The translations under genes were made by a program, and so were the position numbers. Below the pieces are notes generated by a model that was not told where the DNA came from, searched no databases, and saw only the letters and a program-made list of their open reading frames with translations. Source: Salinibacter sp. 10B (lineage in GTDB: Bacteria; Bacteroidota; Rhodothermia; Rhodothermales; Salinibacteraceae). Taken from it: a stretch of 64,000 nt of DNA. Below are positions 1 through 64,000 of the stretch, piece by piece; position 1 is the first letter of the stretch, and each line of letters starts with the position of its first letter. The DNA lies in assembly GCF_002954405.1 (NCBI RefSeq), contig NZ_MQWC01000004.1, positions 2,685,909 to 2,749,908 of the forward strand. Reading direction: 5' to 3'.

Positions 1-743
1 ACGCTGTCGACCACACCCTCACGCAGATGCTTCGTCTGTCCGGTGGACACAATGTACTTGAACGCCTGGAGAGACTGAACGAGTAGCTTATTGAGCGTGC
101 TCATCTCTGCGGAGCGCTTCCGTGAGAGCCGCCGCACGTAGGCATTTAAGTACTTGAAGAGAAATAGAAGCACCGCCCCCACTCCCATCGCCATGAGGGC
201 AAATCGCCACGCAATAAAAAACGCGCCCGTAAAGTAGCTGACGGTGTTAACGGTCTGACTCGTGAAGCCGATGAAGCTCTTGAACGATTGGAAGAACCGG
301 TTGACCTGCTGGTTGATGACGTTAATGAAGTGCCCCGCGTTCTGACGGATGTAGTACCGGTAGTCCATCCCGGTGTACGCGTCGAACAACTTCGTCTTCA
401 GCTCGCGCAGGAGCTGGGCCTGCAGGTAGCCCTGGTATCCCCCTTTGGCGAACTGGAGTGTGCCTTTGGCCACGAACGTCACCGCGATAAACGCCAGGAT
501 GGCCACCATCGAGTCGGCAATGCCCATCCACGTCAGCAGGTCGTGCAGGACCTCCTCCGCCCAGCCCATGTCCTCGGGGTCCCCCCCGGACTGCGATGCC
601 CGAAGCAGTGGGAGCAGCAGTGTGATGCCGAACACCTGGGCGACGGCCGTCGCCACCGTAAGCGCAAAGATCAGGTACATGCGCCGGCCGAGGTAGCGGC
701 GGTAGATCCTCAGGTATCGAATGAGATCACTAAACGTCTCCAT
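1..743 (-). CDS. ABC exporter, membrane-domain part (partial at left edge)
   Basis: The minus strand reads open from an ATG at 743 to the window edge, about 247 residues, and continues outside. The translation begins METFSDLIRYLRIYRRYLGR. It has a hydrophobic segment at about residues 21-45 (YLIFALTVATAVAQVFGITL), further long membrane helices, and the tract FFIAWRFALMAMGVGAVLLF. This is the transmembrane half of a type IV ABC exporter of the MsbA/lipid-flippase kind; the nucleotide-binding domain would lie beyond the edge and is not visible. It is the last visible gene of the minus-strand operon that also holds the sulfotransferase, tyrosine autokinase and SLBB protein. A role in flipping or exporting a polysaccharide or lipid-linked intermediate is inferred from that context. 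The substrate is unknown. Confidence 0.75.
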   Translation of the reverse strand, partial: METFSDLIRYLRIYRRYLGRRMYLIFALTVATAVAQVFGITLLLPLLRASQSGGDPEDMGWAEEVLHDLLTWMGIADSMVAILAFIAVTFVAKGTLQFAKGGYQGYLQAQLLRELKTKLFDAYTGMDYRYYIRQNAGHFINVINQQVNRFFQSFKSFIGFTSQTVNTVSYFTGAFFIAWRFALMAMGVGAVLLFLFKYLNAYVRRLSRKRSAEMSTLNKLLVQSLQAFKYIVSTGQTKHLREGVVDS

Positions 744-804
744 CAGCTAGAACCAATGATGAGCATTCGAAAAAACGGAGGCGTTCTCCGTCCGGGCTGG
801 GGGA

Positions 805-1551
805 CTACGAAATGACTTTCGAAACCGGGGTGTCTTCGACGAGGCAGTCCCGCAGAGCCCGGCCCGTGCGCACGAGAGGATGCTGTTGCCCAATTTCGTC
901 CTCGAATCGCTCTCGCGAACGGGTCTTCAGGCGCCTGCGCTGCTCGGATGGCAGTGCATGATACCCCCGTTCGTCTCTAATGGACTCGACGTTCTCCTCC
1001 GTATGATCAAACCGTGCGAACGTAGTTCCGAACTGTCGGTTTAGCGCCTCAATCACTGTACCAAAATCATCGATAACCACCTCGAAGGGGGCTACGACGA
1101 CGTGTTCGCGCACAGGTTCGATCCGCTCGTAGAACGCAATCCAGGCACGAAGTTGGACGAGGTGCGAAATTGCGAGGAGCGACGACCGTGTTTCCGAAAC
1201 AACGCTGTTCTGCAGTTGAAGGGCACGAAAGGAAACCACCGCCTCCACAGGATCTCGAACGAGAACAATGGTGGGAACTCCCCGGTCCACAGCATCGAGA
1301 ATCGGGGCGGGGGCGTGATTGTGGTGGGCAACTGTCAGGGGCTCCTCCTGTGCTTGCTTGAAAGCCCCAACGGCAAAGCTGTTGGCCGAGCGCGGAAAGC
1401 CCTCAATGCAAATATCCGTGTCGTCGTTCACTAAGCGGTCCTGATAGCCGTCGCGGTATTGGAAAACAAGATTGTAGAGCGTTGGGTGCTGGCCGACGAA
1501 CTGCCGAACCCGATGCTGCAGTATCGTTTTGGCGCGACGAAGGAAAGACAT
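805..1551 (-). CDS. Sulfotransferase family protein
   Basis: A 248-residue protein with the two PAPS-binding signatures of sulfotransferases: a 5'-phosphosulfate loop at about residues 50-64 (EGFPRSANSFAVGAF) and a 3'-phosphate site at about 94-108 (TIVLVRDPVEAVVSF). Members transfer sulfate from PAPS to a carbohydrate or small-molecule hydroxyl. No signal peptide is seen, so it is probably cytosolic. It lies 65 bp after the tyrosine autokinase gene and 61 bp before the ABC exporter gene on the same strand, so sulfation of an exported polysaccharide or its lipid-linked precursor is the likely job. The acceptor cannot be read from sequence. Sulfated exopolysaccharides are common in marine bacteria, which fits the rest of the window. 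Confidence 0.8.
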   Translation of the reverse strand: MSFLRRAKTILQHRVRQFVGQHPTLYNLVFQYRDGYQDRLVNDDTDICIEGFPRSANSFAVGAFKQAQEEPLTVAHHNHAPAPILDAVDRGVPTIVLVRDPVEAVVSFRALQLQNSVVSETRSSLLAISHLVQLRAWIAFYERIEPVREHVVVAPFEVVIDDFGTVIEALNRQFGTTFARFDHTEENVESIRDERGYHALPSEQRRRLKTRSRERFEDEIGQQHPLVRTGRALRDCLVEDTPVSKVIS

Positions 1552-1616
1552 TTCTCTCTCGGTAGTGAAAAGGTAAGCACCAGTGCGCCTCAGTCTGGGT
1601 CAACATGTCAGCTGTT

Positions 1617-4007
1617 TCACCAGTGCCGGAGGCTCTTCTGAACTGTCCCGCGCTCCGTGTCCTCGTAGTAATCCTGCAGCTGCTGGTAGGCGTAGGCGTA
1701 CCCGTAGTTCGACCCGTCGCTGTAGAGGATAGATGAGGCGTCAAAGTGATTGAGGACGCAGCCGATGAGGTCCGCATCCACGTCCGTGATCCGGTCCACC
1801 GTGTGGTCGAACGCGTGCCCGTCCGTCTCGCCGGCCCGTGCCACGAGGATCGAGCCGTCACAGTGCGGGGCCAGGCCCAGCATGTCGCTGAACAGGAGGG
1901 CGGGGGGCGTATCGATGAGAACGTAGTCGAACTGCTCGTCGAGCGTGTCAATCAACTGTTTCATACGCCCCGACCCCAGGAGTTCGGCAGGATTCGGCAC
2001 CTCGGCCCCCGCCGGAAGGACGGAGAGGTGGTCAATACCGGTTTCAAACTGTTCAAACGATGGGGCATCCTCGTACAGGATGGACGAGAGGCCCGGCTCC
2101 CGATGGAGCCCCAGGAGTTCATGCAGCCACGGGCGGCGCAGGTCCGCGTCGATGACGACGGTGCGTTCCCCGGCACTCGCCAGCGCCAGCGCGAGATTTG
2201 CGCAGGTCGTGGTCTTGCCGGCGCCTTTATCGGCACTGCTGACGGCAAGGGTATGCACCTCGTCGTCCGGCCGGGCGAACTGGAGGTTGGTTCGGATCCG
2301 GCGGTACGCCTCCGCGGCGGCAGACATCGGACTCACAATCATCGCGAGTGTGGTGCGGAGCTCTTGACCCTCCACCTCGATCGTGTCCTCGCCGCCGAAC
2401 TCGTCCTCAATCTGCCGCGTCATGGACGGCACCACGCCCAGGACCTGATGCCCGTGGTCGCGGAGGTCGGCGGGCTGGTGGATCCGGGTGTCGAGCTGCT
2501 CCTTGAGAATCACGAGCCCACCGCCCAGAACAAGCCCCAGCATGAAGGCCAGCATCAGGTTATTGCGCGTATCCGGACCCACCGGGTATCCGGGGCCGGC
2601 CGGCCGGATCACTTCGGCGTACCCCATCTCGGACTGCTCCGCGAGACGGGCCTCCTGCAGCTTTTCCTGTACGAAACTGTAAATCTGCTCGGCGGACCGG
2701 CGCTCGCGTTGCAGTTGGGCCAGCGCCATTGACCGTCGGGGAATCTCCTGCAGCGACTGCCGATTTTCCTGCAGCCGGTCGCTGATGGCCCCAATGCGGG
2801 CCTGGAGCCCGTTAATTTCGATACGTTTCTGGGCGATCTCCCGGCGCTGCTGCGCCACGTATGACACCCCACTCGGTCCACCGTCCTCTCCGGAGGACGA
2901 GGCCACACCCCCGGCGGACAGCGATTCTTCTACGTAGCGGTTTGCCAGCGAATCCGTTCGGCGTGCCAGCGTCTGTGCCCGGGTTTTCATGCGTTGGAGC
3001 TCCCGGCCGAGTTGGCTGGTCGGCTCCAGGTCGGGATTATTGCGTTCCACCCGGTCGATTTTCGACTCTAGCTCCGCTTGTTCGGTCTGGAGGGACGACA
3101 ACCGCTGCCCGAGGCTCGACGACAGCCGCTCGGCCAGCTTCGGTTCAATCGTGCCGAGCTCTTCTTTTTGTGTCTCCAGCGCCGCCTGCTGCATGTCGAG
3201 TTCGATGCGAAGCTCGGCACGCTGGGCCTCCAGCTCCGAAATCTGCTGCACGACTCTGCCGGTCTCTTGGTCGAGAGAGACCGCGTTCTCGCGCTGCATG
3301 TACTCCTCAATCTTCTGCTCGGCCGCCTGCACGTCTTGCCGCAGCGTGTCGGCCTGCTCTTCTAGAAACTGACGAGACGCGCGCAGGTCCTCCCGGCTGC
3401 GTTCCTGTGTGCGCTGGATGTATTCCTCGGCGTACAGGTTGGCCACCAGACTTGCTTCGTTCGGGTGGTGGCTGGAGGCAGAGATGTAGAGAGCGTCCGT
3501 CTCCTCACCGCTGGGTTGGGCACTAATCATGTTCTGCACCTGTCCCGCCACCGCGGAGATCGACCGTTGCTCACCCTCGGGACCGCGCAGAATCTGAAGA
3601 GGCTGTCCGGTGTCCGGATGCGTACCCATACGCTGGAGCTGTCGCGCGACCCGATTGGCAATGGTGCGCGACTGCCGAAGGATGAGGAGTTCGTTCTGGA
3701 GCGTCTGATCTTGTTGTAGGAAGGGGGACGTACGTCCTCGTCCCAGCCCAGAGAGCACGGAGGATTGCTGGTTGCGATCCACCAGAAGCAGGCTGGAGGT
3801 GCGGTACGTCGTAGGAATCGTGTACATGTATGCCGCAGCGGCCAGGACGACGGCCGTCACCACCCCGAGAATGATCCACTTGCCCTCCCAGAGCGTCTGG
3901 ATCAGGTCGTGCAGCTGCGAGCTGCGCCGCGAGGTCGTATCCTCGTACAGTAGGTCCTCCACCGAGACCGACTGCGAAGAGCCGGGGTGTCCATTTGTAG
4001 ACGCCAT
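1617..4007 (-). CDS. Wzc-type polysaccharide co-polymerase / tyrosine autokinase
   Basis: A 796-residue protein combining a Wzz-like chain-length domain with a bacterial tyrosine (BY) kinase. Membrane helices lie at about 44-66 and 482-502. The periplasmic loop between them is rich in coiled coil (about 200-460). The cytosolic kinase has Walker A at about 591-601 (SADKGAGKTTT), Walker A' at 617-625 (VVIDADLRRP) and Walker B at 694-701 (YVLIDTPP). The tail after residue 760 carries a cluster of tyrosines, as expected for autophosphorylation. The usual proline of the BY-kinase P-loop is absent (Lys-Gly-Ala-Gly-Lys-Thr). It is cotranscribed with the upstream SLBB protein (58 bp gap) and controls polymer length and export through phosphorylation cycling. 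Which polymer is made cannot be told here. Confidence 0.92.
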   Translation of the reverse strand: MASTNGHPGSSQSVSVEDLLYEDTTSRRSSQLHDLIQTLWEGKWIILGVVTAVVLAAAAYMYTIPTTYRTSSLLLVDRNQQSSVLSGLGRGRTSPFLQQDQTLQNELLILRQSRTIANRVARQLQRMGTHPDTGQPLQILRGPEGEQRSISAVAGQVQNMISAQPSGEETDALYISASSHHPNEASLVANLYAEEYIQRTQERSREDLRASRQFLEEQADTLRQDVQAAEQKIEEYMQRENAVSLDQETGRVVQQISELEAQRAELRIELDMQQAALETQKEELGTIEPKLAERLSSSLGQRLSSLQTEQAELESKIDRVERNNPDLEPTSQLGRELQRMKTRAQTLARRTDSLANRYVEESLSAGGVASSSGEDGGPSGVSYVAQQRREIAQKRIEINGLQARIGAISDRLQENRQSLQEIPRRSMALAQLQRERRSAEQIYSFVQEKLQEARLAEQSEMGYAEVIRPAGPGYPVGPDTRNNLMLAFMLGLVLGGGLVILKEQLDTRIHQPADLRDHGHQVLGVVPSMTRQIEDEFGGEDTIEVEGQELRTTLAMIVSPMSAAAEAYRRIRTNLQFARPDDEVHTLAVSSADKGAGKTTTCANLALALASAGERTVVIDADLRRPWLHELLGLHREPGLSSILYEDAPSFEQFETGIDHLSVLPAGAEVPNPAELLGSGRMKQLIDTLDEQFDYVLIDTPPALLFSDMLGLAPHCDGSILVARAGETDGHAFDHTVDRITDVDADLIGCVLNHFDASSILYSDGSNYGYAYAYQQLQDYYEDTERGTVQKSLRHW

Positions 4008-4065
4008 GTCTCAAGCCGGACCAATGAAAAGGATACGAGCGATGAAGGGCGATACTCGGAGGGGG

Positions 4066-4611
4066 CTAGACCCGCGTAAAGATGCGGAGTCCGAGCAGCG
4101 TGAGAGTGCCGAGCGTCGAAAGAACCGAGAGCACGTCCCGCCAGCCGAAGGGTTGCTTGGGCCGCACCGTCTCAACCACGACAATATCGTTGTCTTGAAG
4201 GGACGGGTAGGACGGACTCCCCCGCAACATTCGGTCCAGTTCCGACTCAAAAATTTGGTTTCGCCCGTCTGTGCCGGGGCGGTAGACGCGGACGGTAATG
4301 GTGGGCGCCTTCCGGTCCTCAACGCGGGCCTCCATCGGCGCTCCACCCGCCATCGTCAGCAGCTTGTCCAGGTCCGTTGTGTCGGGCACCTCGTAGACCC
4401 CAGGGCGGGGCACGGTTCCCCACACCGAGAGCTGTACGGTCGCCTCGCCCGGGCGCGCATGGTAAAAGTACGCAACGTTCGACTTTGTCTCCTCCACTCG
4501 GCCGAAGGCTTGCGCCCGGAGGGCCTGGGGGGCAACAAGGGCCCCGCAAACAACAGTGAGGAGGAGCGCAACTCCCCAAGCTTCCAGACGCATGGACGAG
4601 ACGGTGCGCAT
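4066..4611 (-). CDS. SLBB-domain polysaccharide export protein (short form)
   Basis: A 181-residue exported protein: a signal peptide over about residues 1-34 ending LRAQA, then one SLBB-like beta-grasp unit around residues 55-140 (VQLSVWGTVPRPGVYEV and a following DLDKLLTMAGG). A C-terminal hydrophobic segment (about 160-178, VLSVLSTLGTLTLLGLRIF) may anchor it in a membrane. The canonical N-terminal Poly_export domain of Wza proteins is missing, so this is not a complete outer-membrane export channel. It is the first gene of the operon that continues with the Wzc-type kinase. It probably cooperates with Wzc in the periplasm; a full-length Wza homologue may be elsewhere. Confidence 0.75.
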   Translation of the reverse strand: MRTVSSMRLEAWGVALLLTVVCGALVAPQALRAQAFGRVEETKSNVAYFYHARPGEATVQLSVWGTVPRPGVYEVPDTTDLDKLLTMAGGAPMEARVEDRKAPTITVRVYRPGTDGRNQIFESELDRMLRGSPSYPSLQDNDIVVVETVRPKQPFGWRDVLSVLSTLGTLTLLGLRIFTRV

Positions 4612-4789
4612 TCCACAGTGGAACTGTACAGTGGGCGAAGTGAACGTGCGGCTCTATGCGTGATTTCAGTATCCGTTCCAAGTCGACGGTTCAGTTTCGT
4701 GGGAGTTTTCCTGTCGACGGTCCGTCCGACGCCTGTTCGGCGAAGGGGCACAGGCGATTGGGGGCGGGTGTGCCGTCGCCTTGAAGAAG

Positions 4790-4806
4790 CGATCCGGAAC
4801 GGATCG
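4790..4806. promoter_or_regulatory. Operator-like palindrome between divergent operons
   Basis: A perfect inverted repeat, CGATCCG-GAA-CGGATCG, lies in the 249-bp gap between the SLBB/Wzc operon (minus, start 4611) and the exosortase gene (plus, start 4861). Position and symmetry suit a dimeric regulator controlling both directions. No regulator gene is adjacent, and it could also form a small RNA hairpin in the exosortase leader. Confidence 0.35.
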
Positions 4807-4860
4807 TTTCCCCGTTAGGTAGGACGACTCCTGTTCCTGTTTCCGTTCTGATGGATCACA

Positions 4861-5436
4861 ATGTCCACTGCAGACTCCGCCCCACCTATGAGTTCGCGCC
4901 GCCGGATTGCCGCGTTTATTGGCAAGGTGCTGGCGTTCTATGGGCTCTGGTACGTGCTGTACGATCTTTGGCTGTTGCCGGCCGGCACAGTAGACCAGTG
5001 GCTGTCGCTCAATGTGGCATCGGTGAGTGGAGCGTTGCTCAACGGACTTGGGTTTGAGGTGAGTGTGTCGGCGCGCGGGCTGTCGCTGCCGGGCGTGCCG
5101 GGCATCTATATTGCCAACGGCTGCAATGGGCTCTCCACGCTCGGTCTCTTCGTGGGATTCGTGCTGGCTTATCCCGGCAGCGCGTGGCGACGGGTGTGGT
5201 TTCTTCCGCTCGGCATCCTTGCGATCTACGCGACCAACGTGGTGCGCGTCGTAATTATGCTCTTGAGCCAGAAGTACTGGCCTGCGGCCTTCGAGCCGCT
5301 TCACGGCTTTGGGCTCACCACCATCTTCTACGTTGTGGTCTTTGGCCTCTGGGTCGCATGGGCGAACTACGGGGGCGATTCCGCCGCTGCTCGTGTCGAT
5401 GGTGCGGATCCCACGCCCGCGGTCTCCCCGTCGTAA
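4861..5436 (+). CDS. Exosortase/archaeosortase family transpeptidase
   Basis: A 191-residue polytopic membrane protein. The three residues that define exosortases can be placed: Cys88 in IANGCNGLS, Arg129 in TNVVRVV and His148 in LHGFG, each next to a membrane helix. Family members cleave a C-terminal sorting signal (short motif, membrane helix, basic tail) and hand the protein to a surface anchor, usually in strains that make exopolysaccharide. That fits the divergent EPS operon starting 249 bp away. The protein is compact and lacks the extra domain fused to some exosortases. A small membrane partner follows after 60 bp. No protein in the window has an obvious PEP-CTERM-like tail, so the substrate lies elsewhere or is unusual. 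An in-frame ATG at 4888 is an alternative start. Confidence 0.88.
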   Translation: MSTADSAPPMSSRRRIAAFIGKVLAFYGLWYVLYDLWLLPAGTVDQWLSLNVASVSGALLNGLGFEVSVSARGLSLPGVPGIYIANGCNGLSTLGLFVGFVLAYPGSAWRRVWFLPLGILAIYATNVVRVVIMLLSQKYWPAAFEPLHGFGLTTIFYVVVFGLWVAWANYGGDSAAARVDGADPTPAVSPS

Positions 5437-5496
5437 AGGGGGCACCTCGGGGTTTTTGGACCCATCCGTTCGAAATGCTCAATCTCCCACACCAAG

Positions 5497-5964
5497 ATGG
5501 CCTCCTGGCTCCACCGAATTTTGCTGGCCGGTCTGCTGCTAGCAGCCTATCTCTTTGCCTGGACGCCGGCCCGCACCGCCTGGGTGACTCATCTCGCCAC
5601 GCCCGTGCTGGAGTACAGCACGTCTCCAGAAGTGCAGGTCTCGGCGCGCGCCCGTGTCCACACCATCCGGGTACAAGCGCCCAGCGGAGCGAAGCTCACC
5701 TACATGGCACCGGCCGGCGTGAAGTTTCTCCTCCCTGGGCTCTTCCTCACCGTCTTTGTAGTGGCTCGTCCCCGGCTTGGTTTGTTCTTCGGCGGTCACC
5801 TTTTTCTGGGCGGCGTGGTTCTCCTCCTGGCCGTGGGCGGAGTGACCGGCATGCCGGGCGGACTGATTCTGGCCGATTTCGTGCAGCAGTACGGGATCGA
5901 CGCCTACAGCCTCACGATGCCCACTCTCGTCCTGGTACGTTCCCTGAAGACACAAAATACGTAA
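5497..5964 (+). CDS. Small membrane protein, probable exosortase partner
   Basis: A 155-residue protein with an N-terminal membrane helix (about 7-24), a short polar extracytoplasmic stretch (about 40-75), and two or three further helices (about 78-95, 98-120 and possibly the C-terminus). I recognise no enzymatic motif. It follows the exosortase gene by 60 bp on the same strand. Subfamily-specific accessory membrane proteins are known next to several Bacteroidota exosortases, and this one has the right size and place. Function inferred from context only. Confidence 0.6.
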   Translation: MASWLHRILLAGLLLAAYLFAWTPARTAWVTHLATPVLEYSTSPEVQVSARARVHTIRVQAPSGAKLTYMAPAGVKFLLPGLFLTVFVVARPRLGLFFGGHLFLGGVVLLLAVGGVTGMPGGLILADFVQQYGIDAYSLTMPTLVLVRSLKTQNT

Positions 5965-6224
5965 ACTTCCGCTTGACGAGTCCATGTAGCTCTCTTACCT
6001 TCCGAGTTCCAGTTTCACCCTTTCCGCTTGTAACGACGCTCTTTTTTAGTCGTCCTCTCCACACAAATGGATGCGGAGCTTGGTATCAACATGTGACCGG
6101 CATACATGTTGTAGTAGCCTATGTTGACCAGAGCAGTTGCTGCTTTCGATCCTTAGGCCACCGTGTCAGGTTAGGAGCCTCCCGGCCCTCTCCAATTTAC
6201 TGATTTTTTATACTACGAAGTTTT

Positions 6225-9200
6225 ATGACTGGTTTAATTCCCATCCGTAGTAACCTCTCTGTTGTCTCCGGAGTGAAGAAGACTTTCTTCATAATCTTTA
6301 TCTCCTTGGTTGCCTTTCTTATTCCTGAGGACAGCTATGGACAGTGTTACGCTGTAAGCGGCGGACTCTGGGAAGATTCAGCAACATGGGCGGATAACTC
6401 TGGGGGTTCTGGTGGCACCTGCTCCCAATCGGAGGGCTACCCGAGTACAACATCCGAGGACGCTGTGATTGAGGGAGTAATTGTGGACGTAGACGTGGAT
6501 GCTTCTGATACTCTCAAGGTCGGAAGCATAACTGTCGATGGGGGAATTATCCAGCCTGAACAAAAGCTTAGCCTCACCTCTCGTGTTCTTTATTCTGACG
6601 GGACACTCACAGTTAACGACCCTGGCTCGACTAGCGAGTTCACCTCTCAGAATAGTGACGCTCTTCTCGATGTCGTCATAACGGGAGATCTCAAAAACAA
6701 TCGAACTGTAAACGTCGGAAATGGGATAATAAACGCGCAAGGGGCCTTCAGTGAAAACAACGGACCTAACGGATCAATAACGCTCTCCAACGGTGGCGTT
6801 CTTGATTTCGATGGTACCTTCAATAATAATTCCGGTGCGTCTCTTGATATTGGGACTGGTGAGCTCAAGCTCGCCGACGCCTTCGACAACTCGGGAAGCT
6901 TTACCGCTTCGGCATCAGGAGATCAGGTAGGACTCGTTCGGTTCGACGGGGGCGGGGCTCCTCAGGGCCTAAGCGGCGACTTTTCCGGAGGGAAGTCACT
7001 TCAATCAGTCGTCGTTTCGGGTTCGGCGTTTGTGGACCCGGCCGACGACCTCACATCCGCCAATAGCAAGCCCGTCGTTCTTGCGGACTCGTTCATCGTC
7101 ACGGATGGTGCCACGTGGGGTAACGATCCTGAATCTGCTGACATGCAGTACGAGGGATTTAATTTCTCGATTAATGGAACTGGCCAATTTTATTCAAACA
7201 AAGTATCGTATAACAACACGAACTCTGATAGTGGCAACCCGGTTTTTGCCTCGGGTGAGGTATTTTCGCGAGTCGTGATCACCGGTTCTGGCACGTACGT
7301 TCGTGTAAATGAAGTATTTACCGTGAACGACAAACTCACAGTTTCCAGCGGTGACCAACTCGACCTTGAGTCTCCGGGGACACTAACTATAAATGATGAT
7401 TTTGAGAATAACGGAGACTTCACGCCAGGCTCCAATAATGTCGCCTTCCGTGGCCAAACCGACACGGGTGGAGGAGACCCCAGTTCGACCAGTTGTAGTG
7501 GTATAGAGACGGACGATGGGGATTGCGAGCAAGACTTGATTGGCTCGGGAGACTTTTCCTTTGGCCCTGTCGACATCGACAATAACGACACCCGAGTCGT
7601 TCTTTCCCAAGCCGACGAGGTGGCCAACACCCCTGTCATTTCGACGCTAACGATCGATCCAGGAAATGACAATTCTAACGTTCAGTTTGTCTTAAACGAC
7701 TCAGACTTAGACGTCACCGGGGACATCAATAACAACGGGTCGTTTTCGGCCGGAAATAAGCTGGTATCCTTCGTCGGGGGCACGACCCAGACGCTTAGCA
7801 GTCCGGATGGGTTCGACTTCGGACGGGTTCGTCTCTCGAACGGAAGTGATCCCGCCCTTGAGCTCAGTTCGAGCACCTTTAGCGTCGATAGTCTCGATAT
7901 CGAGAATGGGCGCTTCCTCGTAAACAGTGGGGATGTGCTCCGTGTCAGACAGGAATTGCGTCTTGCTGGCGGGAATTCCAATCGGGTCAGCGTCGACGTG
8001 ACGAATGACGGACGCGCCGTCCTCACGAATACGGGCATTCTCGAGTACTATGACAGCAATGACGACAACACTCTCGACGGTCGGGTCCGCGGGACGCTGG
8101 TGAAGCGACGTGACTTCACCCAGGGAAATCAGTGGTACTATACGGCGTCTGCAGTTGGGACATCCTCTTCCACCGACACCGTGGAAGAACTTTGGGAGCT
8201 TGGGCAAAGCACGAACGACCTGTGGACACAAGGCTTTACGGGATCAGATGCTCCGAACGCCAGTTCCGATAACTCCAACGTCCTCTACTATGACGAGTCG
8301 GCCGACGGTCCCGCTGATGAGAACGACAATGGGTGGACTTCGGTCGGGAGCGCCTCGGATGCTCTGGTCCCCGGGAAGGGATATGGCATATATGCCTACA
8401 GTGACGAGAATTACGACGGCACGCTTGAGGGATTTCCGAAAACCATTGACACCGATGTCGAGCCCCGTGATCAGATCTCGTTCGATTACAGTGCCGACGG
8501 TCCCGGTTTCAGCGTGACCGACAACGAGACCAACGATGGCAGTGTTGACCAGGCCGAAGGATGGAATCTGCTCAGCAACCCATACCTTACGACCGTCGAC
8601 TGGGACGACTTCACCCGGACCAACTTGGATGACGTGGTGTATGTCTGGGATCCCCAAAATGACACCTACGCGACGTGGTCGACTAGCATGCAGAGCGGAA
8701 CGGGAACAGGCTCGGTGCTGGAAAAAGGGCTCATTGCCCCGACGCAGAGCTTCTTCGTGAAGGCCAATGTTCTTGACGCCTCGTCGGTGAATCTCGAAAT
8801 TCAAGATGTCACGACCGTACAGGCCGACACAAGTACGGTCTTCCTGAAATCGAAATCGACTGAGGAGAAACCGCCTCTCGTCGCATTCGATCTTGAACTT
8901 GAGTCGCTGGTCCGGGGGACGTCGGTCGGCTTTATCGAAAATACCACCTTTGGGAAGGATCCCCGGGGCGATGGGTACAAGTTCGGCTTGCCTGGCAAAT
9001 CGGAGCCAGGGCTTGCCCTCTATTCGGTTCTTGACAACGGGGATGCCCTGACGATTCAGTCGCTACCCCGAAATCTGTCCGAGGAGGCAGTGGTCCCGAT
9101 GGACGCACTGGCAACGGGATGCCGTGCCGACGACACAGCCTTTGGTGGCGACGCTACGATCAGCTGGCCCAAGCTGCGCAACATTCCCGCCGACTGGAAT

Positions 9201-10022
9201 CTGAAACTTGTAGACACTGAGACAGGTGATCAATTCGACCTTCAGAACCAGTCGACGTCGCAGTATACGTTCTCTCTCCCCTCGGAAATGACGGATAGTG
9301 AGTGTGAGGAGCTGAGTACAAGTTCGAAGTCCGCCACTGAATCGGCTCGCGCCCCTTCGGGGCCGACAGTCCTCAATGTTGCTTCTTCGAAGGAGGGGGC
9401 CAAGAGCTCAGTCGACGCTCGATTCGAGCTTCACGTAGATCCGAACGGGGCTCTCCCGGTCGAGATGACGAACTTCACGGGTGAGACCGATAACCAACAG
9501 GTGGTTCTCTCCTGGACCACGGCCAGCGAACAGAACAATGCCGGCTTTCAAATTCAGCACAAACGAGACGAGAGCGGCGCCTCCTTTACGGACCTTACCT
9601 TCATCGAGGGCGCCGGGACGACCCAGGAGACGACCGAGTATCAATTCCGCACTGAGAACGAGCTAGATCCCGGGTCCCACACATTCCGTCTCAAGCAGGT
9701 TGACACGGACGGAGCGACCTCCTTCACCGATCCGATTACGGTAGATGTTGGGCTCTCGGGAGCATACCGATTGTCATCGTACCCGAATCCGGTACGCCGA
9801 CAGGCCACCGTCGAGTTTGCGCTAAAGCAAAAAGGCCCGGTCACAGTCGCGATGTATAACACTCTCGGTCAGCGTGTCAAGACGCTCTACGACGGGCGCG
9901 TGAAGGCCGAAACGACGAAACGGCTGCAGGTGGAAGCTGAAGACCTCTCCAGCGGTCTTTACTTTCTCCGGATGGAGGGATCAGGCGTCTCGGCGACCAA
10001 GCGGGTGATGGTCGTCCGCTAG
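6225..10022 (+). CDS. Very large secreted protein with T9SS type A sorting domain
   Basis: A 1265-residue exported protein. The hydrophobic signal core is at about residues 20-38 (FFIIFISLVAFLIP), and a GTG codon at 6273 is an alternative start. The body is Asp/Asn/Ser/Thr-rich and repetitive, with recurring units of the type VTGDINNNGSFSAGN that suggest a beta-solenoid. A fibronectin-like region (about 1075-1180, with VVLSWTTASEQNNAGFQIQ) precedes a typical T9SS type A domain (YPNPVRRQATVEF ... LGQRVKTLYDG ... GLYFLRM, ending in basic residues), so it should cross the outer membrane by T9SS and be anchored or released. Its 5' part and upstream gap look AT-richer than neighbouring genes. Its last 200 residues resemble those of the next gene. 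Possible adhesin or matrix protein; ligand unknown. Confidence 0.88.
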   Translation: MTGLIPIRSNLSVVSGVKKTFFIIFISLVAFLIPEDSYGQCYAVSGGLWEDSATWADNSGGSGGTCSQSEGYPSTTSEDAVIEGVIVDVDVDASDTLKVGSITVDGGIIQPEQKLSLTSRVLYSDGTLTVNDPGSTSEFTSQNSDALLDVVITGDLKNNRTVNVGNGIINAQGAFSENNGPNGSITLSNGGVLDFDGTFNNNSGASLDIGTGELKLADAFDNSGSFTASASGDQVGLVRFDGGGAPQGLSGDFSGGKSLQSVVVSGSAFVDPADDLTSANSKPVVLADSFIVTDGATWGNDPESADMQYEGFNFSINGTGQFYSNKVSYNNTNSDSGNPVFASGEVFSRVVITGSGTYVRVNEVFTVNDKLTVSSGDQLDLESPGTLTINDDFENNGDFTPGSNNVAFRGQTDTGGGDPSSTSCSGIETDDGDCEQDLIGSGDFSFGPVDIDNNDTRVVLSQADEVANTPVISTLTIDPGNDNSNVQFVLNDSDLDVTGDINNNGSFSAGNKLVSFVGGTTQTLSSPDGFDFGRVRLSNGSDPALELSSSTFSVDSLDIENGRFLVNSGDVLRVRQELRLAGGNSNRVSVDVTNDGRAVLTNTGILEYYDSNDDNTLDGRVRGTLVKRRDFTQGNQWYYTASAVGTSSSTDTVEELWELGQSTNDLWTQGFTGSDAPNASSDNSNVLYYDESADGPADENDNGWTSVGSASDALVPGKGYGIYAYSDENYDGTLEGFPKTIDTDVEPRDQISFDYSADGPGFSVTDNETNDGSVDQAEGWNLLSNPYLTTVDWDDFTRTNLDDVVYVWDPQNDTYATWSTSMQSGTGTGSVLEKGLIAPTQSFFVKANVLDASSVNLEIQDVTTVQADTSTVFLKSKSTEEKPPLVAFDLELESLVRGTSVGFIENTTFGKDPRGDGYKFGLPGKSEPGLALYSVLDNGDALTIQSLPRNLSEEAVVPMDALATGCRADDTAFGGDATISWPKLRNIPADWNLKLVDTETGDQFDLQNQSTSQYTFSLPSEMTDSECEELSTSSKSATESARAPSGPTVLNVASSKEGAKSSVDARFELHVDPNGALPVEMTNFTGETDNQQVVLSWTTASEQNNAGFQIQHKRDESGASFTDLTFIEGAGTTQETTEYQFRTENELDPGSHTFRLKQVDTDGATSFTDPITVDVGLSGAYRLSSYPNPVRRQATVEFALKQKGPVTVAMYNTLGQRVKTLYDGRVKAETTKRLQVEAEDLSSGLYFLRMEGSGVSATKRVMVVR

Positions 10023-10405
10023 TTTCACTCCCTGGGAAACTCCAACGCCCGCCTCCTTTTTGGGGGCGGGCGTTTCTTTTTTTGATAAGATGTTGTGTTG
10101 CTGGATGTAACGTTCCGGAGGAAGCGACGCGTCGAATGGAGCTTGGTTCTTCAACACACCGATCAGGTGCTTAAACTCCAGCCCCATCGCTTACGCTCCC
10201 TTTAACATTACAAACTGAAATGGTCCTTTTATTTGGTTGTTAAACCTGTGTGAATAAGTTGAGGGAAGGCGCAGTCTGTTTCATATTCTGTTTTACTAAT
10301 TTACAGATTGTTGGGTAAAAGAAACCCGAATATTGCTCCCTTTGATTTCCTCTCTACGACTCTTCTCATTGCACGTCCTTTTTTGTTTTGAGCCCTCTCG
10401 ACACG
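10023..10405. other. Intergenic gap between the two T9SS genes
   Basis: The gap holds the terminator of the upstream gene (separate entry) and an AT-rich leader for the downstream gene, including TTTATTTG at about 10228, one mismatch from the Bacteroidota -7 element TAnnTTTG. On the minus strand an ATG at 10187 preceded by AAGGGAG opens a reading frame of 68 codons that runs back into the upstream gene. I see no family in it. Confidence 0.4.
10044..10083 (+). terminator. Rho-independent terminator after the first T9SS gene
   Basis: A 10-bp perfect stem AACGCCCGCC / GGCGGGCGTT (10044-10053 with 10065-10074), an 11-nt loop, then a T-rich run to 10083, starting 22 bp after the stop codon. Confidence 0.9.
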
Positions 10406-13400
10406 ATGTATTCTCGTCTCTCATTTTTTGCCCTCGCTTTCGCCGTTGTGTTGGCGTTGCCCAATACATCTCTTGCTCAACCTGACATCTACGTAGATGC
10501 GGACGCAACTGTAAGCGGATGTGGGTCGGCATCTTCTATTTCCGACCTTGACGGGTCGTCCTGGGACTGTGCCTACCCGGCTCTACAGGACGCCTTCGAT
10601 GAGGTGAATAATAGTTCCTTCTCAACGTCGTTCGAGATTTGGGTCGCCGGGGGCACGTATTACCCGGATGTAGACAACGTAGACAACAATGGGGACGCAA
10701 GTACCGAGCACAGTGCCGAAAGTCGGAGCGAGTCCTTCACCCTCATCCGGGACGACGTTGCCTTTTACGGCGGGTTCGACGGTACGGACGGCTCGGGTGG
10801 AGGCACGCAAGAGAGTAACCGAAGTGATCGTGATCCGGAGGCCTATCCCGTGACGCTCTCCGGGGACGTGGATGAGGACAATAGTTCCGCGGGAAATGCC
10901 TACCATGTGGTTTACCTCGATGGTCGCACCGGGACCGGTACGACCCTCACGAGTACCACCGTGATTGACGGTCTGACGGTAACTGGGGGCAACGCAAACG
11001 GTTCGTCTCCGAACAACCGAGGGGGGGGACTCTACTGCGACGGCTCCGACGATGGAACAGGAGGGGGTGACGAGTGCAGTCCGGTTCTCCAGCGTCTAAC
11101 GTTTGAAAATAATAGAACTGGGAATACAGGATTCGGTGGAGCGATCTACGTCGACGCCGAAGGGGGAATGGCGAGCCCGACGATTCGCGCCTCGAGCTTT
11201 CTGCAAAATACGAGTCAGGACGGGGGGGCTATTTTCAACAACGGGGATCCCGGAACGGCAAATGGGGAAATCGTTAACGCTACTTTTTTCGGGAATGGAG
11301 CTGGCAATGGAGGCGCCATTTTCAATGACGCCGATAATGGTACAGCGAGCCTCTCGATTATAAACGCTACCTTCGCTGGAAATACCGCATCAGGTAGCGT
11401 GAGTGGAGGAAAAGGAGGTTCTGCGATTATTACTCGCGGTGCCGATCTTGAGCTTCGAAACTCGATCGTCTGGGACCATACGAGCTATTCGGTTTACGAA
11501 GGAGGCTCCGGTCAACCGATCATTGCTCACTCGCTCGTAGAAGGAGGTCAGGGCGCTGTCTCAAATGGAGGCGTAGGCGGTTCCATCGATTACCATTCTA
11601 GCAATCTCGACGCTAATCCCCGATACCTCGGTTCAAACAGGGGAGCCGGTTCAGACGGAAGCTGGGGAACTTCCGACGATAACCTCCAGCGCAACTGGGC
11701 CTCTGCAGCCATTGATAATGGAGACGTCAGTGTGGTCCCCACCGACGTAACGGACATCGACGGAGATGGAAATACCTCCGAACTGGTCCCCGATCAGGAT
11801 CTCACTGATCGGAATCAGGGAAAAACCGTCGACATCGGGGCCTACGAGCGTGGCGGGGTTGCACCGACCGGCGGCGTCGCACACGTCGACCAGGGTGCGA
11901 GTGGGGACATGGATGGAACCGACTGGACCAATGCGTACACCGACCTCCAGGCCGGCCTGCGGGCCAACGAGAACGCACAGGCGTCCGCCACTCCGGGCGA
12001 CGTGACGGAGGTACAGGTGGCCACCGGCACCTACACGCCGTCCCGCCGTCGGGATGCGACCGACGTGCGGAGTCGGACCTTTTACATTGACGGAGACAAC
12101 GTGGAGGTCTATGCCGGTTATCCTTCTGGGGGCGGCACGCGAGATCCGGAGGCGAATCCGGTCGTCCTTTCCGGAGATCTAGATGGCGATGACGACCCGT
12201 ATGCCCCGCAGTCCGACACTGATGGGGACGGGACCACCCCCAGTCAGACGGACCATCTAAAGAACGCGAACGCGTACAGCGTACTCTTTCTTGATGCTGT
12301 TTCTACCGACATCACCGGATCCACGATTTTGAATGGGTTGACGGTCACCGGAGGTCTGGCGAACGGAGGAGGCACTCCCGCCGATCGGGGCGGTGGACTG
12401 TTCTGTCGGGCCGGGAGCGGACGGACTTGCAGCCCCACCCTTTCTGGGGTCAGCTTCTACGGGAATCATGCTGCCACGGCCGGTGGTGCCATCTATAATG
12501 GTGCGGAAGGGACGGCCAACTTCTCGGCAGAGAGTGTTGTTTTTCGAGGGAATGCCACCGGTGGGAATGGCGGTGCCATCGCGAACGACGCACAGAACGG
12601 AACGGGCACGGTCAGCCCCTCGCTGACAAATGCGACGGTCATCGCGAATGCTGCTCTTGGGGATGGGGGCGGCATCTGGAACCACGCCGCGTCGTCCGGA
12701 GAAACCGCAAGTCCTTCGATCACGAATGTCTCGTTCACCGGCAACACTGCTGGCGGGAGCGGGGGCACTCTGTACGGTGAGTCGACCGATGGCACCGTTA
12801 GCCCGACCGTCGCAAACTCCATTCTGTGGGGAAACGGGATCGAGGTTGCGGGGTCCTATTCGACACTCACGATTGACCACTCCATCGTAGAAGGAGGATG
12901 TCCTAGTCAAGCTAATTGCACCGGAAATCTCCTCGACCAAAATCCGCAGTTTGCAAATCCAGATGGCTCCGATAATGTGCTGGGGACAGCGGATGATGAT
13001 CTCCGCCTGCAGGGACCGGGCTCATCCGGAGGGGCGTCCCCCGCTATTGATGCTGGGAATAACGACGAGATTGCAGTCTCTCAAGATCTTGGAGGCAATC
13101 CCCGACCTCAAGATGTTCCATCGGTGACGGATACAGGGAGTCCCGCTGGAGATGCGCCGTACGTCGATATGGGGGCTTTTGAGTCGAATGGAGATGCCCT
13201 CCCCGTCGAATTCACCAATGTGAGCGGCCAGGTGGAAGAGCAGGACGCCGTGATCAAGTGGTCCACCGCCAGCGAGACCAACAATGCTGGCTTTGAGGTG
13301 CAGCGCCGCGTCTCTGATGCAAGTACTCCTGGAGCGCGGAAGACGGACGGCTCCTTCACCAGCCTTGACGGTGCGTTCGTCGAGGGCGCGGGCACGACCA

Positions 13401-13795
13401 ATGAGCCGCAGTCCTACTCCTATCGCGTTGAGGACCTTGACGCGGGGACGCACACGTTCCGCCTCAAGCAGGTCGACACCGACGGTTCGGCCTCGTACAG
13501 CGATCCGATTGAGGTCGACGTGGGGCTCGATGGCCCGTACAGCTTTGCGGCGTACCCGAACCCGGTGCGGCAGCAGGCGACGGTCGAGTTCGCTATGAAG
13601 GAGAAGGCGGACGTCACCATCGCGCTCTACAATACGCTCGGCCAGCGGGTGCAGACGCTCTACCGCGGCTCGACGCCCGCGGAGCAGACGCGCCGCGTCT
13701 CGGTGGATGCGGCCACGCTCTCCAGTGGTGTTTACTTCGTCCGGATGCGGGGCGGTGGCGTGACCGCCACGAAGCGAATTACCGTGGTCCGGTAG
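10406..13795 (+). CDS. Secreted double beta-helix protein with T9SS type A sorting domain
   Basis: An 1129-residue protein. The ATG at 10406 is preferred over the upstream TTG because it directly begins a good signal peptide (FFALAFAVVLALPNTSLA). The mature part contains two homologous right-handed beta-helix modules, about residues 20-480 and 490-930. Each opens with a YVDADA/HVDQGA-type strand, a SW-x-C/N-AY-x-x-LQ segment and a DPEA-P-V-LSGD loop, then carries Pmp-like GGAI(F/Y)N rungs (GGAIFN, GGGLYC, GGAIYN). A fibronectin-like region (LPVEFTNVSGQ ... NNAGFEVQ) and a T9SS type A C-terminal domain follow (YPNPVRQQATVEF ... GVYFVRM). Beta-helix proteins of this layout are adhesins or polysaccharide-acting; no catalytic residues could be assigned. 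Confidence 0.9.
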   Translation: MYSRLSFFALAFAVVLALPNTSLAQPDIYVDADATVSGCGSASSISDLDGSSWDCAYPALQDAFDEVNNSSFSTSFEIWVAGGTYYPDVDNVDNNGDASTEHSAESRSESFTLIRDDVAFYGGFDGTDGSGGGTQESNRSDRDPEAYPVTLSGDVDEDNSSAGNAYHVVYLDGRTGTGTTLTSTTVIDGLTVTGGNANGSSPNNRGGGLYCDGSDDGTGGGDECSPVLQRLTFENNRTGNTGFGGAIYVDAEGGMASPTIRASSFLQNTSQDGGAIFNNGDPGTANGEIVNATFFGNGAGNGGAIFNDADNGTASLSIINATFAGNTASGSVSGGKGGSAIITRGADLELRNSIVWDHTSYSVYEGGSGQPIIAHSLVEGGQGAVSNGGVGGSIDYHSSNLDANPRYLGSNRGAGSDGSWGTSDDNLQRNWASAAIDNGDVSVVPTDVTDIDGDGNTSELVPDQDLTDRNQGKTVDIGAYERGGVAPTGGVAHVDQGASGDMDGTDWTNAYTDLQAGLRANENAQASATPGDVTEVQVATGTYTPSRRRDATDVRSRTFYIDGDNVEVYAGYPSGGGTRDPEANPVVLSGDLDGDDDPYAPQSDTDGDGTTPSQTDHLKNANAYSVLFLDAVSTDITGSTILNGLTVTGGLANGGGTPADRGGGLFCRAGSGRTCSPTLSGVSFYGNHAATAGGAIYNGAEGTANFSAESVVFRGNATGGNGGAIANDAQNGTGTVSPSLTNATVIANAALGDGGGIWNHAASSGETASPSITNVSFTGNTAGGSGGTLYGESTDGTVSPTVANSILWGNGIEVAGSYSTLTIDHSIVEGGCPSQANCTGNLLDQNPQFANPDGSDNVLGTADDDLRLQGPGSSGGASPAIDAGNNDEIAVSQDLGGNPRPQDVPSVTDTGSPAGDAPYVDMGAFESNGDALPVEFTNVSGQVEEQDAVIKWSTASETNNAGFEVQRRVSDASTPGARKTDGSFTSLDGAFVEGAGTTNEPQSYSYRVEDLDAGTHTFRLKQVDTDGSASYSDPIEVDVGLDGPYSFAAYPNPVRQQATVEFAMKEKADVTIALYNTLGQRVQTLYRGSTPAEQTRRVSVDAATLSSGVYFVRMRGGGVTATKRITVVR

Positions 13796-13816
13796 GTCCA
13801 CATTCCTCCCTACATG

Positions 13817-13854
13817 CCGGCGTCCTCGGGTACTCCGGGGACGCCGGTTTTTTA
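13817..13854 (+). terminator. Rho-independent terminator after the second T9SS gene
   Basis: A 13-bp stem with one G-T wobble, CCGGCGTCCTCGG against CCGGGGACGCCGG, a 5-nt loop and a run of Ts, 21 bp after the stop codon. Confidence 0.9.
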
Positions 13855-14007
13855 TTTGTGACGGATCGTTTCTACCTGTGGGGTGGAGGATCTACATCGT
13901 CGACTGGCGGCCGAATGGGGATGCGTCCTGCTTTTTCGGTCTGGCGTCATCCTTGCAACTTAGGGACAACGACGATTCATTTTCATCCAAGACTACGTCT
14001 ACAGTCC

Positions 14008-14550
14008 ATGCGGTATGTCTTTTCCCTGCTCCTTCTCGGGGCGCTGTTTGGGACCGGTTCCAGCGTTGCTCAGGTGAAATCCGAGGTCAGCGAGGTGACG
14101 GGCGTGAAGCGAATTGAGAGCAAGAGTATGCGCTCGCTTCACTCCGAGACCTATGCAGGCACCCACGCGTCCTTCCGGGCCGAATACATGAACGATCCCG
14201 ATGAGGGGCCCGCCTGGATCCTTTCCTTCTATGGATTCGCGAAGGAGAAAACGCAGGTCAGTCAGACGAATCAATTCCGCGTGACGGCCGATGGGCAGCA
14301 GTTTGAACCCAGACGTCTCGAATCGAAAACGCGTACGGTCAACAACTCACTCCTCGAGGTGAAGCGGGCCTTCTTTTCCCGCTCGGCCTTCCAGATGATC
14401 GCGGAGGCGCAGAAGGTGACCATCTCGGTGGGGAGCGCACAATTTATGGCCATCCGGCCGCGGCGCAGTGACATGCGGCAGATTCTGGATCGGGTGCCGG
14501 AACAAGACGGGCCTCAAACGGCGAGTAACGACTCCTCCGGCAGCCGGTAG
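14008..14550 (+). CDS. Small exported protein of unknown function (paralogue A)
   Basis: A 180-residue protein starting at the ATG that begins a signal peptide (YVFSLLLLGALFGTGSSVAQ). Longer in-frame starts upstream lack signal-like character. The mature part has conserved blocks shared with the next gene: SEVTGVKRIESKSMRSL, ASFRAEY, ILSFYGFA, a basic SKTRTVNNSLLEVKRA block and a Ser/Asp-rich tail. I recognise no known family. It is probably periplasmic or outer-membrane associated, beta-rich by eye. A terminator follows. Confidence 0.75.
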   Translation: MRYVFSLLLLGALFGTGSSVAQVKSEVSEVTGVKRIESKSMRSLHSETYAGTHASFRAEYMNDPDEGPAWILSFYGFAKEKTQVSQTNQFRVTADGQQFEPRRLESKTRTVNNSLLEVKRAFFSRSAFQMIAEAQKVTISVGSAQFMAIRPRRSDMRQILDRVPEQDGPQTASNDSSGSR

Positions 14551-14624
14551 GCCGTCCTCAATCTGAGACGGGGACATCTCCCGTAGTGTCGATCCGTTTC
14601 GAGTAGATCGGTGGTCCCCGAACG

Positions 14625-14662
14625 AAAGGCGTCCTCACTGGTGTGAGGGGGCCTTTTCTTTT
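14625..14662 (+). terminator. Rho-independent terminator between the two paralogues
   Basis: An imperfect stem AAAGGCGTCCTCAC / GTGAGGGGGCCTTTT with a TGGT loop, then CTTTT. It separates the two paralogous genes into independent units. Confidence 0.8.
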
Positions 14663-14814
14663 GACGCACGTAACGTTATTATTGTGAAGGCGATTTCATG
14701 AAGTCGTTGCGGATCACAGACGACCGCCGCGCCTTAGCTGTTAATCCCGTGTCAAATTCACTTCTGGAGCACGACGTCCGGATTCATTGGAAGCCCCACG
14801 ACTCCCATACCGCC

Positions 14815-15354
14815 ATGCGTTTCTTTCTCGTTTTTGTGCTCGCGCTCGCTCTGCTCGCCCCGTCGACGGGATGGGCGCAAATCAAGAAAGAGACCAGTGA
14901 AGTGACGGGGACAATGCGCCTCGTTAGTACGGAAATGCGCTCTCTCGTCACCGATTCGTACCCGGGACATGCCAGTTTCCGGGCAGCGTACGAAGCAAGC
15001 AACACGGACACCACGTGGACCCTCTCGTTTTACGGCTTTGCGGAGGCGGCTACGGATATGAGTGCAGCAACGCAAGTGCGGGTACAAGCCGACGGGCGGC
15101 CCGTGTCCACGCAGGACGTGCGTTCGAATACACGGTCGATGGATGACTCCATTCTCGAAATCAAACACGCGACGTTCACGCGCTCGAATTTCCAGCGCCT
15201 CGCCACGGCGGACCGGGTCGCGGCGACCATCGGATCCCATCAATTTGAGCTCACGAAGCCTCTTCGTAAAGATCTGCGTCTGATCCTTGAACGGCTTCCC
15301 AATCGAAAAGGGCCGTCGACGGCCAGCACGGAGGACTCGGAATCGAACCGGTAG
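14815..15354 (+). CDS. Small exported protein of unknown function (paralogue B)
   Basis: A 179-residue paralogue of the preceding gene, with its own signal peptide (FFLVFVLALALLAPSTGWAQ) and the same order of blocks: KKETSEVTGTMRL, STEMRSL, ASFRAAY, LSFYGFAEA, SNTRSMDDSILEIKHA and a C-terminal LRLILERLPN segment. The ATG at 14815 is chosen because it starts the signal peptide. The 265-bp gap with a terminator suggests separate expression of the pair. Function unknown. Confidence 0.75.
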   Translation: MRFFLVFVLALALLAPSTGWAQIKKETSEVTGTMRLVSTEMRSLVTDSYPGHASFRAAYEASNTDTTWTLSFYGFAEAATDMSAATQVRVQADGRPVSTQDVRSNTRSMDDSILEIKHATFTRSNFQRLATADRVAATIGSHQFELTKPLRKDLRLILERLPNRKGPSTASTEDSESNR

Positions 15355-15700
15355 GAAAGGAGGAGGCATCTACCGGGGGCGAGGACGATTGGGAACGTAC
15401 TCATACCAGCAACCACGGATCGTTGTGCATTTCATCGGTCTGCAGAGAGCGGGGGCCGTCGCGAGGCGCCTCGCGGCGAGACTTTCCGAAGACCCTCGTA
15501 GTGAAGTGCACAGTCATCCTTAGCAATAGGCCTCGGCACTGCATCGAGAGCTGATTTCTCTTCTCCTGCCCTCGCTGCGTCTCTACGCTTCTGCTCTGGA
15601 GCGGTCCCCAGTCTGCTTTTCTCTCAGATTGAGGAGTCTGTGCGCGATGGGCTGGTTTCTCTTGAGCACGCCGTTTTGATAAAGGCGTCCGAATCTATAA

Positions 15701-15859
15701 CAATAACAGAGGCTTTGGGGGAGAAGGGAGGTAAAACGCCCTCAGAAGTTATCCACAGGGTGTGCACATTCTATGCGGAATTGGCACAATAACAGACATT
15801 TGTTTTTGGGCGATTCGGGCCGAACTGGGGCGTCGAGCGGGTTTTTGTTTCTGTTATTG
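15701..15859. repeat. Three copies of the 10-mer CAATAACAGA
   Basis: Plus-strand copies at 15701-15710 and 15787-15796 (the last base of the second copy continues into CATT), and a reverse-complement copy TCTGTTATTG at 15850-15859. Copies two and three face each other across 53 bp. They are interleaved with the DnaA boxes, giving an iteron-like arrangement. Confidence 0.55.
15749..15757 (+). promoter_or_regulatory. DnaA box (TTATCCACA), copy 1
   Basis: An exact match to the strong DnaA-box consensus TTATCCACA in non-coding DNA, followed four bases later by the palindrome TGTGCACA. Confidence 0.6.
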
Positions 15860-15895
15860 GGCGCAAGTAGACGGAGATCGGTCTCTTCCCGAAAG

Positions 15896-15904
15896 TTATC
15901 CACA
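15896..15904 (+). promoter_or_regulatory. DnaA box (TTATCCACA), copy 2
   Basis: A second exact consensus box in the same orientation as copy 1, 147 bp downstream, about 90 bp from the end of the helicase gene. Confidence 0.6.
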
Positions 15905-15991
15905 ATTTCCACGGCCTTCCTCCCGGATACGGAGGGTAATTGAATCAGCTGGTACTCACCTCCACCCATGCGATCTCCAGGGAAAGTAGTT

Positions 15992-18900
15992 TTAGTGTGG
16001 AGGGGTGGCATCGGTTTGGGTTGTCGTTTCCAGCAGGGCATCCGGGGCGGCATCCAGGAAGGGAGAGGGGCGGCGGGTGTAGCCGCGTTCCTGCTTCGGA
16101 TAGGTAAGCACGAGGTGGCGCTCGGCGCGCGTCATGCCCACGTAGAGGAGGCGTCGGCTTTCCCGGCGCTCCTCAGGATCGCGGGCAAAGTACGGGGGAA
16201 AGGCATTGTCGTGCACGTCCATGCACACCACGCGCTCAAATTCAAGTCCTTTTGCGCTGTGATAGGTCGAAAGGGTGACCACGTCGTCGCCCGTCGCGGT
16301 GTCATTATCGCCCCAGAGCGCGAGGTGCGTCAGCAACTCCTCCAGCGCGTCGCTTAGGAGCGGGCGGTCGGCATACGGAGAAAACAGAGCGTTGAGGCGG
16401 CGAGCGAGGCCCGGTTGCAGTCCACTGTCGGCCGTGGGAATGGTCTCTTCCTTGATGAGGGTGTAGAGCAGGTGTTGTCGAAGCCGGTCGGTGAGAGCGC
16501 GGGGGAGCATGGAGCGCAGGTCGGGGCCGGCGGGCGATGCGTCGCGGAGGGCCCACACGTAGCCGACCTGGAGCAATGCCTCAGCGTCCGGCGACAGGGC
16601 GTCGGGCGACGGCTCTTCGTAGGTGAGGGCCGCCGCAAGCAGTGGCAGCAGCGACTCGTGGGCCTGGATGCGATGCTGGCGGGCACGCTCTTGTTGAAAG
16701 TGGGTCAGCAGGCGCTGTTGATCCTTGCAATCATCGAGGGCGCGGTGGGCGGTCGAGGTTGTGTCGTCCAACAACTGGGCCCGAAGGGCTGCGGCGCTGT
16801 AGCGGCGGAGGTCGGGGAAGAGCTCGTGCGCGGCGGGCAGGAGGTCGTAGGTCGTGGTCCAGCGGGCGTCGGCGGCGTGCTCGGCGTCGAGGCGGCGCAG
16901 GACACGGAAGTCGTACCGCTGGCCGTTGTGGGCCACGAGCGGCGCGGTCCCGACGAAGTCGCAGAGATCGGCCCACACCTCCGCCTCCGGGCGCGCGTCT
17001 GCAAAATCGGTGCCCGGGTCGAGGTCACACACCTCCCGCAGCGTCTCGCGCTCGTCCTCGGTCAGGTCGTCGGGCAACTCAACCAGGGCGGAAAATTCGT
17101 CCACGATCGTTCCGTTACGCACCTTCAGCGCCCCGATCTCGGCTACGCGGCACTGGCGGGGATCGGTGCTGGTGGCCTCCAGATCAACCATAACGTACTC
17201 GGGAAAGAGCGGCTCGGCGGCGGACGGTCCCGTGGCGGCCTGCAGGCATTTGAAGAGCCGGACCGATGGACTGTGAAACGTCTGCTCCGGATCCACCACG
17301 GAAATGTCGCTCGGATCGAAGCCGAGCAAGGTATTCTGCTCCGCTGGCAGCGATGCGTCGGGGGCGAGCAGCAGAACCTGGGGCGGCGTATTCGGGTCGG
17401 GGAGGGCGTCGGTACGGTCGGCCCAGCGGAGGAACGCCTCCAGGTCCGTTGTGAGAACGATGTCCTGCGGCCCCAGCGGGGGAATGCCATCCTCTGCGGG
17501 TCTCGCGAAGAGGGCCTCCTGTGCTTCGGGCAGCGGCGCGGGCGGATCGGACTCCAGGTTGAGCGCCCGTCGCACGAGTTGACGCCAGAGCCGGGTGATC
17601 TGCGGCGTCCGGTGGTGCAAGAGAAGGCGGGGAGGGGGCGAGGAGTGCTGAGCCGTTGCCCACTGCGAGAGCACCTCTCCAGCCTCTCGAATCGAGGGCA
17701 GCTCCGTCGGGTCGGTGAGGGACGCTGTATGTTGGGAGAGCAACTGGAGGGGGCCGCCGATTTGGCGCAGGGCGTCCGTCACGAATCCGCCAATGGTCCG
17801 ATCGTCGTTCCGGGTCATGGGGAGGAGGTTGCGAATGGTGGCGTAGACGCGGTCGAGCCGATCGTTGGCCTGGTCGAGTCCGGCCGCGTGACGGGCCTTT
17901 TGGTTGGAGACGACGGTCTGGAAGACGGTCCAGTCACTGTGATCGGGCATCTGGCGGCGCGCAAAGTCGCGGAGGCGGGCCATAACCTCGTCCGGCAGCA
18001 GCTGGTCGAGCAATTCATTCATCGGCGCCTCGACGGGACGGTCGCGGCGGCGGGCGTCGATCACGCGGAGCAGGGCATGAAGGGCCCGGGCCGGAGGGGT
18101 ATCGAGCAGATTTTCGGCACTGCTCGTTTCGCAGGCAATGCCGGCCCGCAGCACGTCCCGCTCCAGGGCCGCCAGGCGTCGGTTCCAGCGCGTGAGAACA
18201 GCGATTTCGCCCCGATGGGCTCCGTCCTCGATCCACTCCTGAATCTGCCGCAGGGCAAAGAGCCGCTCGTGCTCTCTATCGTCGCAGGCCACGAGGCGCA
18301 CCGGGGCCGTGCCGTCGGCCTGCGTGTGGATCTCGCCCCGTCGTTTCAGGCGCTCCTCGCCGTCGAGCACGGCCTCGGCTACCGAAAAGATGGAATGGTC
18401 CGAGCGGTAGTTGGTGGTGAGAATGTGTAAGGTGCCGTTCTCTTCCCGGCAGTCGAACTGGTCGATGAAGCGATGCACGTTTTGGGGGCGTGCCCCGCGG
18501 AAGCGGTAGATGGACTGGTCGTCGTCGGCGACGCAGAAGAGGTGAACGCCCTCCGTGCCCAGGCGCCGCACCACGTCGAACTGCACGGGATCGGTATCCT
18601 GAAACTCGTCCACGAGAATCGCGTCGGTCTCTTCCACCAAAGCCGCCCGCACGGCATCGTGCTCACGAAGCAGGTCGCGCGTGTTCACGAGCAGGTCGTC
18701 GAAGTCGAGCGCCCCGCGGTCGGCCAGCATCTCGTTGTAGGCGTGCAGGCCCTCGTTCAGACGCCCGGACACCGTGTCGATGCCGAGCTTGATGCGACTG
18801 ATGCGTGTTTTGACCTGCCGGTAACTGCCCAGATAGTTGCGCTCGCACCACTGCTCATTCTCCTCGTACCACCGCTGCCAGAAGGCGTCGGTGACCGAGT

Positions 18901-19246
18901 CGTCCACCACGACGAAGTCCTCCGGGACGTCGCCCCGATCGGGAAAGGCGCGGAGCGTTTCGTAGCAGAAGTGGTGGATGGTGCCGGCACGCACATGCTG
19001 CGCCTCGGGGCCGACGAGGGCGGCGAGACGGCGGGTGAGCTGGGCGGCGGCCCGGCGCGTGAAGGTGATGAGGACGAGGTGCGACGGCGTCAGTCCGGCG
19101 TGCTCAATGAGGTGGGCCGCTCGGCACACGAGCACGCGGGTTTTTCCGGTGCCCGGCCCGGCGACCACGAGTTGCGGTTCCATCGAGGCCGTCACGGCAG
19201 CTCGTTGGTCGGGGTTGAGGTCGGGCCGGTCGGCGTTTTTCGTCAT
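15992..19246 (-). CDS. UvrD/PcrA-type helicase with internal DEDDh exonuclease domain
   Basis: A 1084-residue protein. Superfamily 1A helicase motifs: Walker A at about 29-36 (AGPGTGKT), motif Ia ITFTRRAA (60-67), motif II VDEFQDTDP (213-221), motif III ADDDQSIYRFRGA (240-252), motif V STYHSAKGLEF (994-1004) and motif VI LLYVGMTRAERH (1034-1045). Between the two motor halves, at about 683-850, sits a DnaQ-like 3'-5' exonuclease with Asp688 and Glu690 in MVDLEATS, the AHNGQRYDFRVL motif (772-783) and HRALDDCKD (834-842), so its catalytic residues look intact. The helicase is likely to unwind DNA with coupled 3'-5' degradation or end processing. It stands alone, with no RecC/AddB partner nearby. 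A role in repair or recombination is inferred. Confidence 0.93.
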   Translation of the reverse strand: MTKNADRPDLNPDQRAAVTASMEPQLVVAGPGTGKTRVLVCRAAHLIEHAGLTPSHLVLITFTRRAAAQLTRRLAALVGPEAQHVRAGTIHHFCYETLRAFPDRGDVPEDFVVVDDSVTDAFWQRWYEENEQWCERNYLGSYRQVKTRISRIKLGIDTVSGRLNEGLHAYNEMLADRGALDFDDLLVNTRDLLREHDAVRAALVEETDAILVDEFQDTDPVQFDVVRRLGTEGVHLFCVADDDQSIYRFRGARPQNVHRFIDQFDCREENGTLHILTTNYRSDHSIFSVAEAVLDGEERLKRRGEIHTQADGTAPVRLVACDDREHERLFALRQIQEWIEDGAHRGEIAVLTRWNRRLAALERDVLRAGIACETSSAENLLDTPPARALHALLRVIDARRRDRPVEAPMNELLDQLLPDEVMARLRDFARRQMPDHSDWTVFQTVVSNQKARHAAGLDQANDRLDRVYATIRNLLPMTRNDDRTIGGFVTDALRQIGGPLQLLSQHTASLTDPTELPSIREAGEVLSQWATAQHSSPPPRLLLHHRTPQITRLWRQLVRRALNLESDPPAPLPEAQEALFARPAEDGIPPLGPQDIVLTTDLEAFLRWADRTDALPDPNTPPQVLLLAPDASLPAEQNTLLGFDPSDISVVDPEQTFHSPSVRLFKCLQAATGPSAAEPLFPEYVMVDLEATSTDPRQCRVAEIGALKVRNGTIVDEFSALVELPDDLTEDERETLREVCDLDPGTDFADARPEAEVWADLCDFVGTAPLVAHNGQRYDFRVLRRLDAEHAADARWTTTYDLLPAAHELFPDLRRYSAAALRAQLLDDTTSTAHRALDDCKDQQRLLTHFQQERARQHRIQAHESLLPLLAAALTYEEPSPDALSPDAEALLQVGYVWALRDASPAGPDLRSMLPRALTDRLRQHLLYTLIKEETIPTADSGLQPGLARRLNALFSPYADRPLLSDALEELLTHLALWGDNDTATGDDVVTLSTYHSAKGLEFERVVCMDVHDNAFPPYFARDPEERRESRRLLYVGMTRAERHLVLTYPKQERGYTRRPSPFLDAAPDALLETTTQTDATPPH

Positions 19247-19331
19247 TGAGGACAGAGGGGCGTGGGGACAGGACGAGGTGCTGTGTTCGGGATGCTACGC
19301 CGGGATTCTGGTTGAAGGTTGGGGGAGGGCG

Positions 19332-20024
19332 TCAGTTTTTGTTGTTGCGGAGGAAGGGGACGAAGCGGACGGGGGCGAGTTCGCGGGTCGAAATCTCGCC
19401 GTTCGCTTTCGTGACCAGGGTGAGGCGCTGCGTACGGCCGGTCGGGCCCACCGGAATGATCATGCGGCCGCCCTCGGCGAGTTGTCGGATGAGTGGGGGC
19501 GGAATCGTCTCCGGGGCCGCCGTCACGATGATGAGGTCGAAGGGGGCACGCTCGGGCCAGCCCTTGAAGCCGTCGGCATTTCGGACGACGACGTTGTCGT
19601 AGCCCAAATTCTGGAGTCGCTTCGTGGCGGTCGTCGCCAGTTCCGGGAGGATTTCGATGGTGTAGACCGAGTCGACGATCTCGGCCAGCACCGCGGCCTG
19701 ATAGCCGGAGCCGGTGCCGATCTCTAGGGCGCGATCCGTTGAGTCGGGAGCTGCCAGTTCCGTCATGCGCGCCACGATGTACGGCTGCGAGATCGTCTGC
19801 TCGTGGCCGATGGGGAGGGGCCGGTCCGCGTACGCCAGTTCCGGGGGATGATTGGGGGCGAAGCGGTGGCGCGGCACCGAGCGCATGGCGTCGAGCACGT
19901 CAGGATCGGAGATGCCTCGTGCTTCGATTTGCTGCTCCACCATTTGGGTGCGGAGCCGCTGGTGCTTCCAGCTCGTGTCCGGCGGGACGGTCAGAAGGAG
20001 GGAGGCAAGGAGGAGGACGAGCAT
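19332..20024 (-). CDS. pcm: Protein-L-isoaspartate O-methyltransferase, exported form
   Basis: A 230-residue protein with a class I SAM methyltransferase fold: AdoMet-binding loop LEIGTGSGYQAAVLAE, the PIMT signatures PRHRFAP and IGHEQTISQPYIVARMTEL, and NADGFKGWPERAPFDLIIVTAA. It methylates isoaspartyl residues in aged proteins so that they can be repaired. The first 15 residues are a hydrophobic signal-like segment (LVLLLASLLLTVP), unusual for Pcm and implying export or inner-membrane tethering. Alternatively the true start is downstream, but no good internal Met precedes the conserved region until MVEQQIEARG. It lies 85 bp after the helicase start on the same strand. Confidence 0.9.
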   Translation of the reverse strand: MLVLLLASLLLTVPPDTSWKHQRLRTQMVEQQIEARGISDPDVLDAMRSVPRHRFAPNHPPELAYADRPLPIGHEQTISQPYIVARMTELAAPDSTDRALEIGTGSGYQAAVLAEIVDSVYTIEILPELATTATKRLQNLGYDNVVVRNADGFKGWPERAPFDLIIVTAAPETIPPPLIRQLAEGGRMIIPVGPTGRTQRLTLVTKANGEISTRELAPVRFVPFLRNNKN

Positions 20025-20339
20025 GCCATGGGAGTCCCGTTTGAAGAGGTGTTATTTCAGATAAGATAAACGGGGCGGGTCGATTTGCGTTCTATTGCCG
20101 TCACACGCAAATGAGAACGTACGTGATGACGAAATCCTATTCGGCTGCACGATGGAATTCCATATCGGGCCGAGCAACTCCATCCGGTGAGGCTGCCGAA
20201 CAGACCGACGGCCTATCACGAAGTACATCTGGGTACAAGGGAGCTTGCTCCAATCGGGAGTGACCGGTACGGCGAAATTCGGCGCGTCCGTGAGACAGGA
20301 GCTGGTCCCGTTCCCATTGTCACGAGTGGCGGTCGGGGG
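20025..20339. other. 315-bp non-coding gap upstream of pcm
   Basis: AT-richer than its neighbours close to pcm (AGATAAGATAAACGG), otherwise without recognisable gene, hairpin terminator or repeat. It presumably holds the pcm promoter. Confidence 0.4.
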
Positions 20340-20762
20340 CTATCGCGTCGAGGAGTCTTCCGGCCAGTGGAATGTGATCGGGACGTCAATGTCGGGATGC
20401 AAGCTCTCGTCCACCGGGCAGTGGCGGGCGGCGCGCTCCAGGCGCTCGCGGGTTTGATCGTCGAGGGGAGCCGGCATCGTCACCTCCGTTTTCAGGGAGT
20501 CGATGCGACGCGGGTTGGAGGCCATTTCCTTCTCCACCGAGATCTCGATGCCGTCCAGGTCGAAGTCGTGTTTATCAGCCTGGATGCCCAGAATCGTCGC
20601 GATACAGCTCCCGAGTGCTGTGGCCACGAGGTCGGTGGGCGAAAAGGAGCGGCCCTGCCCGTGGTTGTCGGTAGGCGCGTCGGTGGTAAGCGTCACCCCA
20701 GAAGGAGTGTGCTCCGCTTTGCAAAGGAGATCGCCGAGATACTTGGTGTCAATCTGGACCAT
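20340..20762 (-). CDS. OsmC family peroxiredoxin-like protein
   Basis: A 140-residue OsmC/YhfA-type protein. The two redox cysteines are present: Cys53 in TALGSCIATILG and Cys115 in AARHCPVDESL. The family reduces organic hydroperoxides as a dimer, or in the YhfA branch has an unclear role. The sequence SPTDLVATALGSC, with the second Cys in an RHCPV-type context, is closer to the YhfA-like branch than to Ohr. It is cytosolic and downstream of the AhpD-like gene on the same strand, with a strong hairpin between them. Confidence 0.9.
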   Translation of the reverse strand: MVQIDTKYLGDLLCKAEHTPSGVTLTTDAPTDNHGQGRSFSPTDLVATALGSCIATILGIQADKHDFDLDGIEISVEKEMASNPRRIDSLKTEVTMPAPLDDQTRERLERAARHCPVDESLHPDIDVPITFHWPEDSSTR

Positions 20763-20787
20763 GGAGAAAATCGTGTTTCAAGAAGAG

Positions 20788-20820
20788 GCGGAAAGGCGTC
20801 CCGACGGGGCGCCTTTCCGC
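20788..20820 (-). terminator. Hairpin between AhpD-like and OsmC genes
   Basis: A perfect 11-bp stem GCGGAAAGGCG / CGCCTTTCCGC with an 11-nt loop. On the minus strand it is followed by CTCTTCTT rather than a pure T run. It is probably an attenuating terminator after the AhpD-like gene, 25 bp upstream of the OsmC start. Confidence 0.6.
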
Positions 20821-20927
20821 TTGACATAGGATACTGGTATGCTTGCCGCAAAGCGCTCCTCTCCGACATCGCTCTCGTGGGACGCGAGGAGCGTCCTCTC
20901 GGTGGGTCCTGGCAAGGCGTGTTCGGG

Positions 20928-21530
20928 TCATTCGGTTCCGTTGGACAGCTCGCACAGATTGTCCGAGCCGATGCCGAGGGGGCGGTTGAGGAGGTTGTAG
21001 TAGTTTTCCAGCGCCACCAGCCACGTGAGTTCCACGACTTCACGCTCGTCGAAGTGTGCGCGAAGTGCATTGAACGTATCGTCCTCTGCATCCACGGTGC
21101 GCGTCACCTCTTCCGCGTACGTTAGGGCGGCCCGCTCGGCCGCGTCGAAGGCCGGATGCGACTCGTACTCCAGGAGCGCGTCCCATTTCTCGGACGACAC
21201 GTCTTCCGCCTGCGCATCGGCCTGCGCGATGTCCTGGCAGAAGGCGCAGCCGTTGATGGTGGCGACGAGTTCCTTCACGAGAAGGCGGAGCGTCGGGGTG
21301 AGCGTAAGCCGGCCTTCCAGTTTGTTCATCTCGTAGGCGAGGCGCAGTCCCTCGGGCATACGGGCCCACACGACCTTCAGCGGCGTGATGACGGTGCCCT
21401 GCTGCCAGCGCGCGAGCATGTAGGTGAGTTGGGTTTTCCACGCGGACGGGTCCTCAATAGGGGCGAGGCGGGGCGATTCGGTCTCGTCGTCGGATGCGGA
21501 TTCGGAAAGCGGCGGTACTGCGTCGGTCAT
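20928..21530 (-). CDS. Carboxymuconolactone decarboxylase (AhpD-like) family protein
   Basis: About 200 residues with the AhpD core: the CxxC thiol pair in INGCAFCQDIAQADA (Cys95 and Cys98 from this start), preceded by LVKELVATI and followed by ERAALTYAEEVTR. The family supplies electrons to peroxiredoxins or acts as an alkylhydroperoxidase, which suits the OsmC neighbour downstream. The N-terminal 30 residues are acidic and low-complexity. An in-frame ATG nine codons upstream (21557) is an equally possible start; neither has a clear ribosome-binding site. Confidence 0.88.
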   Translation of the reverse strand: MTDAVPPLSESASDDETESPRLAPIEDPSAWKTQLTYMLARWQQGTVITPLKVVWARMPEGLRLAYEMNKLEGRLTLTPTLRLLVKELVATINGCAFCQDIAQADAQAEDVSSEKWDALLEYESHPAFDAAERAALTYAEEVTRTVDAEDDTFNALRAHFDEREVVELTWLVALENYYNLLNRPLGIGSDNLCELSNGTE

Positions 21531-21676
21531 GGGGAATGAATGTTGATGAACGATCATCGATCATAGCATTCCCATGACGACGAGGCGGCGCCCTACGTGA
21601 CAGTCCAGTGGCCGATTCATTGTGTCTTTACGCGCGTCGGGCGATGAATCCGTTCGCAGGGGGCGTCCCGTCGGCC

Positions 21677-22744
21677 TTATTCGTCGAGAGGAGCGTGCAA
21701 AAGACTGTCGAGTGAGGGCAGCTGGGCATCCGGAATCCGAGTATCGGGGAGGCGATCGAGGGGACGAGGGAGAAGAAACGAGAGGGTGACGGCACAGTGG
21801 TCGGACGGCGGAGGAGATGCCCCACACCGGATGTTTGCGTCCGTGGGGGCAATGCGTCCCGGCCGATAGAAGATGTAGTCGACCTTCCGGCGGGGCGTGT
21901 CGGCTGGGTGGGTGGCGACGGACTGGCCCGTCACGCGGGCCCCCTCTGCGAAAAAGGCCGGCTGCAGGCTCGTCCCCCGCAGCAGAAGCTCGACCGTGTC
22001 ATTGTCCGAGGAGGTTGGCTCGCTGTTGGAGGCGAGGGCCGAAGCGGAGGACATCGGGCCGTCGATGCTTCCGACAATGAGAACCGGCATCCCCAGGCGG
22101 GCAAGTCGCAGGTATAATCGGTTCACCTCGCGGGCGTGCTGCTCACGGGTGGCCACGGTGGGAGCGTCCAAGTTGATGTTCATAATGAACAGCGGCCATC
22201 CGCCAATGTCGACGACGGTGGTGTGTACGACCGGGTCGGGCCGGAGCCATCGTTCCCAGAAGGCCTGAGAGGAATCTGTCATGCGGGTCCGAACATGTTG
22301 CCGAATCGGAAATCGGCTCCAGACTGTCTGGCCAGACACAATGGACCCCAGTCTCGGCGCGTAGGGACTGTACCGGTCGTTCCACCGCACCGCACTCACG
22401 GTGCCCTTCATTCCAAGTTGCAGCGCCATCGAGTCAAGCACAGAGGAGGACCGCCCGAAATCGACCTCCTGAAGGCCGATAAAATCGGCGTTCGTCTGGC
22501 GGAGAAGGGCCTCGACGCGCTGCAGGACGGACGGGGGCGAATCGCCGCCTTCCGCCAGGTGGCCGAGATTGTAGGTGGCCACCGTGAAAGTGTCTTGGGT
22601 CGACGGGGGCAGGGGCGTAGGGTAGCTCGTACGCTGAGTAAGGTCGGCCTCGGGGCGGGGGCCGGCGTCTGCCCACAGAAAAAACAGACCGAGACAGACA
22701 AGAAGCATCGTTCCCGAGACAAGGACGAAGAGAGTGCGCTTCAT
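21677..22744 (-). CDS. Membrane-anchored endonuclease/exonuclease/phosphatase-family protein with altered active site
   Basis: A 355-residue protein from the ATG at 22744, chosen because it begins the signal-anchor (TLFVLVSGTMLLVCLGLFFLW). The body follows the EEP fold: VATYNLG, LQEVDFGRSS, a NDRYSPYAP stretch, DYIFYRPG and the final SDHCAV. Two catalytic blocks differ from consensus: the usual N-V-H-L block reads MNINLDAP, and the usual G-D-F-N block reads VGSIDGP. Metal-binding Glu and the terminal Asp-His pair are kept, so it may be catalytically weak or have another substrate. It is periplasmic by topology. Nuclease, sphingomyelinase-like or inositol-phosphatase activities all occur in the family. 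Confidence 0.82.
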   Translation of the reverse strand: MKRTLFVLVSGTMLLVCLGLFFLWADAGPRPEADLTQRTSYPTPLPPSTQDTFTVATYNLGHLAEGGDSPPSVLQRVEALLRQTNADFIGLQEVDFGRSSSVLDSMALQLGMKGTVSAVRWNDRYSPYAPRLGSIVSGQTVWSRFPIRQHVRTRMTDSSQAFWERWLRPDPVVHTTVVDIGGWPLFIMNINLDAPTVATREQHAREVNRLYLRLARLGMPVLIVGSIDGPMSSASALASNSEPTSSDNDTVELLLRGTSLQPAFFAEGARVTGQSVATHPADTPRRKVDYIFYRPGRIAPTDANIRCGASPPPSDHCAVTLSFLLPRPLDRLPDTRIPDAQLPSLDSLLHAPLDE

Positions 22745-22897
22745 ATTCGAACGACACATACAAAATGAGCGAGGAGTAGAATCCGATCTCTCTGGGCGGG
22801 GCGCCGAAACAGGAATCCGTGGATCTTTCCTTCCAAACGCAAACGGCACGAGAGGCGCCGCGTCAATGCAGAATCGCACTGACATCTCCACATACGA

Positions 22898-22927
22898 AAG
22901 GGCCTGACCGTGACCGGCCAGGCCCTT
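22898..22927 (-). terminator. Hairpin downstream of susD
   Basis: A 9-bp perfect stem AAGGGCCTG / CAGGCCCTT, extendable by three pairs past an A-C mismatch. A T tract is weak, so termination is likely but not certain. Confidence 0.5.
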
Positions 22928-22998
22928 CCATCTCGTGGTGCGTCACGTTTTCCACGTCGGGTAGAACGATGGCCAGTCGACTGTATTCAGGCCGCAGA

Positions 22999-23033
22999 AT
23001 GCCGAATTCAACACAGCGTGTTCAATTCGGCAT
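22999..23033. repeat. Long near-perfect inverted repeat downstream of susD
   Basis: Arms of 16 nt, ATGCCGAATTCAACAC and GTGTTCAATTCGGCAT, with a single C-C mismatch and a 3-nt loop. It starts 64 bp after the susD stop. It may protect the 3' end of the susCD mRNA, terminate in both directions or bind a protein. Confidence 0.6.
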
Positions 23034-23096
23034 CCGACAGCCTCAGCTTGACTGACCATCGGGAGAGAAGCGTAGAAAAGACGCCGAAACGGTGCG

Positions 23097-24905
23097 TTAG
23101 TATTCCGGATTCTGTTCCAGCTTGGGGTTCACGCTGATTTGGGCTTCCGGAATCGGGAAGAGCGCCCGGTAGTTATCAGACGGCTCCTTGAACCGCCACG
23201 GTCCCGTGAAGGACGGAGCGTACGGCTCATCGACCCGTGTGCCCCCGTGGGCGAACTCGTACCGAATCTGGTCCTGTCGGCGCAGCATTTCAAAGTGAAA
23301 CTCAAAGCCGCGCTCCTGCAGGATGAGCTGATACATCTCCTGCTCCGAGGGCGATCCGGAGAGCTTGTCGGCCCCTGTGCGGGTCCGCACCATATTGAAG
23401 GCGTCCATGGCCGCCGGGGTCGGAGTGCCATTGGCGGCCGTGAGCGCCTCAGCCTTGATCAGGTACATCTCTGCCAGTCGGATGAGCGGGAAGTCATTCC
23501 CCATGTTGGACGCCGACGCGTTCGGGTCCAGCTCAAACTTCATCGGACGGGCGCCGGGCTGTTCGAGCGCCTTCGTGTCCCCTTCCAGAATGATGCTCGG
23601 AATCTTAGGGGTGAAGTTGATCTGATCACTCGAGTTACGGGCCTCCACGATGTTGTTGCCATCGCCGTCGAGGTCCGCGGAATTCGGGTTGCTGAAGCAG
23701 TCGTCGCCGGCGCAGCCCTGATTCGGACCCTCGTACTGCAGACCGGTCATAAACTGGTCCTGCCGCACGTCATTGTTCGGCACGTTGTCGTACGAGTTGT
23801 AGAAGTCGGCGATCGTGGTGAAGCCGTTCCAGGGCCCCGCCTTCCAGGGCTGGTTGTAGTGGAGCATCGCCTGCTCCTTCTGAAAGCCCTGTCCGGACTT
23901 GGCGTTGTAAGTGGCCGCAAAAATGATTTCGTCGTTTCCGGCATTGTCGGCCGCAAAGGGCGCGAAGTAATCCTCCGCGAGGTCGTAGTTGGGCGAGTTG
24001 AGCACCTGGTCGGCCGCCGCAGCTGCCTGTTCATACAGCTCCGGACCCGTGCCCAGCACACTGATGTCCTGATTGTTGGGACCGCCCACCGCAACGCCGT
24101 ACACCTCAGAGTTGAGGAGCAGGCGGGCAAGGAGCCCGTACCCGGCGCCTCGGGTCGCACGACCGTACTCGATATCCCCCTTCGCATCCAGGTTTGCGAT
24201 GACGGAATTCTCACTTGGGTTGTTCACGTCATCCACGGAAATCTCCCCGGAGGAAGCCCCGACCAGTTCCTGCAGGAGGAAGTCGTACACCTCCTTTCGG
24301 GTATTGTGAGGAGGACGATTTTCGGTTGAAACGTTGTTCTGACTGATGAAGTCGTACTGTTCGTTTCCTTCTTCCACCACAATGGGCACACCGCCCCAGA
24401 CGTCCATGAGCCAGTAGTAGTAATAGGCCCGGAGAAAGCGCATCTCAGCCTTGAATTTCGTGGCCTGCTCCTCCGTCAGGTTTCCGGACTCGGCGGCCGC
24501 ATTCACCGTTGAGAGCAGGCTGTTGGTTCGAGACACGCCCGTCTGGAGGTTGCCCCAGGTCGGGTTCAGGTCCGGGTGGGTGGCACTCCACTCGTGCTGC
24601 GTGAGCCGACGCCACTGTCCCCCATCGGCCCAGTCCCCGCCCCGAGTAGGCACCATTACCTCGTCCGAGGTATGCTCTACAAGGTTGAAGGGGGAAAACT
24701 GAAGGTTCCGAAGAGGGGCATACGTTGCCGCGGCGGAGGAGCGGAACTCACTTGCGTTGGTCGGGAAATTCCCCTTTTGAATCTGCCCGAAGGTCTCCTG
24801 CTCGAGCTGTGAGTCACACGCCGTAAACGCAAACGGAAGGGCGAGGATGGTGAGGAGGGCCGTGAGGCGTCCCCACCGGCTGGTATGGAAAGAAGCAATA
24901 TTCAT
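23097..24905 (-). CDS. SusD/RagB-like outer-membrane glycan-binding lipoprotein
   Basis: A 602-residue protein from the ATG at 24905, chosen because it begins a lipoprotein signal ending in the lipobox FTAC. SusD hallmarks: the tetratrico-like segment KFKAEMRFLRAYYYYWLMD followed by WGGVPIVVEEGN, and the C-terminal RagB block FPLIRLAEMYLIKAEALTAANG and ILQERGFEFHFEMLRRQDQIR. The protein sits on the cell surface as a lid over its SusC partner and captures substrate. It is encoded 48 bp after susC on the same strand. The glycan or peptide bound cannot be told, but the island downstream suggests a glycoside. No glycoside hydrolase gene is adjacent. Confidence 0.95.
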   Translation of the reverse strand: MNIASFHTSRWGRLTALLTILALPFAFTACDSQLEQETFGQIQKGNFPTNASEFRSSAAATYAPLRNLQFSPFNLVEHTSDEVMVPTRGGDWADGGQWRRLTQHEWSATHPDLNPTWGNLQTGVSRTNSLLSTVNAAAESGNLTEEQATKFKAEMRFLRAYYYYWLMDVWGGVPIVVEEGNEQYDFISQNNVSTENRPPHNTRKEVYDFLLQELVGASSGEISVDDVNNPSENSVIANLDAKGDIEYGRATRGAGYGLLARLLLNSEVYGVAVGGPNNQDISVLGTGPELYEQAAAAADQVLNSPNYDLAEDYFAPFAADNAGNDEIIFAATYNAKSGQGFQKEQAMLHYNQPWKAGPWNGFTTIADFYNSYDNVPNNDVRQDQFMTGLQYEGPNQGCAGDDCFSNPNSADLDGDGNNIVEARNSSDQINFTPKIPSIILEGDTKALEQPGARPMKFELDPNASASNMGNDFPLIRLAEMYLIKAEALTAANGTPTPAAMDAFNMVRTRTGADKLSGSPSEQEMYQLILQERGFEFHFEMLRRQDQIRYEFAHGGTRVDEPYAPSFTGPWRFKEPSDNYRALFPIPEAQISVNPKLEQNPEY

Positions 24906-24953
24906 CAATCTGCGTGGTTGGATTCGGTAGAGCGAGACAAGAGCTCCGGGCAT

Positions 24954-27900
24954 CTAGATGCCGATCTCGATGCCGAACGTGATGGACCGCTGGCGGGGAT
25001 AGCTGGTGTAGTCGATCCCACGCGACGGGGTCGCGAGACTCCGGAAGCCGAGTCCCTCGCCGCTGGTGTTCGTATTGAGCTCCGGATCAAACCCGCTATA
25101 CGGCGTGAGGACAAAGAGATTCTGACCGGACAGGTACACCCGCAAATTGCGCAGGTTGTACGCCGTCGTGTTCGGGAAGGTGTATCCCAGGGTCAGCTTA
25201 TCCAAGCGAAAGAACGACGCATCCTCGATCCAGCGGGAGGAGTAGGAGGGAGAATGGCCTGAGCCCGTCCCATCGTTGACCGTCTCCTCCAGCACGTTGA
25301 GACGTCCCAGCAGGCTCTTCGTCGTAAGCTCTGCCGCGGTGTTGTTGAAGAGCTCTCGCCCCTGTTCGCCGCGGAAGAACGCGCTAACATCGAAGTTGCC
25401 GTACTGGAAGCGCGTGTTGAATCCATAGGAGATGTCGGGCACCACGTTGCCGAGGTACTGGTCTGCGGCCTGGCTCACGTCCGTCGTCGTGCCGCCTTCG
25501 CCGTCTTCGTATACCTCCTTGCCATTTTCGATACCGACGAACACCGGTCCGTAGAACGACCCAATGGGATGGCCGGGCTCCAGGCGCTGCGCCTGCACGT
25601 CGGTCAGGCCCTGGCCGCTCACAGTGCCGTGGTCGATCGTGCCTCGACCGCCAAGGTCTTCAACCAGATTCCGGTTCGAGCTGGCGTTCAGGCCCACCGT
25701 GAGGCTAAGATCGTCCTGGTCCAGAACGTACGCCTCCAGGCTCGCCTCTACTCCCTGGTTCGACACGGCCCCAACATTATCGAGCACCGTTTCCGAGGGC
25801 GCCGGCTGCTGCACGCGCACGTCCAGCAGCAGGTCGTCGGTGTACTGCCGGTAGTAGTTCACCGTGCCGTCGAACCGGCCGTACGTGAAGTCGAGGCCCA
25901 CGTTGACCTCACGCGTCTCCTCCCACTTCAGTCCCGGGCTGGCGGCGCGGACCTGGGTGACCCCGATCACTTCCTCTTCTCCGGACCCGAAGATGCCGGC
26001 GTCACCGGCGCTTGGGGTCAGCAACGGAAGCGACTCGTACGGGGGGACTGCCTGATTGCCGCTAATGCCGGCCGACACCCGGAGCTTCAGCTGGGTGAGT
26101 CCGTCCACGCCGCTCAGGAACGACTCTTCGGCAGCATTCCACCCAACGGAGGCCGAGGGGAAGTAGGCGAACTTGTTATTGCGCCCGAAGACGGACGAAC
26201 CGTCGCGGCGCACCGTCGCCTCAAAGAGGTACTTGTCCTGAACGTTGTAGTTGAGCCGACCAAAGATGCCGATCTGATCGACCTGCTCCTTGTTTGAGAA
26301 GGGAGGCAGAATGTTCGTTCCGCTCCCGAGGTTGTTATAGAGGGTCGCGTCGGTCACGAAGTTCTGAACCGTGGTGCCGACCTGCTTAAAGTTTTCGCGC
26401 TGAAACTCGAACCCACCGAGGAACTGAAACGAGTGGTCCTCAAACAGCTCCCGATTGTAGCGCAGCGTTGACTGGGCCACGATATTCGTGAGGCGGCGTT
26501 CGTTCTGGCTGGCACTGCCCCCCACCGTTGCCCCAACGGCATTCGCCTTCGGGACGTACGCCCGGCGGATGCCATTGCTCACGTCGGCGCTCATGGTTCC
26601 CTTCAGTGTCAGGTTCTCTAGGAGGTCCGCTTCAGCAGAAAGACTTCCGAGGATCCGTTCCTGCTCGGTATTGTCCGTAATCTGTTCGAGCAGCCCAACG
26701 GGATTGCGCACGCTTCGCAGGTACTCGAAGTAGGTTCCGTCGTCGTTGCGAACGGGACGTCGCGGGTCAAAGGAAAGGGCACTCTTGATCGCTCCCCCCT
26801 GAAAGCCTCCGCCCTGATTGAAGAAGGCGTGGTTCCGGTTCGTCCGGACGCCGGTCAGGCTCAGGTTCAGGCGGAGCTGGTCCTCCAGGGTTGAGTGGCT
26901 GGCATTGATCCGCCCGGAAAAGCGTTCGAGCCCCGAGTCCAAGAGCACGCCCTCCTGCGTCGAATAATTGGCCGATGCCCGAAAGGAGGTCTGCTCGGTC
27001 CCGCCAGAGAACGACAGGTTGTGGGATTGTGAGAGCGTCGAGCGGAAGATTTGATCCTGCCAGTCCGTACTGGCGCCTGGCTGGGCGGAGAGCGACGTAT
27101 CGACGGCCTGCCGGTATTCGTCGGCCGACAGAAGGTCAAGAGTGTTGGAGACCTGACCGCCGGTGATCTTTCCGTTATAGGTGGCCTGAATCCCGCCGGA
27201 CGTCCCGCTCTTCGTTTCAATAAGCACAACCCCGTTCGAGCCCTGCGATCCGTAGATGGCCGTTGCGGAGGCGTCCTTCAGGATCTCGATGGACTCAATG
27301 TTTTGAGGGTTGATCATCGCCAGGGGGTTGGTGTCGGTGGAGGAACTCACGCCTCCTGCATCCGCTCCTCCCGGCGTCATGTTCGTCGTGCTGATGGGGA
27401 CCCCATCGATCACATACAGCGGGTCGTTGCTAGCACTCAAGGACTTCTGGCCGCGCACTCGGATCCGCATCCCGGCTCCGGGCTCCCCACTGTTGGAGAT
27501 GATTTGCACGCCGGCGACTCGGCCCTGGATGAGGTCCTGTGGACTTGTGTTTTGGCCGGTGACGGCGTCCGCCACATCAACCGAGGCCTGGGCGCCCGTA
27601 ATATTTCTGCGCTGCTGGGTGCCATATCCGGTGACCACAACCTGGTCGAGTTGCGCGACGTCCTCTTGAAGACTCACGTCGATGACGGTTTGATCGCCAA
27701 CCTCGACCGTCGTTTCGCGATACCCCACGAACGAAAATGCGAGCGTGACGTCCGGACCGGGCACCTCAATCTCGTACTGCCCTTGGGCGTTCGTCGTCGT
27801 TCCCGTCTGCGTGCCCTGGATCGTGACGTTCACCCCGGGAAGCGTCTGTCCCGATTTGGCATCCGTCACGGTTCCGCGCACCGTTTTCTCCTGAGCGAGG

Positions 27901-27968
27901 ACACTGCTCACGCAAAGGCAGGAAAGGAGTAATACCGCTGCTGCACTCTGCAATATCGATCTATTCAT
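24954..27968 (-). CDS. SusC/RagA-family TonB-dependent transporter
   Basis: A 1004-residue outer-membrane transporter: signal peptide (1-25, ending VLA), a CarboxypepD_reg-like domain (about 29-105, GTVTDAKSGQTLPGVNV), the SusC signature and plug (about 108-235, with VVVTGYGTQQRR and GSNGVVLIETKSG), then the beta-barrel. It transports the ligand captured by the SusD lipoprotein (next gene) using TonB energy. The leader carries a 14-bp palindrome at 27985-27998, and a promoter-like sequence with two LacI-type operators lies about 380-430 bp upstream. Length and order are normal for the family. Confidence 0.95.
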   Translation of the reverse strand: MNRSILQSAAAVLLLSCLCVSSVLAQEKTVRGTVTDAKSGQTLPGVNVTIQGTQTGTTTNAQGQYEIEVPGPDVTLAFSFVGYRETTVEVGDQTVIDVSLQEDVAQLDQVVVTGYGTQQRRNITGAQASVDVADAVTGQNTSPQDLIQGRVAGVQIISNSGEPGAGMRIRVRGQKSLSASNDPLYVIDGVPISTTNMTPGGADAGGVSSSTDTNPLAMINPQNIESIEILKDASATAIYGSQGSNGVVLIETKSGTSGGIQATYNGKITGGQVSNTLDLLSADEYRQAVDTSLSAQPGASTDWQDQIFRSTLSQSHNLSFSGGTEQTSFRASANYSTQEGVLLDSGLERFSGRINASHSTLEDQLRLNLSLTGVRTNRNHAFFNQGGGFQGGAIKSALSFDPRRPVRNDDGTYFEYLRSVRNPVGLLEQITDNTEQERILGSLSAEADLLENLTLKGTMSADVSNGIRRAYVPKANAVGATVGGSASQNERRLTNIVAQSTLRYNRELFEDHSFQFLGGFEFQRENFKQVGTTVQNFVTDATLYNNLGSGTNILPPFSNKEQVDQIGIFGRLNYNVQDKYLFEATVRRDGSSVFGRNNKFAYFPSASVGWNAAEESFLSGVDGLTQLKLRVSAGISGNQAVPPYESLPLLTPSAGDAGIFGSGEEEVIGVTQVRAASPGLKWEETREVNVGLDFTYGRFDGTVNYYRQYTDDLLLDVRVQQPAPSETVLDNVGAVSNQGVEASLEAYVLDQDDLSLTVGLNASSNRNLVEDLGGRGTIDHGTVSGQGLTDVQAQRLEPGHPIGSFYGPVFVGIENGKEVYEDGEGGTTTDVSQAADQYLGNVVPDISYGFNTRFQYGNFDVSAFFRGEQGRELFNNTAAELTTKSLLGRLNVLEETVNDGTGSGHSPSYSSRWIEDASFFRLDKLTLGYTFPNTTAYNLRNLRVYLSGQNLFVLTPYSGFDPELNTNTSGEGLGFRSLATPSRGIDYTSYPRQRSITFGIEIGI

Positions 27969-27984
27969 GTCTCGTGCTGGACCA

Positions 27985-27998
27985 ATTCTAGCTAGAAT
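27985..27998. promoter_or_regulatory. 14-bp perfect palindrome just upstream of susC
   Basis: ATTCTAGCTAGAAT, 16 bp before the susC ATG. It could be an operator or a short leader hairpin that limits translation initiation. Confidence 0.4.
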
Positions 27999-28344
27999 AT
28001 GCGATCATGAGAAGCTGTTGGGCGAACGTTCTGTGGCCTTACGACATCGCGGAACGTGTGCAAACGTCTGCATCGCCAATTAGCCCCACACGCCAAGTTG
28101 GCTTGTCAACCTCATTCGAGCGCCATTTTGCGGCTTCGACCACTGTGTCTCGGCTGAGTATCGATCCATCAAACCGCTTCTGACTCCACTACTCGTACTT
28201 CGACAACCGGAAAGGGGGCTCTTTGTAAATCCACGATGAATCGATCAGGGAAGTACGCTTGTTCCCGGCCAGATTGCCGTGAGGGGACTGCCGCCGGACC
28301 CCAACCCGTTCGCGCTGCGGCCGAATACTCAAGAGCCGCCTGGG

Positions 28345-28358
28345 TGGAATCGTTTTCA
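28345..28358. promoter_or_regulatory. LacI-type operator match, site 2
   Basis: TGGAATCGTTTTCA, with the central CG and TGrAA half-sites typical of LacI/PurR-family operators. It starts 16 bp from site 1, so both sites lie on nearly the same face pattern. Confidence 0.45.
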
Positions 28359-28360
28359 TT

Positions 28361-28374
28361 TGGAACCGATTCCA
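28361..28374. promoter_or_regulatory. LacI-type operator match, site 1
   Basis: TGGAACCGATTCCA, symmetric except for one central pair, with a central CG. It overlaps the last base of the proposed -10 box and the expected start point, the usual place for repression. Confidence 0.55.
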
Positions 28375-28402
28375 TGGTAAGGGAAAGAGGCGATGGCGTC
28401 AA
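28374..28402 (-). promoter_or_regulatory. Sigma-70-like promoter upstream of susC
   Basis: On the minus strand TTGACG (28402-28397), a 17-bp spacer and TACCAT (28379-28374). It reads toward susC with a leader of roughly 400 nt. Bacteroidota often use a different -33/-7 consensus, so this is tentative. Confidence 0.4.
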
Positions 28403-28459
28403 GTTTTAGGGCGAAGAAAGGAAGCGTGAAGCCCGTCCCGACGAGACCTTCCAGTTTGG

Positions 28460-30781
28460 TTACGGAGTCGTGGACGTCCGGAACGAAGTTGCGGATCGAT
28501 TGAGGGGAGAAGGGGACGCTCCCTGGGAAATGCGGTAGGCCTGGTCCGCGTCGAGTCCGGTGAGGGTCTGGGTTGGCCGGTCGGCGGTGGGCCAGGTGAC
28601 GCGCAGGGTGTCGATTTGTGTGGCGTCCCCCAGCCCGATCGTCGCTTGCAGGGGGGCGGCCCCGAAGCTGCCGCCCGTTCGCACTGTGCGGTGGATCGTG
28701 CGGGTCGTCCCGTCGGGGCGCCGGGCCGTCACGGCAATGCGCGCGCCGATGGCCGACCGGTTGGCCGACGTGCCCTTCAGGTCGAGCGTCACCGAGTGGT
28801 GGCCGTGCCCGGGATTCTCAAAGAGCACGTTCTGGAAGGAATCGCCGGGAATGGCCCCGCCCATGACGCTGTAAATGTCCTGATCGCCGTCGCGGTCAAA
28901 GTCGGCGAACGCCACGGAGTGGCCCTTCTGGATGTGCGCAAATCCGCCGTCGTAAGATACCTCTTCGAAGGAGGCGCCGTCCTGGTTGTGAAACATGCGG
29001 TTTGGCACAATTGAGCTAAAGCTGGGCGCGCCGGTCCCGGCGTAGAAGTCCTGGTACCCGTCGTTGTCGAGGTCGCCGTAGTTGGCCCCCATCGTAAAGA
29101 GTACCTTGTCGAGGTTGAGGCGGGCGGACACCTCCGTAAACGTGCCATCCCCATCGTTTCGGTACACGCGCGGTGTCTCGGCGGACGACTCGCCTAAAAA
29201 CTCGGCGGCGACGGCGTGGGAGACGCGGTTGAAGTACCGCATGTCGAACCCGGAGACGAAGAGGTCCTGATGGCCGTCGTTGTTGTAGTCCCAGAACCAG
29301 ACTGGAAAGCTGAAGATGGGCTCGCGGACTCCGGCCTCCTTCCCGCGTTCTTTGAAGGTTGGAACGCCGTTCGGACCGGGGCCCTGGTTGACGAACAAAC
29401 GGTTCGGACCGCCAAGCACCGAGACGTAGAGGTCGGGCCATCCGTCGTTGTTGACGTCTCCCCATGCGGAGCCCTTCACGTAGGCCGTCACGTTCAGGTT
29501 TGCTGCGGCGGCCGTGTCCGCAAACGTGCCGTCGCCCTGGTTGAGGTACAACTCGCTCGGGTGAGGCGACACCGCCGTGTTGGTCGTATCGCCCGAGAAG
29601 GGGTCGATGGCCGTGCTCGATTCATTGCCGACGAACAGGTCGATGTGCCCATCCCCGTTCACGTCCGCCCAGGCAGCCGTTTGCGTCGGGTGATAGGCGT
29701 CGAGGCCGGCTTGATACGTCACGTCGGTGAACGTGCCGTCTCCATCGTTGCGCAGAAGAGAATTTGGTCGCCGTCCCTGCTCGCCGAGCCACGCCCCCCG
29801 AAGGACGAAAATGTCTTCGTAGCCGTCATTATTGTAGTCGGCATGGACGGTATTGAGGCCGGCGACGAGGCCCTTCAGCCCGGCTTCCTGCGTCCGTTCT
29901 TCAAAGCCGCCCTCGCCATCGTTGACATAGAACCGCGGCTCATCATCGAGGCCGTACGACGTAACGAAAATATCGAGGAAGCCGTCGTTGTTGAAGTCTT
30001 CGACGTTAACGCCGCCCGCAATTGCGTTGTGATTGACGCCGAGCGGCCCGGCCACGTCCTGGAACTGGTTGATGGGACCCTCGTCGTCCGCCCCAATTCC
30101 GGGAATGCGGAGTCGAGGATGCGAGAGGCCGTCGGGGTACTGTCCGAGGGTCATGTGGGCAATATTCAGCAGCCACCGACTCTGCAGGTCTCGGGGGAAT
30201 CGTCGGGCGATGTGGCGGTAGATCTGGATGGCGTTGCGAGATCCTTCCGGGTCGGTATGGACGCCGGCCCCTCGAATCGGCAGGATGCACGACCCGGCCG
30301 AGTGGTTCTTGATGCAGTTCTGCTGCTCTCCAAGCCGCAGGTACGCGAATCCCAGCAGGTTGAAGATGGGCCTCGACTGTTGAGAGACCTGCGGGAGTCG
30401 GAGATTCGCTTCTTGAATGAGGGTGTTGAGCGCTTGAAGCGATGCCTCAACGTCTCCGGCGTAGAGCAGCTCGTGCGCGTAGCGGTATCGAAGCCGCATG
30501 CGCTGCCGCGACGAGGCGGTATCGAGACGGCGCTTCAGCACTTCGGCCCGCCGGCCGTTCAGGTGAAAGTAGTCCATCGGGTGCTCGTAGGCCCGTTCGT
30601 TGAGCGCGGTGAGCACCGCCCGCATCTTCTCGGTGCCATCGGCTTCAATGGTGTCGACCCGAATGGGTGGGCCTCCTGTAGCTGGACCATCTGCGGAAGA
30701 TGAGGACGAGCGCTCCGATTGACATCCACCGAGGAGGCCGGCGAGGAGGACACCGACGAGCAAGAGAACGGCCGTGCGCAT
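28460..30781 (-). CDS. CRTAC1-family lipoprotein: helical repeats, FG-GAP/VCBS propeller and ASPIC/UnbV domain
   Basis: A 773-residue protein with a lipoprotein signal (lipobox LLGGC near residue 20). Residues about 50-215 are helical and TPR-like (YAHELLYAGDVEASLQALN). From about 245 to 640 there are calcium-loop FG-GAP/VCBS repeats of the form D-x-N-x-D-G-x-x-D (DFNNDGFLDIFV, DVNGDGHIDLFVG, DFDRDGDQDIYSV), which should form a beta-propeller. The ASPIC/UnbV domain is at about 680-760 (IGARIAVTARRPDG ... RTGGSFGAAP ... TLRVTWPTAD). Such surface proteins are frequent beside SusCD pairs; a binding or assembly role is inferred. It lies 31 bp after the next VCBS gene on the same strand, so it is probably cotranscribed. 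Confidence 0.9.
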   Translation of the reverse strand: MRTAVLLLVGVLLAGLLGGCQSERSSSSSADGPATGGPPIRVDTIEADGTEKMRAVLTALNERAYEHPMDYFHLNGRRAEVLKRRLDTASSRQRMRLRYRYAHELLYAGDVEASLQALNTLIQEANLRLPQVSQQSRPIFNLLGFAYLRLGEQQNCIKNHSAGSCILPIRGAGVHTDPEGSRNAIQIYRHIARRFPRDLQSRWLLNIAHMTLGQYPDGLSHPRLRIPGIGADDEGPINQFQDVAGPLGVNHNAIAGGVNVEDFNNDGFLDIFVTSYGLDDEPRFYVNDGEGGFEERTQEAGLKGLVAGLNTVHADYNNDGYEDIFVLRGAWLGEQGRRPNSLLRNDGDGTFTDVTYQAGLDAYHPTQTAAWADVNGDGHIDLFVGNESSTAIDPFSGDTTNTAVSPHPSELYLNQGDGTFADTAAAANLNVTAYVKGSAWGDVNNDGWPDLYVSVLGGPNRLFVNQGPGPNGVPTFKERGKEAGVREPIFSFPVWFWDYNNDGHQDLFVSGFDMRYFNRVSHAVAAEFLGESSAETPRVYRNDGDGTFTEVSARLNLDKVLFTMGANYGDLDNDGYQDFYAGTGAPSFSSIVPNRMFHNQDGASFEEVSYDGGFAHIQKGHSVAFADFDRDGDQDIYSVMGGAIPGDSFQNVLFENPGHGHHSVTLDLKGTSANRSAIGARIAVTARRPDGTTRTIHRTVRTGGSFGAAPLQATIGLGDATQIDTLRVTWPTADRPTQTLTGLDADQAYRISQGASPSPLNRSATSFRTSTTP

Positions 30782-30812
30782 GAGACTGGAGGACTGAGAT
30801 GCAGAGAGACAG

Positions 30813-33800
30813 TTATTCCGTCGGGGTTGCCCTCGACGGTCCGAGTGCTGTTGTGTCGGAGCGGAGGATTACTTGCGGCGGCGCATCATTCCGCGCAACG
30901 ATCACACGCCAAGTTCCCTCCGGTCCCCGCAGCAGACGCAGGGCGCGCACTTCTCCCTGGAGATACAGGTTGCTCTCGACCGGCGGCACGGCGGTCCAAC
31001 GCCCGTCCCTGTCTCGAAGGAGCGTGCCGTAGCTGGCGTCGTAGCGGCCCTGCCGGGGGCGCACAGCGTGGAAGTTGCCGCCGAGGAGCACATCCTGCGA
31101 TTCATTGCCGGTCAGGTCGTGAATAAGCGTGCCGTAGACGGGGGCAAACTGGGCGCGGGACGGGAGCGAGGTGACCGTAAAGGTGCCGTTGTCCTGGCTC
31201 TCGACGTACGCACTGGCGAAGATCTGAGCGGTTTCTACAGTGGCGTCCTGAATCTTTGCAGAGGGAAAAAGGTCGTCGATCTGCGCGGCACCGAAGGACG
31301 CGTACGTGGGAAATTTCTCTTTGAGGAAGGGGAAGCGCTGAATCAGTTGGTCGCGCCCGGCCCATGGATAGGACGTGCCGCCGTTGAAGCGGGTCAGAAC
31401 GGGATCGGTCTGTCCGTCGTCATCAAAGTCGTTCCGGTAGAGGCGGACGGGCGACTGCGGCGCGGCCTGAAGTCGAGCGTTCAGCCCAAAGTTGCCGGCG
31501 ATGAGATCGGGCGTCTCGTCCCCGTTGAGGTCCGCGGCATGGACCGCGTTCCACCATCCGTTTGTGTCGGAGAGTCCGGCGGCCGCCGTCCGGTTGACGA
31601 GTTGGCCGTCGTGCTGTTCGAACACTGTGATTGGCATCCACTCGCCGACCACGACGAGGTCGAGCGCCGCACTGCCGCGCACGTCGGCCCAGGTCGCGTC
31701 GGTCACCATACCCACCCGGCGGAGGGCCGGCGCCGCCTTGTCGGTCACGTCGGTAAAGTGGCCGGTGCCGTCATTTTCGAGCAGGTAGCTGGTCGGGGCC
31801 TCGCCGTACTCGTGGGCCACCACGCGGCTGCCCACGAACAGGTCCATGTCACCATCTCCGTCGAAATCGGCCGGGGCCACCACAGCGCCGTTTGCCGTCA
31901 GGGCGTCCGGCAGCGCCTCCTTTGCCTGCCGGAAGCGTCCCGTGCCGTCATTGAGGTAGAGACGATCGCGGAGGGCGTCGCTGCTGCCCGAGAACTCGTT
32001 GCCCGCACTCACCACGTAGAGGTCGGGCGCCCCGTTGCCGTTGGCGTCGAAGAAGGCGGCGTCGACATCTTCGTGGAGCTGGTCGGCCTGCCAGAGCGAG
32101 TCATGGGCCGTGAATCGCTGGAACTGCCCATTCGATTGCTGGAGATAGAGGGCACCGGGCTGTCGCTTGGCACCGCCGAGGTACACGTCGTCCAGCCCGT
32201 CCCCGTTCACGTCGGCCACCGCGAGGGCCGGTCCTTCCGTCGACAACCGACGCGGCAGCAGCGGTTCGCGCTGGAAGTCGTCGTACGACGTGTTTTCCCG
32301 GTGGCGGAAGTCAATGCCCAGCGTGTCGGCGGACATCACAGAGAACCGCGGAGCGTCCGCCGGGGCCGGTTCGGGGGCCGGGGGGACGGCGTCGGCCTGG
32401 CGAAGCGTGAGGAGTGTGTCGACCGGCACCGACGTGCGCGTGTCGATGCGACCGTCCGGCCACGTCACCGTGACCGAGTCGACGGCCCGTGTGCCCAGCC
32501 CGACGTGCAGGCGCGGATCGACGGAGGATTGGTAGCCGCGGGTGGGCATCTGCTCGAGCAACTGGGTCCGATCACCCTGGTGGACACGCACCTTCGCCCC
32601 GATGCCGGCCGTGTTGGCGTCGTCCCCCTCCAGCCGCACTGTCAGGGAATGACGGTCGCGGAGAGAGTCGACCCGGTTCTCGTAGATCGACGCCGGGGCG
32701 TTGATGTTGTTGACGACGAGGTCGAGCGACCCGTCGTTGTTGAGGTCGGCGTACGCCGCGCCGGTGGAGAAGCCGGACCGGTGTAGGCCCCAGGCGGTCG
32801 TGGAGTCCGAAAACGTGAGGTCGCCGTCGTTCCGGAAGGCGAAATTCGAGACGGGCCGCTGCGGCAGGCGATCCTGGATCGAGAGGTCCTGCTTCTCGAT
32901 GGTCTCCATCTTCCGCACGACCGACGGCCGGGAGGCGTAGTTCACGAAGTCGAGGTCGTTGGGCCGCCGGACGATGCCGTTCGTAACGAAGAGGTCTTTC
33001 CGCCCGTCGTTGTCGAGGTCGGCAAAGAGCGGCGCCCAGCTCCAGTCCGTCGCCGCCACGCCCGCGAGGAGGCCAATCTCACTGAAGCGGCGATTGCCCT
33101 GATTGAGCTGGAGCGTGTTGCGGTCAAGCTGGTGGTGGTACCCGTAGCGGCGCTTCATTTCGTAGAGCCGCTCCGTGTCGGCCCCGGCGGAGGTGTTCTG
33201 GACCTTTTCCTGAAAGGGCAACATGTCGAGCACGGCAAGGTCCGGGCGGCCGTCGTTGTTGTAGTCGGCGGCGTCCACGCCCATCGAGGAGTAGCTGACG
33301 TGCCGGGTGGCCGTTTCGATGGCCTCGGTGAAGGTGCCGTCGCAGTTGTTGTAGTAGAGGTAGTCGTGCTCGTGGAAGTCGTTGGCCACGTAGAGGTCGG
33401 GGCAGCCGTTTCCATCGAGATCGCTCACCGCCACCCCGAGGCCGTATCCCGTGCGCCCGCTGTAGATGCCGGCCTCTTCGGTCACCTCCACGAAGGTCGA
33501 GTCCACATTCTCATAGAGCCGATCACCGGCGCGCTGGCTTTTCTTTTTGCGCAGGGAGGCCCGTCCGTAGGTCTGCTCTTCGTGGACGGAGGAGTTGAGG
33601 AGGTAGGCATCGAGGTCGCCATCCTTGTCGTAGTCGAAGAAGGCGGCCTGCGTGCCGAAGCGCCGCTGGTCGAGGTTGTAGGCGGCGGCGCGCTCCTTGA
33701 AGGTAGGGACGCCGTGTTCACTGGTCCCCTGGTTGATGAAGAGCTGGTTGTGGCCCTCCAGGCCGTGGATGCCGCTCACGACGGACACGTAGATGTCGAG

Positions 33801-34184
33801 CCGCCCGTCGCCGTTCACGTCCGCCATCGTCACGCCGGTCGACCAGTCGGCGCGGCCCGCCACCCCGGCCGTTTCGGTTACGTCGCGAAACTGGAAATTG
33901 CCCTGGTTCAGATAAAGCGCGTTCGGCCCCTCGTTGGCGGTAAAGTAGAGGTCGACGCGCCCGTCGCCATTCACGTCGCCGACGGCCACCCCGCCGCCGT
34001 TGTAGTAGTAGAGGTAGTTTAAGATGTTGAGATCGGCGGACGCAGCGAGCGTGTTCTCGAACATAACGCCGGTCCGCTCCGGCGCCAGACGGTCGAAGAG
34101 AGGCGGATCGGCAGCGTCGTTGCAGCCCGCCGTGCCGAGCACGAGCAGCAGGCCGAGAAGGAAGAGGGGGAAACGTGGGGACAT
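30813..34184 (-). CDS. Large VCBS/FG-GAP and ASPIC/UnbV lipoprotein (paralogue 1)
   Basis: 1123 residues from the ATG at 34184, which begins a lipoprotein signal (PLFLLGLLLVLGTAGC). The first half is an FG-GAP propeller (NGGGVAVGDVNGDGRVDLYF and following repeats) ending in an ASPIC/UnbV domain (IGAKVRVHQGDRTQLLEQMP ... GYQSSVDPRLHVGLG ... VTWPDGRIDT). The second half is a second propeller (LAVADVNGDGLDDVYLGGAK onward) and a C-terminal region with DLFPSAKIQDATVETAQIFAS. Closely parallels the neighbouring 34337-37735 gene along its whole length, showing a tandem duplication. Surface display and Ca2+-dependent ligand binding are expected. No catalytic residues assigned. Confidence 0.9.
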   Translation of the reverse strand: MSPRFPLFLLGLLLVLGTAGCNDAADPPLFDRLAPERTGVMFENTLAASADLNILNYLYYYNGGGVAVGDVNGDGRVDLYFTANEGPNALYLNQGNFQFRDVTETAGVAGRADWSTGVTMADVNGDGRLDIYVSVVSGIHGLEGHNQLFINQGTSEHGVPTFKERAAAYNLDQRRFGTQAAFFDYDKDGDLDAYLLNSSVHEEQTYGRASLRKKKSQRAGDRLYENVDSTFVEVTEEAGIYSGRTGYGLGVAVSDLDGNGCPDLYVANDFHEHDYLYYNNCDGTFTEAIETATRHVSYSSMGVDAADYNNDGRPDLAVLDMLPFQEKVQNTSAGADTERLYEMKRRYGYHHQLDRNTLQLNQGNRRFSEIGLLAGVAATDWSWAPLFADLDNDGRKDLFVTNGIVRRPNDLDFVNYASRPSVVRKMETIEKQDLSIQDRLPQRPVSNFAFRNDGDLTFSDSTTAWGLHRSGFSTGAAYADLNNDGSLDLVVNNINAPASIYENRVDSLRDRHSLTVRLEGDDANTAGIGAKVRVHQGDRTQLLEQMPTRGYQSSVDPRLHVGLGTRAVDSVTVTWPDGRIDTRTSVPVDTLLTLRQADAVPPAPEPAPADAPRFSVMSADTLGIDFRHRENTSYDDFQREPLLPRRLSTEGPALAVADVNGDGLDDVYLGGAKRQPGALYLQQSNGQFQRFTAHDSLWQADQLHEDVDAAFFDANGNGAPDLYVVSAGNEFSGSSDALRDRLYLNDGTGRFRQAKEALPDALTANGAVVAPADFDGDGDMDLFVGSRVVAHEYGEAPTSYLLENDGTGHFTDVTDKAAPALRRVGMVTDATWADVRGSAALDLVVVGEWMPITVFEQHDGQLVNRTAAAGLSDTNGWWNAVHAADLNGDETPDLIAGNFGLNARLQAAPQSPVRLYRNDFDDDGQTDPVLTRFNGGTSYPWAGRDQLIQRFPFLKEKFPTYASFGAAQIDDLFPSAKIQDATVETAQIFASAYVESQDNGTFTVTSLPSRAQFAPVYGTLIHDLTGNESQDVLLGGNFHAVRPRQGRYDASYGTLLRDRDGRWTAVPPVESNLYLQGEVRALRLLRGPEGTWRVIVARNDAPPQVILRSDTTALGPSRATPTE

Positions 34185-34278
34185 GTGCGAAACCGTGCCG
34201 AACGAACGGGCAGGTACGAGTTGCGAAGGGGCCTGTTGATGCGCAACGCGGGACTGACGGCGTTCCGGGGGAGCACGT

Positions 34279-34291
34279 TTCACGCATCACG
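34279..34291. repeat. Extragenic 13-mer TTCACGCATCACG, copy 1
   Basis: An exact copy of a 13-mer that recurs twice in tandem at 40227-40254. It lies in the 152-bp gap between the two large VCBS genes. Confidence 0.5.
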
Positions 34292-34336
34292 GAACAGCTC
34301 CCGTACGAGGCTGCATCTGTAGTTTTCAACAGAACG

Positions 34337-37300
34337 TCAGGGGGCCGTAGGCGCGACAATCTGAAGGGGGGCGTCGTTCTTGGCAAACACGAAGACGCGG
34401 CCGTTCTGGGCCGTCTGGAGGACCGCGATGTCGCGGACCTGGTCGCGCACCAGGAGTCCGCTTTCCCGAGAGGGCACGGCCGTGAAATGGCCGTCTTCCT
34501 CTCTGCGCAGGACGGTGCCGTAGCTGCCGGCCATGCGGCCGAGACGGGGCGGCATGCCATGGAAATTCCCCGCCATCAGGAGGTCGGTCGTACCGGTGCC
34601 GGTCACGTCGTCGGCGGCGAGGCCGAACATTGGGGCAAACTGGGCGCGCTGCGGCAAGGGCCGCATATCGAACGCACCGTTGCCCTGATTCTCAACAATA
34701 ACACTGTTGAAAGTATGCGCCGTCTGGACGGTCGCTCGGCTCCGTTGGTCGGCGCTCAAAAGGTCATTGATCGTCGCATCGGCGTACGCCTCGTGGGAAG
34801 GGAAGCGCCGGCGGACGAAGCCCATTTCTCGAACGAGCGGGCCCCGCAGGGAGACCGGCACTTCTTCGCCGTCGACGTAGTGGGTGAGGAGCGTGCCGGA
34901 GTGCCCGTTTCGGTTAAAGTCGCCCACGTACATCGACACCGGAGTGTCGGGGGCCGCGGACAGCCGCATATTCTGACCGAAGTTGCCGACGACGAGATCG
35001 GTGCGTCCATCGCCGGTTACGTCCTCGGCCAGCAGGCGCGTCCACCAGCCCCGGCTGTTCTCAAGCCCGGCCGTGTCCATGCGTTCGAGGCGCTCGCCCG
35101 TGTTCTGAAAGATCGTAATGGGCATCCAGTCGCCCACGACGACGAGTTCGGCGCGTGCATCGCCGGTGACGTCCGCCCAGGCCGCGTCGGTCACCATGCC
35201 GATCTCGCGAAGGCCGGGCGCCACCTCGTCGGTGACCTCGGTAAAGTGCCCCGTTCCGTCATTTTCGAAAACGTAGCTCTTGGGCGTTCGGCCGTACGCC
35301 CACGGGACGACCCGCCCCCCGACAAAGAGGTCCTGATCGCCGTCTCCGTCAAAGTCAATGGCCTCAACGGTCGCGCCACTTTGGCGGAGACGGGGCAGCC
35401 GCCGCGGGGCGCGCTCGAACGAACCGGTGCCGTCGTTGATGTACAGGCGGTCCTGCAGGGCCGGGGCGGTGTCGGAGAACTCGTAGCCGCCGCTGACGAC
35501 GTAGAGGTCGAGGTGCCCGTTCCCCGTTGCGTCAAAGAAGAGGGCCTCGATGTCCTCCGAGGTCGCGTCTTTGGAAAAGACGTCCTCGTTGGTGGAGACG
35601 AAGCGCCCGTCGCTCTTTTGGATGTAGAGGGTTCCTGCGGTTCCCTTCGCCCCGCCGACGTACAGGTCGTCGAGCCCATCGCTGTTCACGTCGCCCACGG
35701 CCAGGCGCGGACCCTGCGTTGAGAGCTTGCGCGGCAGCAGGGGTTCGCGCTGGAAGTCCGAAAAGTCGTTCTCTTGGTGGGTATGGTTTAGTCCCACCTC
35801 CTCGGTAACGTCTTCAAATGAGTAGGAATCGTCGGCCGGCTTCTCCGGACGGGGGGGTGGGGAGGCCGTAGAATCGGGAGTAGCGTCGGCGTAGCGGGCG
35901 ACGAGCTGCTGGTCGGTCGCTACGTTTGTTCTTGTTTCGACGCGCCCGTCCGGCCAGGCAACGGTCACCGTATCCACCGTATCGGCCCGGCCGGCGCCGA
36001 TCGTGAGCCGCGTCCCACTGGCCGACTGAAACCCCCGCATCGGGTACTGCTCCCGATAGTAGGTCTCGTCGTCGTGCGTGACGGTGACTCGGGCGCCGAT
36101 GCCGAATGGTTTTCGGGGAGGGCCCTCCAGCCGAACCTGGAGGTACCGGTTCTCTGTTATCGTCGTGGCCTCGTTGCGGTACACGAAGCTGCCGTGGCCG
36201 AGGTTGTTGACCACCAGGTCGAGGTCGCCGTCGTTGTCGAGGTCGCCGTAGGCGGCCCCGTTGGAAAAGCTGGGCGTGTCGAGCCCCCACGTTGCCGCGG
36301 CATTCTCGAACTGCAGGCTATCCTCGTTGCGGAAGGCATAGTTGGAGAGGCGCTCCGACGGGATGTCCTCGATCAGATTCAGAAACTCGGCCCGGCCCCG
36401 CTCCTTCATGCGCTGGGCGGTTTCGCGGGTGGTGAGCTCAGCGATAAAGTCCTGATCGGTCACGTCCTTGTAGACGCCGTTGGACACGAAGAGGTCGGTG
36501 TGCCCGTCGAGGTTAAAGTCGGCGGCCAGTGCTCCCCAGCTCCAGTCTGTTGCGTGCACGCCCGCGAGCGGGGCAATGTCGCTGAACGTGCCGTTGCCGT
36601 TGTTGAGCTGGAAGGTGTTGCGCTGCAGCTGATGATGATACCCGCTCGCTACCTTCGTCCGGTACGTCGACCACGGCTCGAACGTCATGGTCGTCTTGAG
36701 CCGGTCGTTTCGATCAGGCAGCATGTCGGTCACAAAGATCTCCGGCCACCCGTCGTTGGTGAAGTCGGCAATGTCGGCGCCCATCGACGAGAGGCTAGTC
36801 GTGGGCATCTGCTGCGATAAGACCTCTCGGAACGTGCCGTCTTTGTTGTTGAGGTAGAGGTAGTCCCGCTCAAAGAAGTCGTTGGACACGTAGAGGTCGG
36901 GCCAGCCGTCGCGGTTGACGTCGCCGACGCTCACGCCGAGGCCGAACGCAATTTCGCTTTCGTAGAGGCCCGCCCGCTCCGTCACGTCTGTAAACGTCCC
37001 GTCGCCATCGTTGCGGAACAGTTTGTCCCCACCCAGCGAGTCGCGCTGCCCCCGTCGGTTCTTCCGCATGTCGAACTCGCTGATGGGGGTGAACGCGTTG
37101 TTCAGAAGGTAAAGGTCAAGGTCCCCGTCCTTGTCGTAGTCGAAGAAGGTTGCGTGCGTCGAGTAGCCCGGATGGTCGAGCCCGTATTCGGCTGCGCGTT
37201 CCTCGAATTGGGGAACGCCGTTCTCGTTGTTGCCCTGGTTGATAAAGAGCTCGTTCCGGCGGTCATCGTTGGGCATTTCGCCAGAGTTGCAGACGTAGAT

Positions 37301-37735
37301 GTCGAGCCGGTCATCGCCGTTGACGTCGGCGACGGCGACGCCAGTGGACCACGCCCGTGTGCCTCCAACGCCTGCAGCGTCCGTCACGTCGTCGAACCAC
37401 CAGTCCCCCCGGTTCAGGTAGAGCCGGTTGTCCTCCTGATTGGAGGTGAAGTAGAGGTCCTGTCGTCCGTTGCCGTTGAGGTCCCCAATGGCCACGCCCC
37501 CGCCGTTGTGGTAGTTGCGGTAGGTGAAGACGTTGGTGTCTTCGGTGTAGGTGAGCGTATTCGTGAAGTCGACGTTCGTGTAGGCCGTTGGGAGCTCGGT
37601 AAACAGCGTTTCCCCGGCCTCCACGGTCGGACGATTGTCTTTTGAGCGCGACGAGTCCTCGCTGCTACAGCCCGAGGAGAGGAGGGCCATGACAGTTACG
37701 AAACAGAGAAGAGCACGATGGACGAACGGATGCAT
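34337..37735 (-). CDS. Large VCBS/FG-GAP and ASPIC/UnbV lipoprotein (paralogue 2)
   Basis: An 1132-residue lipoprotein (signal VTVMALLSSGC) with the same architecture as the gene at 30813-34184: first propeller opening with NGGGVAIGDLNGNGRQDLYF, ASPIC/UnbV domain (IGARVTVTHDDETYYREQYP ... GFQSASGTRLTIGAG ... VAWPDGRVET), second propeller (LAVGDVNSDGLDDLYVGGAK) and a shared C-terminal region (NDLLSADQRSRATVQTAHTF). Distal from SusCD and first in the probable operon of three lipoproteins. The upstream gap (37736-38403) is repeat-rich and must contain the promoter. Function not known beyond surface binding. Confidence 0.9.
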   Translation of the reverse strand: MHPFVHRALLCFVTVMALLSSGCSSEDSSRSKDNRPTVEAGETLFTELPTAYTNVDFTNTLTYTEDTNVFTYRNYHNGGGVAIGDLNGNGRQDLYFTSNQEDNRLYLNRGDWWFDDVTDAAGVGGTRAWSTGVAVADVNGDDRLDIYVCNSGEMPNDDRRNELFINQGNNENGVPQFEERAAEYGLDHPGYSTHATFFDYDKDGDLDLYLLNNAFTPISEFDMRKNRRGQRDSLGGDKLFRNDGDGTFTDVTERAGLYESEIAFGLGVSVGDVNRDGWPDLYVSNDFFERDYLYLNNKDGTFREVLSQQMPTTSLSSMGADIADFTNDGWPEIFVTDMLPDRNDRLKTTMTFEPWSTYRTKVASGYHHQLQRNTFQLNNGNGTFSDIAPLAGVHATDWSWGALAADFNLDGHTDLFVSNGVYKDVTDQDFIAELTTRETAQRMKERGRAEFLNLIEDIPSERLSNYAFRNEDSLQFENAAATWGLDTPSFSNGAAYGDLDNDGDLDLVVNNLGHGSFVYRNEATTITENRYLQVRLEGPPRKPFGIGARVTVTHDDETYYREQYPMRGFQSASGTRLTIGAGRADTVDTVTVAWPDGRVETRTNVATDQQLVARYADATPDSTASPPPRPEKPADDSYSFEDVTEEVGLNHTHQENDFSDFQREPLLPRKLSTQGPRLAVGDVNSDGLDDLYVGGAKGTAGTLYIQKSDGRFVSTNEDVFSKDATSEDIEALFFDATGNGHLDLYVVSGGYEFSDTAPALQDRLYINDGTGSFERAPRRLPRLRQSGATVEAIDFDGDGDQDLFVGGRVVPWAYGRTPKSYVFENDGTGHFTEVTDEVAPGLREIGMVTDAAWADVTGDARAELVVVGDWMPITIFQNTGERLERMDTAGLENSRGWWTRLLAEDVTGDGRTDLVVGNFGQNMRLSAAPDTPVSMYVGDFNRNGHSGTLLTHYVDGEEVPVSLRGPLVREMGFVRRRFPSHEAYADATINDLLSADQRSRATVQTAHTFNSVIVENQGNGAFDMRPLPQRAQFAPMFGLAADDVTGTGTTDLLMAGNFHGMPPRLGRMAGSYGTVLRREEDGHFTAVPSRESGLLVRDQVRDIAVLQTAQNGRVFVFAKNDAPLQIVAPTAP

Positions 37736-37930
37736 CGAAGCGGCAGAACGAAGACTCAGAAATCATGAGACAGGGGGTTCCTCACGGTCCGGAACGAGGG
37801 GGCGAAGGCCTCGAGGTCGTCCTTAAGGGACGGCAGACGGTACAGCAGAGACGGGGGAAAACGTTCCCATTCGGCCAAAAGGGTACAGAACCGCTCTCAT
37901 CTGCCGGGCGAAGGATCTCCCCCGTGGAGC

Positions 37931-38020
37931 GCACTCTAAAAGTACTTCTTCCCTGGAGATCCCAGATCTCCTTCGGTCAGGGCGCAGTCTAAAACCACTT
38001 CCTCCCTTCGGTCAGGGCGC
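37931..38020. repeat. Degenerate tandem repeat of about 53 and 37 bp
   Basis: Both units start GCA(C/G)TCTAAAA, contain ACTTC(C/T)TCCCT and end in the identical 15-mer CTTCGGTCAGGGCGC (37971-37985 and 38006-38020). Unit 1 has an extra segment carrying the GGAGATC-CCA-GATCTCC hairpin. Confidence 0.6.
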
Positions 38021-38283
38021 CGTTGGGGTGTGCCTTTGCGAGGTTAACCGCAGGAGCGACACACCCCGGCACTGGATTTACCGTTTTCTGCAAAGGTCAA
38101 TATTCTCTGTGTAGCGTCGTTGGACTCCAACGACGCTACAATGGGGACATCTCCCTCGTCCGGCGGATAATTTTGCAATCCTACAGTTCAACGGCGCTAC
38201 GAAGAGAATGAAGACTTTTTCAGGGGGGGCGGTAGCGCGGGAGGTCGGGCCTTCGATTATTCTCGCAAAGGCAAAACCCAACG
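38021..38283. repeat. Inverted pair of about 100-bp repeat elements with central palindrome
   Basis: The outer ends, 38021-38042 and 38262-38283, are inverted copies matching at 20 of 22 positions (CGTTGGG...TGCCTTTGCGAG). Inner parts are also related (ATTCTC...GTAGCG(T/C)CGTTG). Inside lies a palindrome with 15-nt arms and a 1-nt centre at 38110-38140 (TGTAGCGTCGTTGGA / TCCAACGACGCTACA). MITE-like in form; no target duplication was identified. Confidence 0.6.
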
Positions 38284-38403
38284 ACGCTTCGGGTGGGTCT
38301 TCCGACCATCAATCTGCCCGAGTACCGCTGGATTGTCGCGAGCGGTCGGAGTAGGGCAGCCGGTTAGGCCTTCGTAATCAAAGGGCGCGGTTCCATTTCC
38401 CAT

Positions 38404-40119
38404 TTACAGGTTTCCCTTCTTCATCTCCTTCGTGGCATAGTCCACGGCACGGGCGGTGAGAGCCATGTAGGTAAGAGAGGGATTTTGGCAGGCAGCGGAG
38501 GTCATGCAGGCCCCGTCGGTGACGAACAGATTCTCCACGTCGTGCGCCTGGTTCCACTTGTTGAGGACCGATGTGTCTGGGTCGCGGCCCATGCGCGCAC
38601 CGCCCATTTCATGGATGCCCTCGCCCGGCCAGTAGCGCGACTCATACGTGCTCACGTCCTCCCCACCCGCCGCCTTGAGCATCTCGGCGGCCTGCTGCTT
38701 CGCATCCTCGCGCATCGCTTCCTCGTTCTCCCCCATCGAGACGTGAAAGCGAAGGACCGGCATGTCCCACTCATCGGTCTCGTCGTCGTCGAGCTCGACG
38801 TAGTTGTCCTCGCGCGGCAGCATCTCACAGAACGCCGTGAGGGCCATGCGCCACTGCCCCGGATCGCGAAGATTCTCCTTCAGGCTTTCGCCAATTCCTT
38901 TCTCCCCGATCGCGCGGCTCCAGCCTTCCCGGTACGCGCTGCCCTGATAGCCGTAGCCGCGGAGGAAGTCGACCTTACTCTCCTGCCCCGGCATGTTGCG
39001 GAAGCGCGGGATGTAGATGCCGTTCGGGCGCTGGCCGTAGTAGTACGTGTCCTCAAACCCCGGGAAGGTGCCCGAGGCGCCGATCTTGAAGTGGTGGTCC
39101 ATGATGTAGTGCCCGAGCGTGCCGCTGGAGTTGGCCAGTCCGTTCGGGTAGCGGGAGGAGGTCGAGTTCAGCAGGATCTTGGTACTGCCGAGCGCGGAGG
39201 CGCAGAGAAAGACGACGCGGCCCTTAACCTCGCGCATCTCCTTCGTATTGCGGTCCACCACGCGCACCCCGGTGGCCTTGCCGGTGTCCGGGTCGTGGAT
39301 GACGCTGTGGACGATGCTGTCGCACTGTAGGGTGAGGTTGCCGGTGGCGCGGGCGGCCGGCAGGGTGGAGCTGAGGCTGGAGAAGTAGGCGCCCACGGTG
39401 CAGCCGCGCGAGCACGGGCCGCAGTAGTGGCAGGCCTGCCGGCCCTTGTGTTGCTGGGTGAGCACCGCCGCTCGCCCGATCGTCATGTCGCGGTTCGGGA
39501 ACGCGCCCTCGATTCCCTTCTCCACGTGCTGTTCCACCGCATTCATCTCCATCGGCGGCAGAAACTCGCTGTCCGGCAGCTGGGGCAGGTCTTCCTCCAT
39601 CCCACTGATGCCCACGTGCTTTTCGACGTACGAGTACCACGGCGCGATGTCCTCGTACCCGATGGGCCAGCCCTCCGTCACGCCGTCGCGCTCGTTGGCG
39701 CGGAAGTCCATCTCGCTCCAGCGGTACGACTGTCGGCCCCACGTAATCGACCGTCCGCCCAGGTGGTAGCCCCGCACCCACAGAAACGGCTCATCGTCGT
39801 CGAAGGCGTACGGGTGCTCGCTGTCCTTCACGAAGAAGTGCTTGTTGTAGGCGTTGACGGGCCCAGCCATTGACTGCAGGGGATAGTGCTCTTCCATCTC
39901 CTGCTTGTTGCCTTGCCCGTGGAAGTCCATCTCCCAGGAGGGCTTGTGCTCCGTGATGTAGTCTTCGCCGTGCGTTACGTTGCGCCCGCGTTCAAGCACC
40001 AGCGTGTCGAGCCCCTTCTCGGTGAACTCCTTCGCGGCCCACCCACCGGTAATGCCGGACCCGACGACAATCGCGTCGTATTCCTTTTGCTGCGGGGCGA
40101 TGTGAACATCTTTATTCAT
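38404..40119 (-). CDS. GMC-family FAD oxidoreductase (probable glycoside 3-dehydrogenase catalytic subunit)
   Basis: 571 residues from the ATG at 40119. The N-terminal FAD-binding loop is VGSGITGGW (about 19-27). A Cys cluster C-x2-C-x2-C-x3-C at residues 230, 233, 236 and 240 recalls the Fe-S-binding cysteines of bacterial FAD-dependent glucose dehydrogenases. The C-terminal catalytic region has WPGEGIHEMGGARMG and ACQNPSLTYMALTARA, giving the expected His and Asn. No signal peptide: the Tat-exported subunit-3 protein encoded at 44332-44934 would carry it across the membrane. Together they would oxidise sugars or glycosides (C3 oxidation is known for this subclass) and pass electrons on. First described by context with DUF1080 and isomerase genes. 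Confidence 0.88.
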   Translation of the reverse strand: MNKDVHIAPQQKEYDAIVVGSGITGGWAAKEFTEKGLDTLVLERGRNVTHGEDYITEHKPSWEMDFHGQGNKQEMEEHYPLQSMAGPVNAYNKHFFVKDSEHPYAFDDDEPFLWVRGYHLGGRSITWGRQSYRWSEMDFRANERDGVTEGWPIGYEDIAPWYSYVEKHVGISGMEEDLPQLPDSEFLPPMEMNAVEQHVEKGIEGAFPNRDMTIGRAAVLTQQHKGRQACHYCGPCSRGCTVGAYFSSLSSTLPAARATGNLTLQCDSIVHSVIHDPDTGKATGVRVVDRNTKEMREVKGRVVFLCASALGSTKILLNSTSSRYPNGLANSSGTLGHYIMDHHFKIGASGTFPGFEDTYYYGQRPNGIYIPRFRNMPGQESKVDFLRGYGYQGSAYREGWSRAIGEKGIGESLKENLRDPGQWRMALTAFCEMLPREDNYVELDDDETDEWDMPVLRFHVSMGENEEAMREDAKQQAAEMLKAAGGEDVSTYESRYWPGEGIHEMGGARMGRDPDTSVLNKWNQAHDVENLFVTDGACMTSAACQNPSLTYMALTARAVDYATKEMKKGNL

Positions 40120-40226
40120 GGTTGTAAGCGGTACCAATCAGGGGAAAGAGGCAAGGGGGGACGGCAGGGCGTTCCGGACGTGGACGGGGGCGTGATTATG
40201 GATGCGGGACGGCGTTGCGGCAGCCC

Positions 40227-40254
40227 TTCACGCATCACGTTTTCACGCATCACG
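40227..40254. repeat. Extragenic 13-mer TTCACGCATCACG, two tandem copies
   Basis: Copies at 40227-40239 and 40242-40254, period 15, in the gap before the GMC gene and directly beside the stop codon of the isomerase gene. A further identical copy is at 34279-34291. Confidence 0.6.
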
Positions 40255-40255
40255 C

Positions 40256-41260
40256 CTACTCTTCCGAAAACGCATCTTCGAAGCCGGCGTCGGCCGGCGG
40301 AAAGTCGACAGCGTGGACGTACTCGTAGGCTTCCTCGGCGCCGTGCTCACGGTTCATGCCGCTGTCCTCCCACTCAATGGAGAGAGGACCCGTGTAGTCC
40401 ATGCGGTTGAGGCGGCGGATGATGCCTTCGAAGTCGATCTTGCCGCGGCCGATGGAGCGGAAGTCCCAGTAGCGGTCCTCATGGCCAAAGGGCAGGTGCC
40501 CGCCGAAGACGCCCGCTTCCTGGCGGCGGTCGGCCCACCAGACGTCCTTCATGTGGACATGGTCGATGCGGTCGGCAAATTTCTCCAGGAAGGCGAGGTA
40601 ATCCACGCCCTGGTAGCCAAAGTGACTGGGGTCATAGTTGAAGCCGAAGGCTTCGTGGCCGTCGAGTGCGTCTAGGGCCCGCTCCGATGTGCTGAGGTCG
40701 AACGCGATTTCGGTGGGATGCACCTCCAGTGCGTACTGCACCCCCTCGTCGGCGAAGACGTCGAGGATCGGCGTCCACTGGTCGGCGAACGTCTCGTAGC
40801 CCTCGTCGATCATCTCCTGCGGGGTGGGGGGGAAGGCGTAGAGCAGGTGCCAGACGGGCGAGCCGGTAAAGCCGGTCACCACGTCGATGCCGAGGGCGCT
40901 GGCCGCCGCGGCGGTGCGCTTCAGTTCTTCGATGGCGCGCTGCGTGACGCCGTCCGGGTCGCCGTCGCCCCACACGCGGTCGGGCAGCACTTCTTCGTGC
41001 CGCTCGTCGATGCGGTCGCTCACGGCCTGGCCCACGAGGTGTTGGCTGATGGCCCACACCTCCAGGTCGTGCTGGGCCAGCTGGTCGCGCTTTTTGCGAA
41101 TGTAGCCGTCCTCGTTTACGGCCCGTTCGACGTTGAAGTGGTCGCCGGCGCAGGCCAGTTCGAGGCCGTCGTAGCCCCAGCCGGAGGCCTTCTCGGCGAG
41201 GGTGTCGAGCGGCATGTCGGCCCACTGGCCGGTGAAGAGGGTGATGGGTCGGTAGGACAT
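40256..41260 (-). CDS. Sugar phosphate isomerase/epimerase-type TIM-barrel protein (cytosolic)
   Basis: 334 residues from the ATG at 41260, which starts [14 protein letters not shown]-endonuclease-2/xylose-isomerase-like barrel with metal-ligand regions [26 protein letters not shown] and [10 protein letters not shown] and a final LSIEWEDSG. This subgroup isomerises or epimerises sugars, and homologues act on 3-keto or inositol-type sugars. There is no signal peptide, unlike the related barrel at 43403-44272, so the two may act on either side of the membrane. It precedes the GMC gene (136 bp gap) on the same strand. Confidence 0.88.
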
Positions 41261-41331
41261 TGGCGAGTTTGGATTTTCGAGTTTCGAATGTGGAGTGACG
41301 GTGGGCAAGGGCAGAGGATTGAAAGGCGCTG

Positions 41332-41712
41332 TCAGACGTCCGACGCTCCTTCGAGGTATGATGTCTGAACGAAGGTGGCTGCTCGCTCAATCACGTTTTG
41401 CACAGTGTCATCTGTGAGGTCGGCTCCCGAGTAGTCCGCCTTCTGCCGAAGATCGAAGATCCGCCGAAGGTTACGTCCCATTTTTGGGGGAAACGTTCCG
41501 GTCTTGACGAATTGCTTCCCGAACTGCGTCTGCAAGCCTTTGTGCGTATTGGGCGTCATCTCATATTTCAGAAGTGCCGCTTCGGCTCCGTGGGCCATCG
41601 CGTAGTACGCTCGCGAAACCGCATCATCAAAGAAGCCTCCTTCATGCAAATAGCGTGAAGCATCCAGTCGTTTATGTGCTCGCCGCAGGAGATCGCGCTG
41701 GGCGTTCGTCAT
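41332..41712 (-). CDS. HEPN-domain protein (toxin-like partner of MNT-HEPN pair)
   Basis: A 126-residue all-helical protein of the UPF0332/HEPN type. The R-x6-H motif of HEPN RNases is present as SRAYYAMAH (Arg34, His41), and RQKADY occurs later (about residue 90), as is usual for this family. In HepT/MntA systems the HEPN protein is an RNase toxin silenced by AMPylation by its partner. Its start codon overlaps the stop of the upstream nucleotidyltransferase gene by 4 bp, so they are translationally coupled. The pair is inserted within the sugar-oxidation gene cluster. Confidence 0.85.
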
Positions 41713-42050
41713 ACCTTCACCCCCTCTCGATGAACGTTCATGAGAAGAGGGGTGTTGTGGTTCTCAAACTCGGACCGGGAAATTGGGAAAAGGGTGATCA
41801 TTTCCTCCGTTTCCAGTTCCAGATCGTAGACGGGCTCCGACATCCGCTGGAGCTCTTCCCAGGCATCCACCTCCCCTTCCAGCACCACCATCACGTCCAC
41901 GTCGGACGCCTCCGTGGCCTCGTTACGGGCATGGGAGCCGTACAGCACGACGGCGTGCAACCGGTCGCCATACACGCGGTCGAGGCGAGCCCGAAGCTCT
42001 CGAAGGAGCGGACGGATGGTGGAGGGGATGGGGGCTGTCGAGGGAGGCAT
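41709..42050 (-). CDS. MNT-type nucleotidyltransferase (antitoxin-like partner)
   Basis: A 113-residue minimal nucleotidyltransferase with the signature G38-S39 ... D50-V51-D52 (VVLYGSHARNEATEASDVDV). MNT proteins AMPylate a conserved tyrosine of their HEPN partner; here the likely target is the tyrosine of the SRAYYAM block. It is encoded first and overlaps the HEPN gene, the order of MntA-HepT-like modules. It ends the 33-bp gap after the Gfo/Idh/MocA gene, so it might be read through from that operon. Confidence 0.88.
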   Translation of the reverse strand: MPPSTAPIPSTIRPLLRELRARLDRVYGDRLHAVVLYGSHARNEATEASDVDVMVVLEGEVDAWEELQRMSEPVYDLELETEEMITLFPISRSEFENHNTPLLMNVHREGVKV

Positions 42051-42083
42051 CAGAGCACTGGATTCACGAGTGTAGTAGGGAAG

Positions 42084-43259
42084 TCAGATGCCGGGTGGGG
42101 AGTAGGAAGCGTCGACCCAGGCTTCTTTCTCACTGCTGTCGAGGGCGGTGTGGATGAAGTGCACGCCGATGGCGCCGTCCTGCACCGTCGGGTAGTCCTG
42201 TGCCCAGGACTCGGGCTCCTCTCCGGCCTCGTGTGCGGCAATGGCGTGGGCCGCGCTGCGGTAGATGTTGGCGAAGGCCTCGATGAAGCCCTCAGGGTGG
42301 CCCTGTGGCGTGCGAATGAACGGCTGCACCGAGTCGGCGAGGGAGGCGCGCCCGTGGCTGTACACCTGCTGCGGCTTGTCGCCGTTGATGTCGGTGAGGA
42401 GCGTGAGGCGGTGCGGGTCCTCCTGCTGCCAGTCGAGCCCGGCCTCGGTGCCGTAGACGCGGAGGCGAAGGTTATTTTCTTCGCCGGCGGAAATCTGTGA
42501 GAAGTGAATGAGGCCGCGCACCCCGCCTTCGTAGCGGGCCAGGATGCTGGCGTCGTCGTCGATGCCGCGCCCCTCGACGACCGTGCCCACGTCCGCACAC
42601 ATGCGCTCCAGCGAGAGGCCGGTCACGTACCGGGCAAGCTGCTCGGCGTGCGTGCCGATGTCGCCCAGCGCGCCCGCCCCCGCCTTGTCCGGGTCGGTGC
42701 GCCAGGATGCCTGTTTGTTGCCCTTCTCCTCTAGCCGGCGGTTCAGCCAGCCCTGCGGGTACTCCACGACGATCTTCCGGAGGTCGCCGAGGCGGCCCTG
42801 CTCCACGAGCGCGCGGGCTTGCTTCACCAGCGGATAGCCGGAGTAGTTGTGCGTGAGGGCAAAGACCACATCCTGCTCCTCCACGCGGCGGCAAAGGTCC
42901 TCCGCGTTGTCCAGTGTGGTCGTCATCGGCTTGTCGCAGATGACGTGGAAGCCCTCGTCGAGAAAGGTCTTCGCCACGTCGTAGTGCAGGAAGTTCGGCG
43001 TGACGATGGAGACGGCGTCGATGCCGTCGGGCCGCGCGGCTTCTTCCGCGGCCATCTCCTCGTAGGAGCCGTAGACCCGCTCCGGGTCGAGGTTCAGGTT
43101 GTCGCCCTGCTCCTTCGACTTTTCGGGGGAAGAGGAGAAGGCGCCGGCGACGAGGTCCATCTCGCCGTCGAGGGCGGCGGCGGAGCGGTGCACGGCGCCG
43201 ATGAATGCGCCGGGGCCGCCCCCGACCATGCCGTAGCGAATGTTGCGATCAAGTGCCAT
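42084..43259 (-). CDS. Gfo/Idh/MocA-family oxidoreductase
   Basis: A 391-residue NAD(P)-dependent dehydrogenase. Rossmann loop GMVGGGPGAFIGAVH at about 9-23, the SIVTPNFLHYDVA segment, the catalytic EKP-type motif as CDKPMTTT, and HNYSGYPLVKQA, followed by the C-terminal Gfo domain with the ALGDIGTHAEQLARYVTG motif. The family oxidises or reduces ring-hydroxyl groups of sugars and inositols, which fits interconversion of 3-keto sugars here. No signal peptide, so cytosolic. It lies between the two TIM-barrel genes of the cluster. Confidence 0.92.
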   Translation of the reverse strand: MALDRNIRYGMVGGGPGAFIGAVHRSAAALDGEMDLVAGAFSSSPEKSKEQGDNLNLDPERVYGSYEEMAAEEAARPDGIDAVSIVTPNFLHYDVAKTFLDEGFHVICDKPMTTTLDNAEDLCRRVEEQDVVFALTHNYSGYPLVKQARALVEQGRLGDLRKIVVEYPQGWLNRRLEEKGNKQASWRTDPDKAGAGALGDIGTHAEQLARYVTGLSLERMCADVGTVVEGRGIDDDASILARYEGGVRGLIHFSQISAGEENNLRLRVYGTEAGLDWQQEDPHRLTLLTDINGDKPQQVYSHGRASLADSVQPFIRTPQGHPEGFIEAFANIYRSAAHAIAAHEAGEEPESWAQDYPTVQDGAIGVHFIHTALDSSEKEAWVDASYSPPGI

Positions 43260-43307
43260 AAATCCTGTAGGGGTTGGGGGTTGTGACGAAAGGGGTGCAG
43301 TGGGTCG

Positions 43308-43395
43308 GGAATGAGAAATTTGGAGTGTGGAATGCAGAGGGGATCCGTACTGCTCCCTGGATGCGAATCATTCCACATTCCGAATTTCCCACCCC
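43308..43395. repeat. Imperfect inverted repeat upstream of the Gfo/Idh/MocA gene
   Basis: Left arm GGGAATGAGAAATTTGGAGT continuing to TGTGGAATG, and right arm CATTCCACATTCCGAATTTC continuing to CC, match at about 19 of 22 positions. A related sequence GAGTTTCGAATGTGGAGTG is at 41280-41298 before the isomerase gene. It looks like an extragenic repeat family. Confidence 0.5.
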
Positions 43396-43402
43396 CCATT
43401 CG

Positions 43403-44272
43403 TTAGAAGGTAAGCTGACTGAGCGTCTTGTGGCTGGCTTCGATGCTCTGCATCGGAGCCTCGGGGTTGTCGTGCTCTACGAAGTAGTGCTCGAAGTTGC
43501 CCGCCCGGAAGATCGCGGCAAAGTCCATTTGCCCCGCCCCCACGCTCACCATCTCGCCGTCTGCCGTCCGGTCCTTCACGTGGCAGAGCGGATAGCGGTC
43601 GGGATTGCGCGTGATGTAGTCGGTTGGATCGTGGCCGGCCGCCGCGATCCAGTAGAGGTCCAGCTCCATCTGCACGTGCGACGGATCGGTTTCCTCCAGC
43701 AGCACGTCGTAGGGAAGCGTGTCGTCCATCGCCTGAAATTCGAAGTCGTGGTTGTGATAGGCAAACTGGAGCCCAGCGTTCGTGCAGCGCTTGCCGAATT
43801 CGGAAAACTCGGACGCTCGCTGCCGATACGCATCGAGGCTTCCGCGGTCTGCCTCGCGGAGGTAGGGACACACCAGATAGTCGTGCCCGACGGCCTGCGC
43901 CGTTTGAATGAGCGCATCTGGGGCTTCTCGAATTTGCTGAAGGGGCACGTGGGCGGCGGGGGCGGAAAGGCCGAGGTCGTCGAGCATTGCCCCGATCTCT
44001 TCGGGACTCCGGTCATAGTATCCAGCAAATTCCACCTCGTCGTAGCCTATTTCGGCCACCGTCTCCATCGTTCCCGAGAAATCGTTCTCCAGCACACTCC
44101 GCACGGTGTAGAGCTGGAGTCCAACAGCGGGGAGCGAGGCGCTCACCGTGCCGTTGGAAGAGGCGTCGGAGGATTCGGCATCAGAGGCGTTGGAGCACGC
44201 CGCAAGCCCCAGTCCCGCCCAGGCGATCCCGGCGGCCTGGGCGGACGTGGTGAGGAACTGGCGTCGATCCAT
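43403..44272 (-). CDS. Exported sugar isomerase/epimerase-type TIM-barrel protein (Tat signal)
   Basis: A 289-residue protein starting MDRRQFLTTSAQAAG, a twin-arginine signal that ends in a possible lipobox (LGLAAC, Cys26), followed by a Ser/Asp linker. The barrel has VGLQLYTVRSVLE, DEVEFAGYY, AYHNHDFEFQ, VQMELDLYWIA, PLCHVKDRT and YFVEHDNPE, so metal-ligand Glu/His/Asp positions are kept. Periplasmic members of this family are found in 3-keto-glycoside pathways in Bacteroidota, where they act on the released keto sugar. Encoded 58 bp after the subunit-3 gene on the same strand. Confidence 0.9.
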   Translation of the reverse strand: MDRRQFLTTSAQAAGIAWAGLGLAACSNASDAESSDASSNGTVSASLPAVGLQLYTVRSVLENDFSGTMETVAEIGYDEVEFAGYYDRSPEEIGAMLDDLGLSAPAAHVPLQQIREAPDALIQTAQAVGHDYLVCPYLREADRGSLDAYRQRASEFSEFGKRCTNAGLQFAYHNHDFEFQAMDDTLPYDVLLEETDPSHVQMELDLYWIAAAGHDPTDYITRNPDRYPLCHVKDRTADGEMVSVGAGQMDFAAIFRAGNFEHYFVEHDNPEAPMQSIEASHKTLSQLTF

Positions 44273-44331
44273 AGCGAGGAAGCGGGCGGAGGGAAATGAA
44301 ACGGCACTGAGGAGGTCGACGGAGGGACACG

Positions 44332-44934
44332 CTACGTCCCGGCCCCCGACCAGGCCCGGCCAACCTCTTCGTACGGGACGTCGCCGTCGTAGTAGCCGGG
44401 CACGACGTTGGTTTTCAGCTCCTGCGTTGCTCCAATTTCGGAGGTGTAGTACCCGACGATTACGAGCTCCTTCATCATCCGGAAGAAGGACGGCTCCTCG
44501 CGGTCGGTCGGGGCATCTGCGCCGAAGGTCTCCTCGTCCAAGGCCGCGACGAGACTGCGCTGCTGCTCGGCGCTACAGTCGACAAACGAACTGCCGTAGT
44601 CCGTCTTGCAGCGGGCGTTGATGTCTTCTAGGCCCTTCATGAATCGTTTTCGGTCCGGCTCGCGATAGCTTTCCCCGACCATCGCGTCGATGAAGCGGTT
44701 CACGTTTGCGGCGCTCGCGCCGGGCGTGTCTGTGGCCGGAATGATGATCTCGGCAATGGTATCGACCATCTCGTTTTGCTCGGCGGAGAAAATCGAGGGA
44801 GTCCAGTCGGGTCCTGTTTGCTGCTGGCAACCGCTCAGAACACCGGCCACGGTGGGAGCGGAGATCACCCCGCCCAGCAGGGCGCCGACGCGGCGAAGGG
44901 CTTGGCGACGCGTGAGGTCGTGGGAGGCACTCAT
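44332..44934 (-). CDS. Gluconate 2-dehydrogenase subunit 3-family protein (Tat-exported)
   Basis: 200 residues from the ATG at 44934, which starts MSASHDLTRRQALRRVGALL, a Tat signal with a lipobox-like LSGC. The long open frame before it has no homologous look. The domain has FSAEQNEMVDTIAEIIIPATDTPGA, NRFIDAM, and a C-terminal FRMMKELVIVGYYTSEIGA ... VVPGYY block, typical of subunit 3. This small subunit chaperones and exports the GMC flavoprotein (38404-40119). It lies four genes away from the GMC gene, unlike the usual adjacency. Confidence 0.9.
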   Translation of the reverse strand: MSASHDLTRRQALRRVGALLGGVISAPTVAGVLSGCQQQTGPDWTPSIFSAEQNEMVDTIAEIIIPATDTPGASAANVNRFIDAMVGESYREPDRKRFMKGLEDINARCKTDYGSSFVDCSAEQQRSLVAALDEETFGADAPTDREEPSFFRMMKELVIVGYYTSEIGATQELKTNVVPGYYDGDVPYEEVGRAWSGAGT

Positions 44935-45020
44935 GGCGAATGGGGAGGTCGGGGGAGAGAAGGACAGTAATGGACACCCGGGCGTCCTCTTTCGGACGGA
45001 GAACGGAATCGAGGGAGCAA

Positions 45021-45821
45021 CTACTCTTCCGCGTCGGGAGACAAGGGACGGATCTTCACGTCGCGGTACCACACGGGATGTCCGTGGTCCTGCAGAGCAA
45101 TGTGTCCCTCGTCCATCTGACCGAAATTCGGCCAGTTGGAAAACTTCGTACTCTCTACACGATTCGTCCACGTGTCGCTACCAATCTCGGCTTCTAAGAG
45201 TTTCGTTCCGTTCATCCAGTGCTCCACGTGAGAGCCGCGGACTACAATCCGGGCCTCGTTGTACTCGCCGATCGGACGGGTCACGTCTTGTGCCGGTGCG
45301 TAGAGCCCGTACAGGGCGCCCGACGTGTGAATCGTATCGTCCGGGCTGAGGGTCGCGTTGTCAAGTACCTGGTATTCCGGTCCCGTCTCGTAAGGTAGAT
45401 CTTCCTGCTCCGAGACGCGGTACATGACGCCGCTGTTGCCCTCCGAGGCGATTTTCCATTCCAGGCGAAGCTCAAAGTCAGCGTACATAGAATCCGTTAT
45501 GAGCGTGAGCGGCGGTTCTCCCTCTTGGGTTGAGGGCTGTCCCGTAAAGTGCATTGCCCCGCGTTCTACGGCCCAGCCCGCAGGCACCGAGTCGCGCTTG
45601 AATCCGCGCCAACCGTCGAGCGACCGGCCGTCGAACAGCAGTTGCCATCCGTTCTGCTGCTCCGTGTCGGAAAGGGTGTTGAGGGAGTCGGGGAGGGAGC
45701 CGGTATTGTTCGCAGAAGACCCGGAGTTGTCGGGGCCCCCGCCGCACCCCGCAATGAGAAGAACGAACGGCAGGATTCCCAACGCCAGTAGTGCCCGGAG
45801 AAGACGATACGGTGAGGGCAT
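45021..45821 (-). CDS. DUF1080 (3-keto-disaccharide hydrolase) lipoprotein
   Basis: 266 residues from the ATG at 45821, chosen because it starts a lipoprotein signal (ALLALGILPFVLLIAGC). The concanavalin-like DUF1080 domain is complete: NGWQLLFDGRSLDGWRGF, FELRLEWKIASEGNSGVMYR, GPEYQVLDNA, NEARIVVRGSHVEHWMNG, and EGHIALQDHG ending WYRDVKI. The domain cleaves glycosides already oxidised at C3 by beta-elimination rather than hydrolysis. It is the first gene on the minus strand of the cluster. A TATATTTG element lies 42-49 bp upstream. Confidence 0.92.
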   Translation of the reverse strand: MPSPYRLLRALLALGILPFVLLIAGCGGGPDNSGSSANNTGSLPDSLNTLSDTEQQNGWQLLFDGRSLDGWRGFKRDSVPAGWAVERGAMHFTGQPSTQEGEPPLTLITDSMYADFELRLEWKIASEGNSGVMYRVSEQEDLPYETGPEYQVLDNATLSPDDTIHTSGALYGLYAPAQDVTRPIGEYNEARIVVRGSHVEHWMNGTKLLEAEIGSDTWTNRVESTKFSNWPNFGQMDEGHIALQDHGHPVWYRDVKIRPLSPDAEE

Positions 45822-45862
45822 GGTCGTAAGAAAAAACGGTTTGAAAAGAGGGAAAGGGGTTT

Positions 45863-45870
45863 CAAATATA
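45863..45870 (-). promoter_or_regulatory. Bacteroidota -7 promoter element for the DUF1080 operon
   Basis: The minus strand reads TATATTTG, an exact match to TAnnTTTG, 42 bp before the DUF1080 ATG in an AT-rich stretch. No good TTTG -33 box was found at the right distance. Confidence 0.45.
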
Positions 45871-46039
45871 AAAAAGAGAATGACGATTGCACATGGACGT
45901 GCTTTCGTCGAGATTTCGGGAGAAGAAAAGCCCCAGAGTATGCGTCTGTGTGCTGGCACATGCCGACTGGGCAATCCGGTGGGCGCTCTCGTCCCGAAGG
46001 ATGGATCCGGACGATGCTCCCTCCCGAGTAGCACGATGC

Positions 46040-46079
46040 GAATGGCATTGTGCAGTACACCTCGAATGACATTGTACAG
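46040..46079. repeat. Direct repeat GAATGrCATTGTrCAG upstream of the serine hydrolase
   Basis: Two 16-bp copies, at 46040-46055 and 46064-46079, identical at 14 positions, 24 bp apart (about two helical turns). They lie in the 275-bp divergent gap between the DUF1080 and serine hydrolase genes, 18 bp before the latter's start. Operator-like. Confidence 0.5.
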
Positions 46080-46096
46080 ATCCCACTTTTGCTCTT

Positions 46097-47350
46097 ATGC
46101 CTTCTCGCTTTCGTCGGCTGTGGACGATGTGTAGTCTCCTTCTCCTCGCTACCGTCGTCACGGCGCAGGCTCAGATCACGCCCACCGCCGAGCCTGAGAC
46201 GGTCGGTATGTCGGCGGATCGACTGTCGCGCATCTCCGAGACCCTGTCGCCCCACGTAGAGAAAGGGCAGATCTCAGGCCTCATGACGATGGTGTACCGC
46301 CAGGGAGAAGTGGTGCATTTCAATACGTACGGCGACCGCGACCGTCAGACGGATGCGCCGATGACGAAGGAGACCCTCTTTCGCATCTACTCGATGACAA
46401 AACCCATCACGACGGTCGCGGCGCTGATGTTGTACGAGGAGGGGCACTTCCATCTCGACGATCCGGTGGCCGAGTATCTGCCTGCATTTGAGGACGCTCA
46501 GGTCTACGACACCACGGCTGCGGGGCAGCCCCGGAAGGTGCCCGCGCGGCGGCCCATCACCATTCGCGACCTGATGACGCACACCTCCGGGCTCACGTAC
46601 GGCGTCTTCGGCAATACGCCGGTGGACTCGATGTACACGGCGGTCGGGGTTCTCGACAACGATCAGACCCTCGCCGCGGCCATCGACACGCTTGGCACGC
46701 TGCCGCTCCTCCACCAGCCCGGTGAAACGTGGCACTACAGCGTTTCGACCGACGTGCTCGGGCGTCTCGTGGAGGTCGTGTCCGGCACGACGCTCGATAC
46801 GTTCTTCCGGACCCGCATTTTTGAGCCTCTCGGGATGGACGACACGATGTTTGAGGTTCCGTCCAGCGAAATGGATCGCTTCGCAACGAACTACGCCGTG
46901 GGCAAAGACGGGTCGCTCGTCGTGCAGGACCGGAAGGCGTCCAGCGAGTTTGCGGCGCCCGTCCAATTCCTGTCCGGAGGCGGCGGGCTCGTGTCCACGA
47001 TGGACGACTATCTCCGGTTTGCACGCATGCTGTTGAATGAGGGCGCGCTCGACGGCACGCGGCTCCTCAGTCCGAAAACAGTGGCCCTCATGACACAAAA
47101 CCACCTGGATGGGACGCACGCGCCGGGATGGGGCTTTGGGCTCGGCGTTCAGGTTTGTACCGACCTTGCAGCGGCCCAAACGATCGGGTCTGAGGGCATG
47201 TACGGATGGTCGGGAGCCGCCAACACCTTCTTTTTCATTGACCCGAAGGAGGAGTTGATCGGGATGGCGTGGACACAGCTCTTTCCCCACGGCCGGTACG
47301 AAATTGGATCGACGTTTCGGGTCAGCGTCTACCAGGCCATCGTGGAGTAA
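46097..47350 (+). CDS. Serine hydrolase, class C beta-lactamase/esterase fold
   Basis: A 417-residue exported protein: signal peptide over about 1-26 (SLLLLATVVTAQAQ). The catalytic SxxK is Ser99-Met-Thr-Lys102, and Tyr214 lies in WHYSVSTDVLG (the second motif reads Tyr-Ser-Val rather than Tyr-x-Asn, as in many esterase-type members). The third motif region is GMYGWSGAANT. Members are penicillin-recognising esterases, transesterases or D-amino acid peptidases; true lactamase activity is uncertain. It is transcribed divergently from the DUF1080 operon, separated by a direct repeat that could coordinate both. Confidence 0.88.
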   Translation: MPSRFRRLWTMCSLLLLATVVTAQAQITPTAEPETVGMSADRLSRISETLSPHVEKGQISGLMTMVYRQGEVVHFNTYGDRDRQTDAPMTKETLFRIYSMTKPITTVAALMLYEEGHFHLDDPVAEYLPAFEDAQVYDTTAAGQPRKVPARRPITIRDLMTHTSGLTYGVFGNTPVDSMYTAVGVLDNDQTLAAAIDTLGTLPLLHQPGETWHYSVSTDVLGRLVEVVSGTTLDTFFRTRIFEPLGMDDTMFEVPSSEMDRFATNYAVGKDGSLVVQDRKASSEFAAPVQFLSGGGGLVSTMDDYLRFARMLLNEGALDGTRLLSPKTVALMTQNHLDGTHAPGWGFGLGVQVCTDLAAAQTIGSEGMYGWSGAANTFFFIDPKEELIGMAWTQLFPHGRYEIGSTFRVSVYQAIVE

Positions 47351-47668
47351 CGTCTTTCAGGCCGCGGGCGACGGGGCTGGAGGGGGCTTTGGGGAGAGGA
47401 CACATTCTATTCACTGGCACCCCGCCCCCGCGCAGGTGACAATGCCACCGACACTCCCTATGTTGATTGGGGAAGCAATCATCACCTAATGCGTTCGGGG
47501 GGACGGAGCGATCTTGTGCCCCGGTCGCACGTGCAAGAGGGGCAATGCGCCGATCACGGACGGGAATGGGGCATTGCTCTGCAAAGGCGAAGCGGAGGAC
47601 GGCGGACGTGGACCGGCTCCTCCGTATCTCCGTACTGACTAGCATTCCTTTAACAAATCAAAACCTCC
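47351..47668. other. 318-bp non-coding gap before tkt
   Basis: No gene, terminator or repeat recognised. The 3' part becomes AT-richer (TTCCTTTAACAAATCAAAACC) and presumably contains the tkt promoter. There is no Shine-Dalgarno sequence before the tkt start. Confidence 0.35.
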
Positions 47669-49684
47669 ATGCCCAGGGAGACCCTCCACGCCACGGATCT
47701 CGAAACGAAGGCGATCAACACCATTCGCTTTTTGTCGGCCGACGCGGTCGAGGCAGCACAGAGCGGTCATCCGGGCGCGCCGATGGGATTGGCCCCGGTG
47801 GCCTATACGCTGTGGACGCGCCATCTGCGTCACAGTCCAGAGCACCCGGGCTGGCCGAATCGCGACCGGTTTGTGCTTTCGGCGGGTCATGCGTCGATGT
47901 TGCTCTACAGTCTGCTCCACCTTTCCGGCTACGACCTGTCGCTGGATGAGATTAAACACTTCCGGCAGTGGGGCAGCAAAACGCCGGGGCATCCCGAGGC
48001 GCACCTGACGTCAGGGGTAGAGACGACGACCGGTCCGCTCGGGCAGGGCTTTGCGAACGGGGTGGGCATGGCCTTTGCCGAGCGCCTGCTGGCCGACGAA
48101 TTTAACACGCCGGACCATCCGGTCGTCGATCACTACACCTACGCGCTCTGCTCGGATGGGGACCTCATGGAGGGCATCTCGCAGGAGGCAGCCTCGCTGG
48201 CCGGGCACCACGATCTTGGCAAGCTCGTCTACCTGTACGACGACAACGAGATTACGATCGACGGCGACACGGACCTCACGTTTACCGAGGATGTCGCGGG
48301 CCGGTTTGAGGCCTACGACTGGCACGTGAGTCGCGTCGACGACGCCAACGACCTGGACGCCGTGGACGCAGCCATCGAGGAAGCGAAGGCCGTGACGGAT
48401 CAGCCCTCGCTCATCGTGGTGAAGTCGCACATTGGGTATGGCAGCCCCAACAAGCAGGACACCGCTGCCGCTCACGGCGCGCCGCTTGGAGAGGAGGAGG
48501 TGCGTCTCACGAAAGATGCCCTGGGCTGGCCGACGGACGAGACGTTCCACGTGCCGGAGGGCGTGTACGATCACGTCCAGCAGGCCGTCAGCGACGGCGC
48601 CGAGCAGAAGGCGGCGTGGGACGACCTGATGGAGGACTATGAGGAGGCGCATCCCGAGCGGGCAGCTGAGTACCGGCGATGGCTCCACCGAGAGCCGGGA
48701 GAGGGATGGGAGGCGGCCGTGCCGACGTTCGACCCCGACGAATCGCTGGCGACGCGGAAGGCGAGTGGACTCACCCTCAACGAACTGGCGCCCGAAGTGG
48801 GGTATCTCATCGGGGGATCCGCGGATCTCACGGGCTCCAACAAGACCGACGTGCCGGGGCGCAGCGACTTCCAGCCGGACAATCCCGGTGGCCGGTACTT
48901 CCGCTTCGGGGTTCGCGAACATGCTATGGCAGGGGCGATGAACGGGATGGCCCTGCACGGGGGCATTCAGCCATACGGCGGTACGTTCCTCATCTTCAGC
49001 GACTACCTGCGCCCGTCGTTGCGCCTCAGTGCGCTGATGGAGCAGCCGGTCGTGTACGTCTTTACGCACGACTCGATCGGGATCGGAGAGGACGGGCCCA
49101 CACACCAGCCGGTCGAACACCTGATGGCCCTGCGCGCCATTCCCAATCTCACGCTCCTACGCCCGGCCGACGCCAACGAAACGGCCGAGGCCTGGAAGGT
49201 GGCCGTGCAGAACACCGAGGGCCCGACGGCGCTCGCGCTGACCCGACAGACCCTCCCCGTCTTCGACCGCGAGGAGGTCACTCCGGCGCGGGGCGTGGGG
49301 CGAGGCGCGTACGTGCTTCGGCCCACCGAGGGGACTCCGGACGTGCTTCTGATCGGCAGTGGCAGCGAGGTGCAGCACGCCCTCGCGGCCGCTCGCACCC
49401 TGGCCGACGACGGCATTGAGGCTCAGGTGGTAAGCATGCCCTCCTGGGAGCTCTTCGATGACCAATCCGAGACATACCAACACAAGGTGCTTCCGCCCGA
49501 GGTCACGGCTCGCGTCTCCATCGAAGCAGGCGTGACGCAGGGATGGGAGCGCTACGTTGGCCCCGACGGGGCATGCATCGGCGTCGACCGGTTTGGGGCC
49601 TCTGCGCCCGGTGAGGTGGTCATGGAGAAGTACGGAATCACTGCCGAACACGTGGCTGAGCAGGCACGACAGCTCGTGGCGTGA
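47669..49684 (+). CDS. tkt: Transketolase
   Basis: A 671-residue, full-length thiamine-diphosphate enzyme. ThDP motif [16 protein letters not shown] ... [11 protein letters not shown]-terminal [20 protein letters not shown], and in the pyrimidine domain [19 protein letters not shown] and [20 protein letters not shown], which contain the catalytic His/Glu residues. It moves two-carbon ketol units between sugar phosphates in the non-oxidative pentose phosphate pathway, in the cytosol. Transaldolase follows after 95 bp on the same strand, so the two likely form an operon. Confidence 0.97.
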
Positions 49685-49779
49685 TGCGGGAGGGGCGTAC
49701 ATAAAGGAGAAGAGGCCATCGCGCCTCGCACACCGTGACGAAATTGCCAGAACTGCTGAATTGAACTGTACATTCTGCT

Positions 49780-50460
49780 ATGAAATTTTTTGTCGACACC
49801 GCTAACCTTGAGGAGATTCGCGAGGCCAATGATATGGGCGTCCTCGACGGCGTCACGACAAACCCCTCGCTTGTGAAGGCCGAGGGCAACGTCGATTTTC
49901 ACGAGCGTGTGCTGAAAATCTGTGAGGTCGTCCAGGGAGACGTTTCGGCCGAGGTGACGGCCACCGACTTTGACGGCATGATGGAAGAGGCCCACACGCT
50001 GGCCCAGATTCACGACAATGTCGTCGTCAAGATTCCGCTGATCAAGGAGGGCATTAAGGCGCTCCGTGCGCTCGACGACGAAGGCATCCGCACCAACTGT
50101 ACGCTTTGCTTTTCGCCGACGCAGGCGCTTGTGGCTGCAAAGGCGGGGGCCGACTACATCAGCCCCTTCATCGGGCGGATTGACGACATCTCGTCCGACG
50201 GCATGACGTTGATTGAGGAGATCGTCCAAATCTACGACAACTACGACTTTGAAACGGAGGTGCTGGCCGCCTCGATTCGGCATCCGACCCACGTGAAGCG
50301 GGCAGCTCTTGCCGGGGCCGACGTGGCGACTATGCCGTTCGAGACGATGGTGAAGCTGCTCGACCACCCGCTTACGGACCGGGGGCTGGAGCGCTTCCTG
50401 GAGGACTGGGAAGAATATCAGGAAGCGAAGGAGGAAGAGGCTGCCACAGCGGCAGTGTAG
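49780..50460 (+). CDS. tal: Transaldolase (small TalC/FSA-fold type)
   Basis: A 226-residue TIM-barrel. Start [13 protein letters not shown], then [10 protein letters not shown], Schiff-base Lys84 in [11 protein letters not shown] and NRID-like [11 protein letters not shown]. Glu58 (in SAEVTAT) and Phe130 (in SPFIGRID) stand where fructose-6-phosphate aldolases have Gln and Tyr, so transaldolase activity is favoured. The acidic C-terminal tail beyond residue 212 is extra. Encoded directly behind tkt, it completes the non-oxidative pentose phosphate shunt. Confidence 0.95.
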
Positions 50461-50799
50461 TCGAGAGGGCCGCTGGAGAAGCACGTTTGGGGGCGTCCGA
50501 GTCGCAGGGAATGCCTGATTGAGGACGTCCAGGGGGCGGGACTCCGGGGAGAGGTATGGGGACGTGCGTCGAAGTGACCGCCGGCACTCTCCAAAACTAC
50601 ATATTCGATCGGCTCTCAGCGCATGGGGAGAGGCGCCAGAGTTGCTTACAGACAGCGCTTTGGGCGTCCGTTCTTGTAGGTGCTCCGAGAAGTGCTTTGC
50701 TGGACACGTGTCTCGTAGAGAGAAATCTCTGCCAGCGACAGGGTGCCGTCGGCGGTTCTCAGAGCTCTACTGCCCTCTTCCCTGGCCGTCCTCTCTCCC
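50461..50799. other. 339-bp non-coding gap
   Basis: No gene, hairpin terminator or clear promoter recognised. Frames running through it lack family resemblance. Confidence 0.35.
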
Positions 50800-51165
50800 A
50801 TGTCTCTCTACACCGAACGATGGATTGCCCGGCCCGCATGGCTGGCACTTCCCATTTCCGAACGCATTGCCTATCTCGATCAGATGGAGGCGGGGATGCG
50901 TGCCCTTGCCGACGCAGGAGCCATACTCATTGGACTTGTTCTGGACGAGGCACAGCATCCGGTACACAGCAGCGACCGATACCTTGCCGTCTGGGTGATG
51001 CCGGAGGAGGCCCAGGTTCGCATGCTCGAGTCAATGCTGAAAGAGGCCGGATGGCATCGCTACTTTCGCCGGGCCGACGAAACGTCGGAAGCAGAACGCA
51101 CCCGCGCGTCTTTGTTTCCGTCTACGCCCCCGTCCCATTGGCACGTGAATGGGCGGCGCAAGTGA
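50800..51165 (+). CDS. Small protein of unknown function
   Basis: A 121-residue protein beginning MSLYTERWIARPAWLALPIS, then SERIAYLDQMEAGMRALADAGAILIGLVLDE, a YLAVWVMPEEAQVRMLESML segment and a Trp-His-x-Tyr-Phe block. The start at 50800 gives this compact domain; an upstream in-frame ATG (50743) adds only low-complexity residues. The layout resembles small uncharacterised single-domain proteins with a tryptophan-rich first strand. Function unknown. It ends 18 bp from the convergent SDR gene. Confidence 0.65.
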   Translation: MSLYTERWIARPAWLALPISERIAYLDQMEAGMRALADAGAILIGLVLDEAQHPVHSSDRYLAVWVMPEEAQVRMLESMLKEAGWHRYFRRADETSEAERTRASLFPSTPPSHWHVNGRRK

Positions 51166-51183
51166 CATCCGATCGGCAGCGGC

Positions 51184-52194
51184 TTACAGCCAGTCCTGTT
51201 CCCGATACCAGTTCACCGTTTCGGCAACACCTTCTCCGAGCGGAATGCGGGGGGCATACCCGAAGTGCTTCTGCGCTTTCTGGCTGGAGCAGGCGGTGAT
51301 TGCGTGGCGAATTTCGCGGGCCTTGTCGCGGTTGAGGGGCGGGTAGGTGCCAGTGAGCTTTCCCCACGCCTCGGCCAGCGTCCCGACGACGCCCACGACG
51401 GGAGAGGGCACCGGGAGCGTAACGGCCCAGGTGTTGAGGGCGTCGGTGGCGGCGCGCTTCACCTCATTCCACGTGTAGGGCTGTTCGCCGCCGAGCAGGT
51501 AGGTCTCCCCCGCAGCCCGCGACGACCGACTTGCCTCGACCATGCCGCGGGCAAGGTCGCGAGCATGCACGAGGCTCAGGCTCCGCTCGGCCCCGCTGCC
51601 CACGACGGGGCACACGTGTCGTTGGACCGCCCTGAAGAAATCCAGGATGTCGCGATCGCGCGGGCCGTACACGGCGGGAGGGCGGACGACGGTAAGCGGG
51701 AGAGCCTCCCAGTAGGATTCCGTCATGTCGTGAGCGTCGCGCAGCGCCGCTTCCATTTGCGCCTTGCTTTTGCCGTAGCGGCTGACGGGACGGAGGGGAT
51801 GCTCCTCGGTTGCCACCTCGGCGTCGCAGCGTCCCACTGCGGCGAGGCTGCTGGTAAGGAGGATCCGCTCCACGTCCGGCGCGGCGTGCTTGACGGCGCC
51901 CAGAAGGTTGAGCGTGCCCTGCACATTGACCTCGTAGAAGGAGGCCCATTCGGGGGCGCGGGTGATGCCGGCAAGGTGATAGACGTGCGTCACCCCGTCG
52001 AGCGCCGTCCACAGCGTCTCCACGTCCGACAGGTCGCCGTGCACGTAGGTGACGTCCAGGTCCGACAGCCATTTCGGATCGGAGCGGACCATGCAGCGGA
52101 TCTCGCTCACTCCGCGGCGCAGGAGCTCTTCCACGAGGTGGCTGCCAACGAAGCCGGTCCCGCCGGTGACGAATGCGATCTTGGAGTCAGACAC
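51184..52194 (-). CDS. NAD(P)-dependent epimerase/dehydratase (extended SDR)
   Basis: A 336-residue extended short-chain dehydrogenase. Nucleotide-binding loop GGTGFVG at 11-17, LTSSLAAVG with the catalytic Ser at about 116, and the Tyr140-x-x-x-Lys144 pair (RYGKSK). Family includes sugar epimerases, dihydroflavonol-4-reductase-like and 3-beta-HSD-like enzymes; the VYHLAGITRAP and RPPAVYGPRD segments resemble the latter two, so the substrate is open. It reads away from its neighbours, convergent with the small unknown gene. Confidence 0.9.
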   Translation of the reverse strand: MSDSKIAFVTGGTGFVGSHLVEELLRRGVSEIRCMVRSDPKWLSDLDVTYVHGDLSDVETLWTALDGVTHVYHLAGITRAPEWASFYEVNVQGTLNLLGAVKHAAPDVERILLTSSLAAVGRCDAEVATEEHPLRPVSRYGKSKAQMEAALRDAHDMTESYWEALPLTVVRPPAVYGPRDRDILDFFRAVQRHVCPVVGSGAERSLSLVHARDLARGMVEASRSSRAAGETYLLGGEQPYTWNEVKRAATDALNTWAVTLPVPSPVVGVVGTLAEAWGKLTGTYPPLNRDKAREIRHAITACSSQKAQKHFGYAPRIPLGEGVAETVNWYREQDWL

Positions 52195-52231
52195 GATTCA
52201 GTGGTGGCTTGCCGGGGGAGAGGCGAGGATC

Positions 52232-52249
52232 GAGGATTGAGAATCGAGG
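52232..52249. repeat. Left inverted repeat flanking the four-helix-bundle gene
   Basis: GAGGATTGAGAATCGAGG, inverse of the right copy at 52782-52799 with one mismatch in 18. It lies in a purine-rich stretch (GGGGGAGAGGCGAGG) of simple-sequence character. Confidence 0.65.
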
Positions 52250-52377
52250 GGGGAGAGGCGAAGGGGGAGGAACTAGAAGATCGAGCATTGAGGGGGCGTT
52301 GAGGAGGCGAACGTTATGATCAGCTTGTGCCACGTGTCTCCAAAGGGCAGCGCACATTGCACATCCATTCAGTCATT

Positions 52378-52761
52378 ATGGCGAAGATCGAGAGTTTTCG
52401 GGAACTGAATGTGTATCGACGGGCGCATCGACACGCCAGCGTCCTCTTTGAACGATCTCATCAGTTTCCAAAAGAGGAGAAGTATGCGCTTACAGATCAG
52501 ATCCGTCGTTCTTCCCGAGCCGTCACCGCTCTTCTGGCGGAAGCGTGGGCACGTCGACGGTACAAGGCTGTCTTCATCAATAAGGTGAACCAGGCGCTAG
52601 GGGAGGCAATGGAAACGCAGGCGTGGCTCGATCATGCTCGGTCCTGTGGCTATCTCGATGAAGACGAGTACGAGAAACTCAACGACGCCTGGAATCACAT
52701 TGGGGCCATGCTCAGACGCATGATTCAACGTGCTGACGGGTTCTGTAGCTCTTCTCCGTGA
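52378..52761 (+). CDS. Four-helix-bundle protein (23S rRNA intervening-sequence type)
   Basis: 127 residues from the ATG at 52378. It begins AKIESFRELNVYRRAHRHAS and has EEKYALTDQIRRSSRAVTALLAEAW, KAVFINKVNQALGEAMETQAWLDHA and CGYLDEDEYEKLNDAWNHIG, which fit the conserved helices of the IVS protein family. Homologues are encoded within intervening sequences of 23S rRNA genes in some bacteria and as scattered single genes elsewhere; their function is not settled, though nucleic-acid binding is likely. Flanked by an 18-bp inverted repeat pair 551 bp apart. No 23S gene is in the window. Confidence 0.88.
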   Translation: MAKIESFRELNVYRRAHRHASVLFERSHQFPKEEKYALTDQIRRSSRAVTALLAEAWARRRYKAVFINKVNQALGEAMETQAWLDHARSCGYLDEDEYEKLNDAWNHIGAMLRRMIQRADGFCSSSP

Positions 52762-52781
52762 TCGAGGAAGCAGCATGCAAT

Positions 52782-52799
52782 CCTCGCTTCTCAATCCTC
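52782..52799. repeat. Right inverted repeat flanking the four-helix-bundle gene
   Basis: CCTCGCTTCTCAATCCTC; its reverse complement differs from the left copy at one position. It follows the stop codon by 20 bp. Confidence 0.65.
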
Positions 52800-52872
52800 A
52801 CGACTCTCCTACTCTACGGTGGTTGCCTGATCCCGTCTGGTATCCAGTTCCATCTCACTCGTCATTCCTCAC

Positions 52873-54279
52873 CTAATCATCCCGCGTCAATCGAACCACG
52901 TTTTCCACGTGCGGCGTGTGCGGAAACATGTCCACCGGCTGCACCGCGTCGATGCGGTACGTGTCGCGCAGGCGCTCCAGGTCGCGCACCTGGGTTTGCG
53001 GGTTGCAACTCACGTAGACGAAGCGCTCTGGGGCCAGCTCGGCGATCTGTGCCACCACGTCTTTGTGCATACCCGCCCTTGGTGGATCCACGATGAGAAC
53101 GTCGGGCTCGCCGTGCGTCTCAACGAAGGCAGAGGTGAACAGCTCCTTGAGGTCGCCGCTCACGAACGTGCAGTTGTCCACCCCGTTCATCTCCGCGTTC
53201 GTACGCGCGTTGGCGACCGCGTCCTCCACCAGCTCCGCTCCGATGACCTCGTTCACGTGCTCGCTCATGTAGAGGGAAATCGTGCCCGCGCCACAGTAGA
53301 GGTCGTATAGCCGATCGGACGGACGGAGCTCGGCAAACTCGCGCGCCACCTCGTAGAGCTGCTCCGCCTGGAGCGTGTTCGTTTGGAAAAAGGCACTGGG
53401 ACTGATCTCAAACCGGTAGTCGCCAATCTCGTCGTAGATGACGCCCGGGCCAAAGACGACCTGTTCTTCCCCTTCCGGATTTTGCGACTTGCCGGTGTGG
53501 TTGGTGTGGATGAAGGTCGTCACCTCGGAGAAGTCTCTCTGCAAAAACGCCGCAAATGCCGAGATCCGATCGTCCGGCGCTCCGTACGTCACGAGGTTGA
53601 CCATGCAGTCGCCCGTCTGCTCGCCGGTGCGAAGGACGAGGTGGCGCAGAAAGCCCTCCTGGTTGCGGATGTCCCACGGTGCCCAGCCCTGCTCCTTCAC
53701 GAAGGTGCGGATGCCGTTCACGAGCCGCACGCTGAGCTCCGAGTGCAGATGGCACTCCTGTAGGTCGAGCACTTTGAAGAAGTTGCCAGGCACGTGAAGC
53801 CCCAGAGCAAAGTCGGTATCGAACTCTTTGCCCGTGTCGATCTCGTCGCGCGTAAGCCACCGGTCCGCGCTGAAGTCGAAGTCCATCTTGTTTCGGTAGA
53901 AGAACCGCTTCGGGGATCCGATCGTCGGGCGTACCTCCACGTCCGAGAAATCGGTCTGCTGCTCGAACGCTTCCCGGACGCTTTGCCGCTTCATGTCCAG
54001 CTGAGCCTCGTAGCGAACGTGTTGCCACTTGCAGCCGCCACACTCGTCGGCATAGCGACAGCGGGGCTCGGTGCGCAGGTCGCTGGGGGTCAGAAGGGTG
54101 TCGAGCTTGGCCTCCGCGTAGCTCGACTTCGGGTTGTGCACGTAGGCTCTCACGCGGTCACCCGGAACGGCCCCCTCCACGAAAATCACGTAGCCGTCCA
54201 TACGGGCAAGGGATTTTCCCTTGTCGGCAAATTTTTCAATGTCGAGGTCAATCAGCTCACCTCGGGTAACAGGGGGCAT
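52873..54279 (-). CDS. rlmD: 23S rRNA (uracil-5-)-methyltransferase RlmD
   Basis: A 468-residue protein. An N-terminal TRAM domain (about 8-60, DIEKFADKGKSLARM ... GDRVRAYV) is followed by the iron-sulfur cysteines Cys74, Cys80 and Cys83 (CRYADECGGCKWQH) and Cys176 (LQECHLHS). The methyltransferase domain has DLYCGAGTISLY, VDPPRAGMHK and the catalytic nucleophile Cys425 (YVSCNPQTQVRDL). It makes 5-methyluridine in 23S rRNA; E. coli RlmD modifies U1939. Which TrmA/RlmC/RlmD position is used cannot be proven, but the TRAM domain and 4Fe-4S set fit RlmD. Confidence 0.93.
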   Translation of the reverse strand: MPPVTRGELIDLDIEKFADKGKSLARMDGYVIFVEGAVPGDRVRAYVHNPKSSYAEAKLDTLLTPSDLRTEPRCRYADECGGCKWQHVRYEAQLDMKRQSVREAFEQQTDFSDVEVRPTIGSPKRFFYRNKMDFDFSADRWLTRDEIDTGKEFDTDFALGLHVPGNFFKVLDLQECHLHSELSVRLVNGIRTFVKEQGWAPWDIRNQEGFLRHLVLRTGEQTGDCMVNLVTYGAPDDRISAFAAFLQRDFSEVTTFIHTNHTGKSQNPEGEEQVVFGPGVIYDEIGDYRFEISPSAFFQTNTLQAEQLYEVAREFAELRPSDRLYDLYCGAGTISLYMSEHVNEVIGAELVEDAVANARTNAEMNGVDNCTFVSGDLKELFTSAFVETHGEPDVLIVDPPRAGMHKDVVAQIAELAPERFVYVSCNPQTQVRDLERLRDTYRIDAVQPVDMFPHTPHVENVVRLTRDD

Positions 54280-54871
54280 GAGAGGCGTTCGTCAATGATG
54301 AGGGGCAGAACGTCCAGTAGAGGAGGTCCGGGGCCGACCGTCGGCCAGATGGGGGGCAGCAAAAGGAAGGACCCCGGAGGGAAAATACGGAATACGGCCG
54401 CTGCTGTTGTCTGCGGAGGACCAGGCTCTTGCTGGCGGCACCCCGCGTTCGCACCGACGATCCGGAATGGACTTTGATAATGTAAGGCCTGTACACAGAA
54501 GATGGGGCCGGATGAGGAGAAGAATCGTCGCGACCGTCGGTCCTGAGAGAAAACGGTAGGCGGTTGTCGGTGGGAAGATGAGGATCGCCGGGGGAATCCA
54601 TGGGAATTCTTGTTCTCTTCTGGTAACATTTGTCTACCCGACTGTTTGTTTGTAGTACCCCTTCGACCGCGCACTGTGCACTTGAAGGCGTCAGCCAGAA
54701 TGGAACGTCTGCCGCGAGATGCGTCTCGTGACAATTTCGTTCCGACATTCCCGCAGCAACGTACAGAATCATCCTCGGTATCCGGTATAGAAAGCGGCCA
54801 ACCACTCCGTCTGGTCCGCTTCGGTTGAGTACGACCGGTTGTGCGACCCTCATTGACTCGCCCCCGTGTTC
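54280..54871. other. 592-bp divergent gap between rlmD and the LacI gene
   Basis: No gene seen. Two palindromes share the core GACCGTCGG: GGCCGAC-C-GTCGGCC at 54332-54346 and GACCG-T-CGGTC at 54532-54542. They may be operators. The rest lacks recognisable structure. Confidence 0.4.
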
Positions 54872-55891
54872 ATGGTCACACTTAAGGACGTTGCTCGTGA
54901 AGCGGACGTGTCGATTTCAACCGTGTCGCGAGCCCTCAACAATTCCGAAAAAGTCCACCCCCAAACCAAGCAGCGTGTGCGAGAAGTAGCCGACGAGTTG
55001 GGCTACAAGCCGAGTCGAGTGGCCCGGCGCCTGCGGTTGGAAGAGGGGAAGGCCAGTCTTCTCGGGCTCGTGATTCCCGACATTCAGAACCCATTTTTTG
55101 CCGATGTCACGCGGGGGGTAGAGGACGTGGCCCAGGCCCACGACTACGGTCTCCTTCTCAGCAACTCCGATGAGGACCCGGAGAAGCAGCGCTTTGTGCT
55201 CGACATTCTCCAGACGGAGGAGGTTGATGGGGTCATTGTGCCGCCGGTTTGTGACGAGGACACGGCGATTGCGCAATTGCTGGAGACCAATATCGCGGTG
55301 GTGTGCGTCGATCGCCGGATGCAGAATGCACGCGTGGACACGATTCTCTCCGACAACCGAAAAGGGGCCTACGAGGCCGTGTCCCACCTCCTTGAACTCG
55401 GGCACAGGCGTATCGGCTTTATCGGGGGTATTCCGCGGATCTCGACCCTTACCGAGCGGCGACAGGGCTATGAGCAGGCCCTCTCCGATCACGGCCAGGC
55501 GGTCGATCCTGCGCTGATAAAAGAGACGGAGACCCGCCGAGAGCGGGGGAAGCTTTTGACCGAGGAACTATTGGCGTTGGCGGATCCGCCGACGGCCCTG
55601 TTTACGGGCAACAACCTCACCACACTCGAAGTCTTGTCTACGTTGCACGAGCGCGGTGTGGCGGTGCCGGAGGAGATGGCCGTGGTTGGGTACGACGACG
55701 TGCCGTGGCCGATGGCGCTGAATCCTCCGCCCACGGTCGTCGATCAGCCCGGGTATGAGATGGGACGCCGGGCCGCAGAGATCTTGTTGGAGCGCCTCCA
55801 GAATCCAGGTCGTTCGCCGACGACGGTCACCCTCCAGCCGCGTCTCATCGTTCGTCAGTCGTGCGGGGCCGGCGTGAAATCACCAGTCTAA
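54872..55891 (+). CDS. LacI-family transcriptional regulator
   Basis: 339 residues from the ATG at 54872 (a GTG two codons upstream is also possible). N-terminal helix-turn-helix TLKDVAREADVSISTVSRAL with the hinge VARRLRLEEG, then a periplasmic-binding-protein-like core: LLGLVIPDIQNPFFADVTRGVEDVA, VDGVIVPP, HRRIGFIGG, TALFTGNN, VGYDDVPW and the final TVTLQPRLIVRQS. It is expected to sense a sugar and release operators such as TGrAA-CG-TTyCA. No sugar gene is cotranscribed. It converges with the TonB receptor gene (25 bp between stops). It is the only LacI regulator in the window and a candidate for the sites at 28345-28374. Confidence 0.93.
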   Translation: MVTLKDVAREADVSISTVSRALNNSEKVHPQTKQRVREVADELGYKPSRVARRLRLEEGKASLLGLVIPDIQNPFFADVTRGVEDVAQAHDYGLLLSNSDEDPEKQRFVLDILQTEEVDGVIVPPVCDEDTAIAQLLETNIAVVCVDRRMQNARVDTILSDNRKGAYEAVSHLLELGHRRIGFIGGIPRISTLTERRQGYEQALSDHGQAVDPALIKETETRRERGKLLTEELLALADPPTALFTGNNLTTLEVLSTLHERGVAVPEEMAVVGYDDVPWPMALNPPPTVVDQPGYEMGRRAAEILLERLQNPGRSPTTVTLQPRLIVRQSCGAGVKSPV

Positions 55892-55916
55892 CGTTTTTTC
55901 CGGGCCGGCGGCTGTG

Positions 55917-58691
55917 TCAGTAGTGGAGGCCGAGGCGAACGAGGACGCGGCGGCCGGGAAGCGTCCGGGCGGTCGGGGCCGGGCGCGACGGAGTGATGCT
56001 CTGGTCGAAGGCATTCCGGCGATCGAAGACGTTGACGAGGCGCACCTGTGCCGTCAGGTGGACGTCCCCCATCGTGGTGTTGCCGTCGAGCCCCAGGTCG
56101 AGGCGCGAGTACGGAGACAGCGTCTGCCGGCCAGGATGAGAGAGGGCGTAGTTGCTGAGCACTTTGTTCTTGCCGGCAAGGGTGAGGTAATCGTAGTAGG
56201 CGCCTCGGAAGGCCCACGAGCGTCCCCAGATGCCGTGCCAGTGCGCCCGGGCGGTAAGACCGCCCGCCAGCGCCACGTCGAGCCCAGTGGTGATCCGGAC
56301 CGGTTGCTCCCAGGGGGCAGGGACGTAGCGCCCGTCGAACCGATCGGGGTATCGGCGTTCGGCTCCACTCCATTCGATACTCGCACGGCCGGACACCCGC
56401 TCCCCGTCCCGCTGGAGATGGAGGGCCACACCGTACGCTCGGCCGCGCCCCGCCGCGACGAAGTCCGACTGTGTGTCGAATGAGCGCTGCGGGGGGGCGG
56501 TCGGCTGGGGCGATTGTACGAGCCCGGCGTAGTCGACCTCCAGCGTGCGCGGTTGCCACTTGTAGTACGTTTCGAGGCGAGTCGACCACGTGGCCGTGGG
56601 GGTCAGGAGTATGCTGCCGGTGGTGTGGTACGCCCGCGGAGGAGCGAGGGAGGCATCGAGGGGGAGCCAGAACTGGACGGACGGTACCACGGAGGTGGGG
56701 CCGGCGCTGCTAATCTCCGATTGGAGCACGTACTGCCGGTACAGCCCGCCCGCGACCCGTACGGCGAGTCCCCCTAGTGGCGTTGACGACTGGTCGTAGC
56801 GCAGGGAGAGCCGTGGCTCGGCGTACACGGAGGCTCGACTGCGAAGGTAGGTGAGGCGCGTGCCCACCGTGCCCGTAAGGTTGAGGCCGGGGGACACTTC
56901 CGCTTCTGCGTAGCTGCCGACCTGCCAGTCGCTCGATTCGTGCTCCAGAATGCCGAGGAACGGATTTCGGACGCGAAACTGGCCGTGCAGAAACTGCGGG
57001 GTTACGCCGACCCGAAGATGTGTGCGTGGGGACAGGCTCACGTCAACGTCAGCGTGCCCGCCCCACTCGCCGATTTGGTTCCCCTCGCCGGAGTGCGACG
57101 CCACGACGCGTTCGGACGGGGGAGAGAGAGCAGGGGAAGAGGCGTGCTGCAGCAGAGAGTCTTGACGGAAGCCGAAGAACGTATCGGAATCATGCCAGCT
57201 GCCCCGGAGCTGTATCGCCCCCGTCACCCGGCTACCGGCGAGCCACTCGTAACGGCCCTGCACGGCCGTGTTGGACCAGTTGTATCGGTCTTGTGAGAGC
57301 AGGAGGCGAGAGCCGTCACGCGTCGAGAGGAGACTCGCCACGTCGGTACCCAAGCGGGTGCGGCCCCGGTACCCCGATACGGCGATCTGCTGAAACGGGG
57401 TCAACTCCTGCCGCACCGCCGCGTGCACGTCCGAAAACTGCACGTGGGCCCTTCGGGTTTGCGTTGGATCGGCGTCTTTTGCTCCCACCGTGCCCATCCA
57501 CGACGAGGCGAGAGCGCGGTCGAGCGTGGTACGGGTGTCGAGGAGAGAGTGCAGGGACGGGGCGCGGTAGGCATCCCACACGCTCGTTCGGACGGCCCCC
57601 ATTGCCTGTCCTGTGGACGAAGAGGACGTCAGCCATTCAAGGTCAGCACGAGCATGTATACTGAGCGGGTCTATCTGTGCGGCGCCGTACTGGGCGTCCG
57701 AGCGCGAGAGGTCGTGCGTTGCGTCCATCACGCCAGCCGTGTAGCTTCCGTGTGCCGCTCCGAATCCCGCCTTGTGCACCGTGAGGCGTTCCAGCGCCTG
57801 AGGGCTGAAGGCACTGAGAAGGCCGCCCAGGCTCACCGGCTCGCGTACGGGCACCCCGTCAAGGCGCATCACGTGTTCGCCGCTGCTCCCGCCCTGCACG
57901 TTTACCTCGGCAAGCGGGCGATTCAGCGAGACTCCGATCCGTCGGCTTGCACTCCGCAACACGTCGGGCGTCCCGCGCCCGGACATCTGCTCAAGGGCGT
58001 CCGACGAGAGCGTGGTGCGCCCCAGCGACGCGGAGGGCAGTCGCTGCTGCAGCCCGTCTACCACGATCGGGGCCGTATCCACGACCCGGCGGCGGAGGGC
58101 CACGCGAATGGTATCGCGTCCGTTGGGGGGGACCCGAACGCTGTCGAGGGCCGAGCGGTAGCCCACGTACGTGACGACGAGGCGGTGCATTCCGGCAAGT
58201 ACCGGCGCAACTGTGAACTGGCCGGCCGAATTGGTGGCTGTCCCCGTGCCGGCGTCGGCCAGCAGGACATTGGCGTTGGGGAGTGGCTCGCCTGTGGCAG
58301 CGTCTACCACCCGTCCGGCAATGCGTCCTGTCGAGGGCGAGGCCTCGGGCGAGGCGACAAGTAGATAGCTGCCGCTTGCTGTTCGGAGAAACTCCACGCC
58401 GGTTCCGTCCAGAATGCAGGACAGCAGTCCCTCAGCTGTTGCGCTACGGGCCCGACAGTAGACGGTCTTTCCCTCCACGAGCGTCGTGGAGTACGCGAGG
58501 TCAACGCTCGTGCGTGTCACAAGCGCCTGGAGGGCCTCATTGAGCGGGACGTTGCGCAGGGCCAGAGTGTAACGGTCGGTCTCGGTAGAATCGGGGACCT
58601 GAGCCTGAGCGGGGGCGGGGCCGAAGAGCAGAAGGCCGACCAGAAGCCACGACCAGACCGGAGGACGGAATCGGAGGGACGGCGTACACAT
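55917..58691 (-). CDS. TonB-dependent receptor with STN signalling domain (FecA-like)
   Basis: 924 residues from the ATG at 58691, which starts a good signal peptide (WSWLLVGLLLFGPAPAQAQ). An STN domain at about 40-105 (YTLALRNVPLNEALQALV ... VEFLRTASGSYLLVA) is the part that contacts FecR. A CarboxypepD_reg-like domain follows (about 120-200, GRIAGRVVDAATGEPLPNANV), then plug (QMSGRGTPDVLRSASRRIG, NVQGGSSGEHVMRLDGVPV) and beta-barrel. It is the third gene of a sigma-FecR-receptor operon (42 bp after fecR), so ligand uptake is coupled to transcription. Ligand unknown; ferric siderophores or sugars are both used by this class. Confidence 0.9.
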   Translation of the reverse strand: MCTPSLRFRPPVWSWLLVGLLLFGPAPAQAQVPDSTETDRYTLALRNVPLNEALQALVTRTSVDLAYSTTLVEGKTVYCRARSATAEGLLSCILDGTGVEFLRTASGSYLLVASPEASPSTGRIAGRVVDAATGEPLPNANVLLADAGTGTATNSAGQFTVAPVLAGMHRLVVTYVGYRSALDSVRVPPNGRDTIRVALRRRVVDTAPIVVDGLQQRLPSASLGRTTLSSDALEQMSGRGTPDVLRSASRRIGVSLNRPLAEVNVQGGSSGEHVMRLDGVPVREPVSLGGLLSAFSPQALERLTVHKAGFGAAHGSYTAGVMDATHDLSRSDAQYGAAQIDPLSIHARADLEWLTSSSSTGQAMGAVRTSVWDAYRAPSLHSLLDTRTTLDRALASSWMGTVGAKDADPTQTRRAHVQFSDVHAAVRQELTPFQQIAVSGYRGRTRLGTDVASLLSTRDGSRLLLSQDRYNWSNTAVQGRYEWLAGSRVTGAIQLRGSWHDSDTFFGFRQDSLLQHASSPALSPPSERVVASHSGEGNQIGEWGGHADVDVSLSPRTHLRVGVTPQFLHGQFRVRNPFLGILEHESSDWQVGSYAEAEVSPGLNLTGTVGTRLTYLRSRASVYAEPRLSLRYDQSSTPLGGLAVRVAGGLYRQYVLQSEISSAGPTSVVPSVQFWLPLDASLAPPRAYHTTGSILLTPTATWSTRLETYYKWQPRTLEVDYAGLVQSPQPTAPPQRSFDTQSDFVAAGRGRAYGVALHLQRDGERVSGRASIEWSGAERRYPDRFDGRYVPAPWEQPVRITTGLDVALAGGLTARAHWHGIWGRSWAFRGAYYDYLTLAGKNKVLSNYALSHPGRQTLSPYSRLDLGLDGNTTMGDVHLTAQVRLVNVFDRRNAFDQSITPSRPAPTARTLPGRRVLVRLGLHY

Positions 58692-58733
58692 GGCGGAAGG
58701 CCAAGTCGGCAAGGAAGGGCGGGGCCCGGACAA

Positions 58734-59726
58734 TCATTTTGAGTCTCGTACGAGCTCGTAGCCTCGACTCGTTTTCCGGTATGAGAGGTCCTGGATCAGA
58801 CAAATGTCGCGCAGTACGTTCGTTAAACGAGCATCGCGAGCGTAATGGAGCGTCATTGTATCGGTTGCGGCAGGAGGCACGGAAAGAGTCAGCGAAGAGC
58901 CGAATCGCCGCTCCAGTTCCCGAAGCACGTCCGGAAGGGGGGCCTCGGCCATTGCGAATCCGCCCTGTCGCCAGGCCTGTACGTACTTGAGATCGATCGG
59001 CCGGGGCGCGACCGGGGCGTTCTTCCCGCGTACGCGACTCATTTCACCGGGGGCATCCAGCACCACGGCTCCTGTTCCGGACGATGCATCCGTTCCGGTT
59101 ACCTGCACGCGCCCCGTTTGCACCGTGACAGTTGTTTCCGACGTCTGTCGGCCCGGCTGGGTATGAACATTGAAGGTCGTGCCCAGCACCTCGATCTGGG
59201 CATTGGCGGTATGTACCCGGAACGGACGATTGCGAGCCACGATCGAGAAGAACGCCTCTCCGTTGAGGGTGACGCGCCGGGGCGGCGCGTCGCCCAGAAT
59301 GGACGAGAGGCGGCGGGGATACGTGAGCGTCGTTGCGCCGTTTAGCTCAACGGTCGAGCCGTCCGGGAGGCCCACGGTCGTTTGCTCTCCGGGCGTTGTC
59401 GTTACGGTCACCGGTTGGCTCCACCACCATCCCCCAATTCCCACGAGCATAAGGACAAGAAGCGTGGCCGTGAGGGGATGCGTCCAGCGCCGTTTCGCGT
59501 GCTGGGCGGCCGGGGGCCGGTCCGGGGCCCGGCGCGTCTCGGCCTCGGTGGCAGAGGAGAGGTCGAGTCGGTCGGCCAGCCGGTCCCACTCCTCATCCAC
59601 ATCGAACGACGCCGCACGCTCGTCGTCGGATTTCTGAAGAAGGGACCAGATTCGCTCGTAGTCGGAGGCATTGTCTCCGTCGGTGAGTTCGTCGAAGTCG
59701 GAAGGCAGTGAAGGAGGCATATTCAT
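58734..59726 (-). CDS. FecR-family anti-sigma regulator
   Basis: A 330-residue protein: cytosolic N-terminal anti-sigma region (1-84), membrane helix at about 85-103 (TATLLVLMLVGIGGWWW), periplasmic FecR domain (about 118-240, TTVGLPDGSTVELNGATTLTYP and RRVTLNGEAFFSI) and a C-terminal DUF4974/STN-like tail (about 260-325, LPDVLRELERRFGSSLTLSV ... CLIQDLSYRKTSRGYEL). It holds the ECF sigma factor and releases it when the TonB receptor binds its ligand. Encoded between both partners on the same strand. Confidence 0.93.
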   Translation of the reverse strand: MNMPPSLPSDFDELTDGDNASDYERIWSLLQKSDDERAASFDVDEEWDRLADRLDLSSATEAETRRAPDRPPAAQHAKRRWTHPLTATLLVLMLVGIGGWWWSQPVTVTTTPGEQTTVGLPDGSTVELNGATTLTYPRRLSSILGDAPPRRVTLNGEAFFSIVARNRPFRVHTANAQIEVLGTTFNVHTQPGRQTSETTVTVQTGRVQVTGTDASSGTGAVVLDAPGEMSRVRGKNAPVAPRPIDLKYVQAWRQGGFAMAEAPLPDVLRELERRFGSSLTLSVPPAATDTMTLHYARDARLTNVLRDICLIQDLSYRKTSRGYELVRDSK

Positions 59727-59778
59727 CTCGCGGGCCGTGGGCGCAGGGCGAAGCGGCAGGGGGAACAGAGGGGAACGG

Positions 59779-60426
59779 TCAGGACGAACGGAGGTCGGGA
59801 CGGTGATTGTAAAGGCGGCGGCGAAGACGCTTCATTGCACGCACGAGATGGTTGTTCACGGTTTTCGGGGAAATGTCCATCACCGCGGCAATTTCGTCGT
59901 GGCTAAGATTGTTTTGCCGACGCAGCAAGAGGGCCTCCCGCTGCCGTTTCGGGAGCTCGGCCACCCATTCGTCGAGCAAGTCCTGGAGCAGGCGGGCGTC
60001 GAGGGTGCGGTCCGGGGACGGGGGCGAGGCGTCGGGATGAAGCCGTTTCAGCTCTGCCTGGTTGTCGCGACGCACCTCCTCTGAGCGCTGTTGGTTGTAT
60101 ACGCGGTGGCGCGCCATCTGGAAGACGTACGCTCGAAGCGAGCCGATTGTGTTCAGACGGTCGCGAATGGACCACAGTTTGGCGAACGTGTCCTGCGTAA
60201 GGTCGTGGGCGAGTGCCTCGTCGTTCACCATGCCGCAGATGAAGCGGAAGACGGGCTCGGACAGCTGTCGAAAGAGGTGCTCGAAGGCGGTCTCGTCCCC
60301 ATGGGCGAGCCGTTCCTGCAGGCCCTCGATGGACGGGGGATTCGAGGGCGCGGCCTCCGAGGAGGAGGGAGAAGGTCCGGACGCCGCGTCGACAGAGGTC
60401 GAATCGGGCAGGGAAGGGTCGTCCAT
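59779..60426 (-). CDS. ECF sigma factor (FecI-like)
   Basis: 215 residues from the ATG at 60426 (a TTG six codons upstream gives a longer frame). Region 2: FEHLFRQLSEPVFRFICGMV, ALAHDLTQDTFAKLWSIRDR, then LRAYVFQMARHRVYNQQR. Region 4: LPKRQREALLLRRQNNLSHDEIAAVMDISPKTVNNHLVRAMKRLRRRL. No regions 1 or 3, so ECF class. The first 50 residues are Ser/Pro-rich and disordered. First gene of the sigma-FecR-TonB receptor unit (52 bp before fecR). Confidence 0.93.
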   Translation of the reverse strand: MDDPSLPDSTSVDAASGPSPSSSEAAPSNPPSIEGLQERLAHGDETAFEHLFRQLSEPVFRFICGMVNDEALAHDLTQDTFAKLWSIRDRLNTIGSLRAYVFQMARHRVYNQQRSEEVRRDNQAELKRLHPDASPPSPDRTLDARLLQDLLDEWVAELPKRQREALLLRRQNNLSHDEIAAVMDISPKTVNNHLVRAMKRLRRRLYNHRPDLRSS

Positions 60427-60791
60427 CGGTCGGGGGCCGGCCAAGGGGGAAAAGAGCGGACGGGCAGGAACGAAGGGACGTCTGAGCAGGGTTCATCATG
60501 CGACGGGATCGTACACGAGACGATCACCTCTTTCGAGGGAAAGAACCATTTCATTACAACTGCGATGGCAAAAAGTAGACACGGAGTCGGAGGCGAACAC
60601 CCAGTTTGAGAAAGGGAGATCCTGTGAAGGGTTTGAGAAGTTCTGGGGCCGGGTCCGCTTTTCGACAGAAGCCGGGGAGGGGCAGGGCAACAGGGGAACT
60701 GTGCTCACTGCGAAGCGCAAAACGGGAGGGATCACGAAGGGCGCAGGCGTACGTATGAGAAAGGCGATTTTCGAAGCCGTTCTCATACCGC
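60427..60791. other. 365-bp divergent gap between the sigma factor and trkH
   Basis: No gene. It contains the inverted repeat GATCGT-7-ACGATC at 60507-60525 near the sigma-gene promoter and the long inverted repeat at 60753-60788 next to the trkH start (separate entry). Confidence 0.4.
60753..60788 (+). promoter_or_regulatory. Inverted repeat directly upstream of the trkH start
   Basis: Arms GTATGAGAA-A-GGC and GCC-G-TTCTCATAC (13 nt, one A-G mismatch) around a 10-nt loop GATTTTCGAA, ending 3 nt before the ATG. It could fold in the mRNA and hide the initiation region, or serve as a regulator's operator. No terminator-like T run follows. Confidence 0.55.
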
Positions 60792-62243
60792 ATGTCTCTC
60801 CCGTCCTCGTCTCAGCCGTCCACGCGCTCAGTGGCCCCGTGGCGTCAAGATCCGCAGCACGACGGATCGCTCTGGAGTACATTCTGGCGAGCTCTCTCGC
60901 CCTCTCAACTCTTTGTCGGGTCCTTTCTGCTTATGATCGCGGCGGGAACCGTTGGGTTCAAGGTGCTGCCGGGGCTCTATACAGGGCCGCCCCTGAACTG
61001 GCTCGACGCGCTTTTTACCGCAACGAGCGCCATCTGCGTGACGGGACTCATTGTGGTGGATACGGCGACCTACTTCACCACCTGGGGACAGGCGTACGTC
61101 CTGCTCCTCATTCAGCTCGGCGGGCTCGGCATCATTGCATTCACGTCGCTCATTATCGTGGTGCTGGGACGACGCATGTCGCTTCGGCAGGAGACCTTGA
61201 CGAGTGGGGCGGCGGGGATCGTGGAAGAGATTGACTATCGCGAACTGACGTGGGCCATTTTCCGATTCACGGTCCTCGCAGAGCTTCTCGGGGCGGTGCT
61301 GCTTTACGTTTGCTGGGGGCCGCAACTGGGGTGGACTGGCGCCGTGTGGCCATCGGTCTTTCATTCCATCAGCGCGTTTTGCAACGCGGGGTTCTCCACG
61401 TTCTCGACCTCGCTGATGGGCTTTCAGTCCAACCTACCGCTGCTGATGGTGGTGATGGCGCTCATTGTGGTGGGCGGGCTGGGCTTTCTCACGCTGGAGG
61501 AGCTCTACGTGTGGCGCCGTGTGTATCGAGAGAAGGAGCGTTTCCGGCTGTCAGTGCACTCGCAGCTCGTGCTTGGGACAACCGTCCTCCTCATCGTGGG
61601 CGGGTGGGTTGCATTCACGGCATTCGAGTGGGACAGTACGCTGGCGGGCATGTCGTGGGGAGAGCGCCTCGTGAACGGGCTCTTTGCGAGCATAACGCCC
61701 CGCACGGCGGGGTTCAACTCGATCGACTACGCGCAGATGGAGACGGAAACGAGTGTTCTGACGCTCATCTACATGATGATCGGCGGCTCGCCCGGCTCCA
61801 CGGCCGGAGGGGTGAAAACCACCACGTTCGCCATTCTCGGACTTCTGGCGTGGTCGCGACTCCACGGCAAGCCCACGACGAGCATTTCCGGCCGCACCCT
61901 CCCTGAAAGCACGGTGCAGAAGGCCATGAGCCTGTTCATCGTGGCGATTAGCATCGTCGCGCTTGGCATTTTCGTTTTCAGTACCACGGAAATTCCGCAC
62001 ACGATGCCAGCCGCCGATGCTCCATTCCTCTCCTACGTTTTCGAGGCTGTGAGCGCCTTCAACACCGTGGGGTTATCAATGGGCGCAACCGGGGCGTTGA
62101 CGGAGGCTGGGCGCATCACGACCATCCTGCTCATGTTCATCGGGCGCGTGGGGACGCTCACGTTCGTCGCGGCGATGGCACGCGAGCCCAAACGCATTGC
62201 CGGGGGCTTTCGGTATGCGCACGAGGACGTAGCGATTGGCTAA
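60792..62243 (+). CDS. trkH: TrkH/KtrB-family potassium uptake subunit
   Basis: A 483-residue membrane protein with about eight to ten helices and four pore loops: TSAICVTGLIVVDT (about 80-93), SAFCNAGFSTFS, SITPRTAGFNSID and SAFNTVGLSMG (about 425-435). Each has the single selectivity-filter Gly of the Trk/Ktr/HKT superfamily. It moves K+ (with Na+ or H+) with a cytosolic TrkA/KtrA regulator, which is not encoded nearby. Osmotic adaptation fits a halophile or marine host. Length is in the KtrB-TrkH range, so the exact subtype is open. Confidence 0.92.
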   Translation: MSLPSSSQPSTRSVAPWRQDPQHDGSLWSTFWRALSPSQLFVGSFLLMIAAGTVGFKVLPGLYTGPPLNWLDALFTATSAICVTGLIVVDTATYFTTWGQAYVLLLIQLGGLGIIAFTSLIIVVLGRRMSLRQETLTSGAAGIVEEIDYRELTWAIFRFTVLAELLGAVLLYVCWGPQLGWTGAVWPSVFHSISAFCNAGFSTFSTSLMGFQSNLPLLMVVMALIVVGGLGFLTLEELYVWRRVYREKERFRLSVHSQLVLGTTVLLIVGGWVAFTAFEWDSTLAGMSWGERLVNGLFASITPRTAGFNSIDYAQMETETSVLTLIYMMIGGSPGSTAGGVKTTTFAILGLLAWSRLHGKPTTSISGRTLPESTVQKAMSLFIVAISIVALGIFVFSTTEIPHTMPAADAPFLSYVFEAVSAFNTVGLSMGATGALTEAGRITTILLMFIGRVGTLTFVAAMAREPKRIAGGFRYAHEDVAIG

Positions 62244-62526
62244 AATTCTTTCTCCCTGGCCTTGTGCTTTCTGTCAGCAGCTATAACCCGGGACGCATCC
62301 CTGTTCGGGTGAGAAATGTTGAAGGTAGGAAGGTTGCTGATGATTTCTCCTACACTTTGCTCCGATGCTCATTTTCGAAACAGAAGAGATCTCCATCGTT
62401 ACGCAGTCCTCATTTTCCAGCGGGTCGGGCAAGCATCAAAGCCATGCTCTGAACGTAACAGGTACTCTCTCCTAGGTAAAACGCGCCCGGACGCCCACAC
62501 TCCCAGACGCCCACACACTGGACGAG

Positions 62527-64000
62527 ATGCCCACCGCCGAATCCCTTCCTACGCAGGACCCCGTCATCGCCAACGCGTCGGTCACCGCCCGCGAGTCGGC
62601 GCAGGACCACATCGTGATCCGCGGGGCGCGGCAGCACAACCTGAAGGACGTGGACCTCGACCTGCCGCGCAACGAGCTCATCGTCTTCACCGGCCCGTCC
62701 GGCTCCGGCAAATCGAGCCTCTGCTTCGACACCATCTACGCCGAGGGCCAGCGCCGCTACGTGGAGAGCCTGAGCGCCTACGCGCGGCAATTTCTGGAGC
62801 GGATGGACAAGCCGGAGGCCGACCTCATCACCGGCCTCGCCCCGGCCATCGCCATCGAGCAGAAAACGTCGGGCAACAATCCGCGCTCGACCGTTGCCAC
62901 GCAGACGGAGATCTACGACCACCTGCGCCTCCTCTTCGCCCGCATCGGCACCACGTACTCGCCGGTGAGCGGAAAGCCCGTGAGCAAAGACACGCCGCAC
63001 GGCGTGGCCCACGCGCTGGAGGACGAGATGGAGGATGGCAGCCGGTTCTACCTCTGCGCGCCCATCCCCGAGCATTCGGACATGGCCCTGCGCGACGAGC
63101 TCCGCAGCCTCCGCGAACGCGGCTTCTACCGGATCCTCCTGCTTCCCACCGAACGGCAGGCGGAGAAGGGCGAAACGCCGGAGACGATCGACCTCAACCA
63201 GCAGGACCCCAGCAGCGTCAACAGCTACGGGCGCGACCGGCTGCTCGTCCTCATCGACCGGCTGAAGGTGAAGGCAGGCGACGAAGACACGCGCTCCCGC
63301 ATCGCCGAGTCTGTGGAGCAGGCGTTCGACGAGGGCGACGGCCGGTGCACGATTGTGCCCGCCCTGCGCGGTCGCGACGAACCGCCCGAAGACGGCGTCC
63401 CGACGTACGAGTTTAGCGCCCACTTTGAGCGGGACGGCATGCGGTTCAAGGAGCCGACGCCGCAGCTCTTCAGCTTCAACAGCCCGGTGGGCGCCTGTCC
63501 CACGTGCCAAGGCTTCGGGCGCGTGGCCGGGCTCGACGAGGATCTCATCATCCCTAACAAGGAGCTCTCGATCCGGGAGGGTGCTCTCGCGCCGTACCGC
63601 GGCGACAAGTGGAGCAAGCACTTCAAGGACCTGATCGCTGTGGCGGCGGACGTGGGCCTTAACATCGACTGCCCGTACCGCGAGCTGGAGGACTGGGAGA
63701 AAGAGCTCGTGTGGGAGGGCGAAGGCGACTACATCGGCCTTGAAGGTTTCTTCCGGTTCCTGGAGGAGAACTCCTACAAGCGGCACTACCGCATCTTCCG
63801 TGCCCGCTTCCGCGGCTACTCCGAATGCCCGGACTGCGAGGGCCACCGCCTGCGCGACGATGCCCTCTACGTGAAGGTGGGCGGCGACTCGGTTGAGAAG
63901 AAGCACATCGGCGAGGTCTGTGCGATGACGACGCGGGAGGCGCGCGACTACTTCGAAAACCTGGAGCTGACGGAGTACGAGCAGGAAGTGGCCGGGCGCG
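62527..64000 (+). CDS. uvrA: Excinuclease ABC subunit A, 5' part (partial at right edge)
   Basis: 491 codons of the UvrA N-terminal half are visible. ATG at 62527; Walker A TGPSGSGKSS at about 55-64, followed by the UvrA-typical FDTIYAEGQRRYVESLSAYARQFL block (read over residues 66-90). The zinc-binding cysteines appear in SPVGACPTCQGFG and SECPDCEGHRL. DNA-damage recognition in nucleotide excision repair. The gene runs off the right edge, so whether it is canonical UvrA or a shorter UvrA2 cannot be seen, though the insertion region is present. Confidence 0.96.
   Translation, partial: MPTAESLPTQDPVIANASVTARESAQDHIVIRGARQHNLKDVDLDLPRNELIVFTGPSGSGKSSLCFDTIYAEGQRRYVESLSAYARQFLERMDKPEADLITGLAPAIAIEQKTSGNNPRSTVATQTEIYDHLRLLFARIGTTYSPVSGKPVSKDTPHGVAHALEDEMEDGSRFYLCAPIPEHSDMALRDELRSLRERGFYRILLLPTERQAEKGETPETIDLNQQDPSSVNSYGRDRLLVLIDRLKVKAGDEDTRSRIAESVEQAFDEGDGRCTIVPALRGRDEPPEDGVPTYEFSAHFERDGMRFKEPTPQLFSFNSPVGACPTCQGFGRVAGLDEDLIIPNKELSIREGALAPYRGDKWSKHFKDLIAVAADVGLNIDCPYRELEDWEKELVWEGEGDYIGLEGFFRFLEENSYKRHYRIFRARFRGYSECPDCEGHRLRDDALYVKVGGDSVEKKHIGEVCAMTTREARDYFENLELTEYEQEVAGR

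Follow-up and report, generated by a model that had tools for sequence, protein, structure and literature searches.

Genes for the "23S rRNA intervening sequence protein" (IVP) are known mainly as passengers inside rRNA genes. The presence of one in the ordinary intergenic DNA of our window, the whole 64-kb stretch of DNA analysed here, where it is bracketed by a repeat and the inverse of that repeat, raises the question as to what kind of element it belongs to and whether that element is transferable or self-spreading, as the initial annotation of the locus had suggested.

Anatomy of the cassette

The forward-strand 18-mer GAGGATTGAGAATCGAGG at 52232-52249 returns as its inverse with a single mismatch (17/18) at 52782-52799, and with two matches at up to three mismatches in the window compared with a shuffle mean of 0.04 the bracketing of a four-helix gene reported in the initial annotation is confirmed. 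Both 18-mers belong to longer arrays of 7-nt units, of which they are the best-matched part; the inverted pair itself extends to 29 nt at 79% identity (52221-52249 with 52782-52810). The left arm (52214-52249, forward strand) is made up of the approximately 7-nt units GAGGATC, GAGGATT, GAGAATC and GAGG and more degenerate units occur within 52214-52294, the continuation at 52250-52294 (forward strand) belonging to a direct-repeat family, D1, with 67-77% identity to the reference unit. The right arm (52782-52812, reverse strand) is an inverted array, and the predicted minimum-energy fold of the cassette pairs it with the left arm on both strands. The host neighbours, both on the reverse strand, are a NAD-dependent epimerase/dehydratase gene (51184-52194; PF01370, 2.4e-32) and rlmD, encoding the 23S rRNA uracil methyltransferase (52873-54279; TIGR00479, 1.7e-100). 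Across the whole genome the 18-mer has 21 matches at up to three mismatches, two of them in this cassette, in comparison with one for a reversed control, which marks the arms as members of a dispersed repeat family.

Profile matches to PF05635 (2.9e-28, 98.6 bits, cut-off 33.8) and TIGR02436 (6.5e-26, 90.7 bits, cut-off 24) clearly assign the enclosed gene (52378-52761, forward strand, 127 aa, alternative GTG start at 52327) to the four-helix-bundle IVP family, as had been proposed from its sequence. Solved relatives are 2RLD and 2GSC; by homology the protein would form a toroidal pentamer. Close database relatives come from Salinivenus iranica and other bins of halophilic Bacteroidetes. The dN/dS of the gene against its orthologue in congener G003 is 0.07, and values of 0.02-0.11 for IVP genes indicate purifying selection on them.

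The earlier statement that nothing else lies between the arms is right as far as genes are concerned, the IVP ORF being the sole recognisable one, and needs correcting for the leader of approximately 130 nt that precedes the ATG. This holds a promoter-like element, CGTTATGATCAGCTTGTGCCACGTGTC (52312-52338, forward strand), 66 nt before the ATG, whose CGTTAT-n-GTGTC pattern recurs at the same distance from the ORF in the cassettes of divergent IVP subfamilies. We rejected it as an IVP-specific signal; it is found as well in front of ssb, a GIY-YIG gene, a RAYT-like ORF and an AraC-like gene and is therefore probably a host promoter type. CGTTA-n-GTGTC occurs elsewhere in the genome at contig C4 positions 1815849, 1902632, 2164301 and 2398435 and is possibly an uncharacterised promoter class of the lineage.

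Comparison with rRNA intervening sequences

The intervening sequence (IVS) in the rRNA of Coxiella burnetii is 428 nt long with an S23p ORF and a 28-bp terminal stem. GACAGAT heptamers, variable in number, precede its ORF, and RNase III excises it (PMC4990558). The window cassette resembles it in having a PF05635-type ORF, a terminal stem and heptamers, whereas the Coxiella IVS sits in helix 45 of 23S rRNA and the cassette is intergenic, between the epimerase gene and rlmD; further differences are that the right arm of the cassette is also an array and that there are many loci with differing arm sequences. As the anatomy of an IVS is present and the rRNA location is not, we call the cassette IVS-like and not an rRNA IVS. 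With inverted ends predicted to pair as a stem around a PF05635 gene in intergenic DNA, and no Rfam match anywhere in the 64-kb window, the suggestion that the hairpin form known from rRNA also occurs outside it is upheld.

Inverted heptad arrays around IVP genes in other phyla

The window protein was searched in one genome per species, which gave 52 loci labelled as Bacteroidetes, Verrucomicrobia, Planctomycetes, Acidobacteria, Chloroflexi, KSB1, Deltaproteobacteria and others, 43 of them usable. Inverted-arm scores of at least 14 were found at 35 of these 43 compared with 8 of 848 control placements, arranged identically at other positions in that DNA; the other eight loci lack clear inverted arms. 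Self-match at lag 7 was 0.75 beside the IVP genes and 0.50 further off. Arm sequence varies by locus and the two arms of one locus match each other, own-locus pairs scoring 18.9 against 10.7 for different-locus pairs (permutation p 5e-5 for this gene-oriented cross-phylum set). Restricted to the loci of the genus, whose strand orientation is mixed, the same permutation gave no significant result for inverted arms (p 0.11). In 34 of 35 loci that had been selected for matching arms, the two arms pair with each other in the predicted minimum-energy fold.

Cyanobacterial plasmids supplied an independent annotated set of 14 IVP genes, of which 11 have inverted arrays (score at least 14.5, control maximum 10) with a period of 7-9, mostly 8. 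Two of the remaining three have no arrays and one, L264 on the Oscillatoria nigro-viridis plasmid pOSC7112.02, has direct rather than inverted ones. The repeat-bracketed layout noted at a single locus is thus systematic, and by sequence comparison an IVP gene typically lies between complementary arrays of approximately 7-nt period in at least six phyla. Two contigs that carry such cassettes, L100 and L111, are labelled Akkermansia muciniphila and Klebsiella pneumoniae; both are from metagenome bins and the labels may be wrong.

IVP loci within the genus

The count of gene plus flanks that had been proposed as a check on this locus gives seven IVP loci in the own genome and 1-12 per genome across 13 genomes of the genus. 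The arms of the seven differ at each locus, with repeat units of GTATTGC/GTATTTC at leuC-leuD, GAATTGC at pheS-pheT, GGGTTGG at L002 and GAGGATT at rlmD-epimerase, and at three of them (L001, L003, L005) arm pairing is weak by alignment score. Several cassettes lie inside operons, some antisense to the operon, and two of the seven copies carry a stop codon. Among 13 congeners no PF13366 gene (GxxExxY/PDDEXK_3) was found as alternative cargo, and the phage records searched gave no relatives. Two congeners have unusual loci. In G010 (L219, G010:C157:4500-6543) several truncated 5' parts of an IVP gene stand in a row over approximately 1 kb, which looks like repeated duplication or insertion of the beginning of the gene. 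In G003 (L057/L222, G003:C123, approximately 4500-6000) an insertion of approximately 1.5 kb separates the IVP gene from the right arm of its cassette; judged from its translation, the insertion appears to be a TnpB-type (IS200/605-like) gene.

Gene-less hairpins

We scanned 1.2 Mb of the own chromosome for hairpins without a gene. There are 19 tandem arrays at lag 7 (multiple: 14) after removal of two N-runs, compared with none or one at each of lags 4, 5, 8, 10, 11 and 13 and two to seven at lags that are multiples of 3, as expected for coding DNA. Nearly all of the lag-7 arrays are accompanied by an inverted partner at a distance that is usually 13-50 nt. Within this region the arms of three own-genome cassettes, that of the window included, have 10, 10 and 24 near copies elsewhere compared with 0 for the reversed sequences, and those of the other four show no clear excess of dispersed relatives. 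The GTATTGC family has 65 matches in the own genome (0 in the control) and 64, 68 and 1 in congeners. A hairpin, of two unit types, occupies the leuD-ilvD junction in nearly all congeners having the junction. The atpE gene of the ATP synthase operon is flanked by two gene-less heptamer hairpins (C4:2909104-2909163 and 2909575-2909682); by synteny the atp region of G003, G004 and G010 is too diverged to show hairpin-free sites. Where they share cassette arm families, the gene-less hairpins look like short non-coding counterparts of IVP cassettes. Repeats found alone at random places had been named as evidence against the cassette; taken as worded this is not what we see, the gene-less repeats being inverted hairpins and some of them belonging to the arm families of cassettes.

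Empty, hairpin-only and occupied sites

Six congeners retain rlmD or at least a remnant, and all of them show the order epimerase-IVP-rlmD, with flanking arrays. The other pattern that was to count against the cassette, the same gene fixed at this locus without repeats, is accordingly not observed in that literal form. The empty site that had been sought at the rlmD-epimerase junction is found in genus g9, where in three genomes rlmD is followed by the epimerase gene after approximately 150-190 nt with nothing between, and a bare hairpin follows rlmD in genus g7. In genus g5 an IVP gene follows rlmD in the opposite relative orientation in G018 and is of another class in G017. We did not find rlmD in the near-complete congeners G001, G002, G005, G006, G010 and G012, and in G008 (L063) it is a short remnant adjoining the IVP cassette. 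Empty, hairpin-only and occupied states also exist at two further sites. Between pheS and pheT some congeners and genus g4 carry IVP cassettes, others bare hairpins of several unit types and at least five genomes neither, and at leuC-leuD there is no IVP gene and just 125-134 nt in G002, G011 and G014.

Turnover between sister species

The sister species G003 and G004, with a median DNA identity of 98% over approximately 115 kb, differ at three IVP sites. At rlmD they share 97% identity in RlmD and 60% in the IVP, and the divergence reaches approximately 70-90 nt into the adjacent genes, a pattern consistent with homologous import. One of the two carries an IVP cassette between pheS and pheT where the other carries a bare hairpin. 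The sequence that differs spans the interval from stop to start codon almost exactly on the pheS side and extends approximately 50 nt into pheT; G005 and G006 present the same pheS-pheT case. At leuC-leuD both gene type and arm type differ, inside a wider region of approximately 90% identity. Two of the three IVP sites are among the approximately eight divergent blocks of the sequence that G003 and G004 share, although these are small numbers. A 203-bp and a 5-kb indel between the two species were considered as hairpin insertions and set aside as they look like coding differences. Arms at orthologous sites match better within than between species, significantly at pheS-pheT (p 0.010) and not significantly at rlmD (p 0.075). 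These genome comparisons show positions to be stable and arms and whole cassettes to turn over fast, and the recent movement that is visible is import of entire cassettes at unchanged sites, probably by homologous recombination.

Transfer and mobility

The window protein shares 62-71% identity with IVPs assigned to other phyla, although individual labels are uncertain because some contigs may be misbinned, and the own IVP is 57-88% identical to those of congeners at the same site. The first range lies within the second and relatives occur on conjugative and mobilizable plasmids, a distribution most naturally read as horizontal transfer, which sequence identity supports. On the cyanobacterial plasmids a gene annotated as an integrase or tyrosine recombinase often lies directly 3' of the IVP gene (L263, L289, L291, L293, L294); at L290 the neighbouring gene is of the DDE type and at L292 an integrase is upstream.

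Of the two properties suggested for the cassette, transferability is borne out by exchange between lineages, in the identities across phyla and in the swaps between sister species, and self-spreading is not. The IVP ORF is the only one inside and its Pfam and NCBIfam domain hits include no transposase or recombinase. No target-site duplication was seen, the empty sites being too diverged or recombinational-looking, and the IVPs of the own genome are at most 62% identical to one another, which argues against recent jumps within it.

Why the arms match

If selection acted on a sense RNA stem, arm mismatches should show an excess of G.U over A.C. Over 63 loci there were 118 G.U and 134 A.C mismatches (p 0.34), so that selection of the arms as an RNA stem is not supported and their matching would be better explained by a process at the DNA level, or by selection that is blind to strand. 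Candidate DNA processes would be template switching between the arms, hairpin-dependent repair and repeated replacement.

The same mismatch counts weigh on the idea that these are ordinary intercistronic hairpins, transcript-stabilising or terminator-like and selected as RNA, in whose loops IVP genes came to lie by chance. Hairpins do occupy conserved places between operon genes, such as leuD-ilvD, pheS-pheT and atpB-atpE-atpF, but in many phyla arrays enclose IVP genes far more often than control positions and sister species show wholesale replacement of unit sequence, and we consider this explanation unlikely. A passive origin of the arrays, by slippage of heptamers in the repeat-rich intergenic DNA where IVP genes are common, with the inversion a by-product of strand-biased composition, would account for some matching across loci; upstream DNA is indeed purine-rich (0.62) and downstream DNA pyrimidine-rich (purine fraction 0.39), and arms of different loci match better than controls (mean 10.7 compared with 9.3). 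Set against this are the much higher own-locus score and the specificity of the excess for lag 7 over general low complexity, which leave slippage very improbable.

An autonomous transposon would have the arrays as terminal inverted repeats and the IVP as the transposase carrying the cassette to new sites, and in its favour the cassette is a single gene with inverted ends in a multi-copy family, similarity extends across phyla and the class or orientation of the IVP after rlmD differs among genera. Yet the ends of the seven own-genome cassettes are wholly different within one genome, the family hits include no transposase, nuclease or recombinase domain, and neither recent jumps nor target duplications are evident; we judge a transposon to be decidedly unlikely. 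The protein is also a four-helix bundle distantly similar to the Avd protein of DGRs, from which an element mobilised by a reverse transcriptase acting in trans might be imagined. This similarity falls below the family cut-offs (NF033474, 1.7e-9, 38 bits, cut-off 80; PF22296, 21 bits, cut-off 40), and unlike in DGRs there is no reverse transcriptase in the own genome, with no RVT_1 match there or in eight cassette-bearing congeners, so retro-mobilisation is the most improbable of the origins considered.

A proposed widespread IVS-like cassette

The reading that we prefer, and to which we would give a probability of approximately 60%, is of a widespread IVP cassette with the anatomy of an IVS in ordinary intergenic DNA, a small IVP gene inside complementary arrays of approximately 7-nt units. 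Its arms would fold as a hairpin in single-stranded DNA or RNA, and in operons and rRNA genes the hairpin may allow looping out or excision of the insert from the host transcript, which would make it tolerable. More weakly, the IVP might bind the arms and help the hairpins to persist or to be copied as DNA, roughly as RAYT does for REP, contact between IVP and arms being a candidate interaction by analogy. A broader version, in which IVPs are dedicated partners of a large class of hairpin elements, binding the arms and driving their copying, remodelling or spread without a known transposase, with rRNA IVSs and at least part of the unexplained heptamer repeats of cyanobacteria and Bacteroidota as special cases, is possible but rather doubtful.

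REP/REPIN sequences with RAYT are likewise dispersed intergenic hairpins, accompanied by one small protein gene that has related repeats on both sides. The IVP system shares this arrangement; it differs in that the cassette has no Y1 transposase and its arms are long imperfect heptad arrays. A RAYT-like ORF is present elsewhere in the own genome. Heptamer direct repeats such as TAACTGA arrays have been described from Beggiatoaceae, Cyanobacteria and Bacteroidetes, their mechanism not being known (PMC4679880). With these and the cyanobacterial STRRs our arrays have in common tandem intergenic 7-nt units, evident in the lag-7 excess beside IVP genes and in the 1.2 Mb scanned, as well as dispersal and a scattered phylogeny, whereas here the arrays are inverted pairs, often around an IVP gene, and the unit varies by locus.

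A literature search, most subscription journals lying outside it, returned no link of IVP genes to inverted heptamer arrays outside rRNA, and the pattern appears to be undescribed. The function of the rRNA IVS protein and the origin of heptamer arrays are two puzzles that are usually kept apart, and the nesting of one within the other in at least six phyla joins them. IVP cassettes would help to explain the scattered, multi-copy "four helix bundle protein" genes of many genomes, and the pattern suggests a family of DNA elements that is widespread and little known.
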